From contig NC_011026.1 in NCBI RefSeq assembly GCF_000020525.1, positions 2,276,001-2,340,000 on the forward strand: a stretch of DNA of 64,000 bases, read 5' to 3'. The DNA is from Chloroherpeton thalassium ATCC 35110. Lineage in GTDB: Bacteria; Bacteroidota; Chlorobiia; Chlorobiales; Chloroherpetonaceae. A model generated the notes under the pieces. The model had not been told where the DNA came from. It did no database searches and was given only the letters and a program-made list of their open reading frames with translations. Position numbers and translations under genes: made by a program. This document shows, piece after piece, positions 1-64,000 of this stretch (its first letter is position 1; every line of letters begins with the position of its first letter).

Positions 1-2
1 AA

Positions 3-722
3 GGGTTTTTCAATGACGAGAATTTTTTTGCCGATAAGGCCGATGCCTATCCTGAAATGGAGGAATTTGAGCCTTGGCCGGATGCGGAAAAGTTGGAGCG
101 AGAAAAAAACTTAATTGGGTTTTATGTTTCAACGCATCCATTGGAGCCCTATCGCCGCGATTACGAAGCGTTCGCGACTATTAAACTGTCGGATAAGGAT
201 ATTCAAAACAAGCGATTGCAAAAAGTGATTGGGGTGATTGTCGAGACGAAGAAACATTTCGATAAAAAAGGCAATGAGATGATGTTTGGCGTCATCGAAG
301 ATTTTACGGGCAAAGCGGATTTTACGGTATTTGCGAGCGTGTATGAAAAATTTGAGTCGGTGTTGAAAAAGGATTCGATTATCTTGTTAGTTGCCGAAGC
401 AGAGTTGCAGGAAGGCCAAATAAAATTGTTAGTCAATGAAGCCTTGCCGATTCAGAGCGTGAGGGAGCGATTTATCTCGGGCATTGTTTTGCGATTGGAT
501 TCTTCCGATGAAAGCTGTCTTGGAAAAGCAGCGAAAGTAAAGGAAATTTGTGAGGAAAACCAGGGCGGCATTCCTCTGAATTTTGAGGTGATAATTGAGG
601 AGGGCGATGAGCAGCAGCTATTGCAGTTATTTTCAAGAAACATCTCAGTTCAAGCCGAAAATGAGGTGCTGGACAAATTTGCAGCGGTTGTTGGTGAAGA
701 ATTTGTGAAAATCAGAGCTTAA
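3..722 (+). CDS. dnaE: DNA polymerase III alpha subunit, C-terminal part (5' truncated by window edge)
   Basis: The frame is already open at base 3 and the gene begins outside the window, so only about the last 240 residues are present. They match the end of bacterial DnaE: an EKNLIGFYVSTHPLEPY segment, the usual entry to the C-terminal part, followed by an OB-fold stretch (IGVIVETKKHFDKKGN, then FGVIEDFTGKADFTVFASVYEKF), and a tail domain. The polymerase catalytic palm and PHP domain would lie upstream. DnaE is the replicative polymerase subunit; the OB fold contacts single-stranded template. The gene ends 139 bp before trxA. No intein or frameshift is seen in the visible part. Confidence 0.93.
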   Translation, partial: GFFNDENFFADKADAYPEMEEFEPWPDAEKLEREKNLIGFYVSTHPLEPYRRDYEAFATIKLSDKDIQNKRLQKVIGVIVETKKHFDKKGNEMMFGVIEDFTGKADFTVFASVYEKFESVLKKDSIILLVAEAELQEGQIKLLVNEALPIQSVRERFISGIVLRLDSSDESCLGKAAKVKEICEENQGGIPLNFEVIIEEGDEQQLLQLFSRNISVQAENEVLDKFAAVVGEEFVKIRA

Positions 723-861
723 TTTAAAGAGAAAAGCATTTTATCAGCTCATTTCGCGTTGCCAAAAAAAGCGAATGAAAAAATTGCCTGATATGGCTTA
801 CTCAGCATTTTTTTTTATCTTTGCCGTATCGTTAGTCCTCAAATAAGAAATCAAAAAACTC

Positions 862-1188
862 ATGTCAAAATACTTAGTAGCGACCGACCAAAATTTTCAA
901 TCCGAAGTCCTTCAGTCAGATGTTCCTGTATTAGTTGATTTTTGGGCTGTATGGTGTGGGCCATGCCGTATGATTGCTCCTGTCATTGAAGAACTTGCCA
1001 GTGAGTATGAAGGCAAAGCAAAGATCGCAAAGCTCAATGTTGATGAAAATCCTCAGATTTCAATGGCTTACGGGATTCGCAGCATTCCGACTTTATTGAT
1101 TTTTAAAAATGGCGAGGTTGTCGACCAGCTTGTTGGTGCTGTTCCAAAGAATGTTATTGCAGGAAAGCTGAATTCGCAGTTGGCTTAG
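862..1188 (+). CDS. trxA: Thioredoxin
   Basis: A 108-residue protein, the normal length of a single-domain thioredoxin. The active site WCGPC lies at residues 31-35 with redox cysteines C32 and C35, the same numbering as the E. coli protein; the cis-proline is in RSIPTLLIF and the fold continues with [15 protein letters not shown]. It is a cytosolic disulfide reductase that receives electrons from thioredoxin reductase. It starts a tight operon: 3 bp separate it from the glutaredoxin-like gene and trxB follows 12 bp further on, so the electron donor and two acceptors are probably co-expressed. Confidence 0.97.
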
Positions 1189-1191
1189 TCT

Positions 1192-1443
1192 ATGGAAAAA
1201 GCGATCGTGATGTATTCCACGTCATGGTGTCCTGATTGTATTCGGGCGGAGTGGGTACTTAAAGATAAGAATTGCATCTATCAAAAAATTGATATTGAGT
1301 TGGATGAGCAAGCTGCCCAGTTGGTGATGAAATATGCAAACGGGAAACGAGTGGTTCCAACTTTGGTAATAACAGATGGTAATGGACATGAGCAAATTTT
1401 GGTTAATCCAAAGCCTCAAGAGTTAATTAGCGCAATAAATTAA
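1192..1443 (+). CDS. Glutaredoxin/mycoredoxin-like small redox protein (CPDC active site)
   Basis: An 83-residue single thioredoxin-fold domain. It starts with VMYSTSWCPDC, placing C13 and C16 in a CPDC motif, where classic glutaredoxins have CPYC and mycoredoxins CGYC or CPYC. The cis-proline is in KRVVPTLVITDGNG, and the C-terminus NPKPQELISAIN is typical of the NrdH/glutaredoxin-like group. It likely reduces disulfides or mixed disulfides in the cytosol. Being between trxA and trxB suggests that it is recycled by the thioredoxin reductase rather than by glutathione. The substrate cannot be told from the sequence. Asp in the third motif position should alter the redox potential. Confidence 0.85.
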   Translation: MEKAIVMYSTSWCPDCIRAEWVLKDKNCIYQKIDIELDEQAAQLVMKYANGKRVVPTLVITDGNGHEQILVNPKPQELISAIN

Positions 1444-1455
1444 GTTCCGTTTTTT

Positions 1456-2403
1456 ATGAGCACAGACGCTCTTCAGCAGCATTATAAAGTCGTAATTATT
1501 GGTTCTGGCCCGGCTGGGCTCACAGCAGCTATTTACGCAAGCAGAGCAAATCTTCAGCCGTTGGTCATTGAAGGTGTTCAGCCGGGGGGTCAGTTAATGA
1601 CAACGACGGATATTGAGAATTTCCCCGGATTTGCTCAGGGAGTTTCTGGTCCTAAGATGATGGATGAGTTTCGTGCTCAGGCAAAAAGATTCGGGGCGAA
1701 AATGATTTATGGTGAAGTCACTGGTGTAGCGTTAAGCCAAACGCCTTTTGAAGTTCAAATTGATGCGGAGAAAAAGGTTTTTGCAGACGTGCTAATTGTT
1801 GCATCTGGCGCAAGCGCACAGTATTTAGGATTAGCATCTGAAGAGAAATATAAAGGACTGGGCGTTTCCGCATGTGCTACTTGTGACGGATTCTTTTTTC
1901 AGGGAAAAGAGGTTTTTGTTGTGGGCGGCGGCGACAGTGCTTTTGAAGAAGCGATTTTTTTGACGAAATTTGCAACTAAAGTAACACTGATTCACAGGAG
2001 AAGCCAGTTTCGCGCCTCCCAAATTATGGTAAATCGTGCCGAGAGTAACGAGAAAATTACATTTCTTCTTGATTCGGTGATTGAAGAGGTGATAGGAAAT
2101 GGATCGCATGTAACGGGTGTAAGGGTAAAAAATGTAATAGATGGTAATGAATCGAACATGAAATGTGACGGTATTTTTATTGCTATTGGCCATACTCCGA
2201 ATACAAAAATTTTTGAAGGAAAGCTGAATTTAGATTCCAAAGGTTATATTATAACTAACGCAAAATCAACAGCAACAAGTATCCCTGGTGTTTTTGCCTG
2301 TGGCGATGTTCAAGATAATGTATATCGTCAGGCTGTTACTGCGGCAGGCACAGGTTGTATGGCGGCCATAGATGCTGAGCGCTATTTAGAAAATCTAAAG
2401 TAG
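1456..2403 (+). CDS. trxB: Thioredoxin reductase (NADPH, FAD)
   Basis: A 315-residue low-molecular-weight thioredoxin reductase. The FAD-binding Rossmann motif GSGPAGLTAAIYASRA is near the N-terminus, the redox disulfide CATC at residues 140-143, the NADPH-binding GGGDSAFEEA near residue 157, and the C-terminal FAD motif VFACGDVQD near residue 280. It transfers electrons from NADPH through FAD to thioredoxin. It is the third gene of the trxA operon, 12 bp after the glutaredoxin-like gene. The length and all key motifs are intact. About 140 bp of non-coding, AT-rich sequence separate it from the next cluster. Confidence 0.97.
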   Translation: MSTDALQQHYKVVIIGSGPAGLTAAIYASRANLQPLVIEGVQPGGQLMTTTDIENFPGFAQGVSGPKMMDEFRAQAKRFGAKMIYGEVTGVALSQTPFEVQIDAEKKVFADVLIVASGASAQYLGLASEEKYKGLGVSACATCDGFFFQGKEVFVVGGGDSAFEEAIFLTKFATKVTLIHRRSQFRASQIMVNRAESNEKITFLLDSVIEEVIGNGSHVTGVRVKNVIDGNESNMKCDGIFIAIGHTPNTKIFEGKLNLDSKGYIITNAKSTATSIPGVFACGDVQDNVYRQAVTAAGTGCMAAIDAERYLENLK

Positions 2404-2542
2404 AATGTGTGTATAAAGTAGTCCATTTGGAAACAAAAAAGTAATCTATGAGATTTGTTTTTTATTTGGCTACATAACTATATTTGGCTGTGTTTTAACG
2501 GGGTTTAGTTTATTTATTTGTTTTCACGCGTTAAATCATTTC

Positions 2543-4963
2543 ATGTGTATTATAACCAACCTTAATAAAGCATTGAATATTATAATAAGATATATATTTC
2601 TGTCATTCATATTCAGCGTTATGTTTCTTTCAAGTTCATCAGCGAAGCAGTATGGGCTTGAAGATATTTCTGTTAGTAGCAACGTGATTGGTTATGAAGA
2701 GTATTTAAATGATATTTTAGCAAAAGAACGATACCTGGAATATCTCTCGTCAAATTTGAAAATTAGCGTTTCTGAGAAAGATGGAGGTTTTAGAGCTGAT
2801 TATGAGAGATATGAAGCCAAACATGAAAAATATAGTCCTATTCTAATTGGTAACTATGGTTATAAAGGTGGATCAGAGGGACGTTTTTTTAATTTTGAAG
2901 AGAAAAAAGAATATGATCGTTTTGTTGAGTATTTAAGGTTTTACAACATAAAAAGCCTGCTGAAAAGTTATAGAAATGCTATTATCTACAATTCCTCGTC
3001 GTTAGAAGTTCGTGAGTTGTTTGAGAGAGAGGTAAATAGTGCTTCCAGAAGTTATAAAGTGGGGGATTATGCTACATCACGGCTTCAATTCGAGGATATA
3101 TATGAAAGTTATAAGCCTTTTTATAAAGAAAACTTAGATGAAGTTTTATTTTTATGGGCTGAGTCTAGTTTTGGTTTACGTTACTTTTCAGAAGCAAAAG
3201 AACTATACTCTAAAATTATTTCTGAGTACTCAAGTTCTAATAGAAAAGAACTCGCAGCATATAGAGTGATTTTTATGGATTATGTATATGATGATGCAAA
3301 TCAGTTTCTTTCTGACTTTAATAAGTATAGAGCAATATTAGAAAAAGATAAGATATTATGGGATAAATCTCTTTTAATTGCTGCTACGATTGAGTATGGG
3401 AATAAGCATTATGCTAAAGCTATAAGTTTATTAGATCAAATATCTCAAGATGTTGATAATATAGTGTATGTAAATTTTATTCGAGGCGTGATTTTTATTG
3501 AACTTAATGATATATCTGAAGCAAAAAAATCATTTAAAGACGTTACTAATATATCTATTTGGCCATGGAGTAATAAAATTAATTCTTATTTGAAAAACAG
3601 TGCCTTCTTGCAGTTAGGTTATATTAACTATAAAGAAGGTAATGAGTACATGAGTAAATATGAAGATGCTTTTGCAAAAGGAGATACAACAGCCAGCGCA
3701 TTAAGTTTAAGGCAGGATGGGGTAAAGCGGTATGAGAATGCTGAAAATTTTTTTGCAAGTGTTTCAAAAGGTTATGCAGAATATAGAGTTGCAGAAATAG
3801 CAAAACTCTGGACCGTGTTTAAAGAAAGTGATTATAGAGAAAGTAAAAAAAGCCTAGATAAATATTTAAACCATATTAGCTTAGAAGACGATTTGTATCA
3901 GGCTGTGTATTTATCTGGTTATATGACTCAAAAAAACAAGCCTTCCAGTTTAGATGAGTCTCTAAAAGATTACTATTATGTTTATAATGGAATGGCAGCA
4001 AATGAATATCTAAAAAAATATTTTTCTTATGTAAGAACGCTTAAGGAATTAAAAAATAATGTAAGTGTTTTTGTTGAGCACTCGGTTTCTCCTGCAGAAA
4101 AAAAAGCAGCTTCTTCGTTATATGAATTATTGAATGGTATAAATGAATTGCTCATTTTTAATTACAAAGATATTGTTAATTCTGAAAAAACAGTATTTAC
4201 TGAAAGTAAAAAGAATGAATTACAGAATTATTTGTATCGTTTAGGAGAGACAAAAGATTCTTTGGCTACAAATGGGTTTCTTAATCTTGCTAATTTTGCT
4301 CAAAGTTCTCTTGGCGCATTGAATGGTCTTGTCAAGATGAATGTAGAGCCTATATCCGATGATATCAAATTATTTTTAGAGCACGCAACTGTGTTTTTGG
4401 AAAATGAAAAAAAAGATTATGAAAATTTAATAGAGGAATATAAAAAACAACTAAATACTGAATCAGAAGTCGTGTCGTATCAGTTAGATGTGGCAAAAAG
4501 TGTTTCTGTGAAAAATGAAAAAGAAGCGGTTTTAATAGATTATTATGTGAATAATGCTAACTTAATAAAAAATAGAAACAGTTCTTTACAGACTTTGTTT
4601 CATGAAAAGTCTTTTTATGAAGATAATCATAACATTGAGAATACAGGAACGACGGCACAGTACGCATTTAGCGGGATGATATATGAACAGATAACAGGAC
4701 GGCAAAAGCAAATTGATAATTACAGGAAAATAGTTGGTTTGTTAAAAAATGCAGCCCGAAAGAAAATAGAGCAATTAGAGTTTTATTTAAAAGAAATAGA
4801 TAAGGATTATTCCGTAGGGCCAGGGTTGAGAAAAGTAGAAGAGTTGCAGCAGGAGTTTGATAATATTTATCAGGATTTTCGTCGTGCTTTTTTTGAAGGA
4901 ACAGAGCATTTGAAGATGACAACGGGTGGCTCAGATAGTAAAGAGGATAAAACGCTACAATAG
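2543..4963 (+). CDS. Exported TPR-like protein, first gene of the TolQR-type cluster
   Basis: An 806-residue protein without a recognised family name. A hydrophobic segment at about residues 13-32 (IIIRYIFLSFIFSVMFLSS) followed by Ser/Ala looks like a signal peptide. The body is helical with TPR-like stretches (residues about 165-260, for example ATSRLQFEDIYESYKPF and EAKELYSKIISEY) and the last 200 residues are charged and probably coiled coil. Codons are very AT-rich. It lies 43 bp upstream of the ExbB-like gene on the same strand, so it probably encodes a periplasmic partner of that machine. The start is uncertain: there is no clear Shine-Dalgarno sequence and other in-frame starts are possible. 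Confidence 0.72.
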   Translation: MCIITNLNKALNIIIRYIFLSFIFSVMFLSSSSAKQYGLEDISVSSNVIGYEEYLNDILAKERYLEYLSSNLKISVSEKDGGFRADYERYEAKHEKYSPILIGNYGYKGGSEGRFFNFEEKKEYDRFVEYLRFYNIKSLLKSYRNAIIYNSSSLEVRELFEREVNSASRSYKVGDYATSRLQFEDIYESYKPFYKENLDEVLFLWAESSFGLRYFSEAKELYSKIISEYSSSNRKELAAYRVIFMDYVYDDANQFLSDFNKYRAILEKDKILWDKSLLIAATIEYGNKHYAKAISLLDQISQDVDNIVYVNFIRGVIFIELNDISEAKKSFKDVTNISIWPWSNKINSYLKNSAFLQLGYINYKEGNEYMSKYEDAFAKGDTTASALSLRQDGVKRYENAENFFASVSKGYAEYRVAEIAKLWTVFKESDYRESKKSLDKYLNHISLEDDLYQAVYLSGYMTQKNKPSSLDESLKDYYYVYNGMAANEYLKKYFSYVRTLKELKNNVSVFVEHSVSPAEKKAASSLYELLNGINELLIFNYKDIVNSEKTVFTESKKNELQNYLYRLGETKDSLATNGFLNLANFAQSSLGALNGLVKMNVEPISDDIKLFLEHATVFLENEKKDYENLIEEYKKQLNTESEVVSYQLDVAKSVSVKNEKEAVLIDYYVNNANLIKNRNSSLQTLFHEKSFYEDNHNIENTGTTAQYAFSGMIYEQITGRQKQIDNYRKIVGLLKNAARKKIEQLEFYLKEIDKDYSVGPGLRKVEELQQEFDNIYQDFRRAFFEGTEHLKMTTGGSDSKEDKTLQ

Positions 4964-5006
4964 CAGGATTTTGGTACTTAATTAAATTAATTGTTGGAGG
5001 TTCAAA

Positions 5007-5783
5007 ATGGCTAAAAAGAACAAATTATTTCTTTGGATTCTCGTTTTTCTATCCCAGGCAACGGGATATGGTTTCTATGTTTTTACGGGGACTCAGCCTC
5101 ATGGTACAGTCTTAGCTAATTTACATGAGGGCGGTGCGCTCGTTGGTGTATTGATAGGGGTACTATTAATGTTGTTTATCGTTGTAACTGAGCGCTCTAT
5201 TTCATACAAAAAAGCAGATGGAAAAGGAAATCTTGATCAATTATTAAAAGCTGTTAAGCAGGATATCGAAAGAGGCGCTATTAACGAAGCTATGCAAAAA
5301 TGCGAGCGCCATAATAGTTCTATTTCTTCATGCATTATGAGCGGCTTGGAGCGGTTTAGATCATTAGATGAAGTTGAACCTCGTTTCAATGCAAAAATAT
5401 CTGAAGTTCAGAAAGCAATTGATGAATCTGCAAACTTTGAGTCAGCGCAGTATGAAACGAATTTGACTCCAATTAAAACGATCGCTACTATTGCTACTTT
5501 GATTGGTTTGTTAGGTACAACTCTTGGTATGATTCGTGCATTTGCTGCTCTTGCTGAATCAGGTGGTGCAGCTGATGCTACTAAATTATCAGCTGCTATC
5601 TCGGAAGCTCTTTTTAACACAGCGTTTGGTTTAACCGGTGCTATTTTAGGTACGGTTGCATTCAACTACTTCCGTGCAAGAATCGATGAATTTACTTACG
5701 CAATTGATGAATCTGCTTTTGAAGTGATTCAAACATTGACAATCTCTCGCCGTAATTTGATTTCAGAAAGAGTTCAAGGTTAA
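5007..5783 (+). CDS. MotA/TolQ/ExbB family proton-channel protein
   Basis: A 258-residue inner-membrane protein with a good ribosome site (GGAGG, 8 bases before ATG). Membrane spans are visible at about residues 5-25, 45-65, 153-175 and 195-215. The long cytoplasmic loop between the second and third spans (VVTERSISYKK onward) and the pair TIATLIGLLGTTLGMIRAF plus SEALFNTAFGLTGAILGTVAF are the signature of TolQ/ExbB/MotA. Together with ExbD/TolR proteins it would form a proton-driven motor. There is an extra N-terminal hydrophobic segment compared with TolQ. Two ExbD-like genes follow directly. Whether it is closer to ExbB, TolQ or the gliding protein AglR cannot be decided by eye. Confidence 0.92.
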   Translation: MAKKNKLFLWILVFLSQATGYGFYVFTGTQPHGTVLANLHEGGALVGVLIGVLLMLFIVVTERSISYKKADGKGNLDQLLKAVKQDIERGAINEAMQKCERHNSSISSCIMSGLERFRSLDEVEPRFNAKISEVQKAIDESANFESAQYETNLTPIKTIATIATLIGLLGTTLGMIRAFAALAESGGAADATKLSAAISEALFNTAFGLTGAILGTVAFNYFRARIDEFTYAIDESAFEVIQTLTISRRNLISERVQG

Positions 5784-5806
5784 TTTATTTTTCTTTGAAA
5801 CGAATT

Positions 5807-5839
5807 TTTAAAGAGCCCTTTTTAAACGGGCTCTTTAAA
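5807..5839 (+). other. Intercistronic stem-loop between the ExbB-like and first ExbD-like gene
   Basis: A perfect 12-bp stem (arms 5807-5818 and 5828-5839, core AAAGAGCCC/GGGCTCTTT) with a 9-base loop fills the gap between the two genes. No T-run follows the 3' arm, so it is not a textbook terminator. It could be a partial terminator, an RNase-processing site or a 3'-stabilising element that makes more channel protein than ExbD protein. Confidence 0.7.
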
Positions 5840-5855
5840 GTAAAATATAACAGCT

Positions 5856-6350
5856 ATGAATTTTTTTGGATTTTTGATGCATGGAGGTGAGGACGGTGTT
5901 GACCTTGCACCCTTGGTTGACATTGCATTCTTGCTGTTAACCTTTTTTATGATGACCACTACTTTTAAAGTAACGGATGATGTTTCTTTGAAACTTCCTA
6001 CTTCAACGTCTGAAGAAAAAGAGCCTTCAAACAGGTATGTGACTGTTACGGTGGGAGATAGTGCCTCTGGAAGCAAGATTGTGTTTAACGCCGATCTTCA
6101 ACATGTTAGAATAAAGGCGTTAAGCTTTGTAGGCATTTCCGAACAAGACGCATTTAGAACAACCGGATTCGAGCTTAAGCAAGAGCAATTATTAGGTGTT
6201 CTAAATGTGGCTCGTCAAGTTGAGCCAGGGCAAACTATTGTATTGAAAGCAGATCGACATGCGAAGTTTGGCTTGGTGCAGGATATAATGGTCATAATGA
6301 AAAAAGTGAATTTTAAAGATGTTCTACTAATGACAGAGTTAGAGCGATAA
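5856..6350 (+). CDS. ExbD/TolR family protein (first copy)
   Basis: A 164-residue biopolymer-transport protein with a short cytoplasmic N-terminus (MNFFGFLMHGGEDG), one membrane span containing the key aspartate in PLVDIAFLLLTFFMM, and a periplasmic domain of about 120 residues. In the family the span aspartate is the proton-carrying residue of the ExbB-ExbD channel. It is distinct in sequence from the second copy, particularly in the periplasmic part (KLPTSTSEEKEPSNRY). Two ExbD-like subunits next to one ExbB-like protein recall AglQ/AglS with AglR of the Myxococcus gliding motor. Confidence 0.9.
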   Translation: MNFFGFLMHGGEDGVDLAPLVDIAFLLLTFFMMTTTFKVTDDVSLKLPTSTSEEKEPSNRYVTVTVGDSASGSKIVFNADLQHVRIKALSFVGISEQDAFRTTGFELKQEQLLGVLNVARQVEPGQTIVLKADRHAKFGLVQDIMVIMKKVNFKDVLLMTELER

Positions 6351-6431
6351 GTTTTGTGAAATCACATTTGTGTATCAAATGATGTCATAAACTTTTGCTG
6401 GGCTATTAATCACACTTTAATAAGTTAGAGA

Positions 6432-7007
6432 ATGAGTTTATTAGAAAAGTCTCATGGTACGAAAGAGCAAATGCGTTTGGGAAAGACAAATGCGCAGGCT
6501 CGTCATGTGAAAAAGTTTAAAGAAAAATCTGACGAATCCTCACATGTGGATTTAGCTCCTTTGGTAGACATTGCATTTCTCTTGCTAACATTTTTTATGT
6601 TAACAACAACATTTGCTAAGCCAAATGTCATGGAAATGGGCTTGCCAGAAGATTCTAAAGGTGGAAAAACAGTTGATGTTAAGCCAGATAATGTGCTCAC
6701 GATAAGGATTAGCAAAACTGGTAAAGCTTACTTAAACCAAGGGCTTGATAAACCAAAAAATTTGGAATTTGACAAGATAAAAGATGAAATATCAAAATTT
6801 GTCAAATCTAACCCGTACATCATCACAACAATAAAAGTTGATAAAGACGCTGAATATTATGTGATGGTTGATATTGTTGATGAAGTATATAATGCCGGTG
6901 TCAGAAAGTTTGCATTGGCTGATATGAATGACAAAGAAAAAGCTGAAATTGATGAGATTGAAGCTGGTAATTCTGATACAGTCCAGAATAAGGATTCTGA
7001 AAAATAA
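6432..7007 (+). CDS. ExbD/TolR family protein (second copy)
   Basis: A 191-residue relative of the preceding protein with a longer basic N-terminus (about 45 residues, rich in Lys) before the same span motif PLVDIAFLLLTFFML. The periplasmic domain is followed by an acidic C-terminal tail (EKAEIDEIEAGNSD). The conserved span Asp is present, so it should be able to take part in proton conduction. The 81-bp gap before it holds only a weak hairpin. It ends 15 bp before the AgmX/PglI-like gene, which has an AAGGAG ribosome site in that gap. The two copies may form a heteromeric stator or serve alternative partners. Confidence 0.9.
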   Translation: MSLLEKSHGTKEQMRLGKTNAQARHVKKFKEKSDESSHVDLAPLVDIAFLLLTFFMLTTTFAKPNVMEMGLPEDSKGGKTVDVKPDNVLTIRISKTGKAYLNQGLDKPKNLEFDKIKDEISKFVKSNPYIITTIKVDKDAEYYVMVDIVDEVYNAGVRKFALADMNDKEKAEIDEIEAGNSDTVQNKDSEK

Positions 7008-7022
7008 TAAGGAGCATTTATA

Positions 7023-8039
7023 ATGAAAACCAAATCATTAGGGCTTAGCTCAGCACCTGAAGCAACTATTTGGTGGGCTGAGAAGCCTTTTGCATACCGT
7101 ATTAGGGATGATTATAGAAAACGAATGATTGTGGGCTATGTAATAGGGCTTGCAATTATTTTGTTAATTAATGCGGCTTATTTTATTTCTATTGCTTTAG
7201 AAGAAAAAGAAGACGTTGAACAAATTGTACAGGTGAAGATTGCGCCAGACTTGATTCCACCACCACCTCCAATTGAAGAGACTACTGGTGAGACAGGAGA
7301 AGGTGAAGGCGGCAGTGGTTCTGGCGGAGATATGTCTTCTTCAGAGGGTAGAAGTGCAGTTGCAAGTGCAGTTGCTGCAGGTGTCCAAGCTGGTATTGCT
7401 GAAGCATTATCTTCGGGTATTTTTGGTGAAGGTGGCGGTATTCCTACTGCAACAGAAGGGGCGCTTGGTACAGGTGAAGGTATTTTAAGTAATATTGGTG
7501 CCGGAGGTGGATTAAGAGGATTAAGCGGTTCAGGTTTGGGAACAGGATCTGCCGGATTTGGGTCTGGTGGTGACGTTGGATTTGGTGGTACAGGTGGTGG
7601 TATTGGTGGTAGCAAAGGAATTGGTGTTGGCGGAAAGGGCACTGGTTTAGGCGGAAGTGGCCGTAAAGGAATCGGTGTTGGCTCAAGAATGGGTAGTTTG
7701 ACTGTGCGAGCAGGCCTCAAAAGTATGAAAATTGGAGGCAGTAGTGGTCGTACGGCAGATGAAATATCACGAGTAATAAATGCTAACTCAGCCGCAATTT
7801 TAGATTGCTATAGTCAAGCAAAAGCAGTCGATGCCTCTTTAAGCGGCGGGCAGTTAGTTGTTAGCTTAATTATTCGACCTGATGGTGGTGTTGCTACGAC
7901 AAGAATCGTTCGCTCTTCTGTTAAGAATGTTCCTTTAGAAAAGTGTATAGAAACAAAGTTGCGTCGTTTTAGATTTTCTGCAGTAAGTGTTCAGGAGATG
8001 CAAAAAGTTGATGTGCCCTACGATTTTTCAGACCAATAA
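7023..8039 (+). CDS. Single-span Gly-rich energy-transducer-like protein with AgmX/PglI-type C-terminal domain
   Basis: A 338-residue TonB-like protein. It has a cytoplasmic N-terminus of about 37 residues, one membrane span at about residues 38-60 (IVGYVIGLAIILLINAAYF), a short proline run (IPPPPPPIEE), a Gly/Ser-rich linker from about residue 85 to 235, and a C-terminal domain of about 100 residues. That domain has paired cysteines C262 and C308 and the pattern AAILDCYSQA ... LVVSLIIRPDGGV ... LEKCIETKLRRFRF, as in AgmX/PglI C-terminal domains of Myxococcus gliding proteins. It would span the periplasm and pass motion or force from the ExbB/ExbD channel to the outer membrane. The low-complexity linker is the longest Gly-rich tract in the window. 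Confidence 0.82.
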   Translation: MKTKSLGLSSAPEATIWWAEKPFAYRIRDDYRKRMIVGYVIGLAIILLINAAYFISIALEEKEDVEQIVQVKIAPDLIPPPPPIEETTGETGEGEGGSGSGGDMSSSEGRSAVASAVAAGVQAGIAEALSSGIFGEGGGIPTATEGALGTGEGILSNIGAGGGLRGLSGSGLGTGSAGFGSGGDVGFGGTGGGIGGSKGIGVGGKGTGLGGSGRKGIGVGSRMGSLTVRAGLKSMKIGGSSGRTADEISRVINANSAAILDCYSQAKAVDASLSGGQLVVSLIIRPDGGVATTRIVRSSVKNVPLEKCIETKLRRFRFSAVSVQEMQKVDVPYDFSDQ

Positions 8040-8072
8040 TTATATAAAATATTTATAATACTGATGCTTTGT

Positions 8073-8115
8073 TTTAGCATATGGACAGAACTCGATATTC
8101 TGTTCATATGCTAAA
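8073..8115 (+). other. Long intercistronic stem-loop before the giant TPR gene
   Basis: Arms 8073-8090 and 8098-8115 pair over 18 positions with one G-T wobble (TTTAGCATATGGACAGAA against TTCTGTTCATATGCTAAA), with a 7-base loop. It lies 28 bases upstream of the next ATG and has no U-run after it. It is a second non-terminator-like hairpin in the same cluster, suggesting mRNA processing or translational control of the giant gene. Confidence 0.75.
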
Positions 8116-8142
8116 TTTCAAGCAAAAGTTTTTAGGAAAATT

Positions 8143-11100
8143 ATGACGTATATGGCTCGAAATAATAAGGCTAGTATGTTAAAAAATATTAAGCTTATTC
8201 TATTGTTATTTATTTGTTTTATTAATTCAAATTTTGTCTTTGCTTTAGAAAAAGATAAAAATAATGAGCCTGATACGTTAAAAACATCTAATGATTTAGA
8301 TGATAAAATTTCACGTTTGTCAAGGTTAATACCTGATGACGCGCTGTCAGCCAGGACAGGTGATCCAAAAACAGATTACATTTTTTCAAACTACACAGTA
8401 GATCAAATAAAATTAATGATCGATGAATACACGAAGAAATTAGAGAAAACAAAACAAAAAAAGAAAATCTTATCAAGTAAAAGTATTGAAGTTGGTGAAA
8501 AGTTTATAAAAGTCTTTCCCGAAAGCAAGGTTATAGATGAAATTGTAATAAGACAGGCAGACTTACTATATAATAAGGCTATAGAGGAGTTTGATGAAAA
8601 ATATTTAGCCTATGCTAATGAAAGTTTAAAATATGCAGAGATACTTGATAAATATGATAAAGGTGAAACTTCTGAAAAACCAACAGAACCGATAGAACCT
8701 GATTATGGTTTTGATAAGGTCATAACTTTATATGATTTGATTATTAATAATATGCCTGAAAGTCCGTATGTTGTTGATGCATATTACGGTAAGGCATATA
8801 TTTATGGTGAAAATCTAAATAAAAAAGATGACGCCGTGGCTATTCTACGTGAAATAACACGTAAGTATCCAGATAGTCGCTATACAATTGATTCCTATAT
8901 GTTAATCGCCGAGTATTTATTCGGTGCACCATCAAGACAACAACCAAGAAAAACAATAGAATCAATCCCATATTATAAAAAAGTTCTCGATCTTGTTTCA
9001 TCAAAGGGGATTACATCAAAATATTATGATCAATCTTTATATAAGTTAGGATGGGCTTATTTTAGAATAGGAGGAATTGATAAAAAGAATTATGAAGAAG
9101 CAATTGCTTACTTTACAAGTTTGTGTGATGATTTAGAACATGCAGAAGAAATTTTTTCCGGTCAAGCATTACCTGACTATGTCGATACTCGACTAAGGGA
9201 TGAATCTTTGGAATATATAGCTACTAGTTTTGTATCTATTCAGAAAAAAATAGATGATACAAAATCAGGTGTCGATAGAGTTGAAACGTACTTTAAAAAA
9301 TTGAGCCCTCCAAGACGATACGAGCCAATCGTATACGAAAAACTCGGTGAAGCCTATGAAAACTTATTAGAAGAGCCGAAAAAAATTATTGAGGTATATA
9401 AAACCTTATTAAGGCGTTTCCCTGATTATGAAAAAGCCCCACTTATAGCTCAAAAAATAATTACTCAGTTAGATCAAGCATCTTTAGAGGAAGGTCGTTC
9501 TGATAGGGAAGAAATTGAAAAACAATTATACGAAGAAAGAAAGCGGTTGTTTTATAAGTATGGGAGAACAAGTGATTGGTTTGCAAAATTAAAAAATAAG
9601 ATAGAAGCTCAAAGTAGAGGAGATACATTAGCTTATTCTGAAAGAAGTATTGCAACAAATAGCTATGATCCGAAAATATTAGATAGGATAGATAATATTT
9701 CAAGGCAGGCTCTATTTAATAATATTGTGTATGGCGTTAGTCGTGCTCAATTATTAGACGGTTCTGTTGATCCACCACTTGGAATTGTTGTTGAAAGAAA
9801 TAATCAAAAAGCGATTGAGCTATATGAACAAGTTGTGAAAGATGTTGATAATTATGTTCAATTTTTTTCAAGATATGACTCAGCCGCTTATTATGCGTTA
9901 TTCCAGAAATCATTTATTTTGGATACAAAGCTGTCTAGAAAGAAAGATGCTCTAGAAGGATACTTAGATATAGCTAAAAATTTTGCCTGGGATTATTACA
10001 GAAAGCCAGCTACAATTAACGCATATATTATTGCTACAGAAATTGCAAAGGAGCAAAAGTTAGCACAATATACGCCAGGAATTGATACGGTGGCAAAATT
10101 TTCAGGTCAACCAGATTCATTGAAACCTGATGAGAAAAAATATATAGATGTTTTAGAAACACTGGTACGTCTTTTCCCTCATGACTCGTTGGCTGTTCCC
10201 TCATTACAAGTTCTTTCTACAATATATTTGGCAAAAGGATATACAAAAGAGTATAAAGAAATAAACTCACGTTTACTGCAATATTATCCAATTCAAAATA
10301 TTGATGCTGGAGTGTTAGTTAGCTTGTGTGATTTTGCTTTATTTGAAGAAAAAGATTATGTCAAAAGTGAGCAATTAGCAAAAGCTATCTATTATGGGCC
10401 GAGTCAAGGTGCTGATCCAAAAGATAAAAAGCGAAGAGACTTTGCATATAAAAGAATTGGTGAATCGATCTCACAACAAGCTGAGTATTATAAAAAAAGA
10501 GAAAATTATATAGCAGCAGCAAGACAGTATGAAAGGGCTGCGAGGACTGTTCCTGAATGGAAAGATGCAAATCAAGCAGCTGTTCTTGCTTCAGATAATT
10601 ATGTTTTAGGCGGGAGAACAGAAGATGCTGTTAGGATCAATAATTATTTGATCAATAAAGCATCGGACGATCCTTCTTACAAGGTTAAAGCTTATAAGGG
10701 AATCGTTCTTGCTTACGAGCGTTCTGAAAATTTTGATAGTTTATCAACTGCTTTAGAAAATATTGCTGATGTTTTTCCTGATTCAACTCAATTGGCTGAA
10801 GAGAGTTTAAAGAAGTCTATCAAAGCAAGTATGAGAGGTGAGAATTGGAAAAACGCGATAAGGGTAACGGATAAGTATCTTTCAAGATTTGCTGACTCAA
10901 AAGATGCTCCTGATATTGCATTCAATAAAATTGATTTGAATGTGAAATTAGGAAATGAAGAAGGTGTTTTTGACGCATATGGTGAATTTGCTGATAAATA
11001 TGTAGATAAGCCACTTAGTGTAAAAGCTTATTTTAGAAGAGGTGAATATTTAGAAAAGAAAAAAAATATAGAAGGTGCGAAAGGCGAGTTTGAAAAAGCT

Positions 11101-14100
11101 ATTGAAAGAAGCGAGAAATTAAAAGGTCAGGCAGATGTTTGGGCTAGTGAAAGTTTATATAAATTAACTGATTACTTGATTGAAGATTATAAGGCAACGC
11201 CGGTAAAAATGGTGATTGCCCCATCTGCATTTCAAGAGTCAAAAAAGACTAGTGACTTAAAAAGTGCAAAAAAGAAGAAAGCTTCAGTCCAAAAAGATAA
11301 TGCGTTAAGCGGGCAGAGTAAAGATATCGCTTATGACAATAATCAAAAACTTCAGCTAAAAGATAAAATAGGTAATTATACCATTAAGCTTATCAATCTA
11401 GGCGGCTACAGAGTAATTGATGCTTATTATGTTCCTGGCTTTTTATCGGAAGATTTAGCTAATAATTATTCTAATTTACCTGATACGCTTTATAAAGCGA
11501 TAAATAATAGAGGGGAAAAAATTCTTGATTTCAAGAGGGATATAAATATTGCTCAGGCAAATGTGGATGCCAGTCAAGGATACCGAATTGCAGGTAATGA
11601 TTATGCAACAGCCTACAAAAATTTAACTAAAGCTAAAGAAGAAGTCTTGGCTGAACAAAAAGGCGCGTCATCTATAGACACTACACAAGTAGAAGGTGAT
11701 TCTTTACAATTCGCTAGCATAGACACGACATCGCTTGCTAATTTAAACTTTGTTATTGATAGCTTAATGACAGCTACCGGAAACGTCCCTGACGAACTTA
11801 AATTGGCTGCTTTAAATGGAACCATAGAAAAAACCAAATCAAAAATATCGGAAATGTATTACAAGTCCGGTTTGATGAAAGAAAAAAGTGTTTATGTATG
11901 GTTGAATTCAGTTGTTCCAGATGAAGTAAAAAATAAAGAAATTAAAAAAATCCAGAAGATCAGGTTAAAAAATCCTTTATTTATTGGCGACATTGCTGAG
12001 TTGCTTCAACTATCCAAAATAGCAAGTTCTTATGTACAGCCATCAGTAGTCGATGGGATAAAAACTTATGATGCTGGTATTAAAAGATCAAGAGAATTAG
12101 GGCTAAATAATGAGTATATCAAAAAATCAAATGATGCTATTGTGGGTCTAGCTCCGAAAGCAGCAGAAAGAATTGATTCTTTGGCTCGGGTTTCGGGGAT
12201 TTTATTTGACAAATTAGATAAAGAATATAGAGAGAAGCTCGCTTCTATAACAAATTTTAAAACGGATGATCAGATTGATCTCACCCTTAAAATAGAGAAG
12301 ATGAAGCTAGTTATTACTAATTATAATAACTTAGCTACATCAGCAGTTCTTGAGTATTATAATGCATATCAGTTGTTAAAAGATATTGGAGCGCCCCAGG
12401 AAAAACTCACTGCACTTGCAGACACAGCCACAAAATTTATATATGAGTTGGGTGATAGAAGCATGTCAAGAAATGAAAATTTTGATAGATATGCTAAGTC
12501 TTTCACTGATATCTTTAATAGTGATTTTAATAAATACTGGTATAGTGATGCAGAAGGTCCTTATAGGGATCTTGGGAAGTTGTGGAAAATAGCAGCGCAA
12601 AATGTGTTGGGACAAGTTGTTGATTTTGTTGACGAGTTCGGTTTCCAAAGTCAGTATACACAGCGAGCGCTAAGACGATTAGTCAATAGTGATCCTCGTA
12701 AGTTTTCAATTGGGCAGGAAAGTAAACAAACGCTTTCGATTGTAACTGATTCTGAATGGAAATACGCAAAAGACGCGCCAGACTATGAGTGGTATTCAAA
12801 AAATTATGATGATTCAAAATGGCAGTTTGCAGTTGTTAATAGGGACGCCGCTAATTTGTATTACATACAAAAATTAGAGACCAAGGTTCCCGTTCTCGAT
12901 ACGGTGTCAGTAGATACAATTGCGGTAAGAGTTGATACAACGATGAAGGATACGCTTATCTTTAAAAAAGCGGTTGTATCCGTTTCCCCAATATGGTTCA
13001 AATCTAAAAGCTTAGTTCAGCCACCAGCTTCATTTACACCTGATACCGCTGGATATTATAGCCCTGATATGAACGCTGTTCCAAGTAATGCTATTCCTAA
13101 TGAGAGTATTATTGATGGCACAGAAAAGTATAATTTAGACGATAGCGAAATTAGAAAAGAAAAAATGCCATCGGAAACTGAAGGTGTAAAGAGCGAAGAA
13201 GGAACATCAACCGAGGAAGTTGTGCCATCGGAAACTGAAGGTGTAAAGAGTGAAGGTGAAGGAACATCAACCGAGGAAGTTGTGCCATCGGAAACTGAAG
13301 GTGTAAAGAGTGAAGGTGAAGGAACATCAACCGAGGAAGTTGTGCCATCGGAAACTGAAGGTGTAAAGAGTGAAGGTGAAGGAACATCAACCGAGGAAGT
13401 TGTGCCATCGGAAACTGAAGGTGTAAAGAGTGAAGGTGAAGGAACATCAACCGAGGAAGTTGTGCCATCGGAAACTGAAGGTGTAAAGAGTGAAGGTGAG
13501 GCAACATCAACCGAGGAAGTTGTGCCATCGGAAACTGAAGGTGTAAAGAGTGAAGGTGAAGGAACATCAACCGAGGAAGTTGTGCCATCGGAAACTGAAG
13601 GTGTAAAGAGTGAAGGTGAAGGAACATCAACCGAGGAAGTTGTGCCATCGGAAACTGAAGGTGTAAAGAGTGAAGGTGAGGCAACATCAACCGAGGAAGT
13701 TGTGCCATCGGAAACTGAAGGTGTAAAGAGTGAAGGTGAAGGAACATCAACCGAGGAAGTTGTGCCATCGGAAACTAAAGGTGTAAAGAGTGAAGGTGAA
13801 GCAGCACCAACAGAAAAGAGCGATTCTACAGTTGTTCCATCTCCAAATTTATGGGATGCACCACCTCCAGATTACTTAAATCCAGGAGGATCGTTATACA
13901 AAAGAAATGATGCTATAGAAGAGGCTCATCTAAGCATATACCGGAAATGGTATTCAAAAGTATTGGTGCAGGATTCAATATCAGCAAGTGTTGATTCTAA
14001 TTATGATGAAAATGTAGCAAAAAGCACTCTATCATCAAGTAGTAGTGACTCACTTTCAGTGAGCTTATATAGTGAGCCCCTGGTATCATCGCAAGAGTTG

Positions 14101-14652
14101 ATAAAAGAACCTGACTCTCTTACCATTGCAGCATGGATTTCCGCTGGTGGTTATAAAGATAGCTTGGGTGTTTGGATGGATAGCACTGGGATGGTTTTAT
14201 TTAATGAGGCTGCGCTATTGCCACCACCTGAGCCGGATCCAGAGCATGTATATTTTAGAAAAGAATTTGAATTTGATGGCGCTATAGACATCGCACAGTT
14301 AGTGTTATCAACGGATATTCCTGCTGATTCAATGGAAATATATATCAATGGCGATCCAATTGAAGTTGTTTATGAAAGTGTATCAGAGCAAATTCTGAGC
14401 TTTGTTGGTATTCCATTAGATAAACAGTTCACGTTAGATATTTCTAAGTTTGTAAAAGATGGGAAAAATGTAATTGCAGTAAAAGTACCTGGTACTATTC
14501 AAGGTGCAGGATTAAAAGCAATGGTAAATATCTTGTACTTTGGTAAATTAACTGATGAACAAATAAAGGTTTTGGTAAAGCAAATTAGTACGCAACGGCG
14601 AGAGGCAAGAAAAGCTTTAGAAGAACCTGCAGTGGAAGAATCTACTCAGTAA
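8143..14652 (+). CDS. Giant exported TPR protein (2169 residues) with a tandem-repeat linker and a split jelly-roll-like C-terminus
   Basis: Not a named family. A hydrophobic segment at about residues 15-34 (IKLILLLFICFINSNFVFA) marks a signal peptide; starts at residue 1, 4 or 12 are possible and AGGAAA precedes the first ATG. Residues about 60-1100 are TPR-like helical repeats with motifs such as AVAILREITRKYPDS and EGYLDIAKNF. Residues about 1100-1530 are helical and charged. At 1537-1561 comes a Trp-rich stretch with YDDSKW, then eleven 20-residue Pro/Glu/Ser repeats (1676-1894). At 2034-2140 VYFRKEFEF, EIYINGDPI and DGKNVIAVKV resemble the second half of a galactose-binding-like jelly roll. 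It is probably a periplasmic or outer-membrane scaffold of the TolQR-like machine; long TPR proteins also accompany the Agl motor in Myxococcus. Confidence 0.8.
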   Translation: MTYMARNNKASMLKNIKLILLLFICFINSNFVFALEKDKNNEPDTLKTSNDLDDKISRLSRLIPDDALSARTGDPKTDYIFSNYTVDQIKLMIDEYTKKLEKTKQKKKILSSKSIEVGEKFIKVFPESKVIDEIVIRQADLLYNKAIEEFDEKYLAYANESLKYAEILDKYDKGETSEKPTEPIEPDYGFDKVITLYDLIINNMPESPYVVDAYYGKAYIYGENLNKKDDAVAILREITRKYPDSRYTIDSYMLIAEYLFGAPSRQQPRKTIESIPYYKKVLDLVSSKGITSKYYDQSLYKLGWAYFRIGGIDKKNYEEAIAYFTSLCDDLEHAEEIFSGQALPDYVDTRLRDESLEYIATSFVSIQKKIDDTKSGVDRVETYFKKLSPPRRYEPIVYEKLGEAYENLLEEPKKIIEVYKTLLRRFPDYEKAPLIAQKIITQLDQASLEEGRSDREEIEKQLYEERKRLFYKYGRTSDWFAKLKNKIEAQSRGDTLAYSERSIATNSYDPKILDRIDNISRQALFNNIVYGVSRAQLLDGSVDPPLGIVVERNNQKAIELYEQVVKDVDNYVQFFSRYDSAAYYALFQKSFILDTKLSRKKDALEGYLDIAKNFAWDYYRKPATINAYIIATEIAKEQKLAQYTPGIDTVAKFSGQPDSLKPDEKKYIDVLETLVRLFPHDSLAVPSLQVLSTIYLAKGYTKEYKEINSRLLQYYPIQNIDAGVLVSLCDFALFEEKDYVKSEQLAKAIYYGPSQGADPKDKKRRDFAYKRIGESISQQAEYYKKRENYIAAARQYERAARTVPEWKDANQAAVLASDNYVLGGRTEDAVRINNYLINKASDDPSYKVKAYKGIVLAYERSENFDSLSTALENIADVFPDSTQLAEESLKKSIKASMRGENWKNAIRVTDKYLSRFADSKDAPDIAFNKIDLNVKLGNEEGVFDAYGEFADKYVDKPLSVKAYFRRGEYLEKKKNIEGAKGEFEKAIERSEKLKGQADVWASESLYKLTDYLIEDYKATPVKMVIAPSAFQESKKTSDLKSAKKKKASVQKDNALSGQSKDIAYDNNQKLQLKDKIGNYTIKLINLGGYRVIDAYYVPGFLSEDLANNYSNLPDTLYKAINNRGEKILDFKRDINIAQANVDASQGYRIAGNDYATAYKNLTKAKEEVLAEQKGASSIDTTQVEGDSLQFASIDTTSLANLNFVIDSLMTATGNVPDELKLAALNGTIEKTKSKISEMYYKSGLMKEKSVYVWLNSVVPDEVKNKEIKKIQKIRLKNPLFIGDIAELLQLSKIASSYVQPSVVDGIKTYDAGIKRSRELGLNNEYIKKSNDAIVGLAPKAAERIDSLARVSGILFDKLDKEYREKLASITNFKTDDQIDLTLKIEKMKLVITNYNNLATSAVLEYYNAYQLLKDIGAPQEKLTALADTATKFIYELGDRSMSRNENFDRYAKSFTDIFNSDFNKYWYSDAEGPYRDLGKLWKIAAQNVLGQVVDFVDEFGFQSQYTQRALRRLVNSDPRKFSIGQESKQTLSIVTDSEWKYAKDAPDYEWYSKNYDDSKWQFAVVNRDAANLYYIQKLETKVPVLDTVSVDTIAVRVDTTMKDTLIFKKAVVSVSPIWFKSKSLVQPPASFTPDTAGYYSPDMNAVPSNAIPNESIIDGTEKYNLDDSEIRKEKMPSETEGVKSEEGTSTEEVVPSETEGVKSEGEGTSTEEVVPSETEGVKSEGEGTSTEEVVPSETEGVKSEGEGTSTEEVVPSETEGVKSEGEGTSTEEVVPSETEGVKSEGEATSTEEVVPSETEGVKSEGEGTSTEEVVPSETEGVKSEGEGTSTEEVVPSETEGVKSEGEATSTEEVVPSETEGVKSEGEGTSTEEVVPSETKGVKSEGEAAPTEKSDSTVVPSPNLWDAPPPDYLNPGGSLYKRNDAIEEAHLSIYRKWYSKVLVQDSISASVDSNYDENVAKSTLSSSSSDSLSVSLYSEPLVSSQELIKEPDSLTIAAWISAGGYKDSLGVWMDSTGMVLFNEAALLPPPEPDPEHVYFRKEFEFDGAIDIAQLVLSTDIPADSMEIYINGDPIEVVYESVSEQILSFVGIPLDKQFTLDISKFVKDGKNVIAVKVPGTIQGAGLKAMVNILYFGKLTDEQIKVLVKQISTQRREARKALEEPAVEESTQ
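13168..13824 (+). repeat. Eleven in-frame tandem repeats of about 60 bp inside the giant TPR gene
   Basis: The unit encodes PSETEGVKSEGEGTSTEEVV. Unit 1 is 57 bp (13168-13224), units 2-10 are exactly 60 bp (13225-13764), and unit 11 (13765-13824) is degenerate. Units 6 and 9 share two linked changes (GAG for GAA and GCA for GGA, the latter Gly to Ala), giving a 180-bp higher-order period. All copies keep the frame. The region is acidic and likely disordered, and copy number should vary by slippage or recombination. Confidence 0.97.
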
Positions 14653-14662
14653 ATAAAAATAT

Positions 14663-15043
14663 ATGAGAAATTTACTTAATTCAGGCGTTTTAATAATTTT
14701 GATGGTTTGTGGGGTTTGCTTTTCAACTGAATTAAAAGCTCAAGATAAAAATGATCCCATGGGCGTAACTGGCACGACTGTTAATTCTGATAAAAGCAAA
14801 GTTTTGCAAGATATTGAATTAAATACGGTGAGTATTAAATATAAAGTTCAAACTCCACGAGTAAAATTTACAATGGAGCGTTTGCCTGTAGATATCAAAA
14901 TTAATTACGAGAAACTAGAAAGTTTAAAAAATGTAATTAAACAAGAGCCAAAAAGACTCATTTTTATGAGCAAAAAATTTGAAAAGCCTGTTGAATTTTC
15001 CCCTTCAAGTGTGGTAGAGCACACAGTTTCAGGATCACAATAG
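14663..15043 (+). CDS. Small exported protein, last gene of the TolQR-type cluster
   Basis: A 126-residue protein with a clear signal peptide (NSGVLIILMVCGVCFSTELKAQ; cleavage probably after residue 26, before DKND). I recognise no family in the mature part, which is rich in Lys and Val and looks like alternating beta strands (VSIKYKVQTPRVKFTMERLPVDI). It starts 10 bp after the giant TPR gene, so it is almost certainly co-transcribed, and a strong terminator follows about 50 bp after its stop. It is likely a periplasmic accessory factor. AT-rich like the rest of the cluster. Confidence 0.75.
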   Translation: MRNLLNSGVLIILMVCGVCFSTELKAQDKNDPMGVTGTTVNSDKSKVLQDIELNTVSIKYKVQTPRVKFTMERLPVDIKINYEKLESLKNVIKQEPKRLIFMSKKFEKPVEFSPSSVVEHTVSGSQ

Positions 15044-15090
15044 CGGCCAGCGCAAACGCATTCAAGTGCATATATCATTTGAAATTTTAA

Positions 15091-15140
15091 AAAAAGTCAA
15101 GCTCGTATTATAAAGTATGATGCTTGACTTTTTATTTTAT
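15091..15140 (+). terminator. Rho-independent terminator closing the TolQR-type cluster
   Basis: Arms AAAAAGTCAAGC (15091-15102) and GCTTGACTTTTT (15122-15133) pair perfectly, and the 3' arm runs into a T-rich stretch. It lies 48 bp after the stop of the small exported protein and supports reading 2543-15043 as one transcription block. Confidence 0.85.
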
Positions 15141-15154
15141 ATAACTAAATAAAT

Positions 15155-16333
15155 ATGTATAAGCTTAATTTTCTAATATTTTTATTTTTATTCGGATTAA
15201 ATGAGAATGCTTTGTCTCAAATAATCATTGAGAAATGGTCAAGCAAACAAGAGGATAAAGATCAAGAATATAAAAAAATACGTGAAGGTATAAATTATAT
15301 ATATAATTTGGAATATGATAAAGCAGAAAAAATTTTTGATACAGTAAAAAAAAGTAATCACGAAAACCCAATTGGATTTTTCTTTGATGGAATGGTTTTA
15401 TGGTGGAAAATAATGATTAATATTGAAGATGTTCAATATGATGAATTATTTAAAGAAAAAATGAGTAATGTAATAGATATCTGTGATAGACTTATAGAAA
15501 AAGAATCCGAAAATTCGACAGCGATTTTTTATAAAGCTGCAGCATTGGGTTTCAGAGGTCGGCTGCTTGCCAATAGAGGTGAATGGTTGAATGCAGCAAT
15601 TGATGGTAAAAATGCACTTCCTTTAGTTGGGCAATTATCAAAAATAGAAGAAGAAAATAATGACGTAGAGTTCGGACTTGGCTTATATAACTATTATGCG
15701 GAAGCAATTCCTGAAAAATATCCGATTTTAAAGCCAATTACTATTTTTTTTCCAAAGGGTAATAAGCAAAAGGCAATAAAGCAACTAAACAATGCTGTGA
15801 AAAATGCGAAATATGCTGATATAGAAGCATTGTATTTTTTGATGCAAATATATTATATGTATGAATATGACTATAAAAAAGCATTAGAATATGCAACTAT
15901 TTTATATAATAAGTTTCCAAAGAACATCCTTTTTAAGGCATATATCGGCAGAATTAATTCTAAGCTTGGAAACACTTTAAAGACTTCTTTAATATACAAT
16001 GAGCTTATAGAATTAGTTGAAAACTCTGATATTAGTTTATATAAAAGATATTTAGATGAGGCAAATTACTATATAGGATATTCGTTTATGAAAAATGGAG
16101 AATCAAATAAAGCATTGGCTTACTATGGGAAAGTCTGCCAGAATAAAAATGATAGTGATTTTAGTAACAAGTATTTTTATATGTCTTTATATAATATGGG
16201 AAATATATATATATTGAAAAACGATTTTGAAAAAGCACGTAATTGTTTTATTGAATTAATAAATATGAATGATTGTTGTGATTTGCATAAAAAAGCACAA
16301 AAAAAACTTAAACAAATAGAAAATAGATTTTAA
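15155..16333 (+). CDS. Exported TPR protein of unknown function
   Basis: A 392-residue protein with an N-terminal hydrophobic segment (KLNFLIFLFLFGLNENALSQ), probably a signal peptide. The rest is helical with several TPR-like units, for example INYIYNLEYDKAEKIFD near residue 48, KKALEYATILYNKFPKN near residue 245 and NKALAYYGKVCQNK near residue 315. No enzymatic motif is seen. Its stop is 1 bp before the start of the NamZ-like gene, so the two are co-translated or co-transcribed. Codon use is as AT-rich as in the preceding cluster. It could scaffold an envelope complex or bind the muramidase. Confidence 0.72.
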   Translation: MYKLNFLIFLFLFGLNENALSQIIIEKWSSKQEDKDQEYKKIREGINYIYNLEYDKAEKIFDTVKKSNHENPIGFFFDGMVLWWKIMINIEDVQYDELFKEKMSNVIDICDRLIEKESENSTAIFYKAAALGFRGRLLANRGEWLNAAIDGKNALPLVGQLSKIEEENNDVEFGLGLYNYYAEAIPEKYPILKPITIFFPKGNKQKAIKQLNNAVKNAKYADIEALYFLMQIYYMYEYDYKKALEYATILYNKFPKNILFKAYIGRINSKLGNTLKTSLIYNELIELVENSDISLYKRYLDEANYYIGYSFMKNGESNKALAYYGKVCQNKNDSDFSNKYFYMSLYNMGNIYILKNDFEKARNCFIELINMNDCCDLHKKAQKKLKQIENRF

Positions 16334-16334
16334 A

Positions 16335-17576
16335 ATGAATGTGTTTAAGAAAAAATTTTCTGTTTTATTTGTTGTTTGTTGTTTGTTTGTATTTAATGAT
16401 TTTGCCTATTCTCAACTTAGAACAGGATTGGACGTGTTAGTTGATTTTCAAATCAGTAAGCTAAAAGGTAAAAATGTTGCATTAATAACAAATAAAACAG
16501 GCGTAGATAGATTTTTAACTAATAATTATGAATTATTAAGACAAAATAATGTAACAGTAAAGAAAATATTTACTCCAGAACATGGCTTTTTAATTGATAA
16601 AGAAGCAGGAAAAAAAGTTGAGAATAGCACTATTGATGATATTCAAGTTATTTCTTTGTATGGATGGCATCGTGCTCCAACGAAGGATGAATTGCAGGGT
16701 ATAAGCGTATTAATCTATGATATTCAGGACGTAGGTGTAAGGTGCTTTACTTATATTTCAACGATGAAATTGGCTATGAATGCTGCAAATGATAATAAAA
16801 TTGAATTTATTGTTTTGGATAGGCCAAATCCTATCTCTCCCTTACATCCAGATGGATTTATGGTTGATTCAAGTAACATATCATTTGTAAGCAGTTATAA
16901 TATTCCATTTATCTATGGATTGACATCGGGAGAGTTAGCAAAAATGATAAAAGATGAAGAATATCCTGAGTTATCTCTCACTATATATGAAATGTTGGAT
17001 TATAATAGAAAAAAATATGATGATGAGCAGTTTAGGTGGGTAAATAATTTTATTCCACCTTCTCCAAATCTACAAGATTTTGAATCAGTATTATTATATC
17101 CAGCAACTGTTTTTCTTGAAGGTACAAATATAAGTGAAGGGAGAGGCACAAGTGAGCCATTTAAGCAGTTTGGTGCTCCTTTTATCATAGCAGATGATGT
17201 CGTTTTTCAATTGCGAATATTAAAAATAGATGGGGTGTATTTCGAAGAAACTTCTTTTACTCCGAGATCAATTGAAGGGATTTCTGAAAATCCAAAATAT
17301 GAAAATGAAAAGTGCTATGGTATTAAAATAAAAGTGATTAATAGAAAAGAATATAATCCGTTTCAGGTTGCCGTAGGTATTTTATTTGTTTTGCAAAAAT
17401 TATATCCAAATGAATTTGATATGATGAAATATGGAAGCTTTTTTGATAAATTAGTTGGCACTAACAAACTTCGAAAAATGCTAAGAGATGGCGTTCATTA
17501 TGAAGATATCATTCAAATCAATCATAAACAGATAACTGAGTATCAAGAAAGAATAAAAAAGTATATTATATATTGA
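16335..17576 (+). CDS. DUF1343 / NamZ-type exo-beta-N-acetylmuramidase, exported
   Basis: A 413-residue protein with a signal peptide (VLFVVCCLFVFNDFAYS). Family motifs are in order: RTGLDVL at about residue 30, VALITNKTGVDR, KIFTPEHGF near residue 78, SLYGWHRAPT, then VLIYDIQDVGVRCFTYIST near residue 130, IVLDRPNPI and EGRGTSEPF. These define DUF1343, whose characterised member NamZ removes terminal MurNAc from peptidoglycan fragments. The protein should act in the periplasm on murein turnover products. It follows the exported TPR gene by 1 bp and overlaps by 11 bp, tail to tail, a Na+/solute symporter gene that could import the product. Assignment of the exact reaction is inferred from the family. 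Confidence 0.88.
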   Translation: MNVFKKKFSVLFVVCCLFVFNDFAYSQLRTGLDVLVDFQISKLKGKNVALITNKTGVDRFLTNNYELLRQNNVTVKKIFTPEHGFLIDKEAGKKVENSTIDDIQVISLYGWHRAPTKDELQGISVLIYDIQDVGVRCFTYISTMKLAMNAANDNKIEFIVLDRPNPISPLHPDGFMVDSSNISFVSSYNIPFIYGLTSGELAKMIKDEEYPELSLTIYEMLDYNRKKYDDEQFRWVNNFIPPSPNLQDFESVLLYPATVFLEGTNISEGRGTSEPFKQFGAPFIIADDVVFQLRILKIDGVYFEETSFTPRSIEGISENPKYENEKCYGIKIKVINRKEYNPFQVAVGILFVLQKLYPNEFDMMKYGSFFDKLVGTNKLRKMLRDGVHYEDIIQINHKQITEYQERIKKYIIY

Positions 17577-19041
17577 TGATTGTCTTTCTAAATAAAAAAT
17601 TTGTTAAGTAAATCGCTGAAAAATTTATACATGTTCCAAGTGTTACGTAAAAAGTCCAAGGCAAAGTAGTAAAAAACACGACATAACTCATTATGCTAAT
17701 GCAGATCGTAATACCAATAAAAACAGAAGCCGGTGCGTAATTCTGTTGCGTAAAACAGATAAAAAATGTGCCCAGCAAGCCTCCATAAGTAAGTGACGCG
17801 ATACTCAACGCAAGTTCAATAACCGCCTGATTATTTCCTATAAAAGAAAGAGCTGTGGCTGTTAGCAAAACTCCCCAAAATAAACTGATAAGCTTTGATA
17901 GATTCAGCTTTTTCTCGTCGGTATATGAATTGAACGGTTTAAGATGAGCTAAAATATCATAAACCGTTGAGCTCGATATGGCATTGATTGAACTGGATAA
18001 AGTGGACATTGCAGCAGCTAAAAGCCCAGAAATAATTAATCCCGAAATGCCAGGAGGAAGTGTTTCAATAATAAATTTTGAAAATACTTTATCGCCACTG
18101 AGTGCAGGATCGTTGTAATATGTAAAGAGCAATGAACCGATTAAAAGAAATATTAAAAATTGGAAAAAGATCGTAAATCCACTGAAAATCAAAGCTTTTT
18201 GACTATTTCTTAAATTATTAGTGGCAAAAAGACGCTGTACAATAATATAATCAGTTCCATGTGATGCCATCGATAAGAAAATTCCTCCAATAATTGCTGA
18301 TAAAAAATTATATGGTGTTGAAAAGAAATGGCTAAAATCGAAGTTGAATATTTCTGTTTTATGAATTTTATTTAAATGGTGAAATGTTTCCAGAATATTA
18401 ACATTTTGATGAAATAAATAATACAGAGAAAACAGTCCGCCAAAAATATAGATGATTAATTGAATCAAGTCAGTCCAGATAACAGCTCTAACACCCCCAA
18501 AGCGAACATAAAAAATAGTAATAACTGAGATAAGACTGATCGACGAGATATAAATATATAGGTCTGGAACTTGTTCAAACTCTTTATATCCATGTAAGAT
18601 TAATCCAATTGGAATTGCTGTTGCATACAGGCGAACCCCATCTGCAAGCAGTCTTGTAATAATAAAAATAACAGAAAGAATTTTTCGTGAAGAAAGACCT
18701 AATTTTCTTTCTATTAGTGCATAAGCTGTGGTTAATTCCCCATCAAAATATTTTGGCAAAAATATTAATGCTACAATAATTCTACCAATAATATAACCAA
18801 TGGCTAATTGAAGAAAATTGAAATTAGAAACATAAGCAAGGCCAGGTAGCGAAATGAAAGTGAGTGCAGAGGTTTCGGTAGCAACAACCGACATGGAAAT
18901 AACCCACCAACTAATTTTCTTATCGGAAAGAAAGTAATCGCGAGTAGACGTTTGACGACCGCTTTTGAATAAGCCAAAAAAAGTGATGCTAATAAAATAT
19001 ATTAGCATCACTGTCCAATCTAATAATGTAAAACTATTCAT
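17566..19041 (-). CDS. Sodium:solute symporter (SSS family)
   Basis: A 491-residue membrane protein with about 13 hydrophobic spans. Recognisable SSS features are the N-terminal LLDWTVMLIYFISITFFG, the segment SVVATETSALTFISLPG and the central GLLAAAMSTLSSSINAISS stretch, which belongs to the family signature. I use the ATG at 19041; a TTG nine bases upstream is also in frame. Its 3' end overlaps the NamZ-like gene by 11 bp, and 15 bp separate its start from the upstream STAS gene on the same strand. The substrate is unknown; neighbourhood suggests an amino sugar such as MurNAc. AT-rich like its neighbours on the left. Confidence 0.9.
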   Translation of the reverse strand: MNSFTLLDWTVMLIYFISITFFGLFKSGRQTSTRDYFLSDKKISWWVISMSVVATETSALTFISLPGLAYVSNFNFLQLAIGYIIGRIIVALIFLPKYFDGELTTAYALIERKLGLSSRKILSVIFIITRLLADGVRLYATAIPIGLILHGYKEFEQVPDLYIYISSISLISVITIFYVRFGGVRAVIWTDLIQLIIYIFGGLFSLYYLFHQNVNILETFHHLNKIHKTEIFNFDFSHFFSTPYNFLSAIIGGIFLSMASHGTDYIIVQRLFATNNLRNSQKALIFSGFTIFFQFLIFLLIGSLLFTYYNDPALSGDKVFSKFIIETLPPGISGLIISGLLAAAMSTLSSSINAISSSTVYDILAHLKPFNSYTDEKKLNLSKLISLFWGVLLTATALSFIGNNQAVIELALSIASLTYGGLLGTFFICFTQQNYAPASVFIGITICISIMSYVVFFTTLPWTFYVTLGTCINFSAIYLTNFLFRKTIINI

Positions 19042-19056
19042 GTATAGCAAAACAGC

Positions 19057-19761
19057 TTATTCAGCTTTTTTCCGGGCTTTTTTCGTGGGGCTTTGTGTTT
19101 TTTTCTTTGTTTTTTCGGTGCTCTTGGTTGGCTTTTTTTTCTGTTTTTTATCTTCCTCTGGTTCTTCGTCTATATCATAGTCGTCCATTTCTTCATCGTC
19201 ATCGTCCTCTGTATCGTCGCGGTCGTTGTCTCTGTCATCTATTTCTTCTTCTGTCTCAAAAGAGCTTTCGTCTAAGGCCTCTCCGACGAAGGATTCCTCG
19301 TCAATGTCATCAATGTTAGGAATATCTGAGAGAAAATCATCCTCGTCTTCATCGTTAGAACGGCGAGATTTTTTCGCGCTGGCCGTTTCAACTTCGTTTT
19401 CCTGATCTTCTGTATCAACAGCCTCAATCGAATTCAGCGCTTCTTGCAGCGATGAAAAAATATAGAGTTGCTTATCAAGTCCGGTCATTTTAAGCAAGTC
19501 GCGGACTTTGTTTTTTACGCCTACATAGGCAGCAAATCCGTTATGGTCGGCAGTCTGGCGGTGAGCCATCAACAGGGCGCCGATGCCGCTTGAATCAATC
19601 GCATCGACTTGAGACAAATCAATGATTAGGTACTTTTTGTCTTCTGCTTCAATTAGCACGACAAATTCGGACTTTAACTCCGGTGCGATAGAAGCATCGA
19701 GCCTTTTTTCATGTAGCTTGAAAACGGTGAGTTCCTTTTTGGTTTCAACTGTAAATTTCAT
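19057..19761 (-). CDS. STAS-domain (anti-sigma factor antagonist-like) protein with acidic and basic tail
   Basis: A 234-residue protein. Residues 1-115 form a STAS domain: LIIDLSQVDAIDSSGIGALL carries the conserved DSSG, with S57 in the position phosphorylated in SpoIIAA-type antagonists, and RDLLKMTGLDKQLYIF fits the last helix. From about residue 120 to 205 the chain is extremely acidic (EDEDDFLSDIPNIDDIDEES and similar), and the last 30 residues are Lys-rich (KKQKKKPTKSTEKTKKK). Such a bipartite tail is not part of the STAS family and may mediate binding or localisation. No cognate RsbW-like kinase or sigma factor is nearby. It may be co-transcribed with the symporter 15 bp downstream. 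Confidence 0.85.
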   Translation of the reverse strand: MKFTVETKKELTVFKLHEKRLDASIAPELKSEFVVLIEAEDKKYLIIDLSQVDAIDSSGIGALLMAHRQTADHNGFAAYVGVKNKVRDLLKMTGLDKQLYIFSSLQEALNSIEAVDTEDQENEVETASAKKSRRSNDEDEDDFLSDIPNIDDIDEESFVGEALDESSFETEEEIDDRDNDRDDTEDDDDEEMDDYDIDEEPEEDKKQKKKPTKSTEKTKKKTQSPTKKARKKAE

Positions 19762-20083
19762 GGAGCGTCACACTAAATTGAATTAAAAAAACTGCGTCTC
19801 AACCCCGTAAGACGACCGACTTAACCTGAATGATAAGTGATTAATTGGATTCTGCAAAAAACAGAATAAAAAAACAAAAATAAAATTTCTTTATGATAAA
19901 TAAAATAAATTCATGTTTATATGAATTTAGTTGTGTGCTTCGGTGTTCCGAACCCGAAGCAAATCGGGCGCATCAGGGGAAATTTTGAGTTATGCAAATA
20001 AATCGCAACAATGTTTGGTTGCTGGGAAAAAGCGGGCGTGCAAGCGATAATTCTGGGCTACCCTTTCTACGTTCTGATGACTA
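19762..20083. other. Intergenic region left of the insertion sequence
   Basis: About 320 bp between the STAS gene and the insertion sequence. It holds AT-rich tracts and a short GCTTCGG/CCGAAGC inverted repeat near 19936-19966. On the plus strand an ATG at 20011 opens a short frame running into the insertion site; joined to the right flank it would give about 43 codons. I see no family in it. Confidence 0.4.
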
Positions 20084-20093
20084 CTTTAAGCGG
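20084..20093. repeat. Left 10-bp target site duplication of the ISAs1-type element
   Basis: CTTTAAGCGG directly precedes the left inverted repeat and recurs directly after the right one at 21302-21311. A 10-bp duplication fits the 8-10 bp made by ISAs1-family transposition. Confidence 0.85.
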
Positions 20094-21301
20094 CAGGCGA
20101 AACGCGCTATGTAGCCAGTCCATTTAGAAGTTTGAGCAAATATTTTTCATCCCAGCCAGCCATGAGTCTTTTCGTTGCCTGGCCTACCTTTGCGGTCTTT
20201 TCCTGCTTCACTAAATTCAATGCGATTCGCCTCAATATCGCCATATTTTCCGCTGTGTTTCTCTGCCGAATCCGCGATTCGTCCTCGCGAAATGCCACAT
20301 CTAAAGTCCAATGTAATTTATTTTCTATTTCCCAATGTTTTCTCACAACTTTTAAACAATCTTCCGCCGATAATTTTGCGCTGCTAATATAATATCTTAT
20401 ATCAAACTCTTTTTCTTTCTTTATTCTTTGCGATTCTATCATCGCGACTGTTTTTATATTTTTCCATTCATCATTTGCTATTATTTTTTCTATTTCATTC
20501 GTTGCATAAGCACAACGAATCTCTTCTCTTCCGTATGATGTTTCGTCTGTTTTTGCGAAATCTATTTCATACCCTTCTCCTTCATTATCGGCTGCTAATT
20601 TAAAATATTCAATGACGGATTGATGTAATTTCGGTTGATTTCCTTTGAGCGCAAGCACATAATCAGCATCTTTTTCTACGATTTTTTCGGCAATTTCAGT
20701 TTGGCAGCCCATTGCGTCAATGCTTACCAAACATCCCTTCAAATCCAAAAAATTCAACAATTCTGGAATGGCTGTGATTTCGTTAGAGTTCTCTTCAGTC
20801 TTGATTTGTCCGATAACGAGCGCGGTTTCAGTCGCCCATGCGCTGACCAAATGAAGCGGAGATTTGCCATTTTTTTTGTCGGCAGAACCGCGCAAAGTTT
20901 TGCAATCTATGGCGATGTGTTCGCCGCTAAAAAACAGGCGAAAACTGTTTGCCCAAGTCATAAAACAGGCTTCAAACTCGTCAGGTGAAAGTTTAGCAAG
21001 CACATTATTAAACGTATCGTGAGAAGGAATCCCGTTTGGAAGTGCTAAAAAAGTTTGAAACCATTCTTTTTTAGAATGTCCAAATTGTTCTATTTCAACG
21101 AAATTATTTGCCCCGGAAATCATCGCACAAACAGCAATAATAAGAATATCAAGGAAGTTATGTCGTTTGTTTAAGGTCTCACGTCTTGGGTCTTTTAAGC
21201 TCTTGAAATATTCTGAAAAGCTTTTTACAGCCTCATAATTCATATTATTATCCGTTATTTGTTTTATTATTTTATCCCTTTCACATAGCGCGTTTCGCCT
21301 G
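20094..21301 (-). mobile_element. Complete ISAs1-family insertion sequence (1208 bp)
   Basis: The element is bounded by perfect 19-bp inverted repeats CAGGCGAAACGCGCTATGT (20094-20112) and its complement (21283-21301), begins with the CAGG end common in this family, and is flanked by the direct repeat CTTTAAGCGG. It holds one full-length transposase gene on the minus strand. Intact ends, coding frame and exact target duplication indicate a recent insertion that could still be active. Confidence 0.92.
20107..21243 (-). CDS. ISAs1-family transposase
   Basis: A 378-residue DDE transposase of the ISAs1 (H-repeat-like) group. The N-terminus has LKDPRRETLNKRHNFLDILIIAVCA, shortened here to the family-typical DPRR and the following NFLDIL. 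IAIDCKTLRGS near residue 113 and CLVSIDAMGCQ near residue 180 carry the two catalytic Asp, and HWEIENKLHW near residue 305 the Glu, followed by DVAFREDESRIR. All three acidic residues are present and the length is normal. The gene nearly fills the element: its stop lies inside the left inverted repeat, and its start is about 40 bp from the right one. Confidence 0.95.
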   Translation of the reverse strand: MNYEAVKSFSEYFKSLKDPRRETLNKRHNFLDILIIAVCAMISGANNFVEIEQFGHSKKEWFQTFLALPNGIPSHDTFNNVLAKLSPDEFEACFMTWANSFRLFFSGEHIAIDCKTLRGSADKKNGKSPLHLVSAWATETALVIGQIKTEENSNEITAIPELLNFLDLKGCLVSIDAMGCQTEIAEKIVEKDADYVLALKGNQPKLHQSVIEYFKLAADNEGEGYEIDFAKTDETSYGREEIRCAYATNEIEKIIANDEWKNIKTVAMIESQRIKKEKEFDIRYYISSAKLSAEDCLKVVRKHWEIENKLHWTLDVAFREDESRIRQRNTAENMAILRRIALNLVKQEKTAKVGQATKRLMAGWDEKYLLKLLNGLAT

Positions 21302-21311
21302 CTTTAAGCGG
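21302..21311. repeat. Right 10-bp target site duplication of the ISAs1-type element
   Basis: CTTTAAGCGG, identical to 20084-20093, directly follows the right inverted repeat. The flanking GGCA/GCAA context continues the pre-insertion sequence. Confidence 0.85.
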
Positions 21312-21668
21312 CAAAGGGCATATTTCATTAAGAGATGGTAAAAATCATTTTAATATTTAAATGATCCTATTTTAGATTATTAAAAACAGTTTTATAATTA
21401 TTTCGATAAATTAATGAATAATGATTTACGAAATCTGTTGTGGTTTTTTATTATAAAAAAAAATATAAAAATAGTGTTTTAAATAGCGTTTAAATATGAT
21501 ATTAGAAGTGATATATGACAAGGTTTGTTAAATAAAATATTATATCTTTTTGCTGGATTAAATTTAGGGTGTTTCAAAAATTTGAAAGAACTATTGATAT
21601 GAATATCAGGGATAATTTTGGTTGAGTTGCAGAGTTTCCCATTTTTTAACTGATAAATTACTTGAATA
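21312..21668. other. AT-rich intergenic region upstream of the OmpA-like gene
   Basis: About 357 bp, very AT-rich. I see no open frame of note, RNA gene or repeat. It must contain the promoter of the OmpA-like gene, but no convincing -35/-10 pair or Shine-Dalgarno sequence stands out. Confidence 0.4.
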
Positions 21669-22865
21669 ATGAAAAACCTTCTTATTTCAATTTTGGTTTT
21701 GGCGTTTAGTGTGCTGAGTCCGTTATCGAGTCACGCGCAACTTTTTGATTACGTCAAGAAAAAAGCAGACAAGGCGGCTGATAAAGCCGTTGAAACTGGC
21801 GCTGAGGAAGTTGTTCAGTCCGTATTGAACAAAGACGATGAGGACGCAAATGACGAAAATAACCAGGCAGCTTCTGGGCAAAGTGAAACAGCGTCAGCGT
21901 CAAAAACGCCGTCGTTGAATTGGGCAAGTTACGATTTTGTGCCGGGTGATGAGGTTATTTTTGACGATGCGCCAAGCCAAACCGAACAAAATGGCGAATT
22001 TCCTTCTCACTGGGATTTGAAAGGTGGCAGCGTTGAAATAGCAGAAGTTGATGGCGAAAAGGTCATCATGTTACGAGGTTCTAAGTCGCAAATTGTGCCC
22101 TATATCAAAGATTCGAATAAAGACTATTTGCCCGAAGTTTTCACCATAGAGTTTGATCTTTACATCCCAGCCAATGCAAATCCAGCCTATGTTTTCTTAT
22201 GGGATCGTAAAAATCAGCGTAAGCCAAGTCAAATGTCGACTTTGACTATTAGTTATAATTCGATTTCCTACAAATCCAACAAAAGCGCGTATCCGAAAAA
22301 AATTAATCGCAAAGAAGGCCACTGGATTCATGTTGCAATTGCTTATACGCAGGGAAAGTTAAAGGCTTATTTTGATGATGTTCGTTTATTAAATATTCCA
22401 CATCTTGACGCAGAGCCTACCGGAATGACTATTCAGTGTTATAATGCCAGCGATGAGAAAGCTTATTTTTTGAAAAATGTTCGCATTGCAAAAGGCGGCG
22501 TAAAATACTACGATAGGGTTTTGACCGATGGAAAAATTGTGGTAAACGGAATTAAGTTCGATGTTGGGAAAGCAACTTTAAGACCGGAATCAATTGGCCC
22601 GATTAATGAGATTTACTCGCTGATGAAGGCGCATGCGGACATCAAGTTTAGCGTCGAAGGCCACACCGATAGCGATGGCGATGCCTCCTCTAACCAAACG
22701 CTTTCGGAACAAAGAGCAAAATCCGTGATGGATGAATTAATCCGAATGGGCATTAGTGCTGATCGATTGAAATTCAAAGGGTTTGGCGAAAGCAAGCCGG
22801 TTGATACAAACGATACGCCGGAAGGGAAAGCGAATAATCGTCGTGTTGAATTTGTAAAGATGTAA
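21669..22865 (+). CDS. OmpA-family outer-membrane protein with LamG-like domain
   Basis: A 398-residue protein with a signal peptide (LLISILVLAFSVLSPLSSHAQ). After a Lys/Ala/Asp-rich segment (about residues 25-75) comes a beta-rich region of about 180 residues (DEVIFDDAPSQTE ... GSVEIAEVDGEKVIMLRG) resembling a LamG/concanavalin-like fold. The last 110 residues are an OmpA peptidoglycan-binding domain: GIKFDVGKATLRPES, then FSVEGHTDSDGDASSNQTLS, EQRAKSV and KGFGESKPVDTND ... NNRRVEF. It would tether the outer membrane to murein. It is followed by a strong terminator and is probably monocistronic. Confidence 0.9.
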   Translation: MKNLLISILVLAFSVLSPLSSHAQLFDYVKKKADKAADKAVETGAEEVVQSVLNKDDEDANDENNQAASGQSETASASKTPSLNWASYDFVPGDEVIFDDAPSQTEQNGEFPSHWDLKGGSVEIAEVDGEKVIMLRGSKSQIVPYIKDSNKDYLPEVFTIEFDLYIPANANPAYVFLWDRKNQRKPSQMSTLTISYNSISYKSNKSAYPKKINRKEGHWIHVAIAYTQGKLKAYFDDVRLLNIPHLDAEPTGMTIQCYNASDEKAYFLKNVRIAKGGVKYYDRVLTDGKIVVNGIKFDVGKATLRPESIGPINEIYSLMKAHADIKFSVEGHTDSDGDASSNQTLSEQRAKSVMDELIRMGISADRLKFKGFGESKPVDTNDTPEGKANNRRVEFVKM

Positions 22866-22873
22866 TGGCCAGT

Positions 22874-22914
22874 TGCCGCAGGATATGTTCTCCATCCTGC
22901 GGCATTTTATTTTT
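22874..22914 (+). terminator. Rho-independent terminator after the OmpA-like gene
   Basis: TGCCGCAGGAT (22874-22884) pairs perfectly with ATCCTGCGGCA (22894-22904) over a 9-base loop, followed by TTTTATTTTT. It sits between the convergent OmpA-like gene and miaA, and the T-run is on the plus side. Confidence 0.92.
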
Positions 22915-22919
22915 CGGGT

Positions 22920-23891
22920 TTAGCAAAACGGGTTCGCCTTTTTAAGTTTCATCAGAATTTGTTTTGCCGTCTCGAGAGCGTTTTCATCCGTCTCCGCAAA
23001 GTTGATCCAATCCGCCGAAAATTTATTTCTGAAAAAAGTAAGCTGCCGCTTGGCATAATTGCGCGTGTGTTGTTTCACCAAGTTTTTGGCTTCGTCAAGC
23101 GAAAGTTTTCCTTCTAAAAAGGAAAAAAGTTCGTTGTAGCCGACCGTTGCCAGCGCGTTGATTTTCACACCTTGCCGCATGACGGGCGCATATTTTTCAA
23201 ATAACCGCGTGGCTTCTTCCAAAAAGCCATTTTTAAACATTTCGTCCGTTCGAAGATTGATTTTTTCGTAAAGGCGTTCGCGCGGCAAAGCAAGGCCGAA
23301 AGGCACAAAGTGAAAACCTGGCTTCAGAATTTCCGCCGCTTTTAGTTCGGAAACGGTTTTGCTGCTCACTTCAAGGATTTCAAGGCTACGGATTAAGCGC
23401 TGGGTTTTGGTCGGGTCGAGCGTGGCTGCGTGTTCGGGGTCGGCGGCTTTGAGCTTCTCGTAAAGCGCGGTTGCGCCGTGTTCGGCCAAATCGGCGTACA
23501 ATTTTTCCCGAACTTCCGGGCTATTTTCCGGCAATTTTGAAAAGCCTTGCAACAAGCCTTGCAAATAGAGCGTCGACCCGCCGGCAACAACCACATTTTT
23601 TCCGGTTGAAAAAATTGCTTCAATGCGCGTTGCGGCGTCGGTTGCAAATTGCGCCGCGTTGTAAGGCTCGGTGACCTCAAGCTCATCGATGAAATGATGT
23701 TTTACCGCGCGTCGCTCTTCGGCAGTGGGTTTGGCCGTGCCGATGTCGAGTTCCTTGTAAATTTGTCTGGAGTCGGCGGAGACGATTTCGGCATCGAGCA
23801 ACTCGGCCAGCGCGATGGCCGTAGCGGTTTTTCCCGAACCGGTCGCCCCCAAAATAACGGGAATCGGAATTTTTGAAAATGAATCGGGCAT
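22920..23891 (-). CDS. miaA: tRNA dimethylallyltransferase
   Basis: A 323-residue enzyme of normal length that adds a dimethylallyl group to A37 of tRNAs reading codons that start with U. The P-loop GATGSGKT is at residues 15-22, followed by SADSRQIYKELDIGTAKPT and HHFIDELEVTEPYNA, all classic MiaA segments; VVAGGSTLYLQGLLQG and QHTRNYAKRQLTFFR lie further on. GTG/TTG alternatives are not needed because an ATG at 23891 directly precedes the P-loop region. A composite repeat starts about 10 bp upstream of its start codon. Confidence 0.96.
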   Translation of the reverse strand: MPDSFSKIPIPVILGATGSGKTATAIALAELLDAEIVSADSRQIYKELDIGTAKPTAEERRAVKHHFIDELEVTEPYNAAQFATDAATRIEAIFSTGKNVVVAGGSTLYLQGLLQGFSKLPENSPEVREKLYADLAEHGATALYEKLKAADPEHAATLDPTKTQRLIRSLEILEVSSKTVSELKAAEILKPGFHFVPFGLALPRERLYEKINLRTDEMFKNGFLEEATRLFEKYAPVMRQGVKINALATVGYNELFSFLEGKLSLDEAKNLVKQHTRNYAKRQLTFFRNKFSADWINFAETDENALETAKQILMKLKKANPFC

Positions 23892-23900
23892 GTTCTAAGA

Positions 23901-24343
23901 TTATAGCAAAAATCAAAATTACTGATATGTGTCATTCTGAGCCGGTCACTTTCCCAAAGCTGGAAAAAGATAAATTGGACGATGCCAAACGGCAACTTGT
24001 CATGCTGAGGCGTCCTCCGGCGAAGCATCCATTCGCCAGCCAAAGTTGGATTCTTCGGCTAAGAAACCTCAGAATGACAGCGATTCTTTTTTTGTATCGG
24101 TAACTTCATTTTCCCAAAGCTGGAAAAAGATAAATTGGACGATGCCAAACGGCAACTTGTCATGCTGAGGCGTCCTCCGGTGAAGCATCCATTCGCCAGC
24201 CAAAGTTGGATTCTTCGGCTAAGAAACCTCAGAATGACAGCGATTCTTTTGTCATCGATAATGGAGCAAGGCTCATAAATGCCGGGCTTTGTCTCAGCTC
24301 AGCCCGACATGGATTTTAGCATGTAAATTAACTATGCGCTTAG
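23901..24343. repeat. Composite intergenic repeat with a 140-bp near-perfect duplication
   Basis: Two 140-bp blocks (23951-24090 and 24111-24250) differ at one base (24021 C, 24181 T). Each contains a CTGAG...CTCAG palindromic unit ending in CTCAGAATGACA. The left end (TTATAGCAAAAATCAAA at 23901) and the right end (AGCCCGACATGGATTTTAGC at 24301 onward) recur in the same orientation at 58936 and 59174. It fills the gap between miaA and sixA and leaves no room for another gene. Confidence 0.88.
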
Positions 24344-24344
24344 C

Positions 24345-24830
24345 TTATAAAATCAAATCGGGATTGAGCAAGGCCGAAAGATGCGCTTTGGGCGCGTGAT
24401 GGTGAAAATCGACATCCAACACCGCCATCGTGCAAGGCTTCATTGAAATGCCGTAGGATGCTTCGGCATTGAGCAACTTTAAAATCAACTCTTCCAAAGT
24501 TGGTTGATGACCGACAATCGCAAGCGCATCAATTTTTTTATGCTCAGAAATGACTTCCAAATGAGTCCTAACGCCGCAACCTGTGGAAAGCTGCGAGCAA
24601 GACACGGTTTTGCAATGAAGCTTTTCTTCAATGCGTTTGGCGGTCTCATACGCCCGAAGGAGAGGGCTGTGCAAAAGCAAATCAATGTGAATATTTTTTC
24701 GATGCAAAAAATCGCCTAACGCCGAAGCTTCTTGAAGACCGGACTCGGAAAGCGGGCGCTCGTCGTCGAATGAAACTCCCGCTTCTTGCATCGATTCCGC
24801 CGTTGCATGGCGAATGACAAATAATTTCAT
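24345..24830 (-). CDS. sixA: Phosphohistidine phosphatase (SixA-like, histidine phosphatase superfamily)
   Basis: A 161-residue protein with the RHA triad of the branch: catalytic R7-H8 in LFVIRHATAE, then ERPLSESGLQEA, LLLHSPLLRAYETA with the second Arg, and the second His in LAIVGHQPTLEELIL. Length and motif spacing fit SixA, which removes phosphate from histidine of phosphotransfer proteins, but other small-molecule phosphatases share the fold. It starts 11 bp after the stop of the maf-like gene, so the two form a probable operon. Its stop codon lies at the border of the composite repeat. Confidence 0.85.
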   Translation of the reverse strand: MKLFVIRHATAESMQEAGVSFDDERPLSESGLQEASALGDFLHRKNIHIDLLLHSPLLRAYETAKRIEEKLHCKTVSCSQLSTGCGVRTHLEVISEHKKIDALAIVGHQPTLEELILKLLNAEASYGISMKPCTMAVLDVDFHHHAPKAHLSALLNPDLIL

Positions 24831-24841
24831 GGTAAAAAAAT

Positions 24842-25417
24842 TTAATCCTGAAAAAGCTTGAGCGTTTTGTAGAGTTTGGAAACTGGCAGCCCAACGACAT
24901 TGTAATAACAGCCGTTGATTTTTTCAATGAAACATGCGCCGAAATCGTCTTGGATGCCGTAAGCGCCGGCTTTGTCAAACGGTTTGGCAACTTCGATGTA
25001 AGTCTGAATTTCCTCCGCGCTCATCGGGCTGAAAGTGACCTCCGTGACCTCAAAATCCGTGATCTGCTTATCCGCTTTTTTTAATGAAAATCCTGTAAAA
25101 ACGTGGTGCGTTTGGCCTTGCAACAGCGAGAGCATTCGAACCGCGTCGTCATGTGAGGCTGGTTTGTTGAGAATGGTTTCGCCTAAAACGACAATCGTGT
25201 CGGCGCTAAGCACCAGCTCGTTTTCCGTTTCCGCCGGATATTTTTGAAAAATGGTGTCGGCCTTGCGCTTGGCCAATTCGGCGACGATGTCGGCGGGATT
25301 TTTCAGCGCGGTTTGCTCGTCCGTGTCGGCGGTCAGCACGTCGAACGGAATGTTCAAGAGCGCGAGCAACTCACGGCGTCGCGGCGATTTGGATGCTAAG
25401 ATAATATGTGAAATCAT
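24842..25417 (-). CDS. maf: Maf-like nucleotide pyrophosphatase
   Basis: A 191-residue Maf/HAM1-like protein. Signature segments are ILASKSPRRRELLALL at residues 6-21, SADTIVVLGETILNKP near residue 70, LQGQTHHVFTGF near residue 96 and KAGAYGIQDDFGACFIEKINGCYYNVVGLP near residue 145, quoted here for its FDKAGAYGIQ and GLP motifs. The family hydrolyses non-canonical or damaged nucleoside triphosphates (dTTP/UTP-type or m7GTP-type) in the cytosol. It is 11 bp upstream of sixA on the same strand. All family residues appear intact. Confidence 0.94.
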   Translation of the reverse strand: MISHIILASKSPRRRELLALLNIPFDVLTADTDEQTALKNPADIVAELAKRKADTIFQKYPAETENELVLSADTIVVLGETILNKPASHDDAVRMLSLLQGQTHHVFTGFSLKKADKQITDFEVTEVTFSPMSAEEIQTYIEVAKPFDKAGAYGIQDDFGACFIEKINGCYYNVVGLPVSKLYKTLKLFQD

Positions 25418-25480
25418 GTTCGGATGAAAAGTTATAGAATCTACTTGATGAATGGATGCGTCACGATGTTAAAGGCAACT
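25418..25480. other. Left flank of the four-copy repeat array
   Basis: A short spacer between the maf-like gene and the repeat array. The last 16 bases (AAAGGCAACTTGTCATG into the array) match the lead-in of the units near 23991, showing the same repeat family. Confidence 0.4.
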
Positions 25481-25810
25481 TGTCATGCTGAGCAACGCGA
25501 AGCGTTCATGCGTCCAACTAAGTTGGATTCTTCGCTAAGAAGCTCAGAATGACAAGCATGTTCTTTGTCATGCTGAGCAACGCGAAGCATCCATGCGTCC
25601 AGCAAAGTTGGATTCTTCGCCTGTTCGGCTCAGAATGACAAGCATGTTCTTTGTCATGCTGAGTAACGGGAAGCATCCATGCGTCCAGCAAAGTTGGATT
25701 CTTCGCTAAGAAGCTCAGAATGACAAGCATGTTCTTTGTCATGCTGAGCAACGCGAAGCATCCATGCGTCCAGCAAAGTTGGATTCTTCGCTAAGAAGCT
25801 CAGAATGACA
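25481..25810. repeat. Tandem array of four CTGAG/CTCAG palindromic repeat units
   Basis: Units of about 74 bp start at 25481, 25566, 25652 and 25737, joined by the same 11-base linker (AGCATGTTCTT). Each begins TGTCATGCTGAG, passes through TTGGATTCTTCG and ends CTCAGAATGACA, so the ends are an imperfect inverted repeat able to fold into a hairpin. Units 2 and 3 have small differences (CTGTTCGG for CTAAGAAG in unit 2; GTAACGGG in unit 3). It fills the gap between the maf-like gene and the next symporter gene. Confidence 0.93.
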
Positions 25811-25878
25811 ATGACTTTTTTCCCATTGACCGTTTTAAAGTGAAAAATCAGCATAACAAAAAAAATGCTATTTCAAAT

Positions 25879-27639
25879 TCAATCAAGTTCCGTCCAGCCG
25901 CGTTTTTCAAAATCAAAATAAATGAATGCGCCGGATAGGATTCCTACAAAAAGCAATGTTGCACCTAACAAAAGTTCTCCAAAAATAATTTTTCCAACGC
26001 CGAAAAGGAAAGTATAAACAAGCACGATGCCGAGCATCCAATCGAGGAAAAGTCGGGAAAAGCCGCTGTCGGATTGAACCTCCGGCAATTCATCCGAGAC
26101 TTTTTTCCAAAGCAAGCCGCCGACGCGCGTTTTTTGATAAAAGGTTTTTAAGTGCGCCATGCTTTCCGGTTTCGTTAGGAAGGTTACAGCAAGCGTGCAA
26201 ACAATCGTAAAGCCGACGATGAAAAAGAGCGACTCGGGAAATTTGATGTCGGTGTAAAAATAAATCAACGAGTAGGCAACGAACGGCGCGACCATCGAGG
26301 TGATTTCAGACCAAGCGTTTAAGCGCCACCAAAACCAGCGCAAAATCAGCACGAAGCCCGCACCCGCACCGCATTCCAACAAAAATGCCCACGCGCCCGT
26401 GATGGTGTCCAAAACGAAAAATGTCACCAAAAGCGAAATGACGGCGATGAGGACGGTGAAGATTTTTGAGGCCGAAACGAAATGCCGCTCGTCAGCGTCC
26501 GGCTTGAAGAAGCGTTTGTAAAAATCGTTCAGAAGGTAGCTCGTTCCCCAGTTTAAGTGCGTGGAAAGCGTTGACATATACGCGGCCAAAAATGCGGCCA
26601 AAAGCAGACCGCGCAATCCGTCCGGCAAAACCGTTTGCATGACATGGATGAAGCCGTCTTCCTTTTCGGCGAGCGGCAGGTTCGGGAACATGGCGACGCT
26701 GACGAGTCCGACGATAATCCAAGGCCAAGGGCGAATGCAGTAGTGCGCCACGATGAACCAAAGCGTGGCAAAAAGCGAGTGTTTTTCATCTTTGGCGCTC
26801 ATCATGCGCTGGGCGATGTAGCCGCCGCCGCCCGGCTCGGAACCCGGATACCACGACGCCCACCACTGAATGCCGACAAACGCGATAAACGAATAAACCG
26901 TTAGTTGAAACGCGCCGCCGAGCGAGGATTCTGCGGTTCGGTCGGTGACTTCGGGCAAGAAGTGAAACATCCATTCCGGCAAGGCTTCGGAAAGGCCGCC
27001 TTGATTTTGAATCACGGGCGATTGCACGGCAAAAATTGCGAGAATGACGCAGCCGACCATTGAAACGGTAAATTGAATGAGGTCGGTCATCGTTACGCCC
27101 CAAAGTCCCGCAAGGCCGGAATAAAGCGCCGTTAGGCCGACGCAAAATACGATGGCGAGCGCGGGATTCAGTTCCGGCAGCATGATGGTGATGATTTTCA
27201 GCATGGCCAAATTCACCCAACCCACGATGATGACATTTAAAAACAAACCGAAATAAACGGCCTTGAAGCCGCGAAGAAATTCAGCGGGCTTGCCGCTGTA
27301 GCGCAGTTCGATAAATTCAAGGTCGGTGAGAATTTGAGCGCGTCGCCAAAGTCGGGCGAAAAAAAACACGGTGAGCATCCCACCGAAGACGAACGACCAC
27401 CAAACCCAGTTGCCCGCAATGCCATTTTTGGCGACAAGGCCGGTGACGGCGAGCGGCGTATCGGCGGCAAAAGTGGTGGCGACCATGCCCGTGCCGGCAA
27501 GCCACCAAGGCTGCTTGCGCCCCGATAGGAAAAACTCGGAAGTATTTTGTGAGGCAAGGGACGAGTAGCGAATGCCGATAAACAAAGTAATCAGCAAATA
27601 AGCGGCAATGACGCTGAAATCAAGAATGCTTAAAGACAT
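25879..27639 (-). CDS. Sodium:solute symporter (SSS family), long form
   Basis: A 586-residue membrane protein with about 13-15 spans. Family features are LDFSVIAAYLLITLFIGIRY at the N-terminus, GMVATTFAADTPLAVTG near residue 55, the gap GGYIAQRMMSAK, and the signature-like GLLLAAFLAAYMSTLSTHLNWG. I use the ATG at 27639; a TTG three codons upstream is also in frame. The C-terminus extends about 80 residues beyond the core with two extra spans. Substrate unknown. GC content is close to the window average, unlike the first symporter at 17.6 kb, so the two are not recent duplicates. Confidence 0.92.
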   Translation of the reverse strand: MSLSILDFSVIAAYLLITLFIGIRYSSLASQNTSEFFLSGRKQPWWLAGTGMVATTFAADTPLAVTGLVAKNGIAGNWVWWSFVFGGMLTVFFFARLWRRAQILTDLEFIELRYSGKPAEFLRGFKAVYFGLFLNVIIVGWVNLAMLKIITIMLPELNPALAIVFCVGLTALYSGLAGLWGVTMTDLIQFTVSMVGCVILAIFAVQSPVIQNQGGLSEALPEWMFHFLPEVTDRTAESSLGGAFQLTVYSFIAFVGIQWWASWYPGSEPGGGGYIAQRMMSAKDEKHSLFATLWFIVAHYCIRPWPWIIVGLVSVAMFPNLPLAEKEDGFIHVMQTVLPDGLRGLLLAAFLAAYMSTLSTHLNWGTSYLLNDFYKRFFKPDADERHFVSASKIFTVLIAVISLLVTFFVLDTITGAWAFLLECGAGAGFVLILRWFWWRLNAWSEITSMVAPFVAYSLIYFYTDIKFPESLFFIVGFTIVCTLAVTFLTKPESMAHLKTFYQKTRVGGLLWKKVSDELPEVQSDSGFSRLFLDWMLGIVLVYTFLFGVGKIIFGELLLGATLLFVGILSGAFIYFDFEKRGWTELD

Positions 27640-27812
27640 GAAAATCAAGTCGGTGTTTAGGTAAAAAATTCAGATGAGGAAAGTTACGAGATTTGGGGGA
27701 AAATCGGTATTGAATAAGTTTTAAGGCAAAACGTTTGCAAAAATTTCATGTAATGGGGCTTTTTCTGTACGTTATGTAAGCTTTGCCGTGTTCGATGTAA
27801 CCTCCAAAACGC

Positions 27813-30407
27813 ATGTTGCAGAGAGCCCCCAAAGCAGAAATGAAAACTCCAAAACAAAATAAAGATATGTGGAAAAAGCTAAGAGTGTTCACACTGCTAT
27901 GTGTGATGGTAACATTAGTGTATGGCCAAAAAACGTTAGGCCAAACGCCCGGTTCATTAGATGAACGCTTCGGCGTTGGCGGGAAGGTGGTTGCACCTAT
28001 CGGCGCTGGTAGCACAACGAATCGCTACTATAACGATGGCTGTAGAAGCAGTGCATTGGTTCGCCAATCGGATGGAAAGCTGGTTGTTGCTGGAGCGGAT
28101 AGTAGCCATTTTGCTTTGATGCGCTACCATTCAGATGGTTTATTAGATAGTGCTTTTGGAACAAATGGAAAAGTGGTAGCGAAAGTCGGTTCAAATAGTT
28201 ATGCAGCCGGTTTAATTCAGCAATCAGATGGAAAGCTGGTTGCTGTAGGAGCGGCAAACGATCAAAATGTTTTTGCCGTAGTTCGGATTAATTCAGACGG
28301 AACAGTTGATAGTACATTCGGTACGAATGGAAGCATTACAATAAATGTAACACTTGACCTCTTAATTGAACATGAAGCGTTAGCCGTTATACAAAGAGCA
28401 GATGGAAAACTCATCGTTGCTGGATATGCAGTAGGACTAGAAATAGTATGTTTCAATCAGGACGGCACCTTAGATGAGTCATTTGGGGTTGGTGGTAAGG
28501 TTTCTTCCAAGGATGGAATGCCGCATGCAATGGTATTGCAATCAGATGGAAAAATTGTTGTAGTAGGTTATTCAAATTGGACGTATGGGTTCTTTGTAAA
28601 TCGTTATACAGCAAGTGGTGTGATAGACAATACATTTGGGACTAATGGTACGACCCAAGTGAGTTTTTATGGGTTAATAGATGGGGGTTCATCTAGTTCA
28701 TCACCCGCTTATGCAGTAACGCAGCAGTCTGATGGCAAGTTAGTTATTGTAGGGTCTGATAACAATGAGCGTTATGGTGGAGGTGACTCACAGTCTGATT
28801 TCGTGCTTGCACGCCTAAATACGGATGGCTCGTTGGATAGTTCATTTAATGGAGATGGAAGAATCTTAATAGACAATAACTGTTATATAGAGGAGCTTAA
28901 AGATGTCGTACAGCAACCTGATGGTAAGCTTGTTGTGGGTGGTTATGCCAGTAATGGACTAAATGAATTTTGGGAGCTACTGCGCTACAATACGGATGGC
29001 ACGTTAGACAGCTCATTTGGTTCAAATGGAGCTGCTATAATCGATTTAGGTTCAAAGGATGAAAAGCTCTCCTCGTTGGTCTTATTGCCAAATGGGAATT
29101 TCATCGCAGGTGGCTATGCAGCAAGTGAAAGCAGTGAAAATTTGGTGATGGTTCGAATAAATGGCGAGTATATTACCCCGTCTGCGCCGAGCCTTTCGGA
29201 TGTTGCTTCCAGCGATGTTGATGAAGCGTCGGCTACGCTGAGTGGCACGGTGAATCCTAATGGCTATTATACCACCTATCAGTTTGAATGGGGAACAACC
29301 AGCGGGAATTATACCTCGTTCTCAACAGAAACAACCGCAGGCAGCGGCACGGGAAACATACAGGTGCAAGCAGCGTTAAGCGGCCTCTCAAACAACACAA
29401 CATTCTACTATCGGCTAAGTGCAAGCAACGAAAATGGGACAACGACGAGCACGGAAAAAAGCTTTCGGACTACGGCGGGCAGTGTGTTGATAAGCGTCCC
29501 GGATACGGCATTTCGTGCGGCACTTGAGAACCATGTGTATCCGAATTACAGCATGAGAGATAACGGAGACGGAACGATGACTGTGCCGGACGCCAGCATG
29601 GTAAGCCGTTTGGTGATAAACGATTATGGCATCCAAAGTTTAACTGGCATTGAGGCTTTTTCAGAGTTAGAAAAACTCTATTGCTACAATAACGAACTGT
29701 CGTATTTGAATTTGAGTCAATCACCGAAATTGCAAACGATTTATTGCTATAATAACAAGTTAGACAGCTTGAACGTAGCTGGTGCAGATGCATTAGAGCA
29801 TCTTTATTGCTACAACAACTATTTGACCAAATTGGATGTAAGTGGCATGTCGCACTTGAAATCACTGTATTGCTATAACAACGAGATTGATTCGCTGAAC
29901 TTGACTGGTGCGGATTCGCTGACACATGTGTATTGCTCCTCCAATCGCCTGGACACATTGGATGCCAGCGGCGCGAGCACGCTTCAAACATTGGACTGTC
30001 GGCAAAATGTGAACGGAACAGGTACAGACATGCAAGTGCTTTATCTGAGCAAAGGGCAATCGATAGAAAACTTGCTAATAGACCCAACCACACGGATTTT
30101 AGAAAAAGGCATATTAGACATTGAAGAAAGTCCAAAAGAAAGATATGAATATGCGTTAGAGCAAAACTATCCGAACCCGTTCAATCCAAGCACAACGATA
30201 GCTTTTAGCATGAAGCAAGCGGGAAATGCGAAACTTAGTGTCTATGACTTATTGGGCAGAGTCGTGTATGAAACGGTGTTGGATGTGAGCGCCGGTAGCC
30301 ACACAATACAATTTCATGCGGGGCATTTAACAAGTGGAATTTATTTCTATCGGTTAGTCGCATCGGGAAATGTGATAGGGACAAAGAAAATGCTACTATT
30401 GAAATAA
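27813..30407 (+). CDS. T9SS-secreted protein with delta-60 repeats, Fn3-like domain and leucine-rich repeats
   Basis: An 864-residue secreted protein. The signal peptide is most convincing from M19 (LRVFTLLCVMVTLVYG; ATG at 27867), so starts at 27813, 27840 or 27867 are all possible. Seven delta-60 repeats follow (SLDERFGVGGKV, LLDSAFGTNGKV, TVDSTFGTNG and so on, to about residue 440), then a fibronectin III-like domain near 450-550, then about five 21-residue leucine-rich repeats of the LYCYNN type (595-740), coded by a 63-bp period. Residues 780-864 (YALEQNYPNPFNPSTTIAF onward, ending in IGTKKMLLLK) are a T9SS type A sorting domain. Probably a cell-surface or released adhesin-like protein. 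Confidence 0.92.
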   Translation: MLQRAPKAEMKTPKQNKDMWKKLRVFTLLCVMVTLVYGQKTLGQTPGSLDERFGVGGKVVAPIGAGSTTNRYYNDGCRSSALVRQSDGKLVVAGADSSHFALMRYHSDGLLDSAFGTNGKVVAKVGSNSYAAGLIQQSDGKLVAVGAANDQNVFAVVRINSDGTVDSTFGTNGSITINVTLDLLIEHEALAVIQRADGKLIVAGYAVGLEIVCFNQDGTLDESFGVGGKVSSKDGMPHAMVLQSDGKIVVVGYSNWTYGFFVNRYTASGVIDNTFGTNGTTQVSFYGLIDGGSSSSSPAYAVTQQSDGKLVIVGSDNNERYGGGDSQSDFVLARLNTDGSLDSSFNGDGRILIDNNCYIEELKDVVQQPDGKLVVGGYASNGLNEFWELLRYNTDGTLDSSFGSNGAAIIDLGSKDEKLSSLVLLPNGNFIAGGYAASESSENLVMVRINGEYITPSAPSLSDVASSDVDEASATLSGTVNPNGYYTTYQFEWGTTSGNYTSFSTETTAGSGTGNIQVQAALSGLSNNTTFYYRLSASNENGTTTSTEKSFRTTAGSVLISVPDTAFRAALENHVYPNYSMRDNGDGTMTVPDASMVSRLVINDYGIQSLTGIEAFSELEKLYCYNNELSYLNLSQSPKLQTIYCYNNKLDSLNVAGADALEHLYCYNNYLTKLDVSGMSHLKSLYCYNNEIDSLNLTGADSLTHVYCSSNRLDTLDASGASTLQTLDCRQNVNGTGTDMQVLYLSKGQSIENLLIDPTTRILEKGILDIEESPKERYEYALEQNYPNPFNPSTTIAFSMKQAGNAKLSVYDLLGRVVYETVLDVSAGSHTIQFHAGHLTSGIYFYRLVASGNVIGTKKMLLLK

Positions 30408-30433
30408 TGTTCAAAGGTGAACATCTCTAATAG

Positions 30434-30460
30434 AAAAGGGGCTGGAAAGCCCCTTTTTTT
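30434..30460 (+). terminator. Rho-independent terminator after the T9SS-secreted protein gene
   Basis: AAAAGGGGCT (30434-30443) and AGCCCCTTTT (30448-30457) form a perfect stem on a GGAA tetraloop, followed by T residues. It also abuts the stop of the convergent acyltransferase gene, so it may serve both strands. Confidence 0.93.
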
Positions 30461-31368
30461 CATGTGTTTTGAAGCGGGCGTTTGCGTTTCCATCGGTTGT
30501 GTAGCCAAAACCATTGTGCCGGATAGCGCCGAATATAAGATTCAATGGCGCGGATGTAGCGTTCGGCCAAGCGCTTGACGTCAGCGTCGGAAGAGGTGAG
30601 GTCGTCAGTTGGAATTTCCTCCAGCAGCAGGCGATATTTCCCGTCTGCAATTCTAACCGGCATGATGGTAATAAGTGGCACCTGGCAGCGCAGCGCAAAA
30701 ACCGCCGCTCCTAAAAACACCGACGCGTCTTGATTTAAAAACGGCATAAAATAACCATCCTTTGGACCGGATTGGTCGCTTAGCATACAAACCACTTCGC
30801 CCGAGCGCAACGCGCGAATGCACTCTCGTGGCGCTTGTTTCATGCCGACCATGCGGTTGCCATGCAGCGTGCGCCATTCATTCATTCTTCTATCAATGAA
30901 CTTGTTCGATTGCGCTTTTGTGATGACCACAACCGGCTTGAGCCTTAGCCCGCCGCAAAGCGCCAGTGTTTCCCAATTGCCAAAATGCGCTGAAACCAGC
31001 AGACAGCCTTTTCCCTGATTCACGCTTTTTTCGTAAATGAGCGACAAATCGCCTTCAAGCAGGGTTTCTGCATCGGCTTTCGTGCGAATGAGCGGCATCC
31101 GAAGCGTTTCAACCAAATTGATAGCTTGCGTATGGTAAACTTCTCTTGCGATTTGAGCGCGTTCTGCCGGAGACTTTTCAGGAAAAGCGCGTTCGAGATT
31201 TTTCTCGACAAGCTTGCGGCGCAGCTTGAGTGTCTCGTATAGAAAATCGCCGATGTTGTGCGCCATCCGATAAACCGACTTTTCCGAAAGCCGCCTTGCC
31301 AGAATGCCCAACGCCGAAAAAAAGACATATTGAATCCAATGAACAGCAGATTTAAGCTTTTTTGACAT
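30460..31368 (-). CDS. Lipid A acyltransferase (LpxL/HtrB family)
   Basis: A 302-residue inner-membrane-associated enzyme that transfers a secondary acyl chain to lipid A. The catalytic HX4E motif is in LVSAHFGNWETLAL near residue 129, MLSDQSGPKDGYFMPFL follows near 198, and the C-terminus YPAQWFWLHNRWKRKRP is highly typical of the family. The N-terminus has a short hydrophobic helix (WIQYVFFSALGILA). I use the ATG at 31368, one codon after an in-frame TTG. It is divergent from hldE, with 131 bp between the starts, so two LPS genes share one regulatory gap. Confidence 0.93.
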   Translation of the reverse strand: MSKKLKSAVHWIQYVFFSALGILARRLSEKSVYRMAHNIGDFLYETLKLRRKLVEKNLERAFPEKSPAERAQIAREVYHTQAINLVETLRMPLIRTKADAETLLEGDLSLIYEKSVNQGKGCLLVSAHFGNWETLALCGGLRLKPVVVITKAQSNKFIDRRMNEWRTLHGNRMVGMKQAPRECIRALRSGEVVCMLSDQSGPKDGYFMPFLNQDASVFLGAAVFALRCQVPLITIMPVRIADGKYRLLLEEIPTDDLTSSDADVKRLAERYIRAIESYIRRYPAQWFWLHNRWKRKRPLQNT

Positions 31369-31499
31369 CAATGTGGTGTTATCTGTAAAAGAATCGTTTG
31401 GATGGAAAGGTTCATGCCGAAAAAAAGGATAAACCTTTCGTATCTTTCAAGTCATTGCAATTTACATACGAGCCAATAAAATAAAATATCTTCTGCAAC

Positions 31500-32006
31500 A
31501 TGAGCCACACGCAGCCAAAAATTGAACTCAGCAAAGCACTGCTTTCGCGCAAAGACGCGCAAGCGTTTGTCCAGAGCAACAAACAAGCTGGCAAAAAGGT
31601 CGTTTTCACCAATGGCTGTTTTGACATTCTTCATGCAGGGCATGTGCAGTATTTGAATCAAGCCAAAGCGCTGGGCGATGTGTTGATCATTGGATTAAAC
31701 GCTGATGCGTCGGTGCGGCGTCTAAAGGGGGAAAAACGCCCAATTAATTCAGAAGAGGATCGCGCGTTTGTCTTAAACGGGTTAAAAGCGGTTGATGCCG
31801 TTGTCGTGTTTGAAGAAGACACGCCGCTTGAGCTGATTCAGGCGCTTTTGCCGGATGTGCTCGTAAAGGGCGGCGACTGGGCGATCGACAAAATTGTCGG
31901 GCGCGAGGTTGTGGAAGCAAACGGGGGCAAGGTGAAAACGATCTCGTTTTTAGATGGGCGTTCTACAACGGGAACCATTGAAAAGATTTTGATAGCTTAT
32001 AAATAA
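31500..32006 (+). CDS. rfaE2: D-glycero-beta-D-manno-heptose 1-phosphate adenylyltransferase (RfaE2/HldE C-terminal type)
   Basis: A 168-residue stand-alone nucleotidyltransferase. [19 protein letters not shown] contains the HxGH nucleotide-binding motif; [19 protein letters not shown] and [12 protein letters not shown] complete the family pattern. It makes ADP-heptose for the LPS inner core; the kinase half (RfaE1) is not fused and not in the window. The gene is 10 bp upstream of the TamB-like gene. A TATCTTTC element at 31441 is a weak promoter candidate. The heptosyltransferase-like GT9 gene at 44.4 kb could use its product. Confidence 0.94.
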
Positions 32007-32016
32007 GTATCCAAAG

Positions 32017-35000
32017 TTGCTGAAGCTGCTGAAATATGTTTTTCGATCGCTCTTATTTACCATAACAATTCTTCTTTCCTTGATGGTTGGGTTTGCCGCG
32101 TTGCTAAAAACTGGCACGGTAAGCCTATTGGTGAAAAATCAAATAGAAGAGCTTTTTTCACGAGAGTTAAACGGGCGGCTTTCTATTTGGAAGTTTGATA
32201 TCGACCTTCCAAGTGGAATAAACGCGTATCAAGTTCATCTTTATATCGGTCGAGAGCGCATTCCCGCGCTCACTTTGGATACGCTCTCGCTTCGCCTAAG
32301 CTATGCCGATTTTTCGGAAAAAGGGTTTCAAAAAATTTTAGTTCCTCGCATTTATTTAAGCGGACTAACCATTCGCGCTGCGCAAAACGACTCCGGGCAA
32401 ATCAATTTTGCAAACTTAATCAAATCGTTGCCACCTGAACTTGATTCGAAAAAGCCGGAGAGCGGCACAAGCTTTTTTCCTGAGCTGAACTTGCCACATG
32501 TTGAAATTCGCCATGCACAACTTCAATGGCGTCGGCCAAACCAGACACTAACCCTGCGCGATTTTGCTTGGCAATCGGAATTGAAAATCGGCCCCAATTT
32601 TGTCAACGGCGTGCTCGAAGAGTTGCATTTTTATGTGCCGGAAAAAGATTTTCAACTCTCAAAAGGCTTGGGCTATTTTGTTTTCAATGAAAGTCGTTCT
32701 GAGCTTTTTTCATTTGAACTGGCCACGCCGAACTCGGCTGTTTTTCTAACTGCGTCGCTGGATAATTTCAATATTTTTTCCCCTGTTTCAACTGATTCCT
32801 TAGCGCGCGCGCGCGTATATCTTGAAGCCAACGCCTCGCGAATAGGCAAGCGCGATATCGAAAAGTTTTTGCCCAATCATCCATTAAGCAAAACGAATTG
32901 GTCGATTTCGGCTAAAGCGAAAGGTTCAGCCGAAAAGCTCAGCATTGAAAATTTCCAAGTGCGAAGCGATAGCAGCCGAGTGAATCTGAATGGCGAGCTA
33001 CGCAACTGGAACAGCTTCCCCAACATGCAAGCAAACATCAAGCTGGAAAATTGCGCCCTGAATCTTCTTGAAGTGCAAAAGCTTTTGGGTGTTTCGGTGT
33101 TAAGCCGTGTGGCTTCGTTGCAAACCGTCCGTTTTTCAGGCGAATATCGTGGCGGGCTGCGCGAGGCGCAAGCGGCGCTTCAGCTAAATGCCGCCGGCAT
33201 CAATATAAACGCAGCCGGAAACTTTTCCCTGGATAAGGATTCCTTGCCGCGCTATGCGGTGACGCTTGGCATGAACAAACTCGATTTGAGCAAAATTACG
33301 GGAAATCGAAGCTGGAAAAGTCGCCTAAACATAGCGGGAAAACTCAGCGGAAAAGGATTTTCATTTGAGACGATGCAAAGCCATTTTCAAGGTCGGGTGG
33401 ATACATCGTTTGTTGCCGGGCGAAACATTCGTTCGTTGGCGCTTGATGTGCAGCTCAATCGAAAGCGCTTCAACGGAAGTTTGCAACTAAGTGCGGGCGA
33501 GCAAAAAATCACATTGGATGGAGAAGCGGATTTTAGCCACAAGCATCCAACCTACAGTGCGGAAGGCGCGCTGTACGCCCTCGACCTATCAAAAATTTTG
33601 CTGGACACCAATTTTTCCAGCCATTTGAATTTGGCGTATGAGTTCAAAGGCGATGGAATGGATTTGAAAAACTTTAGCGCCCAATTTGCCGCAAAGTTTG
33701 ATTCTTCAAACATTCGTGATTTTACAATTGCGGCAGGAAATAGCCTATCGTTTTATATCGATCAAGATAGCACAAGCTCAAGTGTGGAGTTTCTGAGCGA
33801 TGTGCTGGATTTTCACGGGCAAGGCAATTTTGACCTATCGCGCCTACAACTGATCGGCGAGCGAGAAGTGGCGGTGATTTGGCGGGAATTTCAGCGCAAC
33901 AACATTTTTAGGAATGAAGAGTCGTTGGCCGATTCAAAAATGGTCAAGCTCCCGTTTTCGAATTCAGAAGTTTCTGAAGATAGTTTGAATTCGTTGCCAA
34001 ACTTAAGTGTGGAGTACGACCTTCAGTTGAAAAAAATCGATCGTTTGGCCACGCTTTTGCAGTTAGGCGATTTTGAAATGGTGGGCTCGCTTTATGGGAA
34101 ATTAGAAAGTTCCTCGAGCTGCTTCTACTCGAAAACGGAACTGGATGTGGCTTCGGCTCGCTTTAACGATACCTATGCGGTGCTGGATTTGAAAGCCTCG
34201 ATATCTTACACCGACTCGCTCTTGAACTCCAGTGATCCAGCGTTCAACCGATTTTCTTCGGAAATTCAGATGAGCGGCAAAAAGCTCAAGCTTGGCGGAA
34301 ATATTTTTTTTGACACGGATTTCATCGCTGCCTATCGCAACCGCGAACAATATATAAACTTGCGTAGCACAAACGCCAACACCGAAGGCTTAATAGACTT
34401 GAACGCCAAAATAAAAATTGATGAAGAGCAGCACTACAATATTGGCATTCAAAACCTGAGCTTTGCAACGGAGGATTATCTTTGGATGCTCAATCAGGGT
34501 GCAAAGATCGAGCTGAGCCGCCAGGCTGTTCGCTTTGAGAATGTGTTTTTAGAAAATGCGGAGCAGCAGGTACATATCGATGGTTTTTTGGAATTGTCAG
34601 GTTCTGGAAAAATTGCGGTATCGGTTCAGAATGTGGCGCTCGCTGATTTTCGCCGATTTGTTTTTGCCGATCCCGAAAAGCGCTTCACGGGAAATCTCAA
34701 CTTGAATTTGAATATTGAAGGCACGCTAAACGACCCGGTGATGGCGCTTCAGCTTTGGTGCGATGAACTTGCTTTCGATAAAATGAACTTGGGGCATATT
34801 CAGCTGCAAGGGGCGTATGCCGCGCAGCTGTTGAACCTGAAGCTCACGGCCAATCGCGAAACCGAACGATACGATTCGCTGGATTTGCCGGCATTGCCTT
34901 ACAATCACATTACCGCTCAGGCCTTTTTGCCAATCGATCTGAGATTTTCCGTTGATAGCACGCGGCTTCGCCAGGATAAAGAGCTTTTTGCAACGCTACG

Positions 35001-36747
35001 CTGCGACGATGTCGCTCCGTCGGTCATCGAGTATTTGCTGCCGTTTTTTAGTCATGTGCAAGGAAAATTGCCTCTTACGGCAAGCGTGACCGGTTATTTT
35101 CCCAATCCAAAAATTTCCATAGAAACAAACCTGACAAACTTAAAAGCAACGGTGACCGCCTCACAAGTTCCCTATGTGTTTAACGGTAAAATTCAAGTTT
35201 CGCCCAGCAAAGTTGAGTGGGAAAATCTCTCCATAAAAGATTTTTATGGTGGCTCGGGCGCTAGTTCTGGTGTGGTTTTTATGGATAATTTCACCGTTAG
35301 GGATATCAGCATTAGCGGAAGCTGCCAAAAACTTCGCCTGTTTGATCGCGAAGACACCGGCGGGGAAGACCCGTTTGGTGAAATTACGGCCAGCACCAAT
35401 AATTTGCTTTTTTACGGAACGCTCAATTCGCCGGTTTTAGAAGGCAGCCTGGAAATTGATGCAACGCAATATACCATGTTTAAAAGTGGCGCGAGCAGCA
35501 AAGCGAAACTGGCCGAGGCTGGAAAATTCATCACTTACACGGCACGTGAGGATACTTCGCTCGAAGCCCGACTGAGTCGAGACGAGGGGTTGAACAAGAC
35601 TTTGAGTTTATTTCAAGAAGATTCTAAAAAGATCAAGCAGTCGACGGTTGAAGAATCGTTTATGGATAAGCTGCGCATCAGCAATTTTCTTGTGAAGAAT
35701 AAGCGACCCATTACCTTCTCCATCATTTTTGATAGGTACACCGGTGAGCGGCTTTTAGCTGAGATTAGCGAGACAAACCTAACTATTCAAAAACGAGGCC
35801 AAAACTACACGGCGCGGGGTTCGGTAAATATTTCTTCAGGAAAATATGATTTTGCGACCACCAGTTTTGATATTCGTTCCGGGGGAAAACTCACCTGGAA
35901 CAATGTGGATGTGAAAAATGCCACAATGGAAAGTTTGTATGCCGATAAGGACGTGCGCATCAACGATAATGAATCGAACGAGGTGGACGATGTGCAGCTT
36001 TCGCTTTACATTGGCGGCACGCTCACTAATCCGCAAGTTGAGATGGGCTATTGGCTAAACGGTTCTTCTCAGCCGTATTCCGCCGAAAGCGAATTTGGTG
36101 ATGAAACAAGCAACATCGACCCGAATGCTCAACTCAATGTCCTCACAATGCTATTTGCAAGGCAGTGGTATGTTAAGCCGGGCAGCTCATCAGCAATAGG
36201 CGGCAATAGTGCCCTAACAAGCATTGGCCTTTCAACTGGTGCGGGTTTGATTTCTTCGCAGCTTTCCCGACTGGCGACAGGCATTCCCGGGCTTCGCTCA
36301 GTGAATATTAACATCGCCAGTGATGCGGCAGGCACGCCAACCGGCGTGGATTTGTCCATTGCCCTAACCGTTCCTGGCACCGACGGTCGCTTGAAGCTCA
36401 TCACATCTGGTTCGACTGCAAAATCAACGGTGTCATCTACGGAAGACGCCGGCTATTATACCAATGAGCAGCGGCTCGAATATCAACTAACGGACAATGT
36501 TTCGGTTGAAGCCTATCGGTCGTTTGGGATAAATCGGAATACGTTTAGTTATGGCATTGGCGATCAGGTGTTGGAAGTTTGGGGAATGAGCATTTCCTAT
36601 CGAGAAGAATTTAGAACATGGAGCGAACTTTGGCAGCGAATTTTCAATGGCGAGGAGGAAAGTTTGCCAAAAGAAGAGGGAAAAGTCGAGCAAAATCCTC
36701 CGAACAAAAAGTCAGATCCAGTAAGCGCTGAGGTTGACAAAAGCTAA
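32017..36747 (+). CDS. TamB-domain translocation/assembly protein (AsmA-like)
   Basis: A 1576-residue protein that begins with a TTG codon giving an N-terminal membrane anchor (YVFRSLLFTITILLSLMVGFAALL). No better ATG precedes the anchor; the first in-frame ATG is at residue 22, in the anchor itself. The long middle is beta-rich AsmA-like repeat sequence, and the last 450 residues match the DUF490/TamB domain (LRISNFLVKNKRPITFS, TARGSVNISSGKYDFATTSFDI, LTMLFARQWYV and SIALTVPGTDGRLKL). TamB proteins form a bridge that carries lipids or outer-membrane proteins across the periplasm. TamA is not adjacent. 10 bp after hldE, so likely co-transcribed. Confidence 0.9.
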   Translation: MLKLLKYVFRSLLFTITILLSLMVGFAALLKTGTVSLLVKNQIEELFSRELNGRLSIWKFDIDLPSGINAYQVHLYIGRERIPALTLDTLSLRLSYADFSEKGFQKILVPRIYLSGLTIRAAQNDSGQINFANLIKSLPPELDSKKPESGTSFFPELNLPHVEIRHAQLQWRRPNQTLTLRDFAWQSELKIGPNFVNGVLEELHFYVPEKDFQLSKGLGYFVFNESRSELFSFELATPNSAVFLTASLDNFNIFSPVSTDSLARARVYLEANASRIGKRDIEKFLPNHPLSKTNWSISAKAKGSAEKLSIENFQVRSDSSRVNLNGELRNWNSFPNMQANIKLENCALNLLEVQKLLGVSVLSRVASLQTVRFSGEYRGGLREAQAALQLNAAGININAAGNFSLDKDSLPRYAVTLGMNKLDLSKITGNRSWKSRLNIAGKLSGKGFSFETMQSHFQGRVDTSFVAGRNIRSLALDVQLNRKRFNGSLQLSAGEQKITLDGEADFSHKHPTYSAEGALYALDLSKILLDTNFSSHLNLAYEFKGDGMDLKNFSAQFAAKFDSSNIRDFTIAAGNSLSFYIDQDSTSSSVEFLSDVLDFHGQGNFDLSRLQLIGEREVAVIWREFQRNNIFRNEESLADSKMVKLPFSNSEVSEDSLNSLPNLSVEYDLQLKKIDRLATLLQLGDFEMVGSLYGKLESSSSCFYSKTELDVASARFNDTYAVLDLKASISYTDSLLNSSDPAFNRFSSEIQMSGKKLKLGGNIFFDTDFIAAYRNREQYINLRSTNANTEGLIDLNAKIKIDEEQHYNIGIQNLSFATEDYLWMLNQGAKIELSRQAVRFENVFLENAEQQVHIDGFLELSGSGKIAVSVQNVALADFRRFVFADPEKRFTGNLNLNLNIEGTLNDPVMALQLWCDELAFDKMNLGHIQLQGAYAAQLLNLKLTANRETERYDSLDLPALPYNHITAQAFLPIDLRFSVDSTRLRQDKELFATLRCDDVAPSVIEYLLPFFSHVQGKLPLTASVTGYFPNPKISIETNLTNLKATVTASQVPYVFNGKIQVSPSKVEWENLSIKDFYGGSGASSGVVFMDNFTVRDISISGSCQKLRLFDREDTGGEDPFGEITASTNNLLFYGTLNSPVLEGSLEIDATQYTMFKSGASSKAKLAEAGKFITYTAREDTSLEARLSRDEGLNKTLSLFQEDSKKIKQSTVEESFMDKLRISNFLVKNKRPITFSIIFDRYTGERLLAEISETNLTIQKRGQNYTARGSVNISSGKYDFATTSFDIRSGGKLTWNNVDVKNATMESLYADKDVRINDNESNEVDDVQLSLYIGGTLTNPQVEMGYWLNGSSQPYSAESEFGDETSNIDPNAQLNVLTMLFARQWYVKPGSSSAIGGNSALTSIGLSTGAGLISSQLSRLATGIPGLRSVNINIASDAAGTPTGVDLSIALTVPGTDGRLKLITSGSTAKSTVSSTEDAGYYTNEQRLEYQLTDNVSVEAYRSFGINRNTFSYGIGDQVLEVWGMSISYREEFRTWSELWQRIFNGEEESLPKEEGKVEQNPPNKKSDPVSAEVDKS

Positions 36748-36766
36748 ACGGTTAATTAAAAGAATT

Positions 36767-38020
36767 ATGAAACTGCTTGGAAAAAAAATCTTGCTCGGTG
36801 TGTCGGGAGGCATTGCCGCTTATAAAATTCCGAATTTAGTTCGGTTGTTGAAAAAGAATGGGGCGGAAGTTCAGGTGCTGATGACGGCATCCGCTGCTGA
36901 GTTTGCCAGTCCGCTGGCGCTTGCGACGGTTTCGGAAAATAAAGTGCTGACGGAAATTTTCCCCGATTCGGCGCACGAAGCCAAAGCAGAATGGACTTGC
37001 CATATTTCGCTCGGTGAGTGGGCAGATCTGTTTGTCATTGCGCCCGCCACGGCCAACACGATTGGCAAACTGGCTTCGGGACTTTGTGACGACATGCTTT
37101 CGGCGGCTTTCCTTACGCTTCGTCCGGCAAAACCGCGACTCATTTTCCCCTCGATGGACGGCGAAATGTATTTTGCCAAAGCCGTGCAGCGCAATTTAGC
37201 TCAGCTCAAAGCCGACGGCTGTGAGGTTATAGAGCCGGAAACGGGTTCGCTGGCTTCTGGCCTAACGGGCATGGGTAGAATGCCCGACCCTGAAACCATT
37301 TTTGATCGCATTGTGAAAACGTATGATTCGAATGAAGATGCTGAATTGTGCCGCGCTTTTGATGGAAAAAATGTGGTGGTGACAGCCGGCGCGACACGCG
37401 AAAAAATCGACGACGTGCGATTTATTTCGAATTATTCCTCCGGCAAAATGGGTTTTGCATTGGCCGCGTCGGCGGCAAAACTTGGCGCAAAGGTGACGCT
37501 GATCACTGGCAAAACCGCGCTGCAAACGCCGCAAGGGGTTCAGCGAATCGATGTAGAAAGCGCGCGTGAAATGCTCGTTGCAGCAGAAGCGTTTTTTACC
37601 GCATGCGACATGTTCATTGCCGCCGCTGCCGTTGCCGACTATCGACCGGCCAGCCCGCACGAAGGCAAAATCAAAAAGTCAGAAAACGTTTTTGAAATTC
37701 AATTGGTCAAAAATCCAGATATTCTTCAACTTTTTGGCACACAAAAAAGCTCGAAGCAAGTGGCCATTGGCTTTGCGCTGGAAGCACAAAATCCGATGGA
37801 AAATGCCAAGGAAAAATTGGCCAAAAAGAATCTGGATTTAATTGTTCTCAATTCGGCCAGCGAGCCAGGCGCGGGTTTCGAAGTCGATACCAACGTGGTA
37901 ACTTTAATCGGAAAAGACGGTACTTTAGAAAAATTGCCGTTAATGAGTAAGCTGGAAGTCGCGAAGGTGATTCTGAAAAAATCAAGTTTTTTCTTCGGAA
38001 AAGATATGTTATTAAGCTAA
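36767..38020 (+). CDS. coaBC: Bifunctional phosphopantothenoylcysteine decarboxylase / phosphopantothenate-cysteine ligase
   Basis: A 417-residue two-domain enzyme of coenzyme A synthesis. The CoaC flavoprotein half starts with KKILLGVSGGIAAYKIPNLV and holds the catalytic His in WTCHISLGEWADLFVIAPATANT and the conserved PSMDGEMY. The CoaB half starts near residue 200 with VVVTAGATREKIDDVRFISNYSSGKMG, quoted as its AGATRE and NYSSGKMG motifs, and has AAAVADYRPA and LVKNPDIL. I use the ATG at 36767; a TTG at 36734 would overlap the TamB gene by 14 bp. The protein is complete and cytosolic. Confidence 0.96.
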   Translation: MKLLGKKILLGVSGGIAAYKIPNLVRLLKKNGAEVQVLMTASAAEFASPLALATVSENKVLTEIFPDSAHEAKAEWTCHISLGEWADLFVIAPATANTIGKLASGLCDDMLSAAFLTLRPAKPRLIFPSMDGEMYFAKAVQRNLAQLKADGCEVIEPETGSLASGLTGMGRMPDPETIFDRIVKTYDSNEDAELCRAFDGKNVVVTAGATREKIDDVRFISNYSSGKMGFALAASAAKLGAKVTLITGKTALQTPQGVQRIDVESAREMLVAAEAFFTACDMFIAAAAVADYRPASPHEGKIKKSENVFEIQLVKNPDILQLFGTQKSSKQVAIGFALEAQNPMENAKEKLAKKNLDLIVLNSASEPGAGFEVDTNVVTLIGKDGTLEKLPLMSKLEVAKVILKKSSFFFGKDMLLS

Positions 38021-38104
38021 TAGCTACCGGATGATAACTTCTGATCAAGAAACGGGGTTCTAACAGCTTACATTTGTTAATTCTATCAAGATTTGGGAAA
38101 GCTC

Positions 38105-38731
38105 ATGCAGGGGGATTTATTCGATAATGCCGAGCAATCGGAGCCGCTCTCGCCCGAAGAAGCGCTTCAGAAGTACAAGACGCTTTCGGCGCTTTATGAT
38201 GCAACAAAAGATTGCAAAAAGTGCCAGTTGGGGGAGCTTCGCACGAAATATGTGTTCGGTGAAGGAAACGAGCGAGCCAAATTGGTACTGATCGGTGAGG
38301 CGCCAGGCGCCGATGAAGATGCTCAGGGTCGGCCATTTGTTGGGCGTTCCGGGCAGCTGCTCACAAAGATTATGGAAGCCATTCACTTTTCGCGTGAGGA
38401 AATCTACATTTGCAACATTTTGAAGTGCAGGCCGCCAAACAATCGCGAGCCTCAAGCCGATGAAGTGGCCGCCTGTTTGCCGCATTTATATCGGCAATTG
38501 GAAATAATCAAGCCGAAAATCATTCTTGCGCTCGGGCGCGTTGCCGCAAATGTATTGCTGGAAAATAAGCAGTCCATGTCGGCCATGCGCGGCAAAGTGA
38601 TCAAGTGGCGCAACAGCGATGTATTCGTGACCTACCATCCGGCAGCATTGCTAAGAAATCCAAATTGGAAAAGACTTTGCTGGGAAGATGTTCAGGCGTT
38701 GAAACGGCATTATGACGAAAAGCATGCGTGA
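38105..38731 (+). CDS. Family 4 uracil-DNA glycosylase (4Fe-4S)
   Basis: A 208-residue DNA-repair enzyme that removes uracil from DNA. The start is the ATG at 38105, with GGGAAAG six to ten bases upstream; a TTG at 38093 is also in frame. Motif A is GEAPGADEDAQGRPFVGRSG, motif B is TYHPAALLRN. Iron-sulfur ligands are C37, C40, C108 and C124, the spacing of family 4 enzymes. The N-terminus has an extra 25 residues before the first Cys pair. It lies between coaBC and dnaB; the pairing with a replication gene makes sense but is probably incidental. Confidence 0.93.
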   Translation: MQGDLFDNAEQSEPLSPEEALQKYKTLSALYDATKDCKKCQLGELRTKYVFGEGNERAKLVLIGEAPGADEDAQGRPFVGRSGQLLTKIMEAIHFSREEIYICNILKCRPPNNREPQADEVAACLPHLYRQLEIIKPKIILALGRVAANVLLENKQSMSAMRGKVIKWRNSDVFVTYHPAALLRNPNWKRLCWEDVQALKRHYDEKHA

Positions 38732-38788
38732 CGAATTGATGAGAATATAAAACAGGTTTCAACTTAACTTTTACCCAAAGTGTCAAAT

Positions 38789-40381
38789 ATGCAAGGTGGT
38801 GAGGGTTTTATAGGTCGCAGTCAAGGTGCAAGTGGCGCCTACCCGCTTGAAAAAATGCTTGGCCCAAAGCGCACCTTCCGCTCGGAAATTGATTTTTCTC
38901 AAGAAGGGCGAATTCCGCCTTCCGCTTTTGAGGTTGAGCAAGAAGTGCTCGGTTGCATTTTGCTGCAGGGGGAAGCAATCGAAAAAGTCATTGAAAAATT
39001 TGCAGATGATTCAGACGACATTTTTTACGACAGCCGGCATCGGATTATTTATAAAGCCATGCTTCGGCTCTATACGCGCCGTGATCCGATTGACTTGATT
39101 ACGCTTGGCGATGAGCTCAAGCGCAACGAAGAGCTCGAGCGCGTTGGTGGGAATTATTATTTAGCCTCGCTTTCCAACAAAGTTGTCTCCGCCGCCAATG
39201 TGGAATATTACGCGATGATTGTAAAGGAAAAATATCTTTATCGTCGCTTAATTGCTCTTTCTTCGCAGGTTTCGAAATTGGCTTATGAGCAATCGATGGA
39301 TGTTTTTGACTTGATGGAGCAGACTTCACAGGAAGTGTTTAAAATTTCACAAGCCGGCATTAAAAAAAACGCAACACATATTAAGCCCTTGCTCAAGGAA
39401 TCCGCAAAAGTGATTGAATTGCTTCGCTCTCGCAAGGAATCGGTGACCGGCATTCCCTCCGGCTTTTCGGATTTAGATCGATTGACGGCGGGCTTTCAAA
39501 AGTCCGATATGATTATCATTGCCGCGCGGCCTTCCACTGGTAAAACGGCTTTTGCGCTTTCGCTTACTCGCCATGCAGCCGTTGAAGGCAAAAGCGCTGT
39601 ATTGGTTTTTAGTTTGGAAATGGCTGAAATTCAGCTTGCCACGCGTATGCTTTGTTCAGAAGCTTTTGTGGAATCTCAGTTGGTGCGTACGGGAAGAATT
39701 TCTTCCAGCGATATGACGAGCATCGTTTCGCGCATGGACAGGCTCTCGCAGGCGGAAATTTACATTGATGACACGCCATCTATTTCAATTGTTGAGCTTG
39801 GGGCAAAAGCCCGCCGGATGAAGCAGGAAAAAAATATTGGAATGATCATTGTGGATTATCTGCAATTGATCACGGCGATGAAAGACGGGCGAACAAACCG
39901 CGAACAAGAAATCGCGCAGATTTCGCGTTCATTAAAAGCGTTGGCCAAAGAATTGGAAATTCCGGTCATTGCGCTTGCGCAGCTGAATCGTTCGGTGGAG
40001 CAGCGAGGCGGCGACCGGCGGCCTCAGCTTAGCGATCTTCGCGAATCCGGATCGATTGAGCAAGACGCCGACGTCGTGATGTTTCTTTCCCGACCAGAAT
40101 CACATGGCATTGAAAACTTCCCGGATGGAACCTCTACAAAAGATGTCATTGAGGTCATTATCGGTAAGCAGCGTAACGGGCCAATTGGCGATGTGCGCTT
40201 GAAATTCCTCCGCCAATACGGTCGCTTCGAATCGATGAGCGCCGTTTATTCCGATGCCGATTTTCAATTGCATGAGCCTGAACAGGCCACGATTGAAAAA
40301 GCCGCCGATCAGCTTGAGCATCAGAATCAGTTACCGCCGCCGTCCGGTTCACTTCTCAATCCTGAAGATGCGCCGTTCTAA
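38789..40381 (+). CDS. dnaB: Replicative DNA helicase
   Basis: A 530-residue DnaB. The N-terminal domain (PPSAFEVEQEVLGCILLQGEAIEK) and the RecA-like C-terminal domain are both present: Walker A in IAARPSTGKTAFALSL, Walker B region MIIVDYLQLI, then EIAQISRSLKALAKELEIPVIALAQLNR, quoted as its ALAQLNR motif, and RPQLSDLRESGSIEQDAD. No intein interrupts the P-loop. The ATG at 38789 is used; a GTG at 38780 would add three residues. An N-terminal extension of about 40 residues precedes the conserved domain. It closes with a terminator. Confidence 0.96.
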   Translation: MQGGEGFIGRSQGASGAYPLEKMLGPKRTFRSEIDFSQEGRIPPSAFEVEQEVLGCILLQGEAIEKVIEKFADDSDDIFYDSRHRIIYKAMLRLYTRRDPIDLITLGDELKRNEELERVGGNYYLASLSNKVVSAANVEYYAMIVKEKYLYRRLIALSSQVSKLAYEQSMDVFDLMEQTSQEVFKISQAGIKKNATHIKPLLKESAKVIELLRSRKESVTGIPSGFSDLDRLTAGFQKSDMIIIAARPSTGKTAFALSLTRHAAVEGKSAVLVFSLEMAEIQLATRMLCSEAFVESQLVRTGRISSSDMTSIVSRMDRLSQAEIYIDDTPSISIVELGAKARRMKQEKNIGMIIVDYLQLITAMKDGRTNREQEIAQISRSLKALAKELEIPVIALAQLNRSVEQRGGDRRPQLSDLRESGSIEQDADVVMFLSRPESHGIENFPDGTSTKDVIEVIIGKQRNGPIGDVRLKFLRQYGRFESMSAVYSDADFQLHEPEQATIEKAADQLEHQNQLPPPSGSLLNPEDAPF

Positions 40382-40426
40382 GCCAAGCCGCGCACGCGAT
40401 AAAAAACTTCGATCACATAGAAATTC

Positions 40427-40457
40427 AAAAGCCTGAACGAAACCGCTCAGGCTTTTT
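40427..40457 (+). terminator. Rho-independent terminator after dnaB
   Basis: AAAAGCCTGA (40427-40436) pairs with TCAGGCTTTT (40447-40456) over a 10-base loop. The symmetrical A and T tracts make it usable from both strands; the convergent lipoprotein gene ends at 40514. Confidence 0.88.
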
Positions 40458-40513
40458 GCTTTCGATAAAAAACGATTCAGCAGTAAATCGGAAAATAATG
40501 GGGGCGAGCCGTG

Positions 40514-40975
40514 TTAGTTGCTCTTCAATTGAAGCGTGAATTTAAATATTTCGGCAGAACGAAGTTCCGATGAGCTGTTTCTCACAAAAACGGTGTAGTA
40601 AAGCGAATCGACTTTTAGCGTGTCGTTGATGATGGTTTGAAAATGCGGCAAAGAATCTAAGAAGTTGTAAGAAAGCGCGAGTTCGGTTTCGTTATAAACA
40701 TCGTAGCGAAGCACGCTGCCGTCGTCCTCATCTGCCGTTGTGATGTTGCTACTTTTGTCCAAGATAACCGTGTAAATCACATCACCGGAAATGTCGCTCT
40801 GAGTAGACCATTCGAAGTGGAGGCTGTCGCCGGCAAGTGAATCTAATGTGATAACTTCATTGTTGGTCGGAGACTCCAAGTAAAGGGTCTCGGCAATGTC
40901 GTTATCCGAATCGTCATCGCTGCAAGCGGTGGCAAAAAGCAAGAGCAAAAGGGTAAGAAAAAACGATTTTTTCAT
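40514..40975 (-). CDS. Small lipoprotein with a SusE-like beta domain
   Basis: A 153-residue protein with a lipoprotein signal (KKSFFLTLLLLLFATAC, lipid-accepting Cys near residue 18) and an Asp-rich linker (SDDDSDNDIAE). The mature part has the pattern LYLESPTNNEVITLDS ... LHFEWSTQSD ... YTVILDKSSN, like the Ig-type repeats of SusE/SusF-type outer-membrane starch-binding lipoproteins, but it is only one domain and the match is by eye. The ATG at 40975 is used; a TTG three codons upstream is in frame. Acidic residues right after the Cys suit surface or outer-membrane sorting in Bacteroidota-like bacteria. Confidence 0.7.
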   Translation of the reverse strand: MKKSFFLTLLLLLFATACSDDDSDNDIAETLYLESPTNNEVITLDSLAGDSLHFEWSTQSDISGDVIYTVILDKSSNITTADEDDGSVLRYDVYNETELALSYNFLDSLPHFQTIINDTLKVDSLYYTVFVRNSSSELRSAEIFKFTLQLKSN

Positions 40976-41115
40976 TGATGCCAAAAGAAATAAGTGTTGC
41001 TATTCAAAAGAAAGTGTGAACCGTCACGCGGCATAATACCAAAATAAGCTGACTTTACAGAGGCGGATTTTTATCCGCTTTCTGCTGGTGGCCAAATGCG
41101 TTGCTGAATAACAGG

Positions 41116-42528
41116 TTAAGGCGAGGTTTCAAGGCCATGTCGTTTTCGAATTTCCCAAAGCGATTTGGGCGAAATGCCCAAAATTCGAGCGGCCTCGGTG
41201 TAGTTTTTTGAGCAGGTTGTCAGCACGGTTTTGATATAAGCCAGCTTGACCTCTTCAAGGCTTTTGCCCGTTTCGATGCAAAAAAGATTTTCCTTGATTT
41301 CTTGCTTGGTGTCGGTTTGGATGGCGGTCAGCGTAATTTGGTCGGCAGTGATGAGTTGGCTTGCGGGTGCAAAAATCACTGCGCGCTCAATCACGTTACG
41401 GAGTTCACGAACATTTCCTTTCCAAAGATGACGACGCAAAACGGCTTTGGCGGTTTCTGTTAAGCCCGGAAGTGGCTTGTTCATTTCCTGGGAAAATCGT
41501 TGCACGAAGCGTTCGGCAAGCAAAATCACATCTTCGCCAAGCTCGCGAAGCGGCGGCATGAGAAACGAAATCACATTGATGCGATAAAATAAATCCTCAC
41601 GAAATTTTCCTGCGGTAACCTTTTCTTCCAACGACGCGTTGGTGGCGCAAATCAAGCGAACATCGGCTGTGATGGGTTTTGTGCCGCCCACTCGCCGAAA
41701 CGCTTTGGTTTCAAGCACCGAAAGCAATTTTGACTGAACAGCCATCGAGGCAGAGTCAATTTCATCAAGAAAAATTGTTCCGCCATCGGCAATTTCAAAA
41801 AGACCTTTTTTGGTGGATTTTGCGTCGGTGAAAGCGCCTTGTTCATGACCAAAAAGCTCGGCTTCGAGCAGCGTTTCCGGTAGCGCGGCGCAATTAATTT
41901 CAATAAATTTTCCAGCAGATTGACGGCGCGATAGCTTATGAATAATAGAGGCAGCCAAGTTTTTACCGGTGCCGGTTTCGCCGCGAATGAGAACCGTGGA
42001 GTCGATGCCGGAAATTTGTTCCAGCATGGCGCGCAAGCTTTTCATTGCGGAGCTATTTCCAATGAGTTCAACGGGGCGAAGCTGCGTGACTTCTTGTTGC
42101 AGCTTTTCGACTTCGGTTTTGTAGCGAGCCGTTTCTTCATGCAGTTCGACGCTGCGAATTGCGCGGTGAATCAGCTCTTTTAGAACGTTAAAATTTGCGG
42201 TTGAAACTGAACCCGCCGTATTCTTTTCCAAATAGTGAAACGCGCCTTGTTTGAGCACTTCCACAGCCGCTTCCACAGAGCCGTAGGCGGTCATCACAAT
42301 AATGGGAACTTCAGGAAATCGCTCTTTGATGAGCATGGTGAGTTCGAGCCCGTTGGTTTCCGGCATCGCATAATCAGAAATGACCAGCGCTGGCGGCTCG
42401 GTTTCGATTTGTTTGAGGCAAGTTTTCGCGTCAGGGAAAAGTTGTACCTGATAGTCTTTAGAAAGGACTTTGTTCAGAAGTAATCTGAAACTTGGGTCAT
42501 CGTCAACAATGTATAACGTCCGTTTCAT
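41116..42528 (-). CDS. Sigma-54-dependent response regulator (NtrC class)
   Basis: A 470-residue protein with three domains. The receiver has the acidic pair D10-D11, phospho-acceptor D52 in LVISDYAMPETNG and the usual MTAYG and K in EKN. The AAA+ domain has Walker A GETGTGKN, the sigma-54 contact loop as GAFTDA instead of GAFTGA, and FLDEIDSAS. The Fis-type helix-turn-helix is YTEAARILGISPKSLWEIRKRHG, quoted for its AARILGIS turn. It should activate sigma-54 promoters when phosphorylated. No sensor kinase is adjacent and no target is evident. The T-D variant in the contact loop occurs in other regulators. Confidence 0.93.
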   Translation of the reverse strand: MKRTLYIVDDDPSFRLLLNKVLSKDYQVQLFPDAKTCLKQIETEPPALVISDYAMPETNGLELTMLIKERFPEVPIIVMTAYGSVEAAVEVLKQGAFHYLEKNTAGSVSTANFNVLKELIHRAIRSVELHEETARYKTEVEKLQQEVTQLRPVELIGNSSAMKSLRAMLEQISGIDSTVLIRGETGTGKNLAASIIHKLSRRQSAGKFIEINCAALPETLLEAELFGHEQGAFTDAKSTKKGLFEIADGGTIFLDEIDSASMAVQSKLLSVLETKAFRRVGGTKPITADVRLICATNASLEEKVTAGKFREDLFYRINVISFLMPPLRELGEDVILLAERFVQRFSQEMNKPLPGLTETAKAVLRRHLWKGNVRELRNVIERAVIFAPASQLITADQITLTAIQTDTKQEIKENLFCIETGKSLEEVKLAYIKTVLTTCSKNYTEAARILGISPKSLWEIRKRHGLETSP

Positions 42529-42846
42529 CGTGTTATGATTTCATCAAAACAAATGCCAAGCCTTACTTATTTGGGAGGATCCCTATAAAAAGGGAACACG
42601 CTAAATACTCAGATTGTCCCTAAAATACAAATCTTGCACAGAAGATTCATGATTAATTTCAATCTTTGAAAAAGCCTTCACTTTGAGTTCAATGTTCCTG
42701 AAATATGCTCTGGATGGGTTGAATGTAAAAGCCACCTTTTGGTTTAAAAAGCCTGTAAGCTCCGTTTTTTAACGCGTGGTGTTTCGTGCAAGATTTGTAT
42801 CTTTATTTTTTTAACAGAAGGGTTTCTTACACAAGACAATTTATAA
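42529..42846. other. Divergent regulatory region between the NtrC-class gene and lpxC/fabZ
   Basis: About 318 bp between divergent starts. It must hold promoters for both genes. A TATCTTTA element at 42798 resembles a Bacteroidota -7 box but no matching TTTG box is placed correctly. The GG...GC pair at 42778-42789 has the wrong spacing (10 instead of 12) for a sigma-54 promoter. No gene or RNA is visible. Confidence 0.4.
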
Positions 42847-44271
42847 ATGCTGATTTATCAACGCACACTCAAAAAAGAAGTTTCTCTTTGGGGCACCGGA
42901 TTGCATACCGGAAAAGATTGCATGATTACCTTCAAACCTGCGCCCGAAGGTTATGGATATCGATTTGTTCGCACCGACCTTCCTGACTCGCCTGAAATCC
43001 CTGCAGATATTGATCACGTTGTGGATATTCGTAGAGGGACAACCATCGGAATTGGCGATGCGAAAATTCACACGACTGAGCATGTGTTGTCGGCGCTTTA
43101 CGGGTTAGAAATTGACAACTGCCGAATTGAACTGACGGGTCCAGAACCGCCGGTTTGCGATGGAAGTTCCAAGCCGTTTGTCGATGCCATTCTTTCTGTC
43201 GGGTTGCAAAATCAATCTGAGCCCAAGAACTACTTGGTTATTAACGAGACAATTGAGTATCACGAACCAGAACGGAACATTAGCATTGTTGCGCTGCCGT
43301 TAGATAGCTTCCGCATAACGGTTATGGTTGATTACAAAAATCCGGCATTAGGCTCGCAGCATTCCGGTTTGTTCAACTTGGAAAAGGAATTTGTGAATGA
43401 TTTTGCCTCAAGTCGCACGTTCTGTTTTCTAAGTGAAGTTTCTGAATTGGCTAATCAAGGCTTAATCAAAGGCGGCGATATTGAAAATGCGGTTGTCATT
43501 GTCGACCAAAAAATGGCGCAGCATGAGCTCGAAGCGTTGGCGAAAAAAATTGGTGAAGATGGCAGCCAACTGTGCATCGGCGAAAATGGAATTTTGAATA
43601 ATCGCGAATTGCGTTTCCCGAACGAGCCGGCTCGCCATAAATTGCTCGACATGCTGGGCGATTTGGCACTTTTGGGAATGCCGATTAAAGCTCAAGTGCT
43701 GGCAGCGCGTCCTGGCCATGCGGCCAATGTGGAGTTTGTTAAAAAGCTTCGCAAGTATGCTGAGCGCAATAAGTTAGCGCAAAAATTTCAGCACGAGCGT
43801 AAAGCCGGGATCATTTTTGACAGCCAAGCCATTGCGCGCATTATTCCGCACCGTTATCCATTTTTGCTAATTGATAAAATTGTGGAATTCGAACTCGATG
43901 AGCGCATTGTTGGTGTGAAAAATGTCACCATCAATGAACCGTTTTTCCAAGGCCACTTTCCGGGCAATCCAATTATGCCTGGCGTGCTCATTTTGGAAGC
44001 GATGGCGCAATCTGGCGGCATCATGCTTTTGAATGGAAACGAAGGCTTTCACGATAAGCTCGTCTTTTTCATGGGGATTGATAAAGCGCGTTTCCGTAAA
44101 CCGGTGGTGCCGGGCGACACGCTCACGATTGAGTCCATTATGAAAAATCGTCGCCGGAATGTTTGCATGTTTAGCTCGAAAGCGTATGTGCGCGGCGAGC
44201 TTGTCTGTGAAGCAGAATTGATGGCGACCGTCATCGACAAAAAAGACGCGGAGAAAAAAGCTAAAGTTTAA
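42847..44271 (+). CDS. lpxC/fabZ: Fused UDP-3-O-acyl-N-acetylglucosamine deacetylase / 3-hydroxyacyl-ACP dehydratase
   Basis: A 474-residue fusion. The LpxC half (to about residue 300) starts with [20 protein letters not shown] and holds the zinc-ligand H79 in [31 protein letters not shown], and the second metal site in [14 protein letters not shown]. The FabZ half starts near residue 325: H335 in [13 protein letters not shown] is the catalytic His, and [21 protein letters not shown] contains the Glu. LpxC commits UDP-GlcNAc to lipid A; FabZ dehydrates 3-hydroxyacyl-ACP, the shared precursor. This fusion is characteristic of Bacteroidota and Chlorobi. A terminator follows. Confidence 0.97.
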
Positions 44272-44280
44272 TTTATCACG

Positions 44281-44322
44281 CCATAAAGAATCCGTGCTGC
44301 TATGGGTTCTTTATGGGTTTTA
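44281..44322 (+). terminator. Terminator-like hairpin after lpxC/fabZ
   Basis: CCATAAAGAATCC (44281-44293) pairs with GGGTTCTTTATGG (44304-44316) with one G-T wobble and a 10-base loop, followed by GTTTTATC. The T-run is short, so termination may be partial. Confidence 0.7.
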
Positions 44323-44437
44323 TCTGTTCAGTGGCCAGGTTCGGGCACTTGCAGAAATGAAAGTTACCCTGCGAAAGTAGGAATCCATCATTTTGAATGA
44401 ATTTCATTGATCGCATATTCCGTTTTCAACGCATTTA

Positions 44438-45535
44438 ATGACATCGTTTTTCATGCAGCTTCAGAAATTTTATGCCATTTATGGGCAAGGATTATGGAAA
44501 ACGAAGTTCAAAAGAAAGCGTATCTCCGCTGAAAAAAGCTTCTTGATTGTTCAGTTGGCATCGTTAGGCGATGCTTGCACGCTTGTCCCTACAATAAAAA
44601 AGCTGGCCGAAAACAACTTGCCGATAGACATCATTTGCAGCGCGGGTCTCGAGCCATTGTGGTCGGCATTTTTTCCTTCCGCGCAAGTGGTGGGTTTTGC
44701 CAGTAAAAAGTGGTCTGGCGCGTATGTTCAATCGCTGGTAAGAAAATCGCTCCGGTCGAGTTACGAGGCTGTTTTTGTCACGAGCATTCATCCATACGCG
44801 GGATTTGTGGCGTCTCAGGTGCGTGCGGCCAGCCGCTACGGGATGATAGAAGGCAATCGGTTTTATAAAGGCGCGCGTGTTTTTTATGATAAAGTGTATC
44901 GTGCCGCGCCGAACGAGCATGTTTCCAAGCGCTTCAACGGATTGTTTTCGCTTTACGAGCCGTTTGCGAAGCAGTTTGAAGCGGCTGCGGTTCAAAGCCT
45001 GTCGCCGCAAAAGATAAAGGATAGAAAATATGTTTTGGTACATCCTGGTGCCAAATGGCCGCCGCGTCGCTGGCCAAAAGAATTTTACGGTGAACTGCTC
45101 CGGCGATTGGCAAACGATGGAGTTTTCTGCAAGGTGTTGGTAAATCAGGCCGAAACGGATCTGTATGAATTTTTTAAATCGCAGGTGCAGCCTGGAAAAA
45201 TCGAGATGGCACATACCCGAGATTTGATGGATTTAATGGCGGCGGTTGCTGGCTGTACAGTTTTTCTTGGAAATGATTCAGGGCCGTCGCATTTGGCGAA
45301 TTTGTACGGAAAGCCCATTATTGTTTTGTGGGGGCCTGGAAATTACGAACGAATCCGACCGCTTGGTGAAAATGTGTCGATTATCATCAAAGAAATCGAG
45401 TGTCGTCCTTGCCGGCAGTATGTCCGGGAGAAGTTTTGTGAACGGGGCGAAAATGTTTGTTTGCGTTCTATTTCCGTTGAGGAAGTTCATCGGGCAGTGC
45501 GCGAAAAACTGCAAACCGTGCGTCCAGCGAGTTAG
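44438..45535 (+). CDS. Glycosyltransferase family 9 (ADP-heptose:LPS heptosyltransferase-like)
   Basis: A 365-residue GT9 enzyme. IVQLASLGDACTLVPTIKKL near residue 37 is the N-terminal nucleotide-sugar fold entry, VHPGAKWPPRRWPKEFY near residue 205 and GNDSGPSHLANLYGKPIIVLWG near residue 277 (motif GNDSGP) form the donor site. Four Cys in IECRPCRQY and KFCERGENVC at the C-terminus are common in this group. It likely adds heptose to the LPS core using the product of the hldE pathway. It is 16 bp before a second start (TTG 45552) and 31 bp before the ATG of the next glycosyltransferase, so an operon is likely. The first start ATG at 44438 has no strong ribosome site. Confidence 0.9.
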   Translation: MTSFFMQLQKFYAIYGQGLWKTKFKRKRISAEKSFLIVQLASLGDACTLVPTIKKLAENNLPIDIICSAGLEPLWSAFFPSAQVVGFASKKWSGAYVQSLVRKSLRSSYEAVFVTSIHPYAGFVASQVRAASRYGMIEGNRFYKGARVFYDKVYRAAPNEHVSKRFNGLFSLYEPFAKQFEAAAVQSLSPQKIKDRKYVLVHPGAKWPPRRWPKEFYGELLRRLANDGVFCKVLVNQAETDLYEFFKSQVQPGKIEMAHTRDLMDLMAAVAGCTVFLGNDSGPSHLANLYGKPIIVLWGPGNYERIRPLGENVSIIIKEIECRPCRQYVREKFCERGENVCLRSISVEEVHRAVREKLQTVRPAS

Positions 45536-45566
45536 CCTATTTTTACATTAATTGGAGTGGCCTAAA

Positions 45567-46730
45567 ATGCGAATTGTTTATCTAAATAAAGTTCTGTTGG
45601 ATAGCCCGCTGCCAGCGGTGAATTTTTCCCTTGCCAATGCCTATGGCTTGGCGCAAGCCGGTGCCGAAACGTTTCTCATGGTTCAAAAAAAAACGGAGCA
45701 TATCAATCAGGCGCGTCTGTTTGAAAATTTTCACATCGAGCCGCTTTCGAATTTTCATCTGAAAATTTACGACCAGAAGTATTTTTTCGGCATAAAAACC
45801 AACCAATGGTTTTACATGGATGCGTTTCGCGACATCAGAAAATGGCATCGCGAAAAACCCATAGACGTTGTTGTTTCGCGCGATCCGGGCGCTTTACCAT
45901 ATATGGCAAAGCTGAATCGAAGCAAGCAAATCGCCGTTTTTTATCAGCCGCATAATTTTTATGCCGACCTCAGCGTTCGCCCCGATGTCAATCCGAAAAA
46001 CGCGAAAAAATATCATTTGCTGGAAAAAAAATACATTCCGAAAATGACGGGCGTGTTGTGCTTGCAGGACTCGCAGGCCGAATGGTTTCGGAAGGCGTTT
46101 CCTTCGCAAAATATTTTGGTCGCAAAACCCGGCATGATGCGCACGCAGCCGCACGCCGGAAAAGGATTTCAGCGCCGGTTAATCGGTTATGTGGGGAGTT
46201 TGCAGCTTAAAAAAGGCGTTGAAACCTTGCTGCGAGCGTTTCAGATATTAGAGCCGGAAAAATTTAAGGTCATTTTAGTCGGCGGCAGAAATCAGCATGA
46301 AATGGCCGAACTCAAGCAGCGAATTTATGAACTTGGCCTTGAGGACAAAGTGCTAATCACCGGATGGGTTTCGTATGCGCAGGTAGAAATTTACCTTGAA
46401 AAAATCTCCGTCGGGATTATTCCGCTAAGTGATGAATTTTACAATCGTTATCTTACCGCGCCGAACAAGCTGTTTGATTATCTTTCGCGCGGGATTCCGA
46501 TTGTGGCGTCCGATTTGCCGTCCATCCGCGATTTTATTGCCGAAGGAAATGAAGGGTTGTTTGTCCCGCCTGAAAACCCTGAAGCGCTGGCCGCCGCCAT
46601 TCGCAAAATATTTGAGAGCGAACAGAGTTACGAGGCCTTTCATGCGAGGGCGCGGAAATCGGCAATCAAATATTTGTGGGAAAATCAAGCCCGCAACATG
46701 ATCGAGCAAATCCAAAAATGCTTGAAATAA
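45567..46730 (+). CDS. GT4-family glycosyltransferase
   Basis: A 387-residue two-domain GT-B enzyme. The N-terminal half starts MRIVYLNKVLLDSPLP; the C-terminal half has the donor-binding LIGYVGSLQLKKGVETLLRAF, VILVGGRN, EDKVLITGWVSY and PNKLFDYLSRGIPIVASD, the pattern of GT4 enzymes with its two conserved Glu/Asp spaced as usual. I use the ATG at 45567 with GGAG about 10 bases upstream (45554-45557). It likely extends LPS or another surface glycan after the GT9 enzyme upstream. Donor and acceptor are unknown. A terminator follows 7 bp after the stop. Confidence 0.9.
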   Translation: MRIVYLNKVLLDSPLPAVNFSLANAYGLAQAGAETFLMVQKKTEHINQARLFENFHIEPLSNFHLKIYDQKYFFGIKTNQWFYMDAFRDIRKWHREKPIDVVVSRDPGALPYMAKLNRSKQIAVFYQPHNFYADLSVRPDVNPKNAKKYHLLEKKYIPKMTGVLCLQDSQAEWFRKAFPSQNILVAKPGMMRTQPHAGKGFQRRLIGYVGSLQLKKGVETLLRAFQILEPEKFKVILVGGRNQHEMAELKQRIYELGLEDKVLITGWVSYAQVEIYLEKISVGIIPLSDEFYNRYLTAPNKLFDYLSRGIPIVASDLPSIRDFIAEGNEGLFVPPENPEALAAAIRKIFESEQSYEAFHARARKSAIKYLWENQARNMIEQIQKCLK

Positions 46731-46736
46731 AATCTG

Positions 46737-46786
46737 AAACAGGGAAATAGCGGAAATTGAAGCAAGCGCTGTTGTCCCTGTTTTTT
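46737..46786 (+). terminator. Rho-independent terminator after the GT4 gene
   Basis: AAACAGGGA (46737-46745) and TCCCTGTTT (46775-46783) pair perfectly, and an AGCG/CGCT pair nests inside the loop. Six T residues follow. Confidence 0.82.
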
Positions 46787-46811
46787 GCCGTGGATGACTA
46801 CTTCTCTTTCC

Positions 46812-47176
46812 TCAATGGCAGCAGCTTCCTTGATGGAGGCAAATTGTGCCGCCACATGCCTCGCAAGTCCATTTTTGTTGTTCGCTTCCTAAAAAATCCT
46901 GAATACCGAGTTGCCGAATCGACTTGAGATTTTCAATAAGACGGGTGTCGTATCGAGTGCGGTATCTTTTGTCCAAATGTTGTAATGGCTTGCAAGGAAA
47001 TGCTTCGCATTCAAAGCAAAATTGGCACTGGCCATTTGAATGAAAGCGCAAGTTTTGATTTTGCAGGTAATTTGTGATCGGTTTTTATCGCTGTCCTCTC
47101 TACATCCGTGGCACCGGTTTCGTTTCCTCCGATAAGCCCAGCAAACACTGCAATTGATTCCGCAGGGTGCGATCAA
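46812..47176 (-). pseudogene. DUF3795 protein gene broken by a frameshift
   Basis: Two minus-strand frames together spell one DUF3795-type Cys-rich protein. The upstream frame gives LIAPCGINCSVCWAYRR, CHGCREDSDKNRSQITCKI and KTCAFIQ; the lower frame (to 46812) continues GQCQFCFECEAFPCKPL and ends TCEACGGTICLHQGSCCH. The join is near 47035-47050 and needs a -1 shift (one base lost). There is no ATG for the upstream part between the tRNA-Ser gene and the CGINC motif, which also argues for decay. Start given is the TTG at 47176 before IAPCG. A sequencing error remains possible. Confidence 0.68.
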
Positions 47177-47358
47177 GCGTTCGTTAATATCCGAAGCCTT
47201 TGCTTTTGATTTCTCAAAGGAAATGTCAAATAGAAAATGATGAATGTTTTGGCAATTTAAGCGATGAGAGCAGGAAAAAGCAGGAAAAATGAAATTTTGA
47301 TGAAGGGAAAAACGTGCGACTAAAAAAACGTGATAAACAGAAAGCAATTTATTAACGA

Positions 47359-47447
<89 letters not shown>

Positions 47448-47484
47448 GTGATAGAATAAACATTGTATGTCAAACATAAACAGA

Positions 47485-47508
47485 AAAAGCCTCTTAAACG
47501 AGGCTTTT
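47485..47508 (-). terminator. Terminator between the two tRNA genes
   Basis: AAAAGCCTC (47485-47493) and GAGGCTTTT (47500-47508) pair perfectly around TTAAAC. On the minus strand the T-run lies between tRNA-Gly and tRNA-Ser, so it can terminate the tRNA-Gly transcript; A and T tracts on both sides may allow use from either strand. Confidence 0.75.
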
Positions 47509-47519
47509 CTATTTTTTAG

Positions 47520-47592
47520 AGCGGGAAACGAGATTCGAACTCGCGACCTACACCTTGGCAAGGTGTCGCTCTACCAGCTGAGCTATTCCCGC
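47520..47592 (-). tRNA. tRNA-Gly (anticodon GCC)
   Basis: On the minus strand the gene starts GCGGGAATAGCTCAGCTGG, has anticodon loop TTGCCAA in the stem ACACC/GGTGT, and GAGTTCGAATCTC in the T arm. The acceptor stem is a perfect 7 bp (GCGGGAA/TTCCCGC) with discriminator U at 47520. CCA is not encoded. Length 73. A good promoter lies about 15 bp upstream. Confidence 0.97.
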
Positions 47593-47606
47593 CTGAAGAG
47601 TTTGCA

Positions 47607-47635
47607 ATTATACCACTTCTTTTGATTCTATGCAA
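47607..47635 (-). promoter_or_regulatory. Sigma-70-type promoter of tRNA-Gly
   Basis: On the minus strand TTGCAT (47635-47630) and TATAAT (47612-47607) are separated by exactly 17 bp, and the tRNA begins 15 bp after the -10 box. The -10 is a perfect consensus, showing that the housekeeping sigma factor here can use the standard TATAAT type. Confidence 0.78.
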
Positions 47636-47848
47636 ATTCTAAATGATCTTTTTTTGAAAAAAAGCTATTTTTTCTAATTCCTATCAATTTTTTCCTCAAA
47701 AATCAGTTGAAATGTCCAGATCAGTTGTTAAGCTAGATCAAAAAAGCGCTGGAATAATTTGAAAACAATGATACGACGATCAAAAAAGCATGAGATTTTT
47801 TATCATATTTTCTGAAATTCACTGACAAAAACTTTTCAAGGAGAAAAT

Positions 47849-48409
47849 ATGGCAGCAACACCCTCTAATATGATTCCGCTTGGGACGCACGCTCCCGATT
47901 TTGCATTAATCGATACGGTTTCTGAAAAAACGCTCTCGCTCGCGGATGTCAAATCTGGTATCGCGACGGTGATCATGTTTATTTGCAATCATTGCCCGTA
48001 TGTGAAGCATATCAACGGCGAACTGGTTCGTTTGGCAAATGATTATCGGGTGAAGGGCGTCTCGTTTGTGGCGATTAGTTCAAACGATGTGGATAATTAT
48101 CCTGAGGACGCGCCCAAGAAAATGAAGGAAGCTGCGGAAGCGTTAGGCTATCCGTTTCCTTACCTTTACGACGAATCGCAGGCTGTTGCAAAAGCTTATG
48201 ACGCAGCTTGCACGCCCGATTTTTACATTTTTGATAGAAATTTAGCACTTGTTTATCGCGGCCAACTGGATGATTCGCGGCCACAAACAGAGATTCCTGT
48301 GACGGGTAAGGACATTCGTGCCGCGCTTGACGCGATGCTTGTGGGCAAGCCCGTCAGCGAAAAACAAATTCCAAGCATCGGCTGCAATATCAAGTGGAAA
48401 AAATCCTAA
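47849..48409 (+). CDS. Redoxin-type thioredoxin-fold protein (AhpC/TSA-like)
   Basis: A 186-residue cytosolic thioredoxin-fold protein with a strong ribosome site (AAGGAG, 5 bases before ATG). HAPDFALIDTVSEKTLSL is the peroxiredoxin-like N-terminus, and IMFICNHCPYVKHINGEL holds a CNHC pair near residues 46-49 in the position of the thioredoxin active site. CTPDFYIFDRNLALVYRGQLDD follows the family pattern. Lacking the peroxidatic TxxC context, it is more likely a disulfide reductase than a peroxiredoxin. It ends 23 bp before the ROK gene. Substrate unknown. Confidence 0.88.
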   Translation: MAATPSNMIPLGTHAPDFALIDTVSEKTLSLADVKSGIATVIMFICNHCPYVKHINGELVRLANDYRVKGVSFVAISSNDVDNYPEDAPKKMKEAAEALGYPFPYLYDESQAVAKAYDAACTPDFYIFDRNLALVYRGQLDDSRPQTEIPVTGKDIRAALDAMLVGKPVSEKQIPSIGCNIKWKKS

Positions 48410-48432
48410 TCATTTGCCTGTTGAAAAAAAAT

Positions 48433-49365
48433 ATGAAAATGCTCTGGGGAATTGATTTAGGCGGAACGAAAATTGAAGGTGTCGTGCTCAATCCCGAAAC
48501 GCCAAATTTGCCGCTCTGCCGCTTGCGAATAGACACGCAGGCGCAGGGCGGTTACGCGCATATCATAGAGCGAATAGCCTTGCTTATTAGCCAAATGTCG
48601 GTGCAAGTGGGCGGCGTGATGCCAAATGTTGTTGGCGTTGGCACGCCTGGTGCAATTGACCCGATTTCAGGCAAACTGAAAAATAGCAACACGGTTTGCT
48701 TAAACGGTCAGCCGCTAAAAATGGCGCTTGAAAAGCGCTTGGGCGTTGCGTTGCGGATGGCCAACGATGCGAATTGCTTTGCTCTTGCGGAGGCTTATTT
48801 AGGTGCGGGAAGACCAGAATCGCGAGCGCAAGAACATATCGTTTTCGGCGTGATTATGGGAACAGGCGTTGGCGGCGGCCTGGTCGTGAATGGGCAGGTT
48901 GTGGCAGGTTGTCAGGGAATTGCAGGCGAGTGGGGACATAATGTAATTGAACCTGAAGGTGAAAAGTGCTACTGTGGAAAAAAAGGTTGTGTTGAAACGG
49001 TGATTTCTGGTCCGGCATTGGAGCGGTTTTATGAAAACCTCGCAGGCTCGCGCCGCTCGTTAAAAGAAATTTCGCAAAGAGCGAGAATCGGGCAAGACGC
49101 TTTCGCCGAAAAAACGCTCGCGCGCCTCACTGCCTATTTTGGAAAGGCAATTGCGACGGTAATCAACATTGTAGACCCGCACGTGATTGTGTTAGGCGGC
49201 GGCGTTGGAAATATCGATTTGCTGTATTCCAAAGGAATCGCAGAAGCGCAAAAACATGTTTTCAACAACCGCTTTGAAACGAAGATTGTTAAACCCACGC
49301 TTGGCGACAGCGCTGGGGTTTTCGGCGCAGCACTGCTTTGCCAAGACTTCAGATCAGCTTCTTAA
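48433..49365 (+). CDS. ROK-family sugar kinase (glucokinase or amino-sugar kinase type)
   Basis: A 310-residue ROK kinase. The phosphate-binding LWGIDLGGTKIEGVVL opens the protein, VGVGTPGAIDP and MANDANCFALAEA near residue 110 hold the sugar-binding site and catalytic Asp, and GEWGHN...CYCGKKGCVETVISG is the ROK zinc signature. IVLGGGVGN near the C-terminus is the adenosine motif. It phosphorylates a hexose in the cytosol; glucose or N-acetyl amino sugars are possible and the latter would suit the NamZ pathway at 16 kb. Starts at 48394, 48433 and 48439 are in frame; 48433 avoids overlap with the redoxin gene. Confidence 0.9.
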   Translation: MKMLWGIDLGGTKIEGVVLNPETPNLPLCRLRIDTQAQGGYAHIIERIALLISQMSVQVGGVMPNVVGVGTPGAIDPISGKLKNSNTVCLNGQPLKMALEKRLGVALRMANDANCFALAEAYLGAGRPESRAQEHIVFGVIMGTGVGGGLVVNGQVVAGCQGIAGEWGHNVIEPEGEKCYCGKKGCVETVISGPALERFYENLAGSRRSLKEISQRARIGQDAFAEKTLARLTAYFGKAIATVINIVDPHVIVLGGGVGNIDLLYSKGIAEAQKHVFNNRFETKIVKPTLGDSAGVFGAALLCQDFRSAS

Positions 49366-49421
49366 ATGGGATTTGCTTGTTGGTTGATGTAAATCAACGG
49401 CTTCCTTGATATTCGATCTAT

Positions 49422-49733
49422 CTACAACGAATTTTTCGCAGCCTTATCATCCAACCAATTTTGCAAAGATCGTTCGGACTCGAATGATGGATTTCCCTTG
49501 AGTAAGCCAGAAACCGAAATATCTTCGTCAAGTAGCGGCCAGTGAATGCCTGTGCCTCGTCCCATCAGTTCATAAGTGCTGCGTTCCTCAACTGTGCCAT
49601 GAAATAAGCGTGGATACCATGTAATCGGAACGGAAATCCGGCGTCCGTCAAACAAACTAACAATCAATTCATCTTCGGTGACTTCAACATTTGAAGCAGC
49701 AGCCTCACGCTCAACGATGGCTAAAGAATTCAT
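49422..49733 (-). CDS. DUF2442 protein (probable antitoxin-like partner)
   Basis: A 103-residue protein with the whole DUF2442 pattern: VTEDELIVSLFDGRRISVPI, quoted as the DGRRISVPI core, then WYPRLFHGT, EERSTYELMGRGTGIHWP and LDEDISVSGLLKGN. I use the ATG at 49733 with AAAGGAAA upstream; an in-frame TTG at 49748 is also open. It overlaps the 3' end of the DUF4160 pseudogene by 23 bp. DUF4160-DUF2442 pairs are common and have been considered toxin-antitoxin-like; the function here is not proven. The gene itself looks intact while its partner is broken. Confidence 0.85.
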   Translation of the reverse strand: MNSLAIVEREAAASNVEVTEDELIVSLFDGRRISVPITWYPRLFHGTVEERSTYELMGRGTGIHWPLLDEDISVSGLLKGNPSFESERSLQNWLDDKAAKNSL

Positions 49734-49949
49734 CCCATTTCCTTTCAATTTCTTGTTTATTTTCTTCTGCTAATTTTTCAATATCTCGCAACTACCTTGG
49801 AGAATACCCGATGTTTACGGCAAGGCGAACTGGTTGAATCCAAAACTTTGCCATATTCTCGCCATGTTTGACATGAACATGAACGGGCTCGTCACCGTCA
49901 GAGGCATAGAAAAAAAGCGATACGGCCCTATTCTCAAGATCGTTGGCAT
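49711..49949 (-). pseudogene. DUF4160 gene with a frameshift and an in-frame stop
   Basis: On the minus strand ATG at 49949 starts MPTILRIGPYRF. The frame then breaks in a run of seven T (49910-49916 region); shifted by one base it continues YASDGDEPVHVHVKHGENM and AKFWIQPVRLAVNIGYSPR, meets TAG where ELRDI is expected (GAG to TAG), and goes on LRDIEKLAEENKQEIERKW to the stop at 49711. Both lesions are clear by comparison with the DUF4160 pattern. It overlaps DUF2442 as in intact pairs. Confidence 0.82.
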
Positions 49950-50251
49950 AAGCAAGTTCTTAATTTAATCAAGACGTCCCAAGTCAGTAATTTTAGCTAA
50001 ACTCTCTAAGTATAAAGTGTCGGGACAAAAGTCTTGACCGCTTGCCATTGAATGCTGCCAAGAAACGGCCTCACCGCGTAAAATTTCTTTTTATCCGGCT
50101 ATCAATTCTTCTTGATAAATTTCAATTCATGCCTGAACGAGCTTGACTTTACTTGTTTTCAATCTGCTCATCAAAAAATTCCCACCCAACATATTTCCAA
50201 AAAATCGGTTATTTTTGAAATAACGAATTCAAATCCAAAAATGATCGTCCC
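49950..50251 (-). other. Degenerate coding-like stretch upstream of the DUF4160 pseudogene
   Basis: About 300 bp. The minus strand reads as protein-like segments (for example EILRGEAVSWQHSMASGQDF and CPDTLYLESLAKITDLGRLD) broken by stops. I do not recognise the family. It looks like a decayed gene of the same small operon. The right end is the upstream region of the AsmA gene. Confidence 0.4.
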
Positions 50252-52849
50252 ATGAAAATTCTGCTAAAAATTCTCCTTGGCCTTTTGGCAATCCTGCTCA
50301 TCGCGACAGCAGGCGCATGGTTTTATCTCAAATCGCAATTTTCCGACGAGGCGCTCACCGCGCAGGCCAACCAGGCGATTTCCGAAAGTTTGGCACGGAA
50401 AGCCTCCGTCGGCAACGTCTCGCTGACACTCTGGCCGCCGGTTAGCCTTGAAATCCAAAATCTAATCATAGAAAACAGTCCCGATACCGGTTTCACCCAC
50501 GCGCGCCCAATGTTTGAACTCAAAAGTGCGCTCGTTCGCGTCAATGTACTTGCGCTGTTTCAAAAACGCATCGAGGTGGCGGAAATCACCGCCGATTCGC
50601 CTTATTTCCTTCAAGAAACCAACTTCCTTGGCGCAACCAACCTTGAGGGATTGATGAAAGAAACTGCCGACAGCGCCTCCGCCACGGCAACCGAAGAACA
50701 AACTGAATCCGATAGCGAAAGCTTGATTTCCGGTGTTACTTTCGAACGAATTACCATCAAAAATTTGGTTTATGAAAAGCTCGATCGCAAGGAAAATTCC
50801 TCGCTGACAGCAACCGGCATCGGGCTTGAAGTTCGCGCCGAATTGGAAAGCGCTACCAACGTGCTTTCACTTGATGGCGATTTTACCGTTGAAAAAATGA
50901 GCTTTGCAAACGCTTTCGGCACGCTCGTGGAAGATTTGAAAATCACCGGCACGCAGAAAAGCAAGTTTTATTTGGACGCTGGAAAATTTGAATTCACAGA
51001 GGCCGAAGCGACCGCCGGACTTTTGCCGCTCACGCTCTCTGGCTACATGGACAGCCTTTACACCGAGCGCTTCTTTTTTGACCTGAAAATCGAGTCGCCC
51101 GAATCCGACCTGAAAGCGGTGCTTTCGCTCATTTCCGAAAAAATGACCAAAGACATAGCGTCGGCGAAAACCTCCGGCAAGTTCAAGTTTGACATGGCGA
51201 TTTTGGGCACGATGACCGAAACCGAAATTCCGGGATTTACCATGAATTTTGACCTCTCGGACGGCAAGCTGCAATATCCGGGTTTGCCAAAACCCATCAC
51301 CGATCTTGATTTGCATGGCAAATTGACAGAGGCCACGTTTGATTTGAAATCGTTTCGTGCGGCGCTCGGCTCAAACAAAATTGACGGCGCGCTTTTGGTC
51401 GAAGATTTTGAGCGTAAGAAAATCAATCTTCGCTTATTTACGGAGCTTCATTTGGGGGAGCTTTCCCAATTTTATCCGTTAGAAAAAGGCACGACGCTTT
51501 CGGGCGAAATCAACTCGAATGTTCGGGTTAGCGCGTTGCTTAGCAACATGCAAGCCGCGAATGCTTCCGGGTCGGCCACATTTGCAAAGGTCAATTACAA
51601 TTCACCCGACATGCAAACGCCGCTTTCAAATTTGAGCGGCACGCTGAATTTCAGCAACGAGCGTGTGGAAATTAAAAATCTTTCGCTCATGCTCGGCGAA
51701 AGCGACATTCGCTTCGACGGTTATCTGGAGCAATATCTGCGGCTCGCGTTTTCCGATTCAACCAAAGGAAAAACGCCGTATTTTTATGCGTCGCTGCGTT
51801 CTAAAAATTTGAACCTTGACGAGCTTCTTCCCGCCGACACGTCAGCCAAAAAGACGCAAACTTCCACCGAAACAGCGCAAAAACGCGAGCAACTTCCTGA
51901 TATAAACGGCAAGTTTGATGTCGAAATTAATGCGATGACGGTGAATAAAATTCAAATGACGGATGCCAAAGGCCAGGTTGTTCTGAAGGATAAAATCTTG
52001 GATTTGAGCGGACTTCAATTGGTGCTTTTTGGTGGAAAGGCCAGTATGTCGGGTCAAATTAATTTGGCCGACATCAACCATCCGAATTTTGATTTAGATA
52101 TGTCTATTCAAGATTTGAGCGTTTCAAAAATGATGACCGAGATGCCCGATCTTGATCAGTTTGCCAAAATCGGCCAGTATATCGAATCTAATGTTTCGAT
52201 GAAGACGGATTTTTCAGGAAAATTAAACGATACGCTCGGGCTTGATTTTTCGTCGTTTCTTGCGAACGGAAATTTAAACATGAAAAAAGGTGAAATGAGC
52301 GGCCATCCAGTTCAAAACAAAATTGCTTCGGCGCTCAACAACGACGATCTGAAAAAGCTCGCCATTAGCAACTGGACGCAATCATTTGAGATTAAAAACG
52401 GGCGAATGTATGTCGAGAATTTGAACTTTTCGGCAAACGGCGCGGAAGTTCAAGCCAGCGGTTCGCAAGGTTTAGACAAGAGCCTTGATTATAAAGTCAC
52501 AATGAAATTGCCAAAGTCGGCGCAGAGTGGCATTCAACAAGCCATTGGCGGAACGGGCGCGTCGCTTCTGACCGATAAAACGGGGCGAATTCCGGTTAAT
52601 TTACTCGTGAGCGGCACATTCGACTCGCCAAAAGTTTCGTTGGACAAAACCGCGTTGGTTTCAAATGCCGCAGCGAACCTCTTAAATCCGGCAAAAGCGA
52701 AGGTTGAAGAGAAAAAAGCGGCGGTTGAAAAAGTCATTGAGGAAAAGAAATCGGAGGCCAAAAAAGCGGTGAAAGAAAAAGTCAATGAGGAGAAGCAAAA
52801 GCTTGAAGAGAAGGCGAAGAAAAATATCAAGAAAATGTTGGGGTTTTAA
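50252..52849 (+). CDS. AsmA-family protein
   Basis: An 865-residue envelope protein. A single N-terminal anchor (LLKILLGLLAILLIATAGAWFY) is followed by the AsmA entry pattern (ALTAQANQAISESLARKASVG, NVSLTLWPPVSLEIQNLII, and PMFELKSALVRVN), long beta-rich repeats, and near residue 650-800 the C-terminal AsmA-like region (NLNMKKGEMSGHPVQNKIA, KVTMKLPKS and GRIPVNLLVSGTFDSPKV). The last 60 residues are a Lys/Glu-rich, probably helical tail (VEEKKAAVEKVIEEKKSEA and so on). AsmA-like proteins move lipids between the membranes. It complements the TamB protein at 32 kb. Confidence 0.88.
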   Translation: MKILLKILLGLLAILLIATAGAWFYLKSQFSDEALTAQANQAISESLARKASVGNVSLTLWPPVSLEIQNLIIENSPDTGFTHARPMFELKSALVRVNVLALFQKRIEVAEITADSPYFLQETNFLGATNLEGLMKETADSASATATEEQTESDSESLISGVTFERITIKNLVYEKLDRKENSSLTATGIGLEVRAELESATNVLSLDGDFTVEKMSFANAFGTLVEDLKITGTQKSKFYLDAGKFEFTEAEATAGLLPLTLSGYMDSLYTERFFFDLKIESPESDLKAVLSLISEKMTKDIASAKTSGKFKFDMAILGTMTETEIPGFTMNFDLSDGKLQYPGLPKPITDLDLHGKLTEATFDLKSFRAALGSNKIDGALLVEDFERKKINLRLFTELHLGELSQFYPLEKGTTLSGEINSNVRVSALLSNMQAANASGSATFAKVNYNSPDMQTPLSNLSGTLNFSNERVEIKNLSLMLGESDIRFDGYLEQYLRLAFSDSTKGKTPYFYASLRSKNLNLDELLPADTSAKKTQTSTETAQKREQLPDINGKFDVEINAMTVNKIQMTDAKGQVVLKDKILDLSGLQLVLFGGKASMSGQINLADINHPNFDLDMSIQDLSVSKMMTEMPDLDQFAKIGQYIESNVSMKTDFSGKLNDTLGLDFSSFLANGNLNMKKGEMSGHPVQNKIASALNNDDLKKLAISNWTQSFEIKNGRMYVENLNFSANGAEVQASGSQGLDKSLDYKVTMKLPKSAQSGIQQAIGGTGASLLTDKTGRIPVNLLVSGTFDSPKVSLDKTALVSNAAANLLNPAKAKVEEKKAAVEKVIEEKKSEAKKAVKEKVNEEKQKLEEKAKKNIKKMLGF

Positions 52850-52895
52850 GCTAACAGGCGCTTTTTACAGAGAAAAATGGCCAATTCGCAGCAAG

Positions 52896-54272
52896 TTGGT
52901 CATTTTTTTTCTGTTACTGCTTTTCACGATGCCAACGATTGCTCAGGATAAATACGGGTTTCTGTCAAAAGACTTTCATCAAGGCAATCGTGAGCGGCTC
53001 AGGGAATTTTTACCGGAGCAATCAATTGCGATTTTTTTTGCTGCGGAAGTCAAGAATCGCAACGGCGATGTCAATTTTCCTTACCGTCAGGAAAGCTCGT
53101 TTTTGTACCTAACCGGTCTGAATGAACCGGACGCTATTCTGCTGATGTCCAAAGATTCAATTCGCATTGATGGAAAATGCACGCGCGAAATTTTATTTCT
53201 CAAAGAAACGGATCAAAAAGAATCACTTTGGCACGGCAAAACATTGCAGCCTGAAGCCGCAAATCGCGAGATTGGCATCTCGTATGCGATTTCGAAAGAG
53301 CGTTTTTCCCCGTTGATTTTTGATACGCTGCTTCAAAAAGATACAATCCTAACTGTTTTTACCTATCAGCCTGAAAACGCGTTTTCTTTTGAGAAATCGA
53401 TTATTCCCGCAAGACAACGTGAATTTCAACAGAAACTCTTGGAAAAAGGCATTTTGATGAAAGATGCAGACGAGTTTCTTTCGGAACTTCGCGCGGTCAA
53501 GCAACCGATTGAAATCGATATGATTTTAAAAGCGACGGATGTGGCGATGATGGCGCATAAACAAGCGATAAAATCCTGCACGCCGGGCATGTACGAATAC
53601 GAATTGGCGGCGCTCGCCGAATATATTTTCAAAAAAGAAGGTTGTCTTTTTCCCGCGTACTCGCCGATTGTCGCGTCGGGAAAAAATGCGCTCACCTTGC
53701 ATTACGACCGAAATGCGAAAAAAATTGAAGATGGCGAACTGGTTTTAATGGACATGTCGGACGAATTTCAAGGTTATGCGTCGGATGTGACGCGAACGAT
53801 TCCGGCAAATGGAAAATTTAGTGCGCTGCAACTGATGCTTTATCGACTCGTGCTGGCCGCTCACGATGCGGCGTTGGACGCGTGCCGCACGGGAAATAAT
53901 TTTGCCGCACCGCACCAGCGAGCTTGCGAGGTTTTGAGCGCCGGATTGATGAAACTCGGCATCATTCAAAAACCGGAAGATTATAAGAACTATTTCATGC
54001 ACGGCACAAGCCACACGGTCGGGCTGGACGTGCATGACTCGCCAATCACGGCGCTTGAGGAAGGCAATGTCATCACCATAGAACCCGGACTTTACATCGC
54101 GGAAAACTCGCCATGCGATAAAAAATATTGGAACATCGGCATCCGCCTTGAAGATGTGGTGATGATTACGGACGAAGCGCCATTCGTGCTTTCCGACGCG
54201 CTTCCGCTTCAGCCCGAAGCCATTGAAGCCATGATGCAAGAAACTGGCTTGGGCAATTTGCCTGTAAAATAA
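52896..54272 (+). CDS. pepP: Xaa-Pro aminopeptidase (aminopeptidase P), probably exported
   Basis: A metallopeptidase removing the residue before a proline. Metal ligands are intact: Asp pair in VLMDMSDEFQGYASDVTRT, His in MHGTSHTVGLDVHDSP, Glu in TIEPGLYIAE and Glu in IGIRLEDVVMI. The creatinase-type N-domain is FLYLTGLNEPDAILLM. The start is unresolved. An ATG at 52785 would overlap the AsmA gene by 65 bp and add 37 basic residues; TTG at 52896 gives a signal-peptide-like LVIFFLLLLFTMPTIAQ and is my choice (458 residues); ATG in MPTIAQ would give a cytosolic form. Confidence 0.87.
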   Translation: MVIFFLLLLFTMPTIAQDKYGFLSKDFHQGNRERLREFLPEQSIAIFFAAEVKNRNGDVNFPYRQESSFLYLTGLNEPDAILLMSKDSIRIDGKCTREILFLKETDQKESLWHGKTLQPEAANREIGISYAISKERFSPLIFDTLLQKDTILTVFTYQPENAFSFEKSIIPARQREFQQKLLEKGILMKDADEFLSELRAVKQPIEIDMILKATDVAMMAHKQAIKSCTPGMYEYELAALAEYIFKKEGCLFPAYSPIVASGKNALTLHYDRNAKKIEDGELVLMDMSDEFQGYASDVTRTIPANGKFSALQLMLYRLVLAAHDAALDACRTGNNFAAPHQRACEVLSAGLMKLGIIQKPEDYKNYFMHGTSHTVGLDVHDSPITALEEGNVITIEPGLYIAENSPCDKKYWNIGIRLEDVVMITDEAPFVLSDALPLQPEAIEAMMQETGLGNLPVK

Positions 54273-54306
54273 ATTGCCCTAACCCTCTGGATCACTCAAA
54301 ATTCAA

Positions 54307-55734
54307 TCACTGTTTTTCAAACACCGCAACGCTCTCGATATGATTCGTATGCGGAAACATATCGACGGGCTGGGCTTCTAAAAGTTGATACTCGCCATTT
54401 TCGCAAAAAAGCTGGCCATCGCGGGCGAGGCTGGCCGGATTGCAACTGACATAAACAATCCGCTTGGGCGAAAGTCTCAACAGCATTTGAACCGCTTTCG
54501 GGTGCATTCCCGCGCGTGGTGGGTCGGTGATGACGACATCCGGCAGACCGAACGCTTCCAATTCCGGCGAGATTTTTCCAAAATCCTTCAGGTCAAGCAT
54601 TCGAAATGCGCAATTTTTCACGTCGTTTCGTTCGGCATTTTTCTTGGCATCTTCAATTGCGCTATCAACCAGCTCGATGCCTAACACTTTTTGACAGGCA
54701 TCGGAAATGAAAATCGAAATCGAACCTGTGCCGCAATAAAGATCATAGACGATGTCGTCCTGCGAGAGCTTCGCAAATTCCCGCGTTTTTTGATATAAAT
54801 TCAGCGTTTGCGCCGAGTTCGTTTGGAAAAACGAATTGGCGGAAATATCGAACGCATAGTTGCCGAGCGTTTCGGTGATATGGCCTTTGCCAATCACACA
54901 AAATTCTTCTTCGCCGAAAGCCACCGTGTTTTTCTTTGTGGAAATATTATTGACAAACGTCGTTAGTTTTTCCTGAAGCGCTTCTTTGAGTTGATATTCC
55001 AGTTCTTGCATCAATTCGGTGTCGTGCCACGAAGTGACCAAATTCACCATCAATTCGCCCGTATTTTCGCCGCTTCGGATGACGAGATTTCGCAAAAAAC
55101 CTTCGTGCGTAACCGTAGAATAAGCCGTTAGTTTTTTCTCCAAACAAAACGCTTTAACGATGTGCAAAACGGTGTTCATTTCGGGCGAGGCGATGTCGCA
55201 ATTATCGATATCGATGGCCTTGTCGTAACGGCGCGGTGCATGGAAGCCAAGCGCAAAATCCGTTCGTTTTTGCAATTCGCCTTCTTCCACGCCAATCTCT
55301 TCCGGTAGCAAATAGCGCTGGTTGGAAAATGAAAAATCAACCTTATTGCGATAATTGAAAATATGAGGCGCGTGAATGGCCGGTTTCATCAAAAAAGTTT
55401 TAAATCCGCCGATATGCAGAAGTGCGTCGGAAACTTGTTTTTCTTTTTGCCGAAGCTGCGCGGCATAAGAAACATGCTGCCATTTGCAACCACCGCAAAC
55501 GCCGAAGTGGAAACATTTTGGCGGCACTCTATCGGGCGAAGGGCTTAAAATGCGGTGAAGTTTGGCTTCTATATAATTTTTTTTTGTTTTGAACACAACG
55601 GCTTCAACTTCGTCGCCGATGGCCAATCGGCCTTGAACAAAAACACTCATTCCACTTTCGAGACGACCGTAGCACCTATCGCCTTCTGCAATGTCACTAA
55701 CGGTCAAATGAACCGTGTCTCCCTTTTTGGTCAT
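54307..55734 (-). CDS. rlmD: 23S rRNA uracil-5-methyltransferase (RlmD/RumA family)
   Basis: A 475-residue SAM-dependent RNA methyltransferase. The N-terminal TRAM domain (GDTVHLTVSDIAEGDRCYGR) is followed by the 4Fe-4S motif CFHFGVCGGCKWQH; then come IVYDLYCGTGSISIFI for SAM binding, TDPPRAGMHPKAVQ, and the nucleophile in VYVSCNPASLARDG. All catalytic Cys residues are present. The ATG at 55734 is used, three codons after an in-frame TTG. Which uridine of 23S rRNA (1939 or another) cannot be told. It is convergent with pepP with only 34 bp between stops. Confidence 0.93.
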   Translation of the reverse strand: MTKKGDTVHLTVSDIAEGDRCYGRLESGMSVFVQGRLAIGDEVEAVVFKTKKNYIEAKLHRILSPSPDRVPPKCFHFGVCGGCKWQHVSYAAQLRQKEKQVSDALLHIGGFKTFLMKPAIHAPHIFNYRNKVDFSFSNQRYLLPEEIGVEEGELQKRTDFALGFHAPRRYDKAIDIDNCDIASPEMNTVLHIVKAFCLEKKLTAYSTVTHEGFLRNLVIRSGENTGELMVNLVTSWHDTELMQELEYQLKEALQEKLTTFVNNISTKKNTVAFGEEEFCVIGKGHITETLGNYAFDISANSFFQTNSAQTLNLYQKTREFAKLSQDDIVYDLYCGTGSISIFISDACQKVLGIELVDSAIEDAKKNAERNDVKNCAFRMLDLKDFGKISPELEAFGLPDVVITDPPRAGMHPKAVQMLLRLSPKRIVYVSCNPASLARDGQLFCENGEYQLLEAQPVDMFPHTNHIESVAVFEKQ

Positions 55735-55908
55735 AAAAATCAAGAATCAATTAAATATCAAAGGAATTTTTTTGTATAAATCAGCATGAAATAGTAATAT
55801 CGGTCATGTATTTGGACCATCCTAATCAGCCCAATGACATTTTTATCTAACCTAAAATTTTACAGGCGGTAAAGGTTTCTTTGGACTCCATGAAAACTGA
55901 CAACAAAC

Positions 55909-56784
55909 ATGACTCTAACTTCTTACTTAATTAGAAACAAACTGCATCTTTCTATTCTCTCAGCGTTAGGCGCGGCTGCCTGGTCAATGTATTTTGGAGT
56001 TGAAGTAAATTGGTGGGCAATTTTAACGGTTTTTTTTCTCACCTTTTCCATTTATCAGTACAATCGCCTAACGGATGATGTTGAAGATTCTGCCAATGAC
56101 CCCGATAGTTTTCAAGATGCCAAAAAGAATGAAATTCTCATCACTTATGTAAGTTTTTATCTTCTTTCCGCACTTTCGCTGATTATTGCCTATCAATTCG
56201 GTATGATGGCTTTTTGGGTCACACTTGGCATCGAAATCATTGGCTTTTTATATAACCACAAATGTTTTCCTGATTTTCTTTCCAACATGTTAGGCGGCGC
56301 GCGCCGGTTTAAAGACATTTACGTGGTCAAAAATTTAACACCGCCTATCGATTGGGCAACAGCGCTGGTTTTTCTTCCACTCATTTTCGCAAACGAGCCG
56401 CTTACCTTACAAGCCTGGATCTGTTGGGCGTACGTTTTTCTTTGCACCTTTTTTATTGAAGTTATGTGGGATATGCGCGACCGCCACGGCGACCTTATCA
56501 GCGGCATCAAAACCATTGCGAATTCGTTCTCGCTTTATAAAACCAAGGTGATATTAAACACGCTCAATGCTGCATCTGGTATTGGCATTATGCTGGCAAC
56601 TTATAAAGGCGTGTTGCCGCAGGTCTCCTATTTTCTTTTGTCCAACAATGTGGCGGTGATGCTAATTGCAAGTGCCTATAAGGAAGAAAAAGCACACGCC
56701 ATGCGAAAAATTAGCGATATGACGATTTTTCTTGCGGGAATGTTATTTCTTTCTTTCGGTTTTATTGCGTATTTTTCGCATTAA
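55909..56784 (+). CDS. UbiA-family prenyltransferase-like membrane protein
   Basis: A 291-residue protein with about 8 membrane spans. The two Asp-rich motifs of the UbiA superfamily are present: YQYNRLTDDVEDSAND (Asn-x3-Asp type) near residue 50, and MWDMRDRHGDLISGIKT (Asp-x3-Asp) near residue 188. Members attach prenyl chains to quinone, haem or chlorophyll precursors, or other acceptors. The acceptor cannot be told, and no quinone or pigment gene is adjacent. It lies 54 bp upstream of a small exported protein gene. Divergent from rlmD across 175 bp. Confidence 0.83.
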   Translation: MTLTSYLIRNKLHLSILSALGAAAWSMYFGVEVNWWAILTVFFLTFSIYQYNRLTDDVEDSANDPDSFQDAKKNEILITYVSFYLLSALSLIIAYQFGMMAFWVTLGIEIIGFLYNHKCFPDFLSNMLGGARRFKDIYVVKNLTPPIDWATALVFLPLIFANEPLTLQAWICWAYVFLCTFFIEVMWDMRDRHGDLISGIKTIANSFSLYKTKVILNTLNAASGIGIMLATYKGVLPQVSYFLLSNNVAVMLIASAYKEEKAHAMRKISDMTIFLAGMLFLSFGFIAYFSH

Positions 56785-56838
56785 ATATGTAAATGGCTAA
56801 ATAAATAAAAAATAAACCCCGTATCCCCGAAAATTTTA

Positions 56839-57147
56839 ATGAAGCAACTAAGTTTAGTTTTTTCGTTCTTGGTGTTTTTTACTCAAACATTGCTTGCTCA
56901 AGCTCCTCAGGATGGAGCTGAGCAAGTGACGGATACCACCAGCTATCGCGCCGACTATTTCTTTTTCCAAACAACCGGCGATCCTAACTATCTTCTCAGT
57001 CAAACGGCCTATCAAGCAGTTCTTTTGTCAGCTCGCCTTTCTGGATACAAGCCGGAGGAAATCGAGGTGACCATTACGGTTTCGGATAAGGAGTCAAATA
57101 AAAAGAAATCCCAAAAGAAAAATACCAACGAAGAAAGAAAAGCCTAA
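56839..57147 (+). CDS. Small exported protein of unknown function
   Basis: A 102-residue protein with a clear signal peptide (LSLVFSFLVFFTQTLLAQ, cleavage near residue 21). The mature part has TTSYRADYFFFQTTGDPNYL and AYQAVLLSARLSGYKPEEIE before a Lys/Ser/Asn-rich basic tail. No family is recognised. It may be co-transcribed with the UbiA-like gene 54 bp upstream. Codon use is like the neighbours, so I take it as a real gene. Confidence 0.65.
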   Translation: MKQLSLVFSFLVFFTQTLLAQAPQDGAEQVTDTTSYRADYFFFQTTGDPNYLLSQTAYQAVLLSARLSGYKPEEIEVTITVSDKESNKKKSQKKNTNEERKA

Positions 57148-57566
57148 AGTCAAAAAGTTTGATTAGCGCAAAAACGAATTTCAAACCGGCTTTCATATTT
57201 GCCAGCAGGCTTTTGCAAAACGCAGTGTTTTTCAGTTAAGTGGATATTTTTCTGTTTTGTTCAAGCAAAATTGCTTTCGCCCCCATCTGTAAAGCAACAT
57301 TTCTCAAAAAACGCTTTTTCCCTTCTCGATTCATCTTTTATTTCGGTTTAAAAATTTTCATTTACAAACGGTTCGTGTAAGAAAAAACGTGCACAAAATT
57401 AGTATAAAAAATAAGCACGGAAGCTCGTATAATAGGCTCAAGCGAGGAAACTGCGAGCTTCATTTTTCCTGAAATAAAGGGGTTCAATTTGTAAATCGCA
57501 CAGATCGCGTGTATTTTTAGGCGCGATGTTTTTCGTCACAATTATTTAAAACAGGAGTTAGAATAA
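57148..57566 (+). promoter_or_regulatory. Long glyA leader with two hairpins
   Basis: About 420 bp without a gene. Two stem-loops stand out: GAAGCTCG/CGAGCTTC (57420-57427 and 57454-57461) followed by ATTTTT, and ATCGCG/CGCGAT (57504-57509 and 57522-57527) followed by GTTTTT. Both look like attenuator terminators ahead of glyA. No known riboswitch motif was recognised. The glyA ribosome site is AGGAG at 57553-57557. Confidence 0.55.
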
Positions 57567-58889
57567 ATGCACTTGGATATTTTGAAAAATGCCGACCCGG
57601 AAGTTTATGCAGCCATTCAATCTGAGCTTGAACGGCAAACCGACACGTTGGAACTCATTGCTTCGGAAAACTTCACCAGCCGCGCCGTCATGGAAGCGTG
57701 TGGCTCGGTGATGACCAATAAATATGCGGAAGGCTATCCAGGAAAGCGTTTTTATGGCGGATGTGAATTTGTGGATGTAGCTGAAGATCTTGCACGCGAT
57801 AGAGCCAAAAAATTGTTTAGCTGTGAATATGCAAATGTGCAGCCACACTCAGGATCAAGTGCCAATATGGCTGTGATTTTTACCTTCTGCAAACCTGGCG
57901 ACACTATTCTTGGTTTTGACCTCTCGCATGGCGGCCACTTAACGCATGGTAGTCCGGTCAACTTTTCCGGCCAGTTTTACAACGCACACTTTTACGGCGT
58001 GGAAAAAGAAACCGGTCGCATCGACATGAACCGTGTTGAGGAAAAGGCCAAAGAAGTTAAACCGAAATTAATTATCTGCGGTGCAAGCGCTTATTCTCGT
58101 GATTGGGAGTATGCCGAATTCCGCCGCATTGCCGATAGCGTTGACGCAATTTTGATGGCCGACATCGCTCATCCAGCTGGACTGATTGCAACAGGCCTTC
58201 TGAACGACCCGATGCCGCACTGTCATGTCGTAACTACCACGACTCACAAAACCCTTCGCGGACCGCGTGGCGGCATGATTCTCATGGGCAAAGATTTTGA
58301 AAACCCGATGGGCATCAAAGCTAAAACGAAAACTGGCGAACGCATCAAAATGGTTTCCGAGTTGCTCGATGCCATGGTGATGCCGGGCATTCAAGGTGGA
58401 CCGCTCATGCACGTAATCGCCGGAAAAGCGGTTGCGTTCGGTGAAGCCTTGAACCCTGAGTATAAGCAATACATGGAGCAGGTTCGCAAAAACGCTGCAG
58501 CAATGGCTGAGCAGTTTATTTCGCTTGGTTATGATATTATTAGCGGTGGAACAGACAACCACTTGATGTTGATCGACCTCAGAAATAAAGATATTACTGG
58601 TAAAAAAACGGAAAACTTGCTTCATGAAGCGGGTATCACGGTCAATAAAAACATGGTGCCGTTTGATGACAAGTCGCCGTTTGTAACCAGCGGTTTTCGT
58701 GTTGGCGCTGCGGCCATGACGACCAGAGAAATGAAAGAAGCCGAAGCGAAAACCATCGTCAAATTTATCGATAAAGTCATCTCAAATGCAGGTTCGGAAA
58801 ATATTTCTGCGATTTGTCAGGAAGTCAAAGAAGAGGTGAACGCCTTATGCCAGCAGTTCCCTTTATATGATTTCGTTCCAGCATCTTAA
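57567..58889 (+). CDS. glyA: Serine hydroxymethyltransferase
   Basis: A 440-residue PLP enzyme that interconverts serine and glycine with tetrahydrofolate. [19 protein letters not shown] opens the conserved part; [33 protein letters not shown] and the PLP-lysine K228 in [17 protein letters not shown] are present, as is [13 protein letters not shown]. The start is supported by AGGAG nine bases upstream. Complete and cytosolic. It supplies one-carbon units, and a structured leader suggests attenuation or another RNA-level control. Confidence 0.97.
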
Positions 58890-58902
58890 TTCCTTTTCAA
58901 GT

Positions 58903-58936
58903 AGCCGTCGGAGTCAATTTCCGGCGGCTTTTTTGT
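58903..58936 (+). terminator. Rho-independent terminator after glyA
   Basis: AGCCGTCGG (58903-58911) pairs with CCGGCGGCT (58921-58929) with one wobble, loop of 9 bases, followed by TTTTTTG. Confidence 0.9.
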
Positions 58937-59218
58937 TATAGCAAAAGTCAAATTACTGATGTTATCCTGAGCGGAAACGAAGGGCGTTAAAAGTCTGTCT
59001 TCGTCTCCGCTATCGATGACAAAAAAAGAACCGATGTCATTCTGAGGCTTCTTAGCCGAAGAATCCAACGTGGCCAGACGCATGGATGCTTCGCCGAAGA
59101 CGGCTCAGCATGGCACGTTACCAGTTGTCATTCAACCGTTTATCTTTTTCCGATTCGGAAAAATGGCCGGCTCAGCCGGACACGGAGTTTAGTATGCAAA
59201 TAATTAGGCAGTTAGTCA
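58936..59218. repeat. Second copy of the composite intergenic repeat
   Basis: The left end TTATAGCAAAAGTCAAA (58936) and the right end AGCCGGACACGGAGTTTAG (59174 onward, to about GTTAG 59215) match the ends of the repeat at 23901-24343 in the same orientation. The interior differs: a diverged CTGAG unit (58960-59021) and one CTGAG/CTCAG unit (59037-59115) in inverse orientation, followed by the reverse complement of the GGAAAAAGATAAA arm. It fills most of the 354-bp gap before pyk. Confidence 0.82.
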
Positions 59219-59243
59219 TAATCATCTTTTCTTGCCCTACGCT

Positions 59244-60677
59244 ATGAAACGTACAAAAATCATTTGTACACTTGGCCCTTCAACCGATTCAATTGAAAAA
59301 ATCGTCGATCTGATCAATGAAGGGATGGATGTTGCCCGCTTGAATTTTTCTCACGGAACAAGAGAAGAGCAAGAACAGCGAATTCAGCTTGTTCGAAAAG
59401 CCTCTGAACTAACCGGAAAAGCTGTTGCGATTCTTCAAGATTTGCAAGGGCCGAAAATTAGAATTGGCGATTTAGCCAAAACGGTGCTGTTAAATCAAGG
59501 CGAGCAGCTGAGAATCTCGACGGAGGAGCAGCTTGGCAATTACGAAGTCGTTTCTACGAGCTACAAGGAAATTGTCAACGATGTTAATCCCGGCGATACA
59601 ATTTTGATGGACGACGGGCGAATTGAATTGAAAGTGATTTCGAAAACCGCAACCGAAGTGGTTACTGAGATTGTCATTGGTGGATTGCTCAAGCCGAAAA
59701 AAGGCTTGAATTTGCCCGGCGTTAATATTTCCATTCCGTCGCTTACGGAAAAAGACCTGGAAGATTTGGATTTCGGTTTGGCGCATGATGTCGACATGGT
59801 GGCGCTTTCCTTTGTTCGATCGGCCAACGATGTGAAGCGCATCAAGCAACTCATTCACGAAAAGAACAAGGACGTTTGGGCAATTGCCAAAATCGAAAAG
59901 CCGGAAGCCGTCGCTAATATCGATGCGATTATTTTGGAATCGGATGGCGTCATGGTGGCGCGTGGCGATTTGGGCATCGAGATGCGTACCGAAGAAGTGC
60001 CGGTGTTGCAAAAGATGATTGTGGAAAAATGCAGTTTAGCGCATAAGCCGGTGATTATTGCCACGCAAATGTTGGAGTCGATGATTGAAAATCCGCGTCC
60101 GACTCGCGCGGAGGCGAACGATGTGGCCAATGCCGTTTTTGATGGCACAGATGCGGTGATGCTTAGCGGCGAAACCGCTGCCGGAAATTTTCCGGTTGAA
60201 GCCGTGCGAACCATGCGAGAAATTATCGAGCGAGTTGAAAAACAAGGTCTCACGCATATTCCCGTAAGGCAAAAACAATGGATGCAAGCGTGTTCGCCTC
60301 GCATTCGCTGCATCGATTTGGATGAAGCCATTGCGGCCTCTGCGGTTCAAATTGCGGAATCCTTGTTAGCCAAAGCGATTATTGTTTTGACTCACAGTGG
60401 CGCAACTGCCGTGAAAATTTCCAAGCAAAAGCCAAAGTGCGCAGTGATTGCGGTTTCGGACAAAGAGGAAGTTCAGCGATGGATGTGCATGGTGTGGGGG
60501 ATAAATACCATTGTCACAGAAACGATGGTTTCCACAGACGAAAGCTTCAGAAAAATTGAGAAAATATTGCGAGAAAACGGCGTCGTTAAAACAGGTGACC
60601 TTGTGGTCTACACTTTAGGTATTCCCATTCTTGATCACGGCGGAACGGACACCATAAAAGTTAGTCACGTCAACTAA
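59244..60677 (+). CDS. pyk: Pyruvate kinase
   Basis: A 477-residue pyruvate kinase. Typical segments are KRTKIICTLGPSTDSIEKI, GMDVARLNFSHGT, AILQDLQGPKIRIG, the active-site Lys in VWAIAKIEKPEAVANIDAI, GVMVARGDLGIEM, KPVIIATQMLESMIENPRPTRAE, quoted for its ATQMLESM motif, and MLSGETAAGNFPVEAV. It converts phosphoenolpyruvate and ADP to pyruvate and ATP. The ATG at 59244 is used; an in-frame TTG at 59232 exists. The C-terminal allosteric domain is present. Confidence 0.97.
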   Translation: MKRTKIICTLGPSTDSIEKIVDLINEGMDVARLNFSHGTREEQEQRIQLVRKASELTGKAVAILQDLQGPKIRIGDLAKTVLLNQGEQLRISTEEQLGNYEVVSTSYKEIVNDVNPGDTILMDDGRIELKVISKTATEVVTEIVIGGLLKPKKGLNLPGVNISIPSLTEKDLEDLDFGLAHDVDMVALSFVRSANDVKRIKQLIHEKNKDVWAIAKIEKPEAVANIDAIILESDGVMVARGDLGIEMRTEEVPVLQKMIVEKCSLAHKPVIIATQMLESMIENPRPTRAEANDVANAVFDGTDAVMLSGETAAGNFPVEAVRTMREIIERVEKQGLTHIPVRQKQWMQACSPRIRCIDLDEAIAASAVQIAESLLAKAIIVLTHSGATAVKISKQKPKCAVIAVSDKEEVQRWMCMVWGINTIVTETMVSTDESFRKIEKILRENGVVKTGDLVVYTLGIPILDHGGTDTIKVSHVN

Positions 60678-60706
60678 TTCAAAAGACCCGTTTTCCCTCA
60701 TGACGC

Positions 60707-61879
60707 TTAGTGCTCAACGGGATCGCATACGGATTTTTCATGATGTTGATGGGTGTAAGTATAAACATATCCGCCAATAATAGCTGTCACGGGCGCAACA
60801 AGCACCAAGCCAAAACTTCCTACCAACGTTTGTAGAATTTCCGCCGCGATAAAATTGATGTTGAAAATGCTCTCGGTTGGTGTGCCTTGCGCCATGAAGA
60901 CCATTAAAATAAAGGTAAAGCTGCCAGAATAAGCAAAAAGCAGCGTCGTAGTCATGGTTCCGATAACGGCATAAGAAACGCGGAAACCGGACGTGATGAG
61001 CTCTTTTGTGGAGATGCGCGGATGCTTATCGATGACTTCTTCCTGCGAGGCCGCAATGTCCATAGCGACATCCATCACCGCGCCGCTGGCCGAAATAAAA
61101 ATTCCCGCGATGAAAATATCCGTCAGCTGTAAGTGCATAAATCCGGCATAGAGAAGCATTTCGGAAAACTCTTTAACCGTGCCGGGAATTTTAAAAAAGT
61201 GTCCAAAAATGATGGCTAAAACGGTTGTTAGCGCCACCCCTGCAATTGAACCCGATAATGCCACAATGCCTTTTCTCGTGAAGCCAGTAATAAGCAAAAT
61301 GATCACAGCTGTGGTGATGGCAACAATTAAAAACGAAATGGGCAAAGGTGGATAGCCTTTTAAGAATAAGGGAATCAGGAGTTTCCAAATGGCCAGTGTG
61401 GTAAAAACGAAAGAGAGCAGCGCACGAAACCCGATTGATTTTGCAAAAAACACTAGAAAAAGGGCAAAGACCAAAAATAAGATAAATTCTATGTCGCTGC
61501 GATACATATCGCTTGCGCGCGCGCTAACCACTTTTTCTGACTTTTTATCTAAATTCAAAATAGCTAAAACTTTATCTCCGGTTTTAAACACCTTATCGAT
61601 GTTCATTTGTCCCATCAATACATTGGCTGCTGTGACGGTGTCTCCGGTAAATGGCCCGCTTAAAATCTTGATTTCAATGTCTTGTGTGCCTGTAATCACC
61701 ACACCTAAGTGTTTCAGATCGTGATTATCAACGCTGACAACCGTGGCTTGTTCAAACAGCTTGTTCTTGGTAAAGTATGGATTTTCAAATCCGGTGGGAA
61801 TAAACCATAAAACAGCGCATAAGAGAATAATAATAACTGTAAAAGCAACATTCAGTTTCGATTTCAACTCTGGATTCAT
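60707..61879 (-). CDS. YibE/F family membrane protein
   Basis: A 390-residue protein. After an N-terminal span (NVAFTVIIILLCAVLWFIP) comes an extracytoplasmic beta-rich domain of about 100 residues (VVSVDNHDLKHLGVVITG, VTAANVLMGQMNIDKVFKTGD), then six or seven spans with the YibE/F patterns GIVALSGSIAGVALTTVLA and DVAMDIAASQEEVIDKHP, TSGFRVSYAVIGTMTTTLLF and GSFGLVLVAPVTAIIGG. The role of the family is unknown; transport is suspected. It starts 80 bp after the alkaline phosphatase gene, but a terminator separates them. Confidence 0.88.
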   Translation of the reverse strand: MNPELKSKLNVAFTVIIILLCAVLWFIPTGFENPYFTKNKLFEQATVVSVDNHDLKHLGVVITGTQDIEIKILSGPFTGDTVTAANVLMGQMNIDKVFKTGDKVLAILNLDKKSEKVVSARASDMYRSDIEFILFLVFALFLVFFAKSIGFRALLSFVFTTLAIWKLLIPLFLKGYPPLPISFLIVAITTAVIILLITGFTRKGIVALSGSIAGVALTTVLAIIFGHFFKIPGTVKEFSEMLLYAGFMHLQLTDIFIAGIFISASGAVMDVAMDIAASQEEVIDKHPRISTKELITSGFRVSYAVIGTMTTTLLFAYSGSFTFILMVFMAQGTPTESIFNINFIAAEILQTLVGSFGLVLVAPVTAIIGGYVYTYTHQHHEKSVCDPVEH

Positions 61880-61901
61880 AGATCAGCATGATAAGTGGAT
61901 A

Positions 61902-61930
61902 TAAAAAAAGCGGCACGAGCAAAACGCCGC
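61902..61930 (-). terminator. Rho-independent terminator after the alkaline phosphatase gene
   Basis: On the minus strand GCGGC (61930-61926) and GCCGC (61914-61910) pair around GTTTTGCTCGT, followed by seven T. A further GGCGGC just upstream may extend the stem. It separates the phosphatase from the YibE/F gene. Confidence 0.78.
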
Positions 61931-61958
61931 GCCGCCTTAGAAAGCTATAAAAAAGTGC

Positions 61959-63851
61959 TTAATCTTCTAATTGGCCGATTTCCATGATTTTATTCGCGAT
62001 ATCGGTATTGTCATAGTAACCGCTGAATTCGTCGGAATCTACGCCAATAGCAAGCACGGGAACAGGAACAGCTGTGTGATAGTAGCTGGTCCAAGAAAGG
62101 CCTGACTTTTCGTTGAGAATGTGAGTGATGGTAACGGTTAGTGGATCGTAGTAACCGTAGAGAATATTATTCTCTTCGTCAGTCTTAAGCGTTTCGCCGT
62201 TCATGCTCATGTTGAAAGCATCTTCAAGTCTGGTAGAATCGTAAGCTGAGAGCGCCATTTGCTCGTCGAGCTTGATATCACCAAGACCGAAGTAAGTTTT
62301 GATAGAATCAAGAGCCATTTCAAAGGTAACATCTTCCTCAACAGAGTAGCCAGAAACATCGTTGCCTGCCCATGCAGCCACTTTTTCAGAGAAAAGCTGG
62401 AACGAGATGGTTTGGTACTGCAAAAGTTCAAAAGCTGATTCGTATTCAGTGCCAGTGTAGCCAAGCGTTAAACCGCCGCACTCGTGGTCACCAGTAACAA
62501 CGATGAGCGTTTCATCTTTGTGATTGTTGTAGAAAGAAAGCGCTTTTCCAATTGCGTTATCAAACGCCATCATGTCGAGAATAGAAGTAACCGCGTCGTT
62601 GGCGTGGCAAGCCCAGTCAACTTTACCGCCTTCAACCATCATGAAGAAGCCATCTTCATTGTCTTCTAAAAGATCGATACCTTTTTGAGTAAAGTCAGCC
62701 AAGCTGATCTGGTCGTTTTCGCTGCTCTGAGCGCTTAAGTCAATCGCATAAGGAAGTGCGCAGCCATCGGCTGTGTAGGTTTCTAACTTTTCAATGGTGG
62801 CGATAACTTTGCCGCTGCTGATAGCATCGAGGGAGGCTTTCGTATTTACGTAAGTGTAGCCTTTTTCTTCAGCGTGAGAGATAAAGTCGCTTAAGCTTGC
62901 ATAATCGCGAAGGGAAGAGTTGGCAGGTGAGCCAGTTGCATAAGTATTATGAAGAACCGTTCCACCAGCAAAATAGTCAAAGTTGCTATTAACCAAATAG
63001 TTGGCGATATCTTCATAATTTTTTCTGGTGGCGGTGTGTGCGTAGAATGCAGCTGGTGTGGCGTGGTCGATGCTAACGCTTGAAACAATGCCGATTTTCA
63101 TGCCTTTATCATGCGCCATTTCAGCCATTGTTGGAAGGTCGAGTTTGCGCTCGCCGTTCATAGAAATGGTGTTGATGGTTGTCTTATGGCCGGTGGCTAA
63201 AGCAGTGGCTGCAGCGGCAGAACCAGTGATGTAGCGATCTTCTGCATAAGTGGTTGCCATACCTGCAACTGGGAATTCGTTCATGTTCATTTTGCCGAGG
63301 AATTCCGTGCTGGTGGTTGGGAAACCATCAACGCCAAGTGCTGCTTCTGTCACGTTGATTTGAGGGGTAGCCATACCGTCGCCGATGAAGAAGAAAATGT
63401 ACTTTGCACCTTGAGTGGTTGGTAAGGTAATAATGATTTCAAGGTTGCCGCTTGTGTACTGAAGCTCGATAGAGGCGGTTGCGGTTGCACCGGCTTTAAC
63501 CGTTGCTTCACCAGAACCTTCAGCGATCAGCTCTGTGTCGTTATAAGCTTTTATGCTGATGGTGTAAGTGCCGGCTTCGAGCGAGGAGAAAGAACCGGAA
63601 GCTGTGGTTTCACCATCTGCAACCGTGATGTTTAATGTATCCTTGAAATCGTCTTTTGCAATGGCAACAACGATTTTAGTAATCGTGAAGCCTTCATCTA
63701 AGGCAGAAGAGAAGTCCAACGTGTAGGACAACGTGGCGGTTTTAACTGTTTCCTCTGTTGAGGTCACTTTATCTTCTTCGTTGTCGCAGCCAGTCAGGAC
63801 ACCGAAGCACGCAATTGCTAAAATTAGCATCGCGAGTGAAAAGTTTTTCAT
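61959..63851 (-). CDS. Alkaline phosphatase, lipoprotein with an N-terminal Ig-like domain
   Basis: A 630-residue protein. A lipobox LTGC gives lipid-accepting C22. Residues about 35-140 form a beta-rich, Ig-like domain (LSYTLDFSSALDEGFTITKI). The phosphatase part starts near residue 148: metal ligand D158 in IFFFIGDGM, active-site S211 in RYITGSAAAATAL, DHATPAAFYAHTATR, MMVEGGKVDWACHAND and TGDHECGGLTLG. E. coli has Asp-Ser-Ala where this protein has Gly-Ser-Ala. It should hydrolyse phosphomonoesters outside the inner membrane. The ATG follows a perfect AAGGAGG (63859-63865). It is followed by a terminator. Confidence 0.93.
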   Translation of the reverse strand: MKNFSLAMLILAIACFGVLTGCDNEEDKVTSTEETVKTATLSYTLDFSSALDEGFTITKIVVAIAKDDFKDTLNITVADGETTASGSFSSLEAGTYTISIKAYNDTELIAEGSGEATVKAGATATASIELQYTSGNLEIIITLPTTQGAKYIFFFIGDGMATPQINVTEAALGVDGFPTTSTEFLGKMNMNEFPVAGMATTYAEDRYITGSAAAATALATGHKTTINTISMNGERKLDLPTMAEMAHDKGMKIGIVSSVSIDHATPAAFYAHTATRKNYEDIANYLVNSNFDYFAGGTVLHNTYATGSPANSSLRDYASLSDFISHAEEKGYTYVNTKASLDAISSGKVIATIEKLETYTADGCALPYAIDLSAQSSENDQISLADFTQKGIDLLEDNEDGFFMMVEGGKVDWACHANDAVTSILDMMAFDNAIGKALSFYNNHKDETLIVVTGDHECGGLTLGYTGTEYESAFELLQYQTISFQLFSEKVAAWAGNDVSGYSVEEDVTFEMALDSIKTYFGLGDIKLDEQMALSAYDSTRLEDAFNMSMNGETLKTDEENNILYGYYDPLTVTITHILNEKSGLSWTSYYHTAVPVPVLAIGVDSDEFSGYYDNTDIANKIMEIGQLED

Positions 63852-64000
63852 GAGTAATCCTCCTTAAAAGATGTTATGTGTTTGTAGAACCATGGAAAAC
63901 AGCTTCACATGGAGCGCACAAGTTTAGTTCTCCGCTTTTATTAGAGCGTTACTATTCTGTTAAATGATTGTAAAAAGCTCTAAATCGAGGTGCGCGGAAC
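63852..64000. other. Upstream region of the alkaline phosphatase gene at the window edge
   Basis: Contains the Shine-Dalgarno sequence AAGGAGG on the minus strand (63865-63859). I see no clear Pho box or promoter in the remaining 130 bp, and no gene. Confidence 0.5.

Follow-up and report, generated by a model that had tools for sequence, protein, structure and literature searches.

We found seven open reading frames at positions 2543-15043 of a stretch of DNA from Chloroherpeton thalassium ATCC 35110 (GCF_000020525.1, NC_011026.1, positions 2,276,001-2,340,000 of the forward strand). The whole stretch analysed, 64,000 nt, is referred to as the window, and coordinates are positions in the window unless a contig is named. 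All seven genes are on the + strand, with intergenic gaps of 10-103 bp, and are preceded by trx and trxR (Table 1). A hairpin that was missed by a simple consensus scan and revealed by folding closes the unit. Beyond it is another gene for an exported TPR protein (15155-16333) that is syntenic in some relatives. The 205-aa antisense ORF at 13151-13768 (- strand) is spurious, produced by the 60-bp tandem repeat of the giant gene.

Table 1. Features of the locus, in positions of the window
Feature	Position	Strand	Basis
TPR1, exported TPR protein, 806 aa, probable GltC counterpart	2543..4963	+	Pfam, gene position, profile match
ExbB/TolQ-family channel subunit, 258 aa, paralog of TonB-operon ExbB	5007..5783	+	Pfam MotA_ExbB 2.3e-26; tree
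ExbD a, 164 aa, span Asp kept	5856..6350	+	Pfam ExbD 1.9e-21; tree
ExbD b, 191 aa, span Asp kept	6432..7007	+	Pfam ExbD 2.7e-26; tree
Single-span GltG/GltJ-like protein, 338 aa, Pro/Gly-rich arm, Cys-paired AgmX/PglI tail, without FHA	7023..8039	+	NCBIfam NF033768, profile match
TPRg, giant exported TPR protein, 2169 aa, GltD relative (N-terminal half), split C-terminal jelly roll	8143..14652	+	Profile comparison, structure model
60-bp tandem repeat, 10.6 copies, in the low-complexity linker of TPRg that splits the jelly roll	13166..13801	+	Repeat analysis
sml, small exported protein, 126 aa, conserved beside TPRg	14663..15043	+	Synteny
Terminator-like hairpin with U tract, closes the unit	about 15089-15135	+	Folding, z -4.5

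A preliminary description, made from the sequence, had listed these seven same-strand genes and the closing terminator. It had also named one ExbB/TolQ-like and two ExbD/TolR-like proteins with the span Asp, a single-span protein with an AgmX/PglI-type Cys-paired C-terminus, and a 2169-residue exported TPR protein. All of these were found as described. In both ExbDs the span Asp lies within LVDIAFLLLTFFM. TPRg has its TPRs in the N-terminal half, and a hydrophobic N-terminal segment of the protein resembles a signal peptide.

The C-terminus of the 338-aa protein resembles the tail of GltG. The protein has one span (33-51) and a pair of cysteines, Cys262 and Cys308. It scored 58.6 bits with the NCBIfam model of the AgmX/PglI tail (NF033768; cut-off 40). 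The score with the TonB C-terminal model was 20 bits, under the cut-off of 27.1, and by this measure the protein does not carry a TonB C-terminal domain. In a profile comparison it aligned with the GltG tail (5.8e-16), and the Cys pair was aligned. The GltG equivalog model gave 37.5 of 650 bits, far under its cut-off, and Pfam reported no FHA domain in the protein. From these comparisons, it is well supported that the C-terminus corresponds to the Cys-paired domain of GltG/GltJ. Related end domains are found in two other proteins of this genome. An 837-aa exported, VIT/VWA-looking protein (L037:6309-8822, - strand; C1 near 2116317) has a Cys-paired AgmX-type end domain that scores over the cut-off, and a 499-aa, outer-membrane-barrel-like protein (L038:5578-7077, - strand; C1 near 1679649) has an AgmX/TonB-like end domain without the Cys pair.

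The locus had been described as distinct from both Tol-Pal and TonB loci, lacking TolB, Pal and a TonB receptor, and this was borne out. The TolQ equivalog model gave 85.5 of 221 bits for the channel and the TolR model gave 51 and 57 of 127 bits for the two ExbDs; that is, the three proteins fall short of Tol-Pal membership. No TolB, Pal or receptor is encoded among the genes of the locus or those adjoining it. A complete ExbB-ExbD-ExbD-TonB operon sits elsewhere in the genome. The channel of that operon and that of the locus are the only two MotA/ExbB-family proteins in the whole 3,293,456-bp single-contig genome.

We found that the giant protein is related to GltD. TPRg aligned with GltD over 850 columns (2.1e-22), as a GltD homolog should, and the same profile comparison gave no alignment with GltC or GltE. 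Controls matter here because TPR families resemble one another. An unrelated TPR protein reached 3.1e-10 with TPRg, and some of the control proteins are encoded near ExbD or TonB-like genes and are thus not clean controls. We rejected TPR similarity as the sole proof of kinship, since unrelated TPR proteins reach this value with TPRg and score as well as GltC does against TPR1.

Gene position provides further evidence. We scanned 84,980 genomes with a TPRg profile and obtained 135 pattern matches, with 17 loci confirmed. Eleven of these loci are in genomes from the Chloroherpeton side and from a second class of Bacteroidota, one is in a metagenome-assembled genome (MAG) without assignment, and five are remote; among named relatives, a Chloroherpetonaceae MAG is the nearest. 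The remote loci are in Deltaproteobacteria SKW273, a Bdellovibrio-like MAG, a Kofleriaceae MAG and two Myxococcales MAGs. All five matches are at the GltD position of GltC-GltD-GltE-GltG clusters of Myxococcales or Bdellovibrio-like genomes. A TPR1-like gene precedes the match in each, and a GltE-like or FHA-AgmX gene then follows on most of the contigs. With NCBIfam models, the neighboring GltC scored 576 bits (over the cut-off; L078) and the GltE and GltG neighbors scored under theirs. The sequence comparisons thus leave it well supported that the N-terminal half of TPRg is a relative of GltD.

TPR1 fits GltC by position and less firmly by sequence. In the second class it precedes TPRg, as the GltC-like gene precedes GltD in glt clusters. 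Its best profile match was GltC (1.5e-10), followed by GltD (9.9e-9), several generic TPR proteins scored as well as GltC, and the GltC model gave no match. Given these control scores, we regard kinship to GltD and to the GltG tail as well supported and that of TPR1 to GltC as moderately supported.

Less can be said about sml. A small sml-like gene is found upstream of ExbB-ExbD-ExbD in a Bdellovibrio-like genome (L105), a weak match from a small search space. We considered sml as a piece of GltD and rejected this, since the weak match spans signal-peptide letters only. The structure model of sml (pLDDT 60, pTM 0.20) was too poor for a fold search.

The C-terminus of TPRg may bind glycan. Weak rhamnosidase-type matches lie on both sides of the linker, which is of low complexity in relatives too. 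In a structure model of the C-terminus of a relative's TPRg, two beta parts of fair confidence flank a linker that is disordered. Against the PDB, this model best matched alpha-L-rhamnosidase and enzymes of GH2 type (best E 8.2e-5), with TM-scores that are low because much of the modelled query is disordered. The model suggests a sugar-binding-like, split jelly roll. Separately, the C-terminal helical region of TPRg (roughly residues 1220-1490) has paralogs that stand free in relatives and in this genome (L026:1375-2289; L024, L025, L031-L034).

The three motor genes have a different history. In the ExbB tree, the locus channel and its orthologs joined the TonB-operon ExbB of Chlorobiales (support 100/99), and the channel of the second class joined the Agl-type channels of glt-bearing genomes (support 100/98). 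Forcing the locus group together with the Agl-type group was rejected (AU test, p-AU 0.0011), with the Agl-type sequences named by context (one channel and two ExbDs in glt-bearing genomes) and not by comparison with M. xanthus sequences. The ExbD tree paired each protein with its positional counterpart in the TonB operon (ExbD a with the first copy, ExbD b with the second), some of the joins being supported only in the 80s. The three proteins are 47, 38 and 36% identical to the TonB-operon copies in the same genome, and the gene order is identical.

By these trees the trio is a TonB-type ExbB-ExbD motor, very likely a paralog of the TonB cassette of its own lineage. The trees and the AU test rule out that it is AglRQS, and because it groups with the TonB cassette we classify the locus as Glt-related and not as a member of the Agl-Glt systems. 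The preliminary description had likened the set to the Agl/Glt gliding genes of Myxococcus. That likeness stands for the TPR and AgmX-tail proteins, which relate to GltD, GltG and probably GltC, and fails for the trio. It had also stated that channel proteins placed firmly inside Tol or Ton systems, with missing partners found elsewhere, would speak against its reading. The trio does fall with the TonB cassette, but no Ton partner is missing and the locus is therefore not a broken Ton system.

We surveyed the distribution of the locus in 98 genomes of the class, 12 from the Chloroherpeton side and 86 from one family that we take to be Chlorobiaceae based on the names of relatives and the size of the group. 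TPRg was present in 11 of the 12 and in none of the 86. The twelfth genome (G093, 81% complete) has a paralogous region only. Orthologs of the locus ExbB (65-89% identity) follow the same split, and genomes of the large family have at best a TonB-type paralog (about 45%). Gene order is identical in every relative whose contig spans the locus. Chlorobiaceae are non-motile, Chloroherpeton glides and flexes, and Thermochlorobacter is considered to do likewise (review, PMC9318685); for gliding of Thermochlorobacter, a literature check gave nothing beyond this review. The comparison of gliding with non-gliding relatives that the preliminary description had proposed, made here within the class, thus found no copy of the cluster in any of the 86 genomes from the reportedly non-motile family.

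TPRg is also present in the second class of Bacteroidota, in four of four genomes examined. Three of these (L062, L063, L065) have the order dnaE-trx-trxR-TPR1-TPRg-sml-ExbB-ExbD-ExbD-GltG-like; the contig of the fourth stops inside TPRg. The dnaE-trx-trxR site is shared by both classes, which suggests, from gene order, a single ancestral locus that was lost in Chlorobiaceae. Since an Agl-type motor accompanies the same chassis at this site in the second class, the motor was probably exchanged. The simplest account is that a TonB cassette duplicated as a block probably replaced the Agl-type motor. In the same three genomes, the first ExbD has Asn where the proton-carrying span Asp is expected.

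The TonB descent of the trio raises the notion that the locus is a second TonB-type energiser for receptor-dependent uptake, that its long TPR proteins are accessories, and that the resemblance to Glt is shallow. In other classes of Bacteroidota, genes for TPR proteins of about 1000 aa do lie near ExbB-ExbD-TonB-like genes, most clearly in L161. However, the tail of the 338-aa protein matches AgmX/GltG over the cut-off and TonB under it, the genome has its separate complete TonB operon, the second class pairs the same chassis with an Agl-type motor, and the remote relatives of TPRg occupy GltD positions. We consider this notion very improbable. The arrangement in L159, L160 and L161, where the TPR gene is followed by a gene of about 530 aa with ExbB, ExbD or TonB-like genes nearby, is possibly a related pairing of motor and TPR proteins. 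We regard it as quite probable, based on homology and gene order, that the C. thalassium locus encodes a Glt-related complex.

What such a complex does is a separate question. The locus makes a good gliding-motor candidate for the Chloroherpeton lineage, and gliding is plausible. In favor of it are the distribution of the locus, the resemblance to the Glt family, and the failure to find in this genome a GldL, a PilT or any MotA/ExbB-family channel other than that of the TonB operon. We put gliding as the output at a little short of an even chance. It is the leading output but unproven because the distribution of SprA is the same as that of the locus, the pattern reflects a single split, and Glt core complexes are also known from bacteria that do not glide (PMC3169522). 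The genome encodes a full-length SprA, a protein of type IX secretion (T9SS; 1369 bits, C1:1644895-1651629; L149). All 12 genomes of the Chloroherpeton side have SprA and none of the 86 others does, and therefore the correlation between locus and gliding is confounded. The pattern of presence and absence rests on one family-level evolutionary split.

It is possible that the type IX secretion apparatus does the gliding, and that the locus does other work or powers this apparatus in place of GldLM. The distribution of SprA fits this, and so does the result for GldL: none was found in this genome by a search that was positive in 36 of 148 genomes. Set against this, there is no T9SS gene in or adjoining the locus. 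No GldM-type partner was matched, in a search that lacked a working positive control and whose negative outcome we give no weight, and a divergent GldLM may have escaped. We consider this explanation unlikely. PilT was also not found in the genome.

It is also possible that the same Glt-related complex serves the envelope or a surface polymer and not motility, moving or exporting glycan as the Nfs relatives do in Myxococcus sporulation, or maintaining the outer membrane. The Glt cores of non-gliding bacteria are consistent with this, as is the sugar-binding-like fold at the end of the giant protein; PMC3858216 describes the Agl motor as also working with Nfs proteins on spore-coat polysaccharide. 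The absence of the locus from an entire non-motile family and its presence in a gliding lineage argue the other way, again by one split only. We view an envelope role as a real possibility that falls below even odds.

We favor a Glt-related, trans-envelope, force-transducing complex in which the Agl-type motor was swapped for a TonB-type cassette, with gliding or flexing as the most likely output (probability about 0.6). Based on the genes, their order and homology, the ancestry of the motor and the distribution of the locus, we infer how this complex might assemble, the path of force, the binding of glycan and the output. Protons would cross the ExbB/ExbD channel via the span aspartates, setting the ExbD pair in motion. 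The GltG-like protein would relay this motion over the periplasm via its Pro/Gly-rich arm and Cys-paired end domain, and the GltC-like TPR1 and GltD-like TPRg would form a scaffold toward the outer membrane. The jelly-roll end of TPRg could hold a glycan (peptidoglycan, LPS or a surface polymer), and the most likely result would be gliding or flexing. The full version, in which a captured TonB-type cassette drives a Glt chassis and the lectin-like end of TPRg grips glycan to produce both gliding and flexing, is offered tentatively.

To our knowledge, the gliding mechanism of Chloroherpeton is unexplained. If it works as proposed, the locus could explain movement in this group, and it provides a named set of genes for an old question of motility. 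Luciano et al. (2011, PMC3169522) reported the Glt core complex from Proteobacteria and Fibrobacter alone, and we found no description of it in Chlorobi in the literature searched. The locus extends the Glt family to two classes of Bacteroidota. The probable natural swap of proton motors on the same transducer makes it directly testable whether the channel or the GltG/GltD chassis sets specificity.

Like the GldLM/T9SS motor of Bacteroidota, the proposed complex would be a proton-driven envelope motor tied to gliding, and C. thalassium has SprA; the motor family is different, GldL was not found in the genome, and the locus has no Gld proteins. With the Agl-Glt core of Myxococcus and relatives (AglRQS, GltC/D/E/G) it shares, in one cluster, GltD-like and GltG-tail proteins, a probable GltC, one ExbB and two ExbDs, and exported TPR proteins. 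Unlike that core, its trio is of TonB descent, its GltG-like protein lacks FHA, none of the seven genes encodes a GltE-like protein, and TPRg is roughly double GltD in length and carries an extra jelly-roll end. The ExbB-ExbD-ExbD-TonB operon of Chlorobiales contains the closest kin of the trio in the same order; the locus has an AgmX-tail protein in place of TonB, plus the long exported TPR proteins and the small exported protein. The chassis of the second class shares TPR1, TPRg with its jelly-roll end, sml, the GltG-like protein and the dnaE-trx-trxR site. It differs in that its motor genes are Agl-type and placed after sml, and in the Asn of its first ExbD.
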